Assembly: GCA_030053935.1 (NCBI GenBank)
Contig: JASGCU010000007.1
Coordinates: forward strand, 7,009-39,991
Direction of reading: 5' to 3'
Length of the DNA: 32,983 nucleotides
Source: Chitinophagaceae bacterium
Lineage (GTDB): Bacteria > Bacteroidota > Bacteroidia > Cytophagales > JASGCU01
Of this stretch, positions 1 through 32,983 are shown piece after piece (within the stretch, counting starts at the first letter, position 1; each line of letters begins with the position of its first letter). The notes beneath the pieces are model-generated. The model did no database searches, was not told the origin of the DNA, and saw nothing but the letters and a program-made list of their open reading frames with translations. The position numbers and the translations under genes are program-made.

Positions 1-49
1 ACCAGTAAAAGTTCGGATGATACTCCCTATTACTTTTAAATTACACTAA
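1..49 (+). CDS. C-terminal tail of a TonB-like energy transducer (partial)
   Basis: Only the last 15 codons and the stop (47-49) lie in the window; the frame starts at base 2. The peptide reads PVKVRMILPITFKLH. This resembles the end of Bacteroidota TonB C-terminal domains, where a basic strand is followed by a Leu-Pro-Ile/Val-x-Phe strand. If so, the protein transmits energy from the inner membrane to outer-membrane receptors. A second frame is also open to a stop at 37-39 but gives no recognisable motif. The call rests on a very short stretch and needs the upstream sequence. Confidence 0.5.
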   Translation, partial: PVKVRMILPITFKLH

Positions 50-62
50 TTTTTGCATTCTC

Positions 63-116
63 AAAGTGGTGAAATAGTAATAAGTCCATAAAATCTTTCT
101 CACCACTTTCTTTTTT
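63..116 (+). terminator. Candidate terminator after the TonB-like gene
   Basis: A perfect 10-bp inverted repeat, AAAGTGGTGA (63-72) and TCACCACTTT (100-109), is followed by a T-rich run to 116. It starts 14 bp after the upstream stop codon. The 27-nt loop is long for an intrinsic terminator, so the call is tentative. Confidence 0.4.
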
Positions 117-166
117 ATAAATCAAACACATAACACTTAATTATTATCAAACAAATTAAAAATTAC

Positions 167-1069
167 ATGGTAAGTCGTATTAAAATAGTAGGGATGATAG
201 GAGCTATAAGTATAATGTATAGTTGTGCAAGTAATGAATTCACCACAAGCTCGGGAGTTAAAGTATCTTATATAAAAAAAGGAGCACCTACCGATTCAGT
301 AGCAAATACTAATCAAATAATGTCTCTCAATATAAAATGGGTTATAGAGAAAAATAATAAAGAACTTTTTAACACATCTAAAAATGGTATCCCTATGGGC
401 ATACAATGTGATACTACTATGCAAAAGAATTTAGGAAAATTATATGATGTTTTTTCTCTTTTGAAAAAAGGAGATAGCGTTTCTTTCTCTCTTACAGCAG
501 AAGACTTTTACGAAAAAACAATTCAATCCCCCCTTCCGGACTCTGTCGTAAAAACAGATTTTATTAAGTTCTATGTAGGAGTAGAAAACATACTATCCAG
601 AGAAGAATTTCAACAAAAACAAGAAGCATTTTATCAACAGCAAAGAAAAAAAGAACAAGAAATGGCACAAGAAATGAATATAAAAGACGGAGTTACTATA
701 GATGAATATTTAAAACAACAAAATATTACAGCACAAACTACTCCATCACAGCTGCGTTATGTAATTACAAAAGAAGGAACAGGGGAAAAAGCATCAGCAG
801 GAAAAAGAGTATTAGTACATTATTCAGGATATTTATTAGACGGTACAAAATTTGATGCTTCGTATGATAGAAATGAACCATTCGAATTTATATTAGGAGC
901 ACAACAAGTTATAACTGGATGGGACGAAGGAATCGCTCTTTTGAATAAAGGAGCAAAAGCAACTCTTTATATTCCATCGGGATTAGGATACGGTTCAAGA
1001 GGGGCGGGTGGAGTTATTCCTCCTAATGCTATTCTTAAATTTGATGTAGAATTATTAGAAATTAAATAA
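167..1069 (+). CDS. FKBP-type peptidyl-prolyl cis-trans isomerase, lipoprotein
   Basis: Predicted envelope-anchored prolyl isomerase that assists folding of exported proteins. Residues 1-19 form a hydrophobic signal ending at Cys20 with a relaxed lipobox (Met-Tyr-Ser-Cys), so it is probably lipidated. The catalytic FKBP domain spans about 195-300. It keeps the expected pocket residues: Tyr219 in VHYSG, Phe229-Asp230, Val248-Ile249 and Trp252 in VITGWDEG, Tyr275 in the GYGSRG loop and Phe292 near the end. Residues about 26-140 look like a second, degenerate FKBP fold (a KKGDSVSF strand but no pocket residues). A charged Gln/Lys/Glu helix at about 143-170 links the two halves. The ATG at 167 is the only start giving a signal peptide. 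It stands alone, with sucC following after 110 bp. Confidence 0.9.
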   Translation: MVSRIKIVGMIGAISIMYSCASNEFTTSSGVKVSYIKKGAPTDSVANTNQIMSLNIKWVIEKNNKELFNTSKNGIPMGIQCDTTMQKNLGKLYDVFSLLKKGDSVSFSLTAEDFYEKTIQSPLPDSVVKTDFIKFYVGVENILSREEFQQKQEAFYQQQRKKEQEMAQEMNIKDGVTIDEYLKQQNITAQTTPSQLRYVITKEGTGEKASAGKRVLVHYSGYLLDGTKFDASYDRNEPFEFILGAQQVITGWDEGIALLNKGAKATLYIPSGLGYGSRGAGGVIPPNAILKFDVELLEIK

Positions 1070-1091
1070 TAATATTGTATTTAAAAATATC

Positions 1092-1134
1092 TTTTCATGA
1101 CTTGTAGATATTATAAAACTACAAGTTATGGGAA
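1092..1134 (+). other. Strong hairpin between the FKBP gene and sucC
   Basis: Bases 1092-1107 pair with 1119-1134 to form a 16-bp stem with three G-U wobbles in the + strand RNA and an 11-nt loop. There is no clean T-run on either side, so it is not a textbook intrinsic terminator. It may end the FKBP transcript, protect its 3' end, or lie in the sucC leader. Confidence 0.5.
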
Positions 1135-1179
1135 AATATAATACACTTATTTTCTCATGTTTGTATAAAAAATATACGT

Positions 1180-2391
1180 ATGAATTTACATGAATACCAA
1201 GGAAAAACCATACTCAAAAAGTATGGAGTAACAGTAGGACAAGAATTTGTAGCCAATACCCCTGAAGAAGCCGTTGAAGCAGCAAAAAAACTACAAGATC
1301 TTACAAAAACAAATTTGTATGTAATAAAAGCACAGATACATGCGGGCGGAAGAGGAAAAGGAACTATTAAAGAAACAGGATCTAAAGGTGTCGTATTAGT
1401 AAAGTCCATAGAAGAAGTAAAAGAAGCAGCAAAAAAAATATTAGGAGGTACGCTTGTAACTTTACAAACAGGACCAGTAGGGAAAAAAGTAAATAAAATA
1501 CTCATATCCGAAAATGTTTATTACGAAGGAGAATTCAATCCAAAAGAATACTACGTAGGCATCTTATTAGATAGAGATAAAGGAAAAAATGTCATCATGG
1601 CATCTACCGAAGGAGGCATTAATATTGAAGAAGTAGCGCATAAAACCCCCAATAAAATAATAAAAGAATGGATAGATCCAGGATTAGGTCTAACATCTTT
1701 TCAAGCCCGAAAAATTGCTTTCAAATTGGGATTAGAAGGAAATGCTTTCAAAGAAATGATACAATTTTTGAACGCCTTATACAATGCTTATATATCCATA
1801 GATGCTTCTTTATTTGAAATAAATCCTGTTTTAAAAACATCAGATAACAAAATTATAGCTGTAGATTCAAAAGTAACTATAGATGATAACGCTTTATTTC
1901 GTCATCCTGATTTAGCAAGTTTGAGAGATGAAACAGAAGAAGACCCTTCCGAAGTAGAAGCAGGGAAATCTGGACTGAATTATGTAAAATTAGATGGAAA
2001 TGTAGGATGCATGGTAAATGGAGCAGGATTAGCAATGGCTACTATGGACATAATTAAATTATCGGGCGGACAACCTGCTAATTTTTTAGACGTAGGTGGA
2101 GGCGCAAATGCTAAAACAGTAGAAGCCGGTTTCAGAATTATCCTGAAAGACCCAAAAGTAAAAGCTATTCTCATAAATATATTTGGAGGCATAGTCCGCT
2201 GCGATAGAGTAGCAAATGGAGTAGTAGAAGCATATAAAAGTATTGGCAACGTAAAAATCCCTGTCATTGTACGCCTCCAAGGAACTAATGCAGAAGAAGG
2301 GAGTAAAATTATTCAAGAATCAGGACTAAAAGTATTTTCTGCTATTGCTTTAAAAGACGCCGCCTTAAAAGTGAAAGAATTACTTGCATAA
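1180..2391 (+). CDS. sucC: Succinyl-CoA synthetase (ADP/GDP-forming) beta subunit
   Basis: Beta subunit of the TCA-cycle enzyme that converts succinyl-CoA, NDP and phosphate to succinate, CoA and NTP. The protein starts MNLHEYQGK, typical of SucC. An ATP-grasp domain follows, with the glycine-rich nucleotide loop HAGGRGKG at residues 54-61. The C-terminal CoA-ligase half contains the Gly-rich FLDVGGGA and FGGIVRCD segments and ends LQGTNAEEGSKI...LKVKELLA. The length of 403 aa is close to the usual 385-400. The alpha subunit gene sucD is not adjacent on either side, so the two subunits are encoded apart. The start at 1180 fits the family N-terminus exactly. Confidence 0.96.
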   Translation: MNLHEYQGKTILKKYGVTVGQEFVANTPEEAVEAAKKLQDLTKTNLYVIKAQIHAGGRGKGTIKETGSKGVVLVKSIEEVKEAAKKILGGTLVTLQTGPVGKKVNKILISENVYYEGEFNPKEYYVGILLDRDKGKNVIMASTEGGINIEEVAHKTPNKIIKEWIDPGLGLTSFQARKIAFKLGLEGNAFKEMIQFLNALYNAYISIDASLFEINPVLKTSDNKIIAVDSKVTIDDNALFRHPDLASLRDETEEDPSEVEAGKSGLNYVKLDGNVGCMVNGAGLAMATMDIIKLSGGQPANFLDVGGGANAKTVEAGFRIILKDPKVKAILINIFGGIVRCDRVANGVVEAYKSIGNVKIPVIVRLQGTNAEEGSKIIQESGLKVFSAIALKDAALKVKELLA

Positions 2392-2706
2392 AAAAAGAAT
2401 TTTGTGTTCTATATTCTCTAACAAAACACTATAAACCTGAAATTACATCTCATAAAATGTGAAAATGAGCAAAAATAGTATCATAAAAAAAATACTCATT
2501 ACACATCAAATCAGTATACAATTTTTGTAACCCTTGTTTAAGAGTTCATATAATGCTTTCAAATATAATATAGTTTGTTTAGTTGATGTTATTTACTACT
2601 TGTAAACAAGAATAAAAACATACATTGAGATAGAATTTAAATACACAAATTGTTTAAATTTCATTATTATATTAATCAATACATTATTACATTAACCAAT
2701 ACATAT
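2392..2706. other. 315-bp intergenic stretch before the fadD-like gene
   Basis: Very AT-rich. It holds an imperfect direct repeat just before the gene start, ATTAATCAATACAT (2671-2684) and ATTAACCAATACAT (2691-2704), with a period of 20 bp. An inverted repeat AATTTAAA/TTTAAATT lies at about 2636-2660. No consensus TAnnTTTG promoter box, RNA gene or convincing small ORF is visible. Confidence 0.5.
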
Positions 2707-4401
2707 ATGAATAATAATAAATACACATGGCTAAAGAATTATCCCACAGGAGTTCCGGTTGAAATAAATGCAGATGCTTTTCATTCTATCCCCGATCTTA
2801 TGAAAGAATGTTTTCAGAAATATTCAAACCTTCCATCATTTGTAAATATGGGAAAAGAAATAACTTACAAAGATTTAGATACCTATAGTTTGAGATTCGC
2901 CTCATTTTTACAAAATGAACTCCATCTCAAAAAAGGAGAAAGAGTTGCTATTCAAATGCCAAATCTCCTTCAGTATCCAATAGTTATGTTTGGAGCTTTG
3001 CGTGCAGGATTAGTAGTAGTAAATAATAATCCTCTCTATACACCAAGAGAGATGCAACACCAACTCAATGATTCCGGAGCAGAAACTATCATTATATTAG
3101 AAAATTTTTGTGCCAATCTTCAACAAATAAAAGAAAACACAAAAATTAAAAACATTATTGTAACAGAAATAGGTGATATGCTCGGGGGTTTTAAAAAGCA
3201 TATTGTAAATTTTGTAGTGAAGAAAGTAAAAAAAATGGTACCGAACTATAACATACCTGGTATTATAAAATTTGAAAATACTATCAACAAAAAATATGAG
3301 AGTTCCTTTACAAATATATCTATAAAAGGAGATGACTTAGCATATTTACAATATACAGGAGGAACTACAGGAGTTTCTAAAGGTGCTATGCTTACACATA
3401 GAAATATTATAGCTAATTTAGAACAAGTTTCGGCTTGGATGGCAATTAGTAATTTAGAAAACGGAAAAGAAGTAGTTATTACCGCTCTCCCTCTCTATCA
3501 TATATTTGCTCTTACCTGTAACTGTTTGTGTATGTGTAAAATAGGAGCCAAAAATATCTTGATTACGAATCCTAGAGATATGCCCAATTTTTTAAAAGAA
3601 TTAAAAAAATACCCTTTTTCAGTTATAACAGGTGTTAATACTTTATTTAACGGGCTTATGAATCAACCAAATTTTTTAAAATTAGATTTTTCAAAAGTTA
3701 AAATAGCACTCGGCGGAGGAATGGCAGTTCAAATACCAACTATTGAAAGATGGAAAAAACTTACTAATACATCTTTAATAGAAGGATATGGATTGACAGA
3801 AACTTCTCCCGTAGCTACTGCAAACCCTTTTAATGGAACAGATAAACCAGGGTATATTGGAATTCCTGTGCCAAGTACAGAAGTAATACTATTGAATGAT
3901 GCCGGAGAAGAAGTAAAACAAGGGGAACCGGGGGAAATATGTGTGAAAGGACCTCAAGTTATGAAAGGTTATTGGCAAAGACCTGAAGAAACAGATAAAG
4001 TTTTTATTCGTGGGTACTTCAAAACAGGCGATATTGGTTTTATGGAAACAGATGGTTTTTTTAAAATTATAGATCGCAAAAAAGAAATGATATTAGTTTC
4101 AGGCTTTAATGTATATCCTAACGAAATAGAAGCGGCTATTTCACTCCATCCTAAAGTTTTAGAGGTGGGCGTAATCGGTGTTCCCGATTTACATTCTTCT
4201 GAAGTTCCTAAAGCATTTATAGTAAAAAAAGATGATTCTCTTACTGAACAAGAAATTATAGCATTTTGTCACAAAAATATAACAGGGTATAAAGTTCCTA
4301 AACATATAGAATTCACAAAAGAATTACCTAAAAGTAATGTAGGAAAGATTTTGAGAAGGGTATTAAAAGAAAATGATGAAAAGAAAAATAAATATATTTA
4401 A
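2707..4401 (+). CDS. fadD: Long-chain fatty-acid--CoA ligase
   Basis: AMP-forming acyl-CoA synthetase that activates fatty acids through an acyl-adenylate. Motifs, numbered from the ATG at 2707 (564 aa): P-loop YTGGTTGVSKG at 216-226; GYGLTETSP at 360-368; the KTGD core at 439-442, followed by the hinge segment DRKKEMILVSGFNVYP; and the catalytic lysine Lys547 in SNVGKILRR. The frame is open to a TTG at 2650. The ATG at 2707 is preferred because the extra 19 residues are encoded by repeat-like AT-rich DNA and lie outside the family N-terminus. The spt-like gene follows after 36 bp and is probably co-transcribed. Substrate chain length cannot be read from the sequence. Confidence 0.92.
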   Translation: MNNNKYTWLKNYPTGVPVEINADAFHSIPDLMKECFQKYSNLPSFVNMGKEITYKDLDTYSLRFASFLQNELHLKKGERVAIQMPNLLQYPIVMFGALRAGLVVVNNNPLYTPREMQHQLNDSGAETIIILENFCANLQQIKENTKIKNIIVTEIGDMLGGFKKHIVNFVVKKVKKMVPNYNIPGIIKFENTINKKYESSFTNISIKGDDLAYLQYTGGTTGVSKGAMLTHRNIIANLEQVSAWMAISNLENGKEVVITALPLYHIFALTCNCLCMCKIGAKNILITNPRDMPNFLKELKKYPFSVITGVNTLFNGLMNQPNFLKLDFSKVKIALGGGMAVQIPTIERWKKLTNTSLIEGYGLTETSPVATANPFNGTDKPGYIGIPVPSTEVILLNDAGEEVKQGEPGEICVKGPQVMKGYWQRPEETDKVFIRGYFKTGDIGFMETDGFFKIIDRKKEMILVSGFNVYPNEIEAAISLHPKVLEVGVIGVPDLHSSEVPKAFIVKKDDSLTEQEIIAFCHKNITGYKVPKHIEFTKELPKSNVGKILRRVLKENDEKKNKYI

Positions 4402-4437
4402 AATTATCATACAAAACAATATACTTAATACAATTTA

Positions 4438-5688
4438 ATGGATATCTTTGATAAGGTACAAAAAAATAAAGGGCACTTAGGTTCACAAGCCTCATTTGAC
4501 AATAATTTTTATATGTTTCCCAAATTAGAAGGTTCTATCTCTCCTCATATGCTATTTCAAGGGCATCAGATGATAAACTGGAGTTTGAATAACTATTTGG
4601 GTTTAGCAAATCATCCTGAAGTTAGAAAAATAGACGAAGAAGCTTCTAAACAGTGGGGATTAGCATATCCTATGGGAGCAAGAATGCTTACAGGAAATAC
4701 AGTGCATCATGAAGAATTTGAAAAAAAACTATCCGATTTTGTAAAAAAAGAAGCATCTATGCTTCTTAATTATGGTTATCAAGGCATAATGTCTATTATA
4801 GATGCAATAGCATCAAGACATGATGTTATTGTATATGATGCAGAAAGCCATGCATGTATTATAGACGGGGTTCGACTTTTTATGGGAAAAAGATTTGCAT
4901 ATCCACACAATAATATAGAGAAATTAGAACATCTTTTAAAAAATGCAACAAAAATAGCATCCGAGCAAAACGGAGGAGTTTTAGTCATAACCGAAGGAGT
5001 ATTTGGAATGAGTGGGAATCAAGGAAAATTAAAAGAAATTGTTGCCTTAAAACAATCTTATTCTTTTCGACTTTTAGTAGATGATGCACATGGATTTGGA
5101 ACAATGGGAAAAACAGGAGCGGGAGTAGGAGAAGAACAAAACGTCCAAGAAGGAATAGATCTCTATTTTGCTACTTTTGCAAAATCTATGGCAAGTATAG
5201 GTGCTTTTATAGCAGGAGAAAAAGATGTTATTACCTATTTAAAATATAATACCCGTTCTCAAATATTTGCTAAATCTCTTCCAATGGCTTTTGTCATAGG
5301 AGGAATGAAGCGTTTAGAACTCGTAAAAACAAATCCCGAACTGCGTAAAAAACTATGGGATATAGTGCATCTCATTCAAGATGGTTTCAAAAAAAATGGA
5401 TTTCACATAGGTACCACGCAATCTCCAGTAACACCAGTTCTTTTAAAAGGTGGCGTATTAGAAGCAGCAAATCTTATTAAAGATTTACGATTACAATATA
5501 AAATATTTTGCTCAGGAATTATATATCCTGTAGTTCCAAAGGATGTTATAATGCTTCGTATCATACCTACAGCAGCACACACAGTAGAAGATGTAAAAAT
5601 AACTATAGATGCTTTTAAGTCTATAAAAACAAAATTAGACGCGGAAGAGTATGCAAAAGCAGGGATTGAAGGTGCTAAAATCTCTTAA
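4438..5688 (+). CDS. spt: Serine palmitoyltransferase-like alpha-oxoamine synthase (PLP)
   Basis: Fold-type I PLP enzyme that condenses an amino acid with an acyl-CoA and releases CO2. Lys249, in TFAKSMASIGAF, is the Schiff-base lysine. Asp215 and His218 in VDDAHGFG match the cofactor-binding Asp and stacking His of bacterial serine palmitoyltransferase with identical spacing (Asp+3 = His, His+31 = Lys). The length of 416 aa is normal. In Bacteroidota this subgroup makes 3-ketosphinganine for sphingolipids, and close relatives use cysteate for sulfonolipids. Glycine C-acetyltransferase and 8-amino-7-oxononanoate synthase share the fold. The position 36 bp after an acyl-CoA ligase favours a long-chain acyl substrate (inference). 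Confidence 0.82.
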   Translation: MDIFDKVQKNKGHLGSQASFDNNFYMFPKLEGSISPHMLFQGHQMINWSLNNYLGLANHPEVRKIDEEASKQWGLAYPMGARMLTGNTVHHEEFEKKLSDFVKKEASMLLNYGYQGIMSIIDAIASRHDVIVYDAESHACIIDGVRLFMGKRFAYPHNNIEKLEHLLKNATKIASEQNGGVLVITEGVFGMSGNQGKLKEIVALKQSYSFRLLVDDAHGFGTMGKTGAGVGEEQNVQEGIDLYFATFAKSMASIGAFIAGEKDVITYLKYNTRSQIFAKSLPMAFVIGGMKRLELVKTNPELRKKLWDIVHLIQDGFKKNGFHIGTTQSPVTPVLLKGGVLEAANLIKDLRLQYKIFCSGIIYPVVPKDVIMLRIIPTAAHTVEDVKITIDAFKSIKTKLDAEEYAKAGIEGAKIS

Positions 5689-5757
5689 TAGAAACCACCA
5701 ATAGTAGAAATACTTTCTTATTTTTATTACTCATAAAAAACTTCTATCAGTTAAAAA

Positions 5758-6366
5758 ATGTTTTTAGAAACCAAACTAAAAGATATGGGGCATGAAAAAA
5801 AACATGCACACCACTATAGTGGATGGATAGAAATCGTATGCGGTCCTATGTTTTCCGGAAAAACTGAAGAACTCATAAGAAGATTAAACAGATCTATTAT
5901 AGCAGGGCAAACAGTAAAAATATTTAAACCCGAAATAGATATTCGTTACGACGAACATTTTATTGTTTCCCACAATAATAGAAAAATAGAATCTATTAGT
6001 GTAAAAAAAGCATCTGAAATTATACCATTATCAGAAGAATGTCAAGTAGTAGGTATAGACGAAGCACAATTTTTTGATAAAGAAATAGTCTCAGTTTGTT
6101 CTGATCTGGCAAATTCTCAGAAAAGAGTCATAGTAGCGGGATTAGATATGGATTTTTTAGGTAACCCTTTCGGGCAAATGCCCATCCTTATGTCTATTTC
6201 AGAATACGTAACGAAAATTCAAGCAATATGTATGAAATGCGGAGAGGTAGCTTCATATTCTTTCAGATTTGTTGCTAAAAAAGAAAAAATAATGTTGGGA
6301 GCAACAGACGCATACCAAGCAAGGTGCAGAAAATGCTTTTACGAAGATATTTCACATGAAAATTAA
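5758..6366 (+). CDS. tdk: Thymidine kinase
   Basis: Cytosolic type II thymidine kinase of the dTMP salvage pathway. P-loop GPMFSGKT at residues 29-36; catalytic Glu102 in DEAQFFD; two zinc-binding Cys pairs, Cys158/Cys161 and Cys190/Cys193. The lasso-loop region carries the usual SYSFRF segment. It is 202 aa from the ATG at 5758. A second ATG at 5785 would remove nine residues and also leave a complete kinase. alaS begins 12 bp downstream, so the two are almost certainly co-transcribed. Confidence 0.95.
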   Translation: MFLETKLKDMGHEKKHAHHYSGWIEIVCGPMFSGKTEELIRRLNRSIIAGQTVKIFKPEIDIRYDEHFIVSHNNRKIESISVKKASEIIPLSEECQVVGIDEAQFFDKEIVSVCSDLANSQKRVIVAGLDMDFLGNPFGQMPILMSISEYVTKIQAICMKCGEVASYSFRFVAKKEKIMLGATDAYQARCRKCFYEDISHEN

Positions 6367-6378
6367 TCTATTAATTAT

Positions 6379-9003
6379 ATGAAAGCATCAGATATTAGAA
6401 ATAAATTTCTCCATTTTTTTGAAAAAAAAGGGCATAAAATAGTCCCTTCGGCCCCCATTGTTATTCATAATGACCCAACCCTTATGTTTACAAATGCGGG
6501 TATGAACCAATTTAAAGATTATTTTTTGGGAAATAAAATACCCATAGCAAAACGAATGGTAGATACTCAAAAATGCTTGAGAGTTTCGGGGAAACATAAT
6601 GATTTAGAAGAAGTAGGACTGGATACATATCACCATACTATGTTTGAAATGTTGGGAAATTGGTCTTTCGGAGATTATTTCAAAGAAGAAGCAATCCAAT
6701 GGGGATGGGAACTACTCACAGAAGTTTATAAACTACCAAAAGAACGACTCTACGCCACAGTATTCGGAGGGGATATTGCTGAAAAATTGGAACAAGATAC
6801 AGAAGCATATACTCTCTGGAAAAAATACCTCCCAGCCGAAAGAATATTATTCGGTTCTAAAAAAGATAATTTTTGGGAAATGGGTGAAACAGGACCCTGC
6901 GGACCCTGCTCCGAAATACATATAGACCTCAGGTCAGAAAACGATAGAAAAAACATATCGGGAGAAAGCTTAGTAAATACGGGAAACCCATTAGTAGTAG
7001 AGATATGGAATCTTGTCTTTATACAATATAATAGAAACTCTCAAGGACTTCTCTTACCTCTCCCCGAAAAACACGTAGACACAGGAATGGGATTAGAGCG
7101 TTTAGTTATGGCAATTCAATCGCAACAATCCAATTACGATACAGATATTTTTCAAGGGATGATACAACATATTGCCCAAAAAGCGTGCATCCTCTACGGA
7201 AAAAATACCCAAAAAGACATAGCTATAAGAGTTATCAGTGACCATATAAGGGCTATTTCTTTTACAATAGCTGATGGGCAAATTCCTTCAAACAACAAAG
7301 CTGGATATGTTGTCAGAAGAATCCTGCGAAGAGCAGTCCGATACGGCTACACTTTTTTAGAATTTCACGAACCGTTTCTGCACACTCTTGTTCCTTTGCT
7401 CGCAATCCAATTTGAAGAAGTTTTTCCCGAACTAAAAGCCCAACAGGACTTTGTGATGAAGGTTATTGCAGAAGAGGAAAATTCTTTTTTAAGAACTCTC
7501 CATAAAGGATTAAAAAAAATAGATATTGTGAAAGAACAAATGCACATTATTTCAGGTGAAGTTGCTTTTGAGCTCTACGATACATACGGATTTCCATTTG
7601 ATCTTACTTGCCTTATCGCAAGAGAAAATAATCTATCTGTGGATGAAGAAGGATTTAAAACCCAAATGCAAATTCAAAAAGAAAGGTCTAAAAAAGCATC
7701 TAAAATGAATACTTCTGATTGGAATATAGTAAAAGATAATATAGAACTGTCTGTATTTGTAGGGTATGATACCTTAGAAACGGTTTCTCATATTATCCAA
7801 TACAGAGAAGTTCAAGAAAAAAATAAAAAATATTTTCAAATAGTTTTGGATAAAACCCCATTTTATGCCGAAAGTGGTGGACAAATGGGAGATACTGGAT
7901 CACTCATAACTTCCAAAAAAAATATACCCGTTTTCAATACCAAAAAAGAAAACGAACTTATCATTCATTATACCGATGAAATACCCGAAAACATTAGCGA
8001 ACCCATTACCTGCCGAGTGGATAAAAACAAAAGAATGCTCACAGAAAATAATCATACTGCGACACATCTTTTGCATGCTGCCCTTCGAAAACTTATTGGA
8101 CAGCACGTACAACAAAAAGGGTCTTTGGTAGATGAACATATTCTCAGATTTGATTTTTCACATTTTTCAAAACTCACAGCAGAGGATATAAAAAATGTAG
8201 AGCGACTGGTAAATGAAAAAATAAGAGAAAATATTCCTTTAGATGAAAAAAGAAATATACCGATTCAAAAAGCAAAAGAGATGGGGGCAATGGCACTCTT
8301 TGGAGAAAAGTACGGAGATAACGTGCGAGTAATAACTTTTGATGCAAAGTTTTCTGTGGAACTTTGTGGTGGAACTCATGTAAAAAATACGGGACAAATT
8401 GGTCTTTTTAAAATAAGATATGAAAGTTCCGTTGCCGCAGGAGTAAGAAGAATAGAAGCCACAACCGCTCAAAACTCTATCAATAGAATAGAAGAACAAG
8501 AATCGGTACTGCAAAATTTACAAGCACTTTTGCAAAATCCCAAAGATATGGTAAAAACAATAACCGAAATAATACAAGAGAAAAATACTTTGCAAAAACA
8601 AGTAGAACATTACAAACAGCAAGATATTGCGGTTCTCAAAATATCTCTGAAAAAGAACATAAAACTGCTTCATAATACTTCTGTAATTATAGAAACCATA
8701 TCTATATCTGATAGAGAATCTCTGAAAAATCTTTCTTTTCAAATGAAGCAAGAAATACCATCGCTTATACTCATTCTCTTTGCAAATATAGAGCAAAAAC
8801 CTTATATGAGTATTCTTTTTTCTGATGATGTAATGCAAAAATATAAGCTGAATGCGAATGCAATGGTGAAAGAATTTGCTTCTGTCATAGATGGAAACGG
8901 AGGAGGGCAAGCTTTTTTTTCTACAGCGGAGGGGAAAAATATAAGTGGTATGCCTATTCTCAAACAAAAAATAGAATATTTTATAAATAAAGCTCTTTTA
9001 TAA
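6379..9003 (+). CDS. alaS: Alanyl-tRNA synthetase
   Basis: Class II synthetase that charges tRNA-Ala. The 874 aa are in the normal range. Order of parts: the N-terminal aminoacylation core (KASDIRNKFLHFFEKKGH, then TNAGMNQFKDYFLG and GMGLERL); a tRNA-recognition helical region; the editing domain with zinc ligands His559 and His563 (HTATHLLH) and Cys663/His667 (CGGTH); a coiled-coil linker at about 710-750; and a C-Ala domain with GGGQAFF near the end. All catalytic and editing signatures are intact. It is the last gene of the fadD-spt-tdk-alaS run. Confidence 0.98.
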   Translation: MKASDIRNKFLHFFEKKGHKIVPSAPIVIHNDPTLMFTNAGMNQFKDYFLGNKIPIAKRMVDTQKCLRVSGKHNDLEEVGLDTYHHTMFEMLGNWSFGDYFKEEAIQWGWELLTEVYKLPKERLYATVFGGDIAEKLEQDTEAYTLWKKYLPAERILFGSKKDNFWEMGETGPCGPCSEIHIDLRSENDRKNISGESLVNTGNPLVVEIWNLVFIQYNRNSQGLLLPLPEKHVDTGMGLERLVMAIQSQQSNYDTDIFQGMIQHIAQKACILYGKNTQKDIAIRVISDHIRAISFTIADGQIPSNNKAGYVVRRILRRAVRYGYTFLEFHEPFLHTLVPLLAIQFEEVFPELKAQQDFVMKVIAEEENSFLRTLHKGLKKIDIVKEQMHIISGEVAFELYDTYGFPFDLTCLIARENNLSVDEEGFKTQMQIQKERSKKASKMNTSDWNIVKDNIELSVFVGYDTLETVSHIIQYREVQEKNKKYFQIVLDKTPFYAESGGQMGDTGSLITSKKNIPVFNTKKENELIIHYTDEIPENISEPITCRVDKNKRMLTENNHTATHLLHAALRKLIGQHVQQKGSLVDEHILRFDFSHFSKLTAEDIKNVERLVNEKIRENIPLDEKRNIPIQKAKEMGAMALFGEKYGDNVRVITFDAKFSVELCGGTHVKNTGQIGLFKIRYESSVAAGVRRIEATTAQNSINRIEEQESVLQNLQALLQNPKDMVKTITEIIQEKNTLQKQVEHYKQQDIAVLKISLKKNIKLLHNTSVIIETISISDRESLKNLSFQMKQEIPSLILILFANIEQKPYMSILFSDDVMQKYKLNANAMVKEFASVIDGNGGGQAFFSTAEGKNISGMPILKQKIEYFINKALL

Positions 9004-9048
9004 AAACTTTCTTTCACACAAAAACGTGTTCCATTTAACTTTGGAAAA

Positions 9049-9231
9049 GTTTTTTTCTGTTCCCAATATAGAAAATTATAGGACATTCTCAAAACAATGA
9101 ATATCAAAGGATTTTGCACTGATTATTAGAAAAATTATTCTAAATTAATTCCAAAAGAAAAACATAAGGGATCAAAAGTAGAAACTTTTACAGTAGAGAA
9201 GTATGGTAATAAACTTTCTATATTTGCTTAA
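9049..9231 (+). pseudogene. IS1-family transposase fragment with in-frame stops
   Basis: The + frame from 9049 reads through TAG codons at 9079 and 9127 to a TAA at 9229. It gives segments such as DILKTMNIKGFCTDY, (stop), KNYSKLIPKEKH and KVETFTVEKYGNKLS. These resemble the C-terminal catalytic part of IS1-type transposases: Thr-Asp-x-Trp-x-x-Tyr-x-x-x-Leu-Pro, then Lys-His, then the TxxIExxN motif. The second stop sits where the family has Trp. No start, N-terminal half or terminal inverted repeats are visible, so this is a relic. Recognition is from memory of the family, without a search. Confidence 0.6.
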
Positions 9232-9247
9232 CAATACAAAATAAATT

Positions 9248-10996
9248 TTAATTCATAAGAGGCAACATTTCATCTGCCAATTTTTCAATAGTATCCATAT
9301 TTTCTATTATTTGTTTTATTTCGGGAGAAAAAAATCTATCTGTTTTCCAAAAAGATGGTTCTTGAAAAGGAGGATTTATGGTTTTGAGAAGATCATAGAG
9401 TTTATTAGTAGCGATAGCATTGTTTCTTTGAAGTTTTACCTCCGCAAATTGCTCTCTTCTAATGGTAAGAGCATAAAAACCGACGATAAAATTGATAGCA
9501 ATTATTTTTTCTATATTGTGTGCTATTTCTAATGCCTGTCTAGCGGCAATAGTTCCCATACTTACGTGGTCTTCTGTATTTTCACAAGTAGGTATAGAGT
9601 CCGCAGAAGCAGGATGCACCAAAACTTTATTTTCTGACACTAAAGAAGCGGCTACATATTGCAGAATCATCACTCCATTATTTACTCCCGTAGCAGAAGT
9701 AAGGAATCGGGGCAGAAAATCATTGGTATGGGAGTCCACCATTTTGTTTATTTGTCTTTCCATAATATTTCCTATTTCTGCAAGAGCAAGTTTTACATAA
9801 TCCATTACCAATGCAATGGGTTGCCCGTGAAAATTACCGCCTGAAATAACTCTATTGTCTTCTGCAAAAATAAGAGGATTATCTACCGCTGCATTTAATT
9901 CGTTTTCTAATAGAAAAAGTGCGTGGTCTATGGCTGTTTTACTCGCACCTAAAACTTGAGGGATGCATCTGATAGAATAGGCATCTTGTGGTTTCCATTT
10001 TCTTTTTGCAAAATGTAAGAGAATAGATACTTCATTACTTCCATATACTTTTATAGCATCTAAAATATGCTGGGGAATTTGTTCTTGAGTATCTTTTTCT
10101 TTTCTACTAATCTCTGATAGTTCTTTTAGTAAAGGACTTGGGATTTTTTCATTATCTACGAGGTGCTGCAGAATTTCTTTTTGGGAGATATTTATGTATT
10201 CAGATTCTTTTAAAAGATGAGTAAGCCAACGAGCAATTTCGGTTTGTCCTTTATGATTTCTTATTTCATGGATTTTTGCATAAGCAAATGCGTCTTTTCT
10301 TGCACATAACCCTTCAAATACAAACGCTGAAGAAAAAGTAGCATTTTTGAGTATTCTTAATGCTTTATACAATGCAATAACACCTACAGCTGCTATTACC
10401 GTAGTTCCATTATTTAATGCTAATGCTTCTTTATATCCTAAAACAATGGGAACAAATCGTGGAATTGTATTTGCGTTGATGAGGTCTTGGGTTTTATAGG
10501 GAGTTCCTTTATATTCTACTTCTCCTTCTCCAATAAGGGCTAGCCCCATGTGAGAAAGTGGACAAAGATCCCCACTTGCACCTACGGATCCTTGTTCAGG
10601 TATGAGAGGATGTATTTTTTCGTTTAAAAAAAATTCTAATTGTCTCACCGTAGATTCTTGCACTCCCGAGTATCCTTTAAGTAAAGTATTGAGGCGGATT
10701 ACCATTATTGCTCGAACTATTTCTGTAGAAAAGTTTTTTCCAACCCCACATGCGTGAGAACGAAGGAGTGGTATCTGTAATAATTGTGATTCTTCTATGC
10801 TTATTGATTTATCTACGTTAGAACCAAAACCTGTAGTAATACCATATATAATTTTTTTCTCTTTTACTTTCTGATATATATAATCTTTGCTTTTTTGTAA
10901 TCTACTAGTGTCTATAGATACCCGTTCTTCTGCAATAGCAATTTTTATAACTTTTTCTAAAGAAAGATTCTCTCCATTTAATACTATATTATTCAT
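9248..10996 (-). CDS. hutH: Histidine ammonia-lyase with an internal insertion
   Basis: Deaminates L-histidine to trans-urocanate using an MIO cofactor formed from Ala140-Ser141-Gly142 (GSVGASGDLCPLSHM). Other active-site signatures: Tyr51 in YGITTGFG; Ser80-His81, the His-selective pair (tyrosine lyases differ here); Asn196 in NNGT; and Tyr340/Arg343 in QDAYSIRCIPQV. The protein is 582 aa against about 510 for typical HutH. The spacing shows that the extra residues, about 60, lie at roughly 271-332. They form a charged helical insert between the core and the QDAYS motif. No hutU, hutI or hutG gene is in the window. The start overlaps the stop of a small upstream ORF (ATGA), which suggests translational coupling. 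Confidence 0.9.
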   Translation of the reverse strand: MNNIVLNGENLSLEKVIKIAIAEERVSIDTSRLQKSKDYIYQKVKEKKIIYGITTGFGSNVDKSISIEESQLLQIPLLRSHACGVGKNFSTEIVRAIMVIRLNTLLKGYSGVQESTVRQLEFFLNEKIHPLIPEQGSVGASGDLCPLSHMGLALIGEGEVEYKGTPYKTQDLINANTIPRFVPIVLGYKEALALNNGTTVIAAVGVIALYKALRILKNATFSSAFVFEGLCARKDAFAYAKIHEIRNHKGQTEIARWLTHLLKESEYINISQKEILQHLVDNEKIPSPLLKELSEISRKEKDTQEQIPQHILDAIKVYGSNEVSILLHFAKRKWKPQDAYSIRCIPQVLGASKTAIDHALFLLENELNAAVDNPLIFAEDNRVISGGNFHGQPIALVMDYVKLALAEIGNIMERQINKMVDSHTNDFLPRFLTSATGVNNGVMILQYVAASLVSENKVLVHPASADSIPTCENTEDHVSMGTIAARQALEIAHNIEKIIAINFIVGFYALTIRREQFAEVKLQRNNAIATNKLYDLLKTINPPFQEPSFWKTDRFFSPEIKQIIENMDTIEKLADEMLPLMN

Positions 10997-11112
10997 TTTT
11001 TTATATGTTTATGTGTTTGTTGGTAACTATTTAGCTCGGTACTGAGTTGTGGTTGTTCGTATTGTTTTTTATAATAATTCCATCTCTTCGGGATTGTATT
11101 CATAAAATTCAT
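10993..11112 (-). CDS. Small ORF (39 aa) translationally coupled to hutH
   Basis: ATG at 11110-11112, TGA at 10993-10995. The stop overlaps the hutH ATG as ATGA, and the start is 23 bp after the stop of the preceding gene. That is the compact spacing of an operon member. The peptide starts MNFMNTIPKRWNYYKKQYEQ and is basic and Gln-rich, with no signal peptide, membrane helix or recognised domain. An alternative ATG lies at 11101-11103. An ORF of this length could arise by chance in AT-rich DNA; the positional fit is the main support. It could be a leader peptide controlling hutH translation or a genuine small protein. Confidence 0.5.
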   Translation of the reverse strand: MNFMNTIPKRWNYYKKQYEQPQLSTELNSYQQTHKHIKK

Positions 11113-11135
11113 ACCTTATAATGTAATAGTTACCT

Positions 11136-11861
11136 TTATTTTATATAATTATAGAGTTTTGAAAATGCTTCGCCGTCTATTCCTATGGAGAAAAAAAATC
11201 CAAATTTAAAAACATCCTCCGTAGGAATATTAAGACCTTGTTGCACTACATCTCCTTCTTTTAAATTATGTCTCAAAGTAGGTACCTGCTTTATATTAAG
11301 TCCGAATCCTATCTGTACCACATCTAATTTTTGCGTTACCCCCAGAAAAAAATCTTTTAGAAAACTGGTAGTCCCTGTTCCTATTAATAATCCTGAGCTG
11401 AAAGTTTGTTTTAGGTCTTGTTTTTTCCAATCAAAAACCATTATTCCCACTGCTATAGGAAATGCTACTTCTATATTTGTTTTATTTTTATTTGTTATAA
11501 TATACTCATATTGCTTATTACCGTTGTTATCAAGTTCGTTTTTTTCTCTCACTTGTAATGTATAATCATTTGTAATGATAGTAGATCCACTAAAACCTTG
11601 TATAATTCTAAATTTAGTGCGTTTATCCTTTAAAGTGATGACTTCTTTTTTGAGAATATCTATCTCTTTGTTTTGTTTTTTAAGAGAATCATTTTCTTGG
11701 TATAGTTTTTGGTTTTCTATTTGCATTTTTTGTACCATAATAGACATTGCAAGAGAATCCTGATTTTTGTTTGCAAGAGAATCCGTTTCTGCTTGCGCAT
11801 AATACTTAATGAATATTAATACAAGAAGTGAGATTGGAAAAAAGTATGTTCGTTTGTGCAT
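11136..11861 (-). CDS. Secreted or outer-membrane protein of unknown function
   Basis: Not recognised. Residues 1-24 form a signal peptide (basic start, hydrophobic core, cleavage probably after Ala-Gln-Ala). A coiled coil follows at about 42-85, rich in Lys/Glu/Gln/Leu heptads. The rest, about 88-241, is beta-rich with alternating hydrophobic residues and many Gly and aromatic residues (VGIMVFDW, SSGLLIGTGTTSF, QIGFGLNIKQ, FKFGFFFSIGIDG), as in small outer-membrane barrels. The likely location is the outer membrane, with the coiled coil in the periplasm. It starts 7 bp after the stop of the upstream gene, so they form one unit. Confidence 0.75.
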   Translation of the reverse strand: MHKRTYFFPISLLVLIFIKYYAQAETDSLANKNQDSLAMSIMVQKMQIENQKLYQENDSLKKQNKEIDILKKEVITLKDKRTKFRIIQGFSGSTIITNDYTLQVREKNELDNNGNKQYEYIITNKNKTNIEVAFPIAVGIMVFDWKKQDLKQTFSSGLLIGTGTTSFLKDFFLGVTQKLDVVQIGFGLNIKQVPTLRHNLKEGDVVQQGLNIPTEDVFKFGFFFSIGIDGEAFSKLYNYIK

Positions 11862-11868
11862 GAATAAT

Positions 11869-12480
11869 TTAATATGTTGGATATTCTAATACTATTTTAT
11901 CTGGATAGTATTTTTTTATAGAAATATCACGGTATATATTTCCTTGTTCTTTCATTTTTTCTATAATACTCCGTTTGATTTCTTCTTCAGGTATTTCCTT
12001 CTCTTCTATTGTATTGTGAATACTAACCCGAAAAAAACTTTCTGATTGTATATAAAATGAGTTATAATTAACTCTATTTTTTTCTTTTGCTCCATACTCT
12101 AAAAGAATCCCATAAAATTTACAAAAATCATCAGCTCCCATTTCAGAACCTTTTATTTCTACCACATTCCCTCTCATTTGTTTTGTTTCTGCTATATCTA
12201 TATAGTGAAAAATTAATTTTTGAATAGAATCCTCATCGTATCCATCGTAGAAATTTCCTAATACTAAGTAATTTATAGGTTTTTCATAAAAGGTAATTTC
12301 ATATTTTTTAGAAAAATTATGCCATAGATAGACAATACAAATAGCAATAATGATGAGAGAACCAATAGAAATAAAGTAATAGACCTGTAAAAGATCTCTT
12401 TCTTCTTTTGAACGTGTTTTTACTGAAAAAAAAATAAGTGCTTGGATTTTTTTATGTATAAAAGAAAATATGTGACTCAT
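11869..12480 (-). CDS. Single-pass membrane protein of unknown function
   Basis: Not recognised. A basic cytoplasmic N-terminus of about 32 residues precedes one transmembrane helix at about 33-53 (YYFISIGSLIIIAICIVYLW). A soluble domain of about 145 residues then lies outside the membrane. It is rich in Tyr, Glu and Ile, with a mixed alpha/beta pattern and no obvious catalytic motif. It is the first gene of the - strand run that continues through the barrel-like protein and the small ORF to hutH, so the likely promoter lies upstream of 12480. The TATTTTG at about 12548-12554 on the - strand is one base short of a TAnnTTTG box. Confidence 0.7.
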   Translation of the reverse strand: MSHIFSFIHKKIQALIFFSVKTRSKEERDLLQVYYFISIGSLIIIAICIVYLWHNFSKKYEITFYEKPINYLVLGNFYDGYDEDSIQKLIFHYIDIAETKQMRGNVVEIKGSEMGADDFCKFYGILLEYGAKEKNRVNYNSFYIQSESFFRVSIHNTIEEKEIPEEEIKRSIIEKMKEQGNIYRDISIKKYYPDKIVLEYPTY

Positions 12481-12847
12481 ATAACTTGTGGGTTCTGGTA
12501 GTGTTTTTTATTTTGAAATGTATATGGAATAATAATTTCGTCAAAATAGGATATTTTAATTATAAAAAATGTAATATACAGAAATATATATTTTTATATG
12601 TAATTTTTTACAATAATTTTTCAGGTAGTAAGTTTTAAAACATTACAAGATTATATATCTCAATAATTACATTTTTTAATTGAATTATATACTTTTTAAT
12701 ACTCATTTTTTAATGATAAAATAGTTTTTTCTAAAAAAAAGTATTTTTGCTAAAAGAAAATAAAAATTATTGTAATTATAACATTATTGTAATTATAATT
12801 ACATAGTTTAAAAATAATACATACAAATAAAAAATTAAATAATAGAT
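12481..12847. promoter_or_regulatory. Divergent regulatory region before cox1 with TGTAA palindromes
   Basis: This 367-bp region separates the hutH operon from cox1. A TAnnTTTG-type -7 box, TATTTTTG, lies at 12742-12749 on the + strand, but no clear -33 TTTG precedes it. A 17-bp direct repeat (ATTATTGTAATTATAA at 12766-12781 and 12783-12798) overlaps a perfect 16-bp palindrome, TGTAATTATAATTACA (12788-12803), 44 bp before the cox1 start. Two related shorter palindromes lie upstream: TGTAATTTTTTACA (12599-12612) and TGTAATATACA (12570-12580). They could be operator sites, or leader hairpins if the -7 box is right. The region is about 85 percent AT, so chance palindromes are possible. Confidence 0.4.
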
Positions 12848-14698
12848 ATGAGTTCTACAAACATAAATATGGATCATAAAATACAACACAGCGATGAGCA
12901 TCATGGGGATGGGGAACACCATGAACAAAGTTTTATATTTAAGTATATTTTTTCTACAGACCATAAAGTTATAGCAAAACAGTTTTTAATATCGGGGATT
13001 TTTTGGGCAATAATTGGTGGGATGTTTTCTGTTATTTTTAGGTTACAGTTAGGATTTCCTGATGCTGATTTAGGATGGCTCAGACCTCTTCTGGGAAAAT
13101 GGATAACAGAAAATGGAAAATTAGATTCAGAGTTTTACTTAGCATTGGTAACAATGCATGGGACTATAATGGTATTTTTTGTATTAACTGCAGGATTGAG
13201 TGGTACTTTTAGTAATTTTTTAATACCTCTTCAGATAGGAGCGAGAGATATGGCATCTGGATTTTTAAATATGCTTTCTTATTGGTTTTTCTTTCTTTCC
13301 AGTGTTGTTATGTTTATTTCCTTATTCATTGAAACAGGACCAGCTTCTGCTGGATGGACAGTATACCCACCACTCAGTGCTTTAGAAACCGCTATATCTG
13401 GTTCCGGATTAGGTATGACGCTTTGGTTAGTTTCTATGGTATTTTTCATTGTATCATCTTTATTAGGAGGTATAAATTATATAACTACTGTAATAAATTT
13501 GAGAACTGAAGGGATGTACTTTACCCGTATGCCGCTTACTATTTGGGCTTTTTTCTTCACTGCCATTATAGGAGTACTCTCATTTCCTGTGCTTTTTTCA
13601 GCTGCATTATTATTAGTTTTTGACAGGTCTTTCGGTACCAGTTTTTATCTTTCAGATATTTATATAGGAGGAGAAGCATTATCACACGTCGGAGGAAGCC
13701 CTATTTTATACCAACATTTATTTTGGTTTTTAGGACACCCCGAAGTGTATATAGTTTTGTTACCCGCATTAGGTATAACTTCTGAAATTATTTCCACTAA
13801 TTCTCGTAAACCTATTTTTGGATACAAAGCAATGATATTCTCTATGCTCGCAATAACTGTACTTTCTTTTATTGTTTGGGCACATCACATGTTTGTTTCT
13901 GGGCTAAGTCCATTTTTAGGTACCGTATTTACCATACTCACCCTCATAATTGCTGTTCCCAGCGCCGTAAAAGCATTTAACTATATCACCACCCTCTGGA
14001 AAGGAAATATAATATTTACTCCCGCAATGCTTTTTTCTATTGGATTAGTATCATTCTTTATATCAGGCGGATTAACAGGACTTATTTTAGGAAATTCCGC
14101 AATAGATATTAATTTGCACGACACTTATTTTGTAGTCGCACACTTTCACTTAGTTATGGGAAGTGCCTCTTTTTTTGGAATGGTAGCAGGAGTGTATCAT
14201 TGGTTCCCTAAAATGTTTGGAAGAACAATGAATGAAACATTAGGATATATTCATTTTTGGATTACTTTTATAGGTATATACCTTGTATTTTTTCCTCTTC
14301 ATTATATAGGAATAGCTGGATTTCCTCGAAGGTACTATTCTTTTACAAATTTTGATGCTTTCCAAGGATTTACTGATCTCAATACTTTTGTAAGCACCGC
14401 AGCTATTATTACATTTGCAGCACAGTTTATTTTTGTATTCAACTTCTTTTATAGTATCTTTAATGGAAAAAAAGCATCCCTTAACCCTTGGAAAAGTAAT
14501 ACATTAGAGTGGACAACTCCACGTATTTTAGGTCACGGGAATTGGATAGGAAATATTCCCAAAGTATATAGATGGGCTTATGACTACAGTAAACCCGGTG
14601 CAAAAGAAGACTTTATACCACAAACAGTATCTCTGAAAGATACACCCGAATCCAATCTCCCACATGAAGCAGAAAGCATCAAAAATAAACACGAATAA
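12848..14698 (+). CDS. ctaD: Cytochrome c oxidase subunit I
   Basis: Catalytic subunit of a heme-copper oxidase; reduces O2 and pumps protons at the inner membrane. All metal ligands are present: His104 (low-spin heme, MHGTIM); His297 with Tyr301 in GHPEVY, the CuB ligand and the cross-linked tyrosine; His346-His347 (CuB); His432 (heme a3) and His434 (heme a) in AHFHLVMG. Glu299 marks the D-pathway end of an A1-type oxidase. The 616 aa give 12 or more membrane helices. The N-terminus is a His-rich cytoplasmic tail at about 9-26. No subunit II or III gene is adjacent; pdxA follows after 60 bp. Confidence 0.96.
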   Translation: MSSTNINMDHKIQHSDEHHGDGEHHEQSFIFKYIFSTDHKVIAKQFLISGIFWAIIGGMFSVIFRLQLGFPDADLGWLRPLLGKWITENGKLDSEFYLALVTMHGTIMVFFVLTAGLSGTFSNFLIPLQIGARDMASGFLNMLSYWFFFLSSVVMFISLFIETGPASAGWTVYPPLSALETAISGSGLGMTLWLVSMVFFIVSSLLGGINYITTVINLRTEGMYFTRMPLTIWAFFFTAIIGVLSFPVLFSAALLLVFDRSFGTSFYLSDIYIGGEALSHVGGSPILYQHLFWFLGHPEVYIVLLPALGITSEIISTNSRKPIFGYKAMIFSMLAITVLSFIVWAHHMFVSGLSPFLGTVFTILTLIIAVPSAVKAFNYITTLWKGNIIFTPAMLFSIGLVSFFISGGLTGLILGNSAIDINLHDTYFVVAHFHLVMGSASFFGMVAGVYHWFPKMFGRTMNETLGYIHFWITFIGIYLVFFPLHYIGIAGFPRRYYSFTNFDAFQGFTDLNTFVSTAAIITFAAQFIFVFNFFYSIFNGKKASLNPWKSNTLEWTTPRILGHGNWIGNIPKVYRWAYDYSKPGAKEDFIPQTVSLKDTPESNLPHEAESIKNKHE

Positions 14699-14758
14699 AA
14701 TATCTACCATCTTTCTCGAACGACAGAACAGAATACATACAATGATCAAAATAAAAAA

Positions 14759-15805
14759 ATGACAACCGAAAAAAAAATACCTATTGTAGGTATTACCATA
14801 GGAGATATAAATGGAATAGGACCAGAAATCATAATAAAATCTCTCTTAGACGAACGTATATTAGATTTTTTTACACCCGTTATCTATGGGTCTGAAGAAA
14901 TATTTGATCATTACATGAAAATATTAAATATCTCGCACTTCCGTTTACATAACATAGAAACCATAACAAATATATCTCCTGGTAAAATATATATTATAAA
15001 CACTCAAAACAGAAAAATACATATTCAAACAGGAAAAGAATCCCAAGAAGCAGGAAAGTACGCCCTTAGTTCTCTCCAAAAAGCTGTCCATGACCTGAAA
15101 AATAAATATATAGATGCAATCGTAACAGCACCTATATCAAAACAAAGCATGCAATCTGATGAATTTTCTTTTCCTGGCCATACAGAATACTTAGCAGAAG
15201 CATTTCAATGTAATAATTATATAATGATGATGGTAAGCGCATTTATGAAAATAGGATTAGTAACAGGGCACATCCCTATCCAACAAGTTTCTCAAAAACT
15301 TACCAAAGAATTAGTGAAACATAAAATAAAAATTATGTATAACACACTCCAAGAGGACTTTCTTATAGCAAGACCTACTATATCTGTTTTAGGACTCAAC
15401 CCTCACTGCGGCGAAAAAGGACTACTCGGTAACGAAGAAAAAAATATTATAGAACCGGCTATTTTAGAACTCAAAGAAGAAAATTATACAGTGTTTGGAC
15501 CATTCCCCTCCGACGGATTTTTTGGAAATCTTTTATACAAAAAATACGATGGTATTGTAGCAATGTATCACGACCAAGCACTTATTCCTTTTAAAATGCT
15601 TTCCTTTGAAACAGGCGTTAACTATACAGCAGGAATGCCTTATATAAGAACTTCTCCTGACCATGGAACTGCTTTTTCTATCGCCGGAAAAAATATTGCA
15701 TCCGAACTATCTTTTAGAGAAGCAATGTTTCTTGCCACCAAACTATCAACAAACAGAAAAGAAATAAAATCTGAAAAAAAAAGAACAACACCACTCTCTC
15801 TCTAA
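14759..15805 (+). CDS. pdxA: 4-hydroxythreonine-4-phosphate dehydrogenase
   Basis: Oxidises 4-phosphohydroxy-L-threonine in the DXP-dependent pyridoxal phosphate pathway. The N-terminal GITIGDINGIGPE (11-23) differs slightly from the usual GDPAGIGPE. Metal-binding His171 (GHIPI), His216 (NPHCGE) and His271 (MYHDQALIP) match the three E. coli ligands with a constant shift of five. APISK at 124-128 and the GHTE segment at 140-143 form the substrate site. The length of 348 aa is normal. pdxJ is not adjacent. It may share a transcript with cox1, because no promoter box is seen in the 60-bp gap. Confidence 0.95.
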   Translation: MTTEKKIPIVGITIGDINGIGPEIIIKSLLDERILDFFTPVIYGSEEIFDHYMKILNISHFRLHNIETITNISPGKIYIINTQNRKIHIQTGKESQEAGKYALSSLQKAVHDLKNKYIDAIVTAPISKQSMQSDEFSFPGHTEYLAEAFQCNNYIMMMVSAFMKIGLVTGHIPIQQVSQKLTKELVKHKIKIMYNTLQEDFLIARPTISVLGLNPHCGEKGLLGNEEKNIIEPAILELKEENYTVFGPFPSDGFFGNLLYKKYDGIVAMYHDQALIPFKMLSFETGVNYTAGMPYIRTSPDHGTAFSIAGKNIASELSFREAMFLATKLSTNRKEIKSEKKRTTPLSL

Positions 15806-15828
15806 AAAAACAGAATGATTCTTTTTTT
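15806..15828 (+). terminator. Candidate intrinsic terminator after pdxA
   Basis: Directly after the pdxA stop, A5-C-AGAA, a TGA loop and TTCT-T7 form a short, mostly A-T hairpin (15806-15815 with 15819-15828, one mismatch). Its descending arm is a T-run. It is weak but correctly placed. Confidence 0.35.
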
Positions 15829-15890
15829 ATAATACCTATTTCTTTTAAAATATACCATGATCACCTAAAAAAACAATTGTTCTAACGTCC

Positions 15891-18242
15891 ATGCTCTCTT
15901 ACCGTGTATTTTTTTTATCTCTTCTTTTTGTAAATCAAAATATCTTTGCCCAAGAAAAAAATATACATGGAAACATACTCACAACCACAAAAAAACCTCT
16001 CCCTAATGTAACTATTAGTACACAAGACCCCAAAATAATAATTGCAGTATCTGATTCTTCTGGTTATTTTCTCATAAAAAAACAAATCCCCATTCCAACC
16101 ACTCTTATTTTTCAACATGTAGGATATTATGAAAAAAAACTTTTTTATAATGGAAACAGCCCCATAGAAGTAATATTAGAAGAAGAAACAAAAATTTTGT
16201 CCGATGTAGATATAGAATCTACGAAAGAAAGGAATCAAACACAAAATTTTTTAGAAATAAACCCCAAAATGATTTTAGAAATACCCGCCCCTACTCTTGA
16301 TATTTCACGCCTATTAGCTACTTTACCAGGAGTTGTCGTTACCAGTGAACTCAGCTCCGTATATTCTGTAAGAGGAGGAAGCTATGATGAAAATTTAGTA
16401 TATGTAAATGATATTCCTGTGTATAGACCATTTTTAGTAAAATCAGGACAACAAGAAGGCTTAAGTTTTGTAAATTTAGATATGACCTCCTCTGTATATT
16501 TTTCAGCAGGAGGATGGCAAGCAAAATATGGAGATAAAATGGCTTCTGTTCTAAATGTTACTTATAAAAAACCCACTAAACAATCTGCATCTGTCTCTTT
16601 AGGGCTATTAGGTTCTAACGCCTATTGGGGAGGAAATATAAAAAATATCTCCATACTCATAGGATTCCGTTATAAAGATACTCGCTATCTTTTAAATACT
16701 CTCCCCACACAAGGACAGTATCTTCCTCGTTTTTTCGACATACAATCTTTTATTTCCCTCCCCCAAAAGAAGGTAAATGCACGTTATAGATACCAACTCT
16801 CTTTCTTAAATATGTATGCCCAAAATAAATATTTTACAAAACCCGAAAACGAAGCCGTAGAATTTGGAACTTTCTATAAACAAGTGAGATTTGAAGCGGG
16901 GTTCGATGGACAAGAAATTTTACAATACGAAACCATGCAAAATGCTATCAAATGGACAAATTGGTGGGATGAAAAACATAAATTAGAAGTCGTATTTTCC
17001 ACAACTTATACAGAAGAAAAAGAAAATATAGAATTAGAATCAGGATACCGCCTTTGCGATGTCAATAAAAACACAGCAGATAGCGGATTCAACAAATGTC
17101 TCAATACCATAGGATTAGGAACCCAATACAAACATTCCCGTAATTCTCTCAAAGCCCTTTTCATAAATACAGACACAAGATATTCTCTATTTTGGAACTC
17201 CCAACACACCTCCGAAATGGGAGTAGAGTTTAAAAATGAAAAATTGGACGACCTCATAGACGAATATACCTTTCAAGATTCCGCCGATTTTGCAAAAATA
17301 ACCCAAAAAATTGGATCAAATATATCTCTCAATAATTTCCATTATACCTTTTATATACAACACAACATACAATTAGAGGATCATTCATTTCATATAGGCA
17401 TACGAAATTCTTTTAGCACATTCACAAATCAACTCCTCATAAGTCCAAGAATCCAATACACATATAATTTCGGAAATAAAAAATCCTATTCCATCGGAAT
17501 ATCCACAGGAGTTTACCAACAACCCCCGCTGTATAGAGAAATGCGAAGATACGACGGCTCTATAAATAGACAAATAAAAGCACAAGAATCTTATCATGGC
17601 ATCATCAACCTACAAAAATATTTTAAGTGGAAAAATAAAAACTTCAAAATTATTACAGAATCTTATTGCAAATACCTAAACAACCTCATACCTTATGATA
17701 TAGAAAACATAAATCTCCGCTATTTTGGAGAAAATACTGCTACAGGATGGGCTTATGGAGTTGATTTTAGAATAAATGGAGAATTTATCGCAGGAACAGA
17801 TTCATGGCTGAGCATCGGAATACTAAAAACTACGGAAAACCTTTTTAATGATAAACGAGGACAAATAAGAAGACCCACAGACCAAAGGGTTACCGTAGGA
17901 TTATTTTTTCAAGATTACATCCCACGAATTCCCACAGTAAAAGTATCTCTCAGCTTTTTATACGGAACGGGACTCCCCTTCGGCCCCCCAAAAAATATAG
18001 AATATAGAAACTCATTCCAAGGAAAAGATTACCAAAGATTAGACCTCGGTATTCTAAAAATATTTCCCCTCCCATACCCCTATCTCAAATCTATAACAAT
18101 AAGTTTGGATATACTCAACCTCATAGGAGTCAATAATGTCATCTCCTACAACTGGATAAAAGACTTTGAAAATAACCAATATGCGATACCTAACTCTCTC
18201 TCTTCTCGATTTTTTAACTTCAAACTATCTGTCAATTTTTAA
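15891..18242 (+). CDS. TonB-dependent outer-membrane receptor
   Basis: Outer-membrane receptor for active uptake powered by TonB. Residues 1-20 are a signal peptide (cleavage near Phe-Ala-Gln). A carboxypeptidase-regulatory-like beta-sandwich follows at about 24-95. The plug is at about 120-230, with the typical ISRLLATLPGV and YSVRGGSYDENLVYVNDIPV segments. The rest is a 22-strand-type barrel ending in an aromatic C-terminal strand, FNFKLSVNF, the usual signal for barrel assembly. At 783 aa it is at the short end for Bacteroidota receptors. No SusD partner is present, so a polysaccharide system is unlikely. The ligand cannot be inferred; a metal chelate or small molecule is possible. Confidence 0.88.
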   Translation: MLSYRVFFLSLLFVNQNIFAQEKNIHGNILTTTKKPLPNVTISTQDPKIIIAVSDSSGYFLIKKQIPIPTTLIFQHVGYYEKKLFYNGNSPIEVILEEETKILSDVDIESTKERNQTQNFLEINPKMILEIPAPTLDISRLLATLPGVVVTSELSSVYSVRGGSYDENLVYVNDIPVYRPFLVKSGQQEGLSFVNLDMTSSVYFSAGGWQAKYGDKMASVLNVTYKKPTKQSASVSLGLLGSNAYWGGNIKNISILIGFRYKDTRYLLNTLPTQGQYLPRFFDIQSFISLPQKKVNARYRYQLSFLNMYAQNKYFTKPENEAVEFGTFYKQVRFEAGFDGQEILQYETMQNAIKWTNWWDEKHKLEVVFSTTYTEEKENIELESGYRLCDVNKNTADSGFNKCLNTIGLGTQYKHSRNSLKALFINTDTRYSLFWNSQHTSEMGVEFKNEKLDDLIDEYTFQDSADFAKITQKIGSNISLNNFHYTFYIQHNIQLEDHSFHIGIRNSFSTFTNQLLISPRIQYTYNFGNKKSYSIGISTGVYQQPPLYREMRRYDGSINRQIKAQESYHGIINLQKYFKWKNKNFKIITESYCKYLNNLIPYDIENINLRYFGENTATGWAYGVDFRINGEFIAGTDSWLSIGILKTTENLFNDKRGQIRRPTDQRVTVGLFFQDYIPRIPTVKVSLSFLYGTGLPFGPPKNIEYRNSFQGKDYQRLDLGILKIFPLPYPYLKSITISLDILNLIGVNNVISYNWIKDFENNQYAIPNSLSSRFFNFKLSVNF

Positions 18243-18403
18243 TATTATCCTAAAATACAAAAACTAAAAGTGATTTTATATAAAGTATACTATATATTGA
18301 GTGTCCACAAAAAAAAATTAATTTTTAAATTCCAGTCATTTTTTTTTGGGTATTATTTATTTTTTCATAAAAAAATCAATTGTTAGAACTTAACTCTTAC
18401 ATA

Positions 18404-19633
18404 ATGAAACTTGCCTATTTTATATTTCAAAAAATGAAGCACGGAAGCAAAGATACACTATCCCATACCATATATAGCATTGCTATTGCCTCGCTTGCAA
18501 CTGGAATTGCTACTATCATCGTATCTTTGCTCATCCTCAATGGTTTTGAACGCAAAATTACGGAAAAAATGTTCAACCTCATGGGACATATTACCATCAC
18601 CAAATATAATATGGGAGATAATACTAAAGAATCTGCCTTCCCTCTGCAAACCACCTTCTATAAAAATTGGAAAACTATCCCCTATATATCTCATGTGCAA
18701 AGTTTTACCATTAAAACAGGTATCATCAAAACAGAAAATGAAGTACAAGGGATTGCTCTCAAAGGAATTGGAGAAGATTTTGACACCACAAGATTCCAAG
18801 AGAATATCATAACAGGTAGATTTTTAAAAACAAATCCACAACAAATCCACGAAATCATGATAAGTAAAAAACTATCCGACAAACTCCTTCTATCTCTCGG
18901 ACAAGATATTATAATATACTTTGTGCAAAATCCACCACGATTACGAAAATGTAAAATTGTAGGAATATATTCTACACATATAGAAACCTTCGACGATAAA
19001 TTGATATTTTGTAATAGAACACTCATCCAAAAAATCAACAACTGGGGAGATTCACTCATTAGTGGATACGAAGTGTTCATAAAAAAACAAAGTCAATTAG
19101 ACCAAGCAGAAGTAGAAATTCTCCATACCATAGACGGAAACCTTACTACAGAAACAACCCAAAACAAAGAATTACAATTCTTCGACTGGCTCAAAGTTAT
19201 TCGAAAAAATGTCATTATGCTATTCTATATTATTTTATTTGTAGTAGGATTCAATATAATGTCCGTTCTCTTTATACTCATAATGGAAAGATCTTATTTT
19301 ATTGGAGTAATGCAATCTCTCGGCGCAAGCCATTCTTTAATAAAAAATATCTTTGTATTACAAGGAATGGGTATTATTTTCAAAGGAATACTATTAGGGA
19401 ATACTATAGGATTAACAATAGGAATTATCCAGTATTATTTTGAAATAATTCCATTAGACCCCATGAGCTATTATATTGACGTAGTACCAATAGCATGGGA
19501 TATACCTCTCATATTCCAAATAAATATCATCACTGCTCTCTTGCTTTTTCTCATAATTCTCATACCTACAAGGGTTATTACAAAATTAGACCCTATAAAA
19601 ACAATCGCTTCCAGCTTATCAAAAAACCAATAG
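18404..19633 (+). CDS. ABC transporter permease, LolC/LolE (FtsX) family
   Basis: Inner-membrane permease of the type that releases lipoproteins for transport to the outer membrane. Four transmembrane segments in the FtsX arrangement: one near the N-terminus (about 24-46), then a large periplasmic domain (about 50-260), then three at about 267-290, 315-345 and 365-390. The segment ERSYFIGVMQSLGAS after the second helix is the cytoplasmic coupling motif of the family. The frame opens at a TTG at 18380, but the ATG at 18404 gives the typical N-terminus MKLAYFIFQK. The ATPase gene lolD is not adjacent, as is common in Bacteroidota. Confidence 0.87.
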   Translation: MKLAYFIFQKMKHGSKDTLSHTIYSIAIASLATGIATIIVSLLILNGFERKITEKMFNLMGHITITKYNMGDNTKESAFPLQTTFYKNWKTIPYISHVQSFTIKTGIIKTENEVQGIALKGIGEDFDTTRFQENIITGRFLKTNPQQIHEIMISKKLSDKLLLSLGQDIIIYFVQNPPRLRKCKIVGIYSTHIETFDDKLIFCNRTLIQKINNWGDSLISGYEVFIKKQSQLDQAEVEILHTIDGNLTTETTQNKELQFFDWLKVIRKNVIMLFYIILFVVGFNIMSVLFILIMERSYFIGVMQSLGASHSLIKNIFVLQGMGIIFKGILLGNTIGLTIGIIQYYFEIIPLDPMSYYIDVVPIAWDIPLIFQINIITALLLFLIILIPTRVITKLDPIKTIASSLSKNQ

Positions 19634-19822
19634 GGATAGAATAAGAATACTTCTGTTTTTCTTGAGATTTGGTATTCACCACCCTTCCCACTCCTTTTAA
19701 GAAGAGAAAATTGTATTTGTTCTCAAGTAATACCGAGTGTAGTTAATAATCCATTGCAAAAGATAAGCAAACAGTTATAAATTACAAATGGATTCAAATG
19801 GTTTTTCGATTCGGGTTTAGGT

Positions 19823-21835
19823 TCATTTTTTTTTGTCTTTTGGAGCTTCTTTGAGCATATTTTTGAGCATCTGTATTTCATCTCTGATGCGTGCAGCTTC
19901 CATAAAGTTTAAATCTTTTGCGGCTTGTTCCATAAGAGATTGATTATTTTTTATAACTTTTTCTATTTGTGCGGTTGTCATATATTTTATGACGGGTTCG
20001 GCGACAGAAGCATTTGTTTTTTCTGTTTTTTCTCCAGAGTAAGCGAATGGTTTATTATCCGCTTTGTACCTTCTAATGGATTGAGGAATAATATTATGTT
20101 CTGTATTATATGCTGTTTGTATAGATCTTCTTCTGTTTGTTTCATCAATAGCTGTTTTCATAGAATCGGTCATTTTATCTGCATACATAATTACTTTTCC
20201 ATTTTCATTTCGGGCAGCTCTTCCCATTGTTTGCACTAATGACCTGACATTTCTCAAGAAACCTTCTTTGTCTGCATCTAATATGGCTACTAAGGATACT
20301 TCAGGTAAATCAAGCCCCTCTCTCAATAAATTGACTCCTACAAGAACACTTATACTTCCTTTTCTCAACCCATCTAATATCTCCACTCTGTCCATTGGTT
20401 TTACATCGGAGTGGACGTACCCTGAATGTATACCTGCTTTTTCTAAAAACTTATGTAGTTCCTCTGCCATTCTTTTTGTAAGGGTAGTTATAAGGACGCG
20501 CTCATCATTTTTCACCCTTTCATCAATTTCATTCAGTAAATCATCTATTTGATTCAGAGTAGGTTTTACATAAATAAGAGGGTCTAAAACTCCGGTAGGA
20601 CGTATAATTTGCTCTACTATTATTCCATCTGATTTTTGTAGTTCGTAATCTGCAGGTGTAGCACTCACAAACACCACTCTATTTGCCATACTTTCAAATT
20701 CATTAAAGGTGAGTGGTCTATTATCCAAAGCGGAGGGCAACCGGAATCCATAATCTACTAAATTAATTTTGCGAGACCTGTCTCCTCCCCACATACCTCT
20801 GATTTGGGGAATGGTAACATGGCTTTCATCAACTATCATTAAAAAATCATCAGGAAAATAATCTATGAGGCAGAAAGGACGTTGTCCGGGTTTTCGTCTG
20901 TCAAAATAACGGCTGTAATTCTCTACTCCCGAGCAATATCCTATCTCTCTTATCATTTCTAAATCAAATTCCGTTTTTTCTTGTAATCTTTTGGCTTCAA
21001 ATCCCTTTCCTTCTTTTTCAAAAAAACGTATTTGAGTCATCAAATCGTCTTGTATTTCTTTAATTGCAATCTGAAGAGTTTCTTTTCCTGTAACAAAAAG
21101 GTTAGCAGGAAAAATAGAAATGGCTTCTTCGTTATTTATTTTTTTTCCTGTTTCAGGATCTATTTTTTGAATGGTTTCTATTTCATCACCAAAAAAAATA
21201 ATTCTATAAGCAAAATCTCCATAGGCAATAAAAACATCAACCGTATCACCTTTTACTCTAAAATTCCCTCTATTAAAATCTGTATCACTTCTGCTGTATA
21301 GAATATCTATAAGAGAATATAAAAATTGATTTCTTGGCAATCTATCACCTTTATGCAGTTGTATGACATTTTTTCCAAATTCTTCAGGGTTTCCAATACC
21401 ATATATGCAAGAAACAGATGCCACTACCACCACATCATTTCTACCTGATAAAAGTGCGGCAGTAGCACTTAGACGTAGTTTTTCAATTTCTTGGTTAATG
21501 GATAAATCCTTTTCTATATACGTATTGGAGGAAGGAATAAATGCTTCGGGCTGGTAATAATCATAATAAGAAATGTAATATTCTACAGCATTTTCAGGAA
21601 AGAATCCTTTTAGTTCCTCGTATAATTGATATGCGAGTGTTTTATTATGACTTATCACTAAAGTGGGGCGGTTCAGTTTCTCTATAACATTTGCCATAGT
21701 GAATGTTTTCCCCGAACCTGTTACTCCTAAAAGTGTTTGATAGTTATCTCCTCTCATAAGTCCTTCATAGAGTGATTGTATTGCCTGTGGCTGATCTCCT
21801 GTTGGAGTAAAATCTGATATAACTTTGAAATTCAT
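19823..21835 (-). CDS. uvrB: UvrABC excinuclease subunit B
   Basis: Damage-verification helicase of nucleotide excision repair. Walker A GVTGSGKT at 37-44 with Lys43. The damage-probing beta-hairpin has YYDYYQPEAFIP at about 92-103. The Walker B-type DESH follows, then helicase motifs including LLREGLDLPEV and QTMGRAARN. The C-terminal UVR motif, which contacts UvrA/UvrC, lies at about 625-660 (MEQAAKDLNFMEAARIRDEI). The length of 670 aa is normal. The gene is transcribed away from a decayed coding fragment that ends 24 bp before its start. uvrA and uvrC are not nearby. Confidence 0.98.
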   Translation of the reverse strand: MNFKVISDFTPTGDQPQAIQSLYEGLMRGDNYQTLLGVTGSGKTFTMANVIEKLNRPTLVISHNKTLAYQLYEELKGFFPENAVEYYISYYDYYQPEAFIPSSNTYIEKDLSINQEIEKLRLSATAALLSGRNDVVVVASVSCIYGIGNPEEFGKNVIQLHKGDRLPRNQFLYSLIDILYSRSDTDFNRGNFRVKGDTVDVFIAYGDFAYRIIFFGDEIETIQKIDPETGKKINNEEAISIFPANLFVTGKETLQIAIKEIQDDLMTQIRFFEKEGKGFEAKRLQEKTEFDLEMIREIGYCSGVENYSRYFDRRKPGQRPFCLIDYFPDDFLMIVDESHVTIPQIRGMWGGDRSRKINLVDYGFRLPSALDNRPLTFNEFESMANRVVFVSATPADYELQKSDGIIVEQIIRPTGVLDPLIYVKPTLNQIDDLLNEIDERVKNDERVLITTLTKRMAEELHKFLEKAGIHSGYVHSDVKPMDRVEILDGLRKGSISVLVGVNLLREGLDLPEVSLVAILDADKEGFLRNVRSLVQTMGRAARNENGKVIMYADKMTDSMKTAIDETNRRRSIQTAYNTEHNIIPQSIRRYKADNKPFAYSGEKTEKTNASVAEPVIKYMTTAQIEKVIKNNQSLMEQAAKDLNFMEAARIRDEIQMLKNMLKEAPKDKKK

Positions 21836-21859
21836 TGCTCTTTTTTTACTGATAAAAAA

Positions 21860-22048
21860 CTAAAAAGTATTGTAATGTACTACTTGAAAATGTTCTCCTC
21901 TGTATTTGAGCAAATTGATATTAGAGTTTTTGGCTTTAGATAATACATCTTTGTCAAAACTTATTGCATCGATAATGGGGATAGTCTCATATTTTTGAAT
22001 CCTTGTTTCTTCTGTCTTAAAGGTAGGTATTGTTTTTTCTATTATTTT
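21860..22048 (-). pseudogene. Possible C-terminal relic of an unidentified gene
   Basis: A 62-codon open stretch with no start codon, ending in TAG at 21860-21862, lies 24 bp upstream of uvrB on the same strand. The translation is protein-like, with balanced charged residues: TFKTEETRIQKYETIPIIDA and later LLKYRGEHFQVVHYNTF. An in-frame TAA lies directly upstream inside an A-rich run, where a one-base frameshift would extend the open frame. No family was recognised. An open frame of this length can arise by chance in AT-rich DNA, so confidence is limited. Confidence 0.35.
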
Positions 22049-22090
22049 TTACATATTTTTCTGTTACTCGGTTCTTTCTCTTTTTTTTTA

Positions 22091-22184
22091 TTTGATAAAA
22101 AACACAAAAACATCTATTCCTAAATTAAAAAATATTTTTTAATTTTTATAAAATAAGATCATTATTTCGTTTTTTGTGTATGTT
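22091..22184. repeat. Palindromic dispersed repeat, copy A
   Basis: A 94-bp sequence that recurs at 25517-25612 with three substitutions and two single-T length differences. It contains a perfect 24-bp A/T palindrome (22122-22145), flanked by outer inverted arms ACACAAAAAC (22102-22111) and GTTTTTTGTGT (22169-22179). It lies between the 3' end of the T9SS gene and a coding relic. The symmetry suggests a small non-autonomous element or a genome-wide palindromic repeat. Confidence 0.85.
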
Positions 22185-22196
22185 TGTTCAAATAAT

Positions 22197-22220
22197 GAGG
22201 GCAGAAAAATTTCTGCCCTT
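22197..22220 (-). terminator. GC-rich hairpin after the T9SS gene
   Basis: GGGCAGAA and TTCTGCCC (22199-22206 and 22211-22218) extend by an A-T pair and a G-T wobble to 22197-22220. It is one of the few G/C-rich stems in the intergenic DNA and begins 15 bp past the stop codon of the - strand gene. The following - strand sequence, TCATTATTTG, is only moderately T-rich. The + strand side reaches a T6 run at 22227-22232. Confidence 0.5.
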
Positions 22221-22235
22221 ACGATTATTTTTTCA

Positions 22236-25200
22236 TTACTCTTTTATTATCTTCTCTGCTTTCAATACCTCCCCTTTTTCTCCATAGAGTATAATAATAT
22301 ATTCTCCTTTGGATAAAGTTTTCAAATCTACTCTCAAGCCTAATTCATAATTCCTAATTCTTAATTCATAACTCTTTCCCGTAATATCATATATTTTCAC
22401 AGATGCAACCTTTTGTGTCTTATCATACTGAATGGTTATATAATCATTGGCAGGATTAGGATAGATGCGGATAGCAGAGTTTCCTTTTTCTATGGGAGTG
22501 AGAGGATGCATAGATGGAGTAGTAGAAACTACTACTGTTACCGTTTGCTGAGCGGTAGCGGCATTATATTCTGTATTTTCTACTTGATTAGCTGTAATAG
22601 TAGCAGTTCCAATTGCTTTTGCTGTAGCAGTAGTTCCTCTGATACTTACTTTATTCGTATCCGATGAAGTAAATATTATTGGTACAGGACTATTAGAGGT
22701 AACAATAAGAGTATACTTTTGCCCTATGCTGAGATTAGGAATAGCAGTGAAAGTAAGAGAGGGTATGAGTTTAGTAGAATTTATTACTGTTACATTTTGA
22801 GTAGCGGTAGCAGGATTAAAATTTTCATTTCCTTCTTGCGTGGCAGTAATAGTTACACTTCCTACAGCTTTTGCTGTTAGCGTATTGCCATTCACTGATG
22901 CTATAGTTACATCGGAGCTTCTATAACTTACCATTAAACTACTGCTGGAACTGGCGTTCAGAACTAAAGTTTGTCCTATGGTGGGATTTGATACATTTCC
23001 AAACGTGATAGTTTGGTTTAATTTAGAAATGGTCAATGATCTGGTAATAGGAATGGCTTCTTCATAATTATTATTTCCTGACTGTATAGCAGTAATATTT
23101 ACCGTACCTATACCACGTATAGTTGCAGTATTTCTATTAATACTTACCATCGTATTGGAAGGGACGTAAGATAATTCTAATCTCGAACTTGCAGAAGCAT
23201 TTAAAACAAATGTATTTCCAATAGGAGCATATTGAGGAGAAAGAGCGGGGAAAGAAATAGTTTGAGTTACTTTTATCACCTCTAGTTTTCTGATTACTTC
23301 TGTTGTTTCTATATATGTCGTATCTGCACTTCCATTAGGAGCATTTACAAAAGCACTTATATGTACTATTCCTGCACTTTTTATGGTTACGGTATTTACG
23401 TTGATGGTTGCTATTGAGGGGTTAGAGCTTACAAACCTTATGGGCATAGTAGTGTTAGCAGTAGCACTGATAATAAAGTATGTATCCGTTATTATTTTTT
23501 GTGCGGGTATGGTAAAAGTAATGGTTTGTGGTTTTAATCCTTTAAACCTGCCGTTATTTACGATAAAAGCTCCTGCTTGAGAGTATGATCCTCCTGCGAG
23601 AACGCCATCTATTGCCTGAACTCCCCAATAATATCGTCCATTTGGAAGGTTTGGGAGATCTATATTATAAGAAGTTCCTTGTATAATCCCTGGCTCTGAA
23701 ATTTTCCTCGTGCCGTTATTATTTTCTGTAAAAGATAAAGATGCTTTTATACTATCTCTATTGGTTCTTGTTCCTACATACATATTATAAGAGAGACCCA
23801 TTGTTTCAGTTTCTTGGTCGATTGAGGCACTCCAAGAAAAAAAAGCTTTGCTGTTAACAAAACTTACCTGAGGATTGGTAGGAGGAGTGGGAATTGTGTT
23901 TCTTGATACCACAGCGGTTGTATTTACTCTCGAACTTGCAGAACCTGTGTCTTGACTATAAACATATAACTTAGTGTTATATTCAGAACCCGATAATATT
24001 ATATCTAATGTTCCATTATTATCATAATCCCCAAAGCTTGCATCTACTCCATATAAGAATAATAATTTTTTTTCATCATTTACACTGCTACCAAGATAAG
24101 AGGAAGTTACTTCTGAAAACCCTGTGCCAGAGTTATTTTTATATAATTTCATTTGTGAACTATAAAAATAACTTTTATTAGGTGTAGGTGCTACTGTTCC
24201 AAAAGAGAATATATCTAAAAATCCATCATTATTGTAATCTCTAAAAAAACTCTGTGTTAAATATACACTGTCTGTGATTAATTTTTGATCTCCATTATCA
24301 TAAGCATGTATTCGTTTAGTATTAAACAGGTTTGGGACTTCGGAAAAACGAGAAGAATCATTCCTGTATAGTTTAGATATTGCTCTGTTACAACTGTTCG
24401 TCGTTTCTTCAATACATCCCGAAGTAAATATATCTACATCACCGTCATTGTCATAATCTCCAAAACTTGAAGAACCCGAAGTTATGCCGATAATATTATT
24501 GCTATTTGCAGTGTCCAGTAAAAAACCTGTTCCGTTATTTTTATAAAAAAATGATTTGCCTGCTAATGTGACATCGTCATTCCCAATATCTTGTGTACTC
24601 GCAATCCCTTGTATAATAATATCTGAATTCCCATCATTATTATAATCTACGACCATGATATTAGAACCTAATGTATTCTCAAAAGTAGTATCCGCTACAG
24701 TAAAACTGGTTCCATTATTATTTTTATAAAGAATAGAACGTGCTGCGATAAAACTATAGAAGATTCTTGGGTCTCTGCTGTCAGTGGTACCCGTTATAAA
24801 TATATCCATAAAACCATCATTATTATAATCTAAAACAGCAGATGATGGAATGGATAGACCTTGAAATGCAAAATTACTTCCCGTGAGTTCTCTAAAAGAA
24901 TAGTTAGAGGAATCATTTTCATATAATCTTGCTACCATTGTTCCATTATGATTTCCTATTACAAACAGATCTAAATCCCTATCATTATCATAATCCAGAA
25001 ATTTAGCAGAAGGCGTGGTTGTAAGACCTATAATAGAGGATACAGTATCTTTTACAAATTCTCCATTCTTATTCTGAAATAAGATAGAATTACCGTATCC
25101 TGTTACAAATAAATCTACAAAGCCATCATTATTATAGTCCCCAAAAGTAGAACTAAACGTTTTCTTATCGGGAGACAAACTTGCCGATATATTTAATGGA

Positions 25201-25292
25201 ATCTGTTTCGATAAGCTATAATCCCCCTGTGCTAGCACAAAATGAATGCATAACAGCAAAAATAACATACTTATACTGAGATGTTTTAGCAT
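22236..25292 (-). CDS. FG-GAP repeat surface protein with T9SS sorting domain
   Basis: Large secreted or surface-attached protein exported by the type IX system. From the ATG at 25290-25292 it begins MLKHLSISMLFLLLCIHFVL, a standard signal peptide. The frame continues upstream to 25388, but those codons would add a second hydrophobic stretch. Order of parts: seven FG-GAP/VCBS-like repeats with the calcium-loop pattern DYNNDGFVDLF; a fibronectin-III-like domain; four Big-2-like repeats of about 80 aa, each with an ATI/VSI...TVTI strand pair; and a type A sorting domain starting IRIYPNPANDYI. The sorting domain contains a short heptamer-encoded peptide (22341-22375). Likely roles are adhesion or matrix binding; the ligand is unknown. 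The 94-bp repeats flank the gene on both sides. Confidence 0.88.
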   Translation of the reverse strand: MLKHLSISMLFLLLCIHFVLAQGDYSLSKQIPLNISASLSPDKKTFSSTFGDYNNDGFVDLFVTGYGNSILFQNKNGEFVKDTVSSIIGLTTTPSAKFLDYDNDRDLDLFVIGNHNGTMVARLYENDSSNYSFRELTGSNFAFQGLSIPSSAVLDYNNDGFMDIFITGTTDSRDPRIFYSFIAARSILYKNNNGTSFTVADTTFENTLGSNIMVVDYNNDGNSDIIIQGIASTQDIGNDDVTLAGKSFFYKNNGTGFLLDTANSNNIIGITSGSSSFGDYDNDGDVDIFTSGCIEETTNSCNRAISKLYRNDSSRFSEVPNLFNTKRIHAYDNGDQKLITDSVYLTQSFFRDYNNDGFLDIFSFGTVAPTPNKSYFYSSQMKLYKNNSGTGFSEVTSSYLGSSVNDEKKLLFLYGVDASFGDYDNNGTLDIILSGSEYNTKLYVYSQDTGSASSRVNTTAVVSRNTIPTPPTNPQVSFVNSKAFFSWSASIDQETETMGLSYNMYVGTRTNRDSIKASLSFTENNNGTRKISEPGIIQGTSYNIDLPNLPNGRYYWGVQAIDGVLAGGSYSQAGAFIVNNGRFKGLKPQTITFTIPAQKIITDTYFIISATANTTMPIRFVSSNPSIATINVNTVTIKSAGIVHISAFVNAPNGSADTTYIETTEVIRKLEVIKVTQTISFPALSPQYAPIGNTFVLNASASSRLELSYVPSNTMVSINRNTATIRGIGTVNITAIQSGNNNYEEAIPITRSLTISKLNQTITFGNVSNPTIGQTLVLNASSSSSLMVSYRSSDVTIASVNGNTLTAKAVGSVTITATQEGNENFNPATATQNVTVINSTKLIPSLTFTAIPNLSIGQKYTLIVTSNSPVPIIFTSSDTNKVSIRGTTATAKAIGTATITANQVENTEYNAATAQQTVTVVVSTTPSMHPLTPIEKGNSAIRIYPNPANDYITIQYDKTQKVASVKIYDITGKSYELRIRNYELGLRVDLKTLSKGEYIIILYGEKGEVLKAEKIIKE
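22341..22375 (-). repeat. 7-bp tandem repeat inside the T9SS sorting domain
   Basis: Five units of TAATTCN on the + strand (the last is TAACTCT), with a 7-bp period. On the coding strand they give two 7-aa units, YELRIRN and YELGLRV. They lie between the strand ending YDITGK and the strand VDLKTLSKGEYI of the sorting domain, where the family normally has a short loop. Confidence 0.85.
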
Positions 25293-25789
25293 CAAATAAG
25301 TATAAGATGAAATCCCCCTCATGAAAAATAATATATACTTACTCAATAAGTACATACTTACTAACTTAATATTAATGTATTTAAACATATTACAAAAAAT
25401 TAATTTTTGACTGATTCTAAAAATTATTGTTACTATTTTGAACTTTAGAAAATACCAGAACCCTTTTAGTATTTTAAGATTCGTTTATTAAAAAAATAAT
25501 AAATGTCTTAATTATTTTTGATAAAAAACACAAAAACAGCTATTCCTAAATTAAAAAATATTTTTTAATTTTTTATAAAATAAGGTCACTATTTCGTTTT
25601 TTTGTGTATGTTATTCTTTTTTTTGAGGATGATCCAACCCATGTATTCTGTTTACCAATAAAAAATCAAGAATATAATAACAAATTACAAATTCATGTAT
25701 TATATTTACTTCATTATACGGTAGAATATCTTTAAAGAGAGAAAACCTTATACTGTCATTATTGAATACACGTTAATACAAATATTTTT
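25293..25789. other. Divergent intergenic region between the T9SS gene and ligA
   Basis: A 497-bp gap if the T9SS gene starts at 25292. It holds the alternative T9SS upstream codons (to 25388), a small A-T hairpin (AAAATAC 25449-25455 with GTATTTT 25469-25475), repeat copy B (25517-25612), and a 53-codon open frame on the - strand (25611-25772) without a start codon. No TAnnTTTG promoter box was found for either gene. Confidence 0.5.
25517..25612. repeat. Palindromic dispersed repeat, copy B
   Basis: Same orientation as copy A (22091-22184), with the same perfect 24-bp palindrome at 25548-25571 and the same outer inverted arms. The two copies enclose the T9SS gene as direct repeats about 3.4 kb apart. 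Confidence 0.85.
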
Positions 25790-27844
25790 ATGAACCTATT
25801 AGAAGCCAAAAAAGAAATAGAAATTCTGATACAAACTATCCAGGAGTATAGTTATGCTTATTACCAAGAAGATACATCAAAGGTATCCGATTACGAATTT
25901 GATCAACTCTTATTGAGGTTGCAAGATTTAGAAGAAAAATTTCCCGAATTACGAGACCCCAATTCTCCCACTCAAAGAGTAGGAGGTACTATAACCAAAG
26001 CATTTGAAACGGTATTACACAAGTATCCTATGCTTTCTTTAGGAAATACTTACTCGGAGGCGGAACTTCTTGCTTTTGATACCAGGGTAAGAAAAGGATT
26101 AGAAGATGCTCCTTTTGAATACTTTTGCGAACAAAAATTTGACGGGGTTTCCATTAGTTTAATCTATGAAAAAGGGGTATTAGTCCGTGCTATAACACGT
26201 GGTGATGGGGAAAAAGGAGACAATGTGACCGAAAATGTAAAAACAATTCATACTGTTCCGCTTCGGTTAAAGGATGGAGATGTCCCTGAATATTTTGAGG
26301 TGAGGGGAGAGATATTTTTATCCCGAAAAGTATTTGATATGCTGAATAGAGAAAAAGAAGAAATGGGAGAGCCGCTCCTCTCGAACCCAAGAAATAGTGC
26401 ATCAGGGACTCTAAAATTACAAAATTCAAGCATAGCAGCAAAAAGAAAGTTAGATATATACTGCTATTATCTTTTAGGGGAGAATATCCCTGCAAAAACC
26501 CACGAAGAATGCATACAGTTGCTCAAAAAATGGGGATTTCCTCTCTCTCCTACTTCTCAAAAATGCTCTCATATTGCAGAAGTTATCACTTATATACATG
26601 AGTGGGAAACCAAACGCCATTCTCTCCCTTTGGATACAGACGGAATAGTTTTAAAAATAAATAATTTAGAGCATCAACGCTTATTAGGATTCACCTCCAA
26701 AAGCCCTAAATGGGCTATTTCCTTTAAATATAAAGCTCAAAGTATTACTACTCTCCTAGAAAATATTACTTATCAAGTGGGAAGAACAGGAGCCATAACT
26801 CCTGTTGCAGAACTTAAGCCCGTCTCATTGGCAGGAACTATTGTGAAAAGAGCATCACTTCATAATGCAAATGAAATGCAGAGATTGGATATCCGCATTG
26901 GAGACACGGTCTTTGTAGAAAAAGGAGGAGAAATTATACCTAAAATTACAGGAGTACAATTAGAAAATCGCAAACAAGATTCTCTTCCCATTCAATATAT
27001 AACACATTGTCCCGAATGTAATACTCCATTAGTGAGATACGAAACCGAAGCAAATCACTATTGTCCCAACAGAGAGAAATGCCCGCCACAAATACTCGGC
27101 AGAATGGAGCATTTTATATCTCGAAATGCTATGAATATAGAAAACCTTGGAACAGAAACCATTCGTGGTTTGATAGATAAACATATTATACAATACCCAT
27201 CCGACCTTTATAAGCTCACTTACGAAATGCTGAATGGGTTAGAAATACAAACTGTTTCTGACAAAAAAGGAGGAAATAATATTCGTTCTCTCCGTGAAAA
27301 ATCAGCCGAGAATATTATACATTCTATTCAGAAATCAAAACAAGAACCCTTTGAAAATGTCCTGTTTGCAATAGGAATAAGATATGTAGGAAAAACTACC
27401 GCCGAAAAACTTGCAACCCATTTTCAAAATATAGATGCTCTTATGAATGCATCATATCAAGATCTCATAAGCGCACCCGAAATAGGAGAAAAAATAGCTC
27501 AAAGTATCCAGCATTTTTTCCAAAACCCTCAAAATATTACGTTTATTCATGCTCTTAAAACAGCGGGATTGCATTTTCAAATAAAAGAAAAAGAATCCAA
27601 CTCTCCATCCAACATATTAGAAAATAAAACCTTTGTCATAAGCGGAACATTCAAAAGATGGGAAAGGGAAGAACTCCAAAATATCATAAAACAAAACGGA
27701 GGAAAACTACTCTCCTCTATCTCCAAAAAATTAGATTATCTTGTGGTAGGCGAAAATATGGGACCAGCTAAATTAGAAAAGGCAAAAGAGTTAAATATTA
27801 CCATGATCACAGAGGAAGAATTTCTGACTCTCCTATCCCAATAG
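25790..27844 (+). CDS. ligA: NAD-dependent DNA ligase
   Basis: Seals nicks in replication and repair using NAD+. The adenylation domain has the nucleophile Lys116 in the KFDG motif and the usual SLGNTYSEAEL segment before it. The OB fold carries YQVGRTGAITPVAELKPV. The four-Cys zinc finger is CPECNTPL...HYCPNREKCPP. It is followed by helix-hairpin-helix repeats (FAIGIRYVGKTTAEKLA) and a C-terminal BRCT domain (NKTFVISGTF to EEEFLTLL). The 684 aa are typical. The restriction-modification gene follows after 59 bp but is probably an independent acquisition. Confidence 0.98.
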   Translation: MNLLEAKKEIEILIQTIQEYSYAYYQEDTSKVSDYEFDQLLLRLQDLEEKFPELRDPNSPTQRVGGTITKAFETVLHKYPMLSLGNTYSEAELLAFDTRVRKGLEDAPFEYFCEQKFDGVSISLIYEKGVLVRAITRGDGEKGDNVTENVKTIHTVPLRLKDGDVPEYFEVRGEIFLSRKVFDMLNREKEEMGEPLLSNPRNSASGTLKLQNSSIAAKRKLDIYCYYLLGENIPAKTHEECIQLLKKWGFPLSPTSQKCSHIAEVITYIHEWETKRHSLPLDTDGIVLKINNLEHQRLLGFTSKSPKWAISFKYKAQSITTLLENITYQVGRTGAITPVAELKPVSLAGTIVKRASLHNANEMQRLDIRIGDTVFVEKGGEIIPKITGVQLENRKQDSLPIQYITHCPECNTPLVRYETEANHYCPNREKCPPQILGRMEHFISRNAMNIENLGTETIRGLIDKHIIQYPSDLYKLTYEMLNGLEIQTVSDKKGGNNIRSLREKSAENIIHSIQKSKQEPFENVLFAIGIRYVGKTTAEKLATHFQNIDALMNASYQDLISAPEIGEKIAQSIQHFFQNPQNITFIHALKTAGLHFQIKEKESNSPSNILENKTFVISGTFKRWEREELQNIIKQNGGKLLSSISKKLDYLVVGENMGPAKLEKAKELNITMITEEEFLTLLSQ

Positions 27845-27903
27845 AATGATGTATGACGTACCCAATGATGAACAAAAAATTTATTTACAAAAATTAAAAA
27901 ACT

Positions 27904-30903
27904 ATGTCAATACAAGATATACATAATTACTATAATACAATAAACGAATACAAACGTTTTGGTGGCACAGAGAATGAAAGAAGTATTCGCCGTGCTTTTG
28001 CCAATTTATTAGACAGATATTGCGTACAAAAGAAATTACAATTAGTTGATGAAGTATCACTCAAATATTCTAGAAAACGACCAGACGGAACAGTAAGAAC
28101 TGCCCTGCAACAAGATTGGGGATATTGGGAAAGTAAAGATATGCAAGATAATTTAGACGAAGAGATTAAAAAAAAAATTGAAATTGGTTATCCGACTTTT
28201 AATATTCTATTTGAAAACTCAGAACAAATTGTTTTAATTCAACAAGACAAAGAATTAATGCGGGGAGAAATGAAAAACCCCGAATTTTTGCATCGTATTT
28301 TAACCGCATTTATACAATATGAACGCCCTGAGATAACAGATTTTCGGATTGCTGTTCAAAAATTTAAAGAAGATATTCCGTATATTGTGGAGACGCTCCG
28401 CACCATGATTGCGGAGCAAGAAAAGAACCCCGAATTTAGAATACAACGTGAAAAATTTTGGAATGTATGCCGTGAAAGTATCAATCCCGAAATATCAGCT
28501 TTTGATATTCGAGAAATGATTATTCAACATATTTTAACAGCAGAAATATTTGATACAGTATTTGGCGACAGTCATTTTCACAGAGAAAATAATATTGCAC
28601 GAGAATTAGAAATAGTTGTGAATACTTTTTTCACAGGAGCAGTCCGTCGTGATACACTTGCTACTATTGATAGTTATTACAAAACCATAAAACGGGAAGC
28701 AGGAAATATTGAAAGCTACCACGAAAAACAAAAGTTTCTGAAAGTTGTTTACGAAAATTTCTATAAAGCTTATAATCCCAAAGGAGCAGATAAACTCGGA
28801 GTAATCTATACGCCCAATGAAATTGTTAAATTTATGGTGGAAAGCACTGACTTTTTACTGGAAAAATATTTTGGAAAAAATCTTGCCGATAAAAACGTGC
28901 AAATCCTTGACCCTTGTACAGGTACAGGAACTTTTATAACCGATATTATTGAATATATCCCCGAACAATACTTAAAATATAAATATAAAAACGAAATTCA
29001 CTGCAACGAATTGGCGATTTTGCCCTATTATATTGCAAACCTCAATATTGAATATACCTATCAGCAAAAAATGAAAAAATACGAACCTTATGAGAATATC
29101 GTTTTTGTTGATACCTTAGATAACTTAGGATTTAGCTACGAAGGAAAACAATTGAAAACCAAACTCTATGCTGTAAGTGCCGAAAATTTGGACAGAGTCA
29201 TAAAACAAAACGAGAAAAAAATATCAGTAATTATTGGAAATCCACCATATAATGCTCATCAGCAGAATGAAAATGATAATAATAAAAATAGAACTTACAA
29301 AGAAATAGACAAACGCATAAAAGAAACTTACGTATATTATAGTGCTGCCCAAAAAACAAAAGTATATGATATGTATGCAAGATTTTATCGTTGGGCAACT
29401 GATAGAATAAATGGAAATGGCATTGTGGCTTTTATTACCAACCGTTCTTTTATTGACAGCAGAACGTTTGACGGTTTTCGTAAAAGTATAGCCCAAGAAT
29501 TTGATTATGCATATATTGTGGACTTACACGGAGATATTCGTGCAAACAGCGGACAAGCAAAAGCAAATGTTTTTAATATTATGACAGGTGTGGCAATTGC
29601 TTTTTTCGTACGAAAAGAAAAAGCAGATACAAAATTCATTAAATATTATCCAGTGGATTTCCCAACTGCAAAAGAAAAATTAGAATTTTTAGAAACAACA
29701 TCTTTGCGAACCATTCCATTTGAAAGTATCCAAGCCGATAAAAATAACAACTGGATAAATATTGCTGACACAGATTTTGAAAAACTCATTCCCATAATAG
29801 AAAAGAATAATAAAAATACATTGTTTCGGCTTACTACAAATGGAGTTGCAACAAACAGAGATGAATGGGTTTATGATTTTGATACAAAAAATTTAGAAAA
29901 TAAAATAAAGTTTTTTATTGATATTTATAATAAAGAAGTTGAAAAATTAAAAGATAAAAAAACGCAACATGAAATAAATGATGTATTAGATTATTCTATT
30001 AAGTGGAGTGAAGCATTAAAGAATAATTTATTAAGAAATGAAAAATTAAAATTTCTAAAGAACTCTTTTTCATTGATTGCTTACCGACCATTTGTAAAAA
30101 AACAATACTATTCAGAAAAAAAACTGAGCGACAGATTAACAAACAATCACTACTTAATATTTGGAAAAAGCTTAAAAATAAAAAATAAAATAATTACAAT
30201 AAATCAGTCAAAAAAAGAATTCAATGTTTTAGGATCTGATACATTAGTTGATTTACATTTTAACGGGGATAGTGTTTGCATTCCTTTATACCGCTACGAC
30301 AAAAAAGGAAACCAATTAAAAAACGTAACCGATTGGGGATTAATTCAATTTAAGAATCATTATAATGATAAAACGATTACCAAAGAAGATATATTTTATT
30401 ATACTTACGCAGTTTTTCATAATCCTGAATATGTTAAAAAATACGAACTCAACTTAAAACGAGAATTTCCAAGAGTACCGCTTTACAACGATTTTTGGAA
30501 ATGGAGTAAGTGGGGCAAGGAACTAATGGATTTGCATATTGGTTATGAAAACGTGGAGAGTTATGAGTTAATAGTTAAAAGTGAAGGGTTAAAAGATAAT
30601 CCCAATCCAAAATTAAAAGCTTTACCGGAAAGCGGAGAGATTATTTTAGACGAAAATACAAGTATATCAGGAATTCCAAAATCTGCTTGGGAATATAAAT
30701 TTGGAAATCGTAGTGCATTGCATTGGATAGTAGACCAATACAAAGAAAAAACAATAGATGATAAGACAATTGCAGAAAAGTTTAATACGTATAAATTTAC
30801 CGATTATAAACAAACTGTAATTGATTTAATAAAACGAATTACAACTGTTTCGGTGTGTACAATGGAAATGGTAAATACAATGGGGGCAGAAGAACATTCA
30901 TGA
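27904..30903 (+). CDS. Single-chain ISP-like restriction-modification enzyme (nuclease-methyltransferase)
   Basis: Self-contained defence enzyme of 999 aa. The N-terminal PD-(D/E)XK-like nuclease has Pro60-Asp61 and Glu76-Ser-Lys78 (GYWESKD). A helical region follows. The N6-adenine methyltransferase has the AdoMet motif LDPCTGTGTF at 335-344 and catalytic NPPY at 446-449. The C-terminal part has the ISP-type specificity features YAVFHNPEYVKKY and REFPRVPLYNDFWKW. Classical type ISP enzymes are about 1,570 aa and carry an SF2 helicase between nuclease and methyltransferase. None is seen here, so it may cut like a type IIG enzyme (inference). Residues 885-897 are encoded by a 7-bp tandem repeat. 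No other defence gene is adjacent, and it may be horizontally acquired. Confidence 0.85.
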   Translation: MSIQDIHNYYNTINEYKRFGGTENERSIRRAFANLLDRYCVQKKLQLVDEVSLKYSRKRPDGTVRTALQQDWGYWESKDMQDNLDEEIKKKIEIGYPTFNILFENSEQIVLIQQDKELMRGEMKNPEFLHRILTAFIQYERPEITDFRIAVQKFKEDIPYIVETLRTMIAEQEKNPEFRIQREKFWNVCRESINPEISAFDIREMIIQHILTAEIFDTVFGDSHFHRENNIARELEIVVNTFFTGAVRRDTLATIDSYYKTIKREAGNIESYHEKQKFLKVVYENFYKAYNPKGADKLGVIYTPNEIVKFMVESTDFLLEKYFGKNLADKNVQILDPCTGTGTFITDIIEYIPEQYLKYKYKNEIHCNELAILPYYIANLNIEYTYQQKMKKYEPYENIVFVDTLDNLGFSYEGKQLKTKLYAVSAENLDRVIKQNEKKISVIIGNPPYNAHQQNENDNNKNRTYKEIDKRIKETYVYYSAAQKTKVYDMYARFYRWATDRINGNGIVAFITNRSFIDSRTFDGFRKSIAQEFDYAYIVDLHGDIRANSGQAKANVFNIMTGVAIAFFVRKEKADTKFIKYYPVDFPTAKEKLEFLETTSLRTIPFESIQADKNNNWINIADTDFEKLIPIIEKNNKNTLFRLTTNGVATNRDEWVYDFDTKNLENKIKFFIDIYNKEVEKLKDKKTQHEINDVLDYSIKWSEALKNNLLRNEKLKFLKNSFSLIAYRPFVKKQYYSEKKLSDRLTNNHYLIFGKSLKIKNKIITINQSKKEFNVLGSDTLVDLHFNGDSVCIPLYRYDKKGNQLKNVTDWGLIQFKNHYNDKTITKEDIFYYTYAVFHNPEYVKKYELNLKREFPRVPLYNDFWKWSKWGKELMDLHIGYENVESYELIVKSEGLKDNPNPKLKALPESGEIILDENTSISGIPKSAWEYKFGNRSALHWIVDQYKEKTIDDKTIAEKFNTYKFTDYKQTVIDLIKRITTVSVCTMEMVNTMGAEEHS
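30556..30597 (+). repeat. 7-bp-period tandem repeat inside the restriction enzyme gene
   Basis: Six degenerate units on the pattern NNNNGTT (GAGAGTT, ATGAGTT, AATAGTT, AAAAGTG, AAGGGTT, AAAAGAT). They encode ESYELIVKSEGLKD (885-898), a loop in the specificity region. The first two units are nearly identical in sequence and frame to the heptamers in the T9SS gene. Confidence 0.75.
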
Positions 30904-30925
30904 AATAAGTCAATGATTGAAAATA

Positions 30926-30945
30926 AAAACCATACCATAATGGTA
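30926..30945 (-). terminator. Weak candidate terminator after rfaE2
   Basis: TACCAT and ATGGTA (30933-30938 and 30940-30945) form a minimal stem just past the rfaE2 stop. On the - strand it is followed by a T-rich tract (GGTTTTTATTTTC). The stem is short, and the gap between the two convergent genes is only 47 bp. Confidence 0.3.
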
Positions 30946-30950
30946 AGTAA

Positions 30951-31436
30951 TTATTCGGATTCCTTTATTTTTTCTACAATGCGGGAAGTAGAATAACCCT
31001 CGGTTATCTGTATCAATTGCACTTTTCCACCGTTTTGTAATACCAAATCAGCCCCTATTACTTCTTTTTGCATATAATCTGCTCCTTTTACCAAAATATC
31101 AGGGTGTATGGCTTTTATTACTAATAAAGGGGTTTCTTCTTCAAAAAGAATCACCATATCTATACATTCTATCGCAGCTAATACTCGTAATCTACTTGCT
31201 TCATCTATTATAGGGCGATTTTTTCCTTTTAATTTTCTGATAGAAGCATCGCTATTTATTCCTACGATGAGTTTATCTCCTAGATTTTTTGCTTCTTCCA
31301 AGTAGTCTATATGTCCTTTATGGATAATATCAAAGCATCCATTGGTGAATACAATTTTATTAGTATCTTTTTTCCATCCGCGGATGGTAGGTATTGCATC
31401 TGCAAGAGAGCAAATTTTCTTACTGGTCTGTATCAT
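30951..31436 (-). CDS. rfaE2: D-glycero-beta-D-manno-heptose 1-phosphate adenylyltransferase
   Basis: Nucleotidyltransferase that activates heptose 1-phosphate for the lipopolysaccharide inner core. The 161-aa protein matches the stand-alone C-terminal half of HldE. It has the cytidylyltransferase-type motif TNGCFDIIHKGH (31-42, with His39 and His42), then GINSD and NRPI, and ends GYSTSRIVEKIKE. The kinase half is not in the window. The start overlaps the end of the upstream membrane-protein gene by 17 bp, so it is the last gene of a panD / flippase-like / rfaE2 operon. Confidence 0.93.
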   Translation of the reverse strand: MIQTSKKICSLADAIPTIRGWKKDTNKIVFTNGCFDIIHKGHIDYLEEAKNLGDKLIVGINSDASIRKLKGKNRPIIDEASRLRVLAAIECIDMVILFEEETPLLVIKAIHPDILVKGADYMQKEVIGADLVLQNGGKVQLIQITEGYSTSRIVEKIKESE

Positions 31437-32424
31437 GTTTTTTATGTTTCAGAAAGAAAAAGCATAAAAAAGCTACTCCTCCATACATAATAATTGCTAC
31501 TATACTCGTAGTATGTAAAATAGTAGCTATGGTTTTAGACATAGCGCTATCTATATTATACCATATAAGTGATTGGGAAACAAAAAAGTGAAATGTTCCA
31601 AATCCTCCCTGCACAGGAAGAGCCATACCAATAGTTGCCATTGCTAATACTACTATTCCTTGGGATAGAGTAATCCCTTCTGTACTAGAAAAAGCTATGA
31701 TAACTACATAAGTAGTTAGATAATAGGTGAACCAAAGTAAAAAGGTATGTATAAAAAACCATTTTGGAGAATGTATATCTTTTATACTCTGTATTCCGGC
31801 AACAAATAAAGTAAAAAGTTCTTGTATCTTGAGAAGGATTTTTTGAGAAGCAAAAAATTTTTTTATGGTATAGAGCATTGCTAATAAAAAAGCGCTCATT
31901 ATAAATAAAAAGAGTAAAAGGTACCTTCCTTGTATTTTTTGATATATTTGATGGAGTATGGGAAAGAGAACCTGAGATATTTTATCAAATTCTATAAGTA
32001 CAGATATAAAAATAACTACTATCATAGATACAATGTCGACAATCCTTTCTGTTATGACTGTTCCGATAGAGGATGCAAGAGGAACATTATTGGTTTTCTT
32101 GAGAATGGAACAACGGATTACTTCACCCAATCTGGGAAGGATAATATTTCCTAAATATCCTATTAACACGGATATGAATACTTTATTGTGAGAAATAGTA
32201 TGTCCTAATGCACGTAAAAGCATATTCCACCTTACTGCTCTTATATAATGACTTATTAAGGTTATAAAAAAAGCAATGCCAATATAGAAGTAGTTTGTAT
32301 TGATATGAGAAATATTTGCGAGCATTTCTTCTATTTTCATGTCTTTAAAAAGCCACCACATGATAATAATAGAAGCACATGCGGGGGATACAAATTTTAA
32401 AATAATAAGAAGGATCTTTTTCAA
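31420..32424 (-). CDS. LPG synthase TM-domain family membrane protein (UPF0104, flippase-like)
   Basis: Integral inner-membrane protein of 334 aa with seven to eight hydrophobic helices. It belongs to the family that includes the flippase half of lysylphosphatidylglycerol synthase. The signature [14 protein letters not shown] lies after the second or third helix, and [21 protein letters not shown] near the end matches the conserved Pro-x-x-x-Gly-x-G segment. There is no soluble aminoacyltransferase domain, so it is not itself a lysyl transferase. A lipid-translocation role is inferred. It overlaps panD by 4 bp (ATGA) and rfaE2 by 17 bp, a tightly coupled operon. Confidence 0.85.
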
Positions 32425-32771
32425 GGTACGATTTGGTTATTATGATCGGGGAATATTATAAAGGGTTTGTGATTTTTTGCTGCTTCTATATCCATCTGGC
32501 AATAAGAAATAATAATGAGCATATCCCCTACTTGAACCTTTCTTGCAGCAGCCCCGTTAACACATATTTCTCCTTTTCCGTAGGCACCTTTTATAGCGTA
32601 TGTTTCAAATCTTTCGCCATTATTTATATTTACGACTTGTACTTTTTCATATTCTATAATATGCGATGCCTTGAGCAACGCTTCATCAATAGTTATACTT
32701 CCTATATAGTGGAGTTCTGATTGTGTTACTCTCGCTCTATGAATTTTTGATTTTAGAATTTCTATTTTCAT
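32421..32771 (-). CDS. panD: Aspartate 1-decarboxylase proenzyme
   Basis: Makes beta-alanine for pantothenate and CoA. The proenzyme cleaves itself between Gly24 and Ser25 ([10 protein letters not shown]) to form the pyruvoyl cofactor. With the ATG at 32769-32771 (116 aa) the cleavage residues have the canonical numbers 24/25, and Arg/Lys and Tyr residues ([23 protein letters not shown]) are in place. The frame stays open to a TTG at 32811-32813. That codon falls within a promoter-like box (32811-32818), so the shorter start is chosen. First gene of the operon; panC and panB are not seen here. Confidence 0.94.
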
Positions 32772-32810
32772 AATTGTATGTTCATAAGATATTAACTTAT
32801 TGTACCCCCA

Positions 32811-32818
32811 CAAAGATA
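32811..32818 (-). promoter_or_regulatory. Bacteroidota-type -7 promoter box for panD
   Basis: On the - strand the sequence is TATCTTTG followed by T, a full match to TAnnTTTGY. It lies about 40 bp before the panD ATG, leaving a leader of roughly 30 nt. A -33 TTTG is not obvious upstream, where the DNA is AT-rich (AAGAATATAATAAAAAG). Confidence 0.5.
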
Positions 32819-32907
32819 CTCTTTTTATTATATTCTTATATTCTTTGATTATAATATATTGTGTTTGGTTCTAAAAATTGATTTTTTGAGAAAGAATAAA
32901 AAAAAAA

Positions 32908-32934
32908 GAGGTTGTCCGAAAAGTTTTGAACCGT
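32908..32934. mobile_element. Possible terminal end of an insertion sequence
   Basis: The sequence GAGGTTGTCCGAAAAGTTTT, next to an A10 run, resembles the ends of IS5/IS1182-type elements (GAGxxTGTCCxAAAAG). It is more GC-rich than its surroundings. No transposase frame is recognisable in the remaining 50 bp, and the window ends here, so the other end cannot be seen. Confidence 0.25.
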
Positions 32935-32983
32935 TTTTTATTTGTTTTCTTGCAGATAGTCATTATTCTTTCATTATTTTTTC

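Follow-up and report, generated by a model that had tools for sequence, protein, structure and literature searches.

Copies of a dispersed heptamer repeat in a T9SS sorting domain and, probably, in the specificity domain of a neighbouring restriction-modification enzyme of a Chitinophagaceae bacterium

The stretch of DNA analysed here (the window; 32,983 nucleotides, contig C7 7009-39991) belongs to a 2.55-Mb assembly of 156 contigs that is 97.7% complete. On its reverse strand lies the gene of a 1050-aa T9SS cargo protein (22236..25388), with FG-GAP repeats, a weak Ig-like match and a T9SS type A C-terminal sorting domain (PF18962/TIGR04183; 22242..22466), and on the forward strand the gene of a 999-aa restriction-modification enzyme (27904..30903), which ends in a PF18135 type ISP C-terminal specificity domain (29821..30828). 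Each of these domains contains a run of heptamers in frame. Array 1 (22340..22374, reverse strand), recognised in the letters and by TRF, consists of five tandem heptamers of the form GARTTAN and is read as SYELRIRNYEL, and array 2 (30558..30599, forward strand) consists of six degenerate heptamers, SYELIVKSEGLKDN. A previous sequence-only reading of this DNA had proposed that the same 7-bp repeat lies in both genes, and that it invades coding regions in its stop-free frame, as Rickettsia palindromic elements do. The letters confirm that both arrays begin with Ser-Tyr-Glu-Leu in the same frame, and array 1 is a genuine tandem of five heptamers; in array 2 the repeat is degenerate, with two clean units.

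On the coding strand (22374-22340), array 1 is made up of the units GAGTTAT, GAATTAA, GAATTAG, GAATTAT and GAATTAG, and TRF independently calls it at 22341-22371 (period 7, 87% matches). Its score is 62.3; when codons were drawn randomly from the window's genes (counts per 2.1 Mb of coding DNA, both strands), a score of at least 52, which is below that of array 1, was expected 0.002 times. The sorting domain that contains it, at the C-terminus of the protein, is above the curated cut-offs of both models (42.6 bits vs 27 and 35.1 vs 23). In a 91-residue AlphaFold2 model (pLDDT 87, from 29 sequences) array 1 is predicted to form mostly a beta-hairpin, with strands at 52-55 and 58-62, and the model of the array 2 region (pLDDT 88, from 16 sequences) gives a coil, a short strand and then a loop, so that the placement of both peptides in surface loops appears approximately right. 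About 120 bp past the end of the window (C7:40110-40304), close to these two genes, another T9SS gene carries a heptamer array in the sorting domain.

The heptamer is a dispersed repeat with coding and non-coding copies, as had been supposed. Counted over the genome with at most one mismatch, GARTTAYGARTTA has 115 matches vs 34 for the reversed control, and exact matches number 27 vs 1. Heptanucleotide short tandem repeats (STRR/LSSR) occur in cyanobacteria and other bacteria. With its genome-dispersed tandem arrays of a 7-nt unit at a frequency above chance, the present heptamer belongs with these repeats, which are the subject of Mrazek's work as cited in PMC4679880.

The unit GAATTAT reads TAATTCA on the opposite strand, and its counterpart in relatives is GAATTAC/TAATTCG. 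As a 7-nt unit is not divisible by 3, a pure array cycles through every phase whichever frame is read. No sense frame of pure GAATTAC contains a stop, and the reading is NYELRIT; pure GAATTAT runs into TGA in every sense frame, once per 21 nt, and the antisense of pure arrays always meets TAA. The idea of a stop-free frame therefore needs correction for GAATTAT, and to remain open, the coding copies of this genome must have departed from the consensus. They escape the stop only because every third unit ends in a base other than T (GAATTAA, GAATTAG).

A wide invasion of coding regions did not hold for this genome either, as most heptamer copies are intergenic and the strong coding arrays mainly share one site. 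Among the own-genome loci, examined as stretches around repeat matches, nine strong coding arrays were found, all in the GAATTAT sense; eight occupy a single site of the T9SS domain and the ninth is array 2, in the restriction-modification enzyme of the window. The genome has 44 PF18962 matches, and the eight sorting domains with strong arrays, together with a ninth that carries a degenerate one, all have them directly after the 'YD.tG' strand. In a tree built without the loop, these nine array-bearing domains fall into one clade, with array-less members interspersed and low support values. The simplest reading is that one ancestral array was copied with the sorting domain and later replaced in some copies. 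Domain copying would thus explain most coding arrays in this genome, and these, being paralogous, count as few events. The heptamer would have come into an ancestral sorting domain in one or a few events, with the array perhaps kept readable by point mutations wherever a TGA arose, and its further spread would have followed from domain duplication and not from repeated insertion. As a guess, slippage might account for the growth of arrays and recombination between copies for their spread. Moreover, the strong heptamer arrays of relatives are almost all non-coding, and because of this the enrichment in sorting domains appears, as far as tested, to be specific to this genome.

Other sequences occupy the same sorting-domain loop in paralogues that lack the peptide. 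GTAG-ended palindromes of the GTAGAGACG family fill it in two of them that belong to the array-bearing clade (L123/L393, C29:7813; L115/L394, C62:13567), and this family has three non-coding copies (C1:57354, C15:19927 and C3:58795). GGGGATTGGGGATTGG is present in three near-identical members of the clade and is not clearly dispersed in this genome. A search with 0-1 mismatch finds the heptamer GGGGATT nowhere in it but in three sorting domains, nearly identical to each other, and a single further gene, which is no more than suggestive. The ends of contigs C94, C95 and C55 hold three short, near-identical sorting-domain ORFs (L118, L120 and L121) whose loop contains a pair of GGGGATT heptamers, and the assembly breaks upstream of them suggest repeated cargo genes. 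The sequence GTAGGGGCAG of another sorting domain (C6_58431) was also considered as a dispersed repeat and rejected, as it is unique in this genome.

The single clade and the common register of its arrays, together with the confidence of the predicted hairpin, would also suit a history in which NYELxI was selected as a useful hairpin peptide and spread purely by domain duplication, the periodicity of the DNA being incidental. This we hold to be very unlikely, as the DNA repeats every 7 nt, whereas the amino-acid period corresponds to 21 nt, non-coding DNA is rich in the heptamer, and clade members with an unrelated replacement sequence still match the domain. Both gene classes, T9SS cargo and restriction-modification, are of types that vary in phase in other bacteria. 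With a unit length that is no multiple of three, gain or loss of one 7-bp unit would shift the frame and could switch secretion or restriction, as in contingency loci. Nevertheless, the arrays are short and imperfect, so that slippage should be rare, and all sorting-domain arrays are in frame, with no off-phase copy seen among them; phase variation was consequently rejected as the main explanation and we regard it as highly improbable.

The second host gene differs in kind. The restriction-modification enzyme is similar over its full length to PDB 7lo5 (999 vs 1029 aa), which we take to be DrdV. DrdV is a type IIG enzyme (PMC10201449). In the 999-aa chain the domain search found an ISP coupler, a methylase and ISP-C alone, and no helicase/translocase domain; because of this absence and of the full-length similarity to 7lo5, the enzyme is, by homology, a putative type IIG/DrdV-like enzyme rather than type ISP.

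The units of array 2 (30558-30599) are GAGTTAT, GAGTTAA, TAGTTAA, AAGTGAA, GGGTTAA and AAGATAA, of which the first two alone are clean. Under the random-codon null, 2.1 Mb of coding DNA, both strands counted, would yield 0.005 tracts with its score, 46.8, or a higher one. Synonymous shuffling with the window's own codons, over all window genes, gave scores of at least 46 4 times in 12 replicates, and codon shuffling gave 0, so that peptides and codon bias carry much of a score of this type. Array 2 could accordingly be ordinary protein sequence, in which Y-x-L and AT-rich codons look heptameric, and array 1 alone would then belong to the repeat family. In line with this, the Y-x-L core recurs in orthologues with other codons (TACCCTCTA, TATGCCTTG), which in part bears out the observation that had been named beforehand as a sign of ordinary conserved protein sequence. 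Furthermore, the array has no large inserted length compared with orthologues L298, L299 and L301; the nearest of all, L298, has YPLQEKH at this position and is of nearly equal length. Enzyme orthologues lacking the peptide are similar in length to the one that has it. On the other hand, the loop, which follows 'HxxYE', is hypervariable among orthologues; in L300 this loop contains a strong heptamer array (NYELGIINEELKN, score 60.6), and repeat-like sequences of other kinds stand at this position in five further orthologues. Pure coincidence is weakened by the codon null and by L300, and we consider the ordinary-sequence explanation somewhat unlikely. Most likely, array 2 would be a decayed tract of the dispersed heptamer in the hypervariable loop of the specificity domain.

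Beyond this genome, a longer coding-compatible pattern of the heptamer is present in 53 of 292 genomes of the same order, with a patchy distribution even within families, and some genera have GAATTAC and others GAATTAT. In the public genome collection, the matches listed include Cyanobacteria, Bacteroidota, Ignavibacteria, Akkermansia and single records of other groups, and among them the GAATTAC form is common in Nostocales records. In the literature searched, neither the letters of GAATTAC arrays nor NYELRI were found. The heptamer does supply loop peptides. Conserved proteins of other organisms also contain it in frame: in a UvrC the array coincides with a break in the RNase H domain match, and further in-frame copies occur in a GHMP kinase, between glycosyltransferase domains, in a CCA-adding-type enzyme and in Eco57I-type enzymes. 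A cyanobacterial enzyme (L203) has the NYEL heptamer in a methylase loop, before the motif 'GFD.V.GNPP'. The array at locus L339 of a relative has about 37 units.

The loop of array 2 also holds palindromes. Enzyme orthologues L309, L315 and L321 contain in-frame palindromes of the CAAGGTTTTNAAAACCTTG family, and orthologue L308 has a different inverted repeat, paired in this loop and present at one other locus of its own genome. In the genomes of the three CAAGGTTTTNAAAACCTTG-bearing orthologues, the relatives G060, G080 and G147, this family has between 17-33 places each when one mismatch at most is allowed, and of the 47 copies examined there, 23 fall within long ORFs, where 18 use the QGFxNLx frame. 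Restriction-modification accounts for seven of the ten host proteins that were checked by family (PF18135 twice, PF07669 twice, N6_Mtase, Methylase_S and N6_N4_Mtase), a proportion in which the enzyme orthologues are themselves ascertained, as the palindrome was first met via the enzyme loop; the remaining three are SpoIIE, alpha-macroglobulin and MeaB/mutase. Genome G080 has two in-frame copies of a 35-bp sequence, identical to each other, one in a T9SS sorting domain (L357) and one in a type-ISP-like specificity domain (L433). This pair demonstrates, for a different repeat, the scenario of one dispersed repeat shared in frame by these two gene classes. The palindrome of the CAAGGTTTTNAAAACCTTG family is also located in the methylase loop before 'GFD.V.GNPP' in L435, at the place where L203 has its NYEL heptamer. 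The dispersed palindrome CCTTACAAGGTTTTGAAAACCTTGTAAGG was seen in frame in mostly restriction-modification genes of G080 and G147, sometimes with 2-3 copies per gene (L425, L432, L433, L435, L445, L447 and L453). Likewise in G080, the sorting domain L383 (C64:4214-4462) has LAPPSGVRGLNTPFGGRG between its first strands, which looks like another in-frame dispersed repeat in a different loop.

Taken together, we favour, with a probability of about 0.68, the reading that the arrays belong to a dispersed heptamer family, with a duplicated T9SS site, a decayed tract in the enzyme, and tolerant loops that take up unrelated repeats in frame. The best explanation of the two sites is that the sorting-domain hairpin and the enzyme loop are tolerant positions repeatedly taking up unrelated small repeats, and the tolerance of the loops would be the cause of the repeats' preference for them. 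In its outcome, this resembles the Rickettsia palindromic elements (RPEs; Ogata 2000; reviewed in PMC2229807 and PMC3733652), since dispersed DNA with an open frame lies in frame at tolerated protein positions and yields loop peptides. The likeness stops short of family membership: RPEs are palindromes of about 105-146 bp with terminal inverted repeats, whereas the heptamers are direct tandem repeats of 35-60 bp (35-42 bp for the arrays of the window) and are not members of the RPE family. The CAAGGTTTTNAAAACCTTG and GTAGAGACG palindromes of the same loops are closer to RPE/REP than the heptamers are, and GTAGAGACGTAATGCATTACGTCTCTAC of this genome, which begins with GTAG, is palindromic and has few dispersed copies, two of them in ORFs, resembles the GTAG-tagged REPs (PMC3733652). 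In this context, a known curiosity, heptamer repeats whose role is unclear, becomes tied to two concrete protein sites. The testable rule we offer is that the same tolerant loops, in secretion tags and in restriction-modification enzymes, are filled again and again by small dispersed repeats; should it hold at scale, repeat families would contribute measurably to the supply of new loop peptides beyond Rickettsia.

The non-coding copies show an orientation of their own. Of 45 non-coding tracts, 16 read as TAATTCA have an ATG at most 30 bp downstream, against 0 read as GAATTAT (sign test, 3e-5), and within 100 bp the numbers are 21 vs 2; several TAATTCA arrays end 1-2 bp before the ATG. Arrays at about 0-27 bp before the ATG were seen at loci L001, L008, L011, L014, L019, L037, L048, L078, L081 and L096 (contigs C27, C5, C10, C84, C2, C9, C38, C22, C24 and C51), ahead of tilS, trpE-like, znuA-like, fabI, recB-like, ribBA, TANGO2-family, fabD, xseA and polymerase III-type genes; the GAATTAT orientation is absent at these ten start codons. 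The ten downstream proteins that were checked match their families from residue 1-14 in eight cases, from residue 23 in TilS and from residue 29, after a putative signal, in the ZnuA-like protein, and the starts are credible because the matches begin so near the N-terminus. Since stops occur in both orientations of the array, ORF calling alone should not create the orientation bias.

Heptamer direct repeats of TAACTGA are known from Beggiatoaceae, Cyanobacteria and some Bacteroidetes, and were suggested to act in Beggiatoaceae as an element of translation or RNA-level control (MacGregor 2015, PMC4679880). They too are 7-bp tandem repeats, patchy across phyla including Cyanobacteria and Bacteroidetes, mostly intergenic, forward and flush upstream of starts and reverse inside ORFs (PMC4679880). 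The present heptamer has the same layout, by its start-codon counts and by its strong coding arrays, all in the reverse (GAATTAT) sense, but its unit is TAATTCA/TAATTCG and not TAACTGA, and its in-ORF copies lie inside folded domains, mainly T9SS sorting domains, whereas those of TAACTGA are mostly near protein ends (PMC4679880).

From the positions of the arrays, the repeat might be primarily a functional 5'-leader element of translation or RNA-level control, with the reverse coding copies as side products. The orientation count, the shared layout and the ordinary housekeeping nature of the host genes with credible N-termini (tilS, fabI, fabD, xseA and ribBA among others) would agree with such a role, but only about 20 genes are concerned, and the bias may be a by-product of array formation at gene edges, as the arrays of relatives also adjoin stop codons in a fixed orientation, opposite in sense and often as inverted pairs. 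Across all phyla the gene-edge orientation bias is weak, and the rule is limited to this order. A primary leader role seems unlikely, and it is compatible with the preferred reading of a dispersed family in tolerant loops, not exclusive of it. Also unlikely is a wider proposal, in which certain protein loops, above all those of T9SS sorting domains and of the specificity or methylase regions of restriction-modification enzymes, would be recurrent in-frame landing sites of many unrelated small repeats in Bacteroidota and Cyanobacteria, the turnover of repeats would steadily vary the loops and perhaps DNA specificity, and the start-codon TAATTCA copies would form a regulon under post-transcriptional control, convergent with the one proposed for TAACTGA. 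In any case, start-flush TAATTCA is a second heptamer with the layout of TAACTGA, and a common cause is testable. At loci L352, L353, L355 and L356 of relatives, facing inverted heptamer pairs fill the intergenic spacer, with one edge flush with stop codons.
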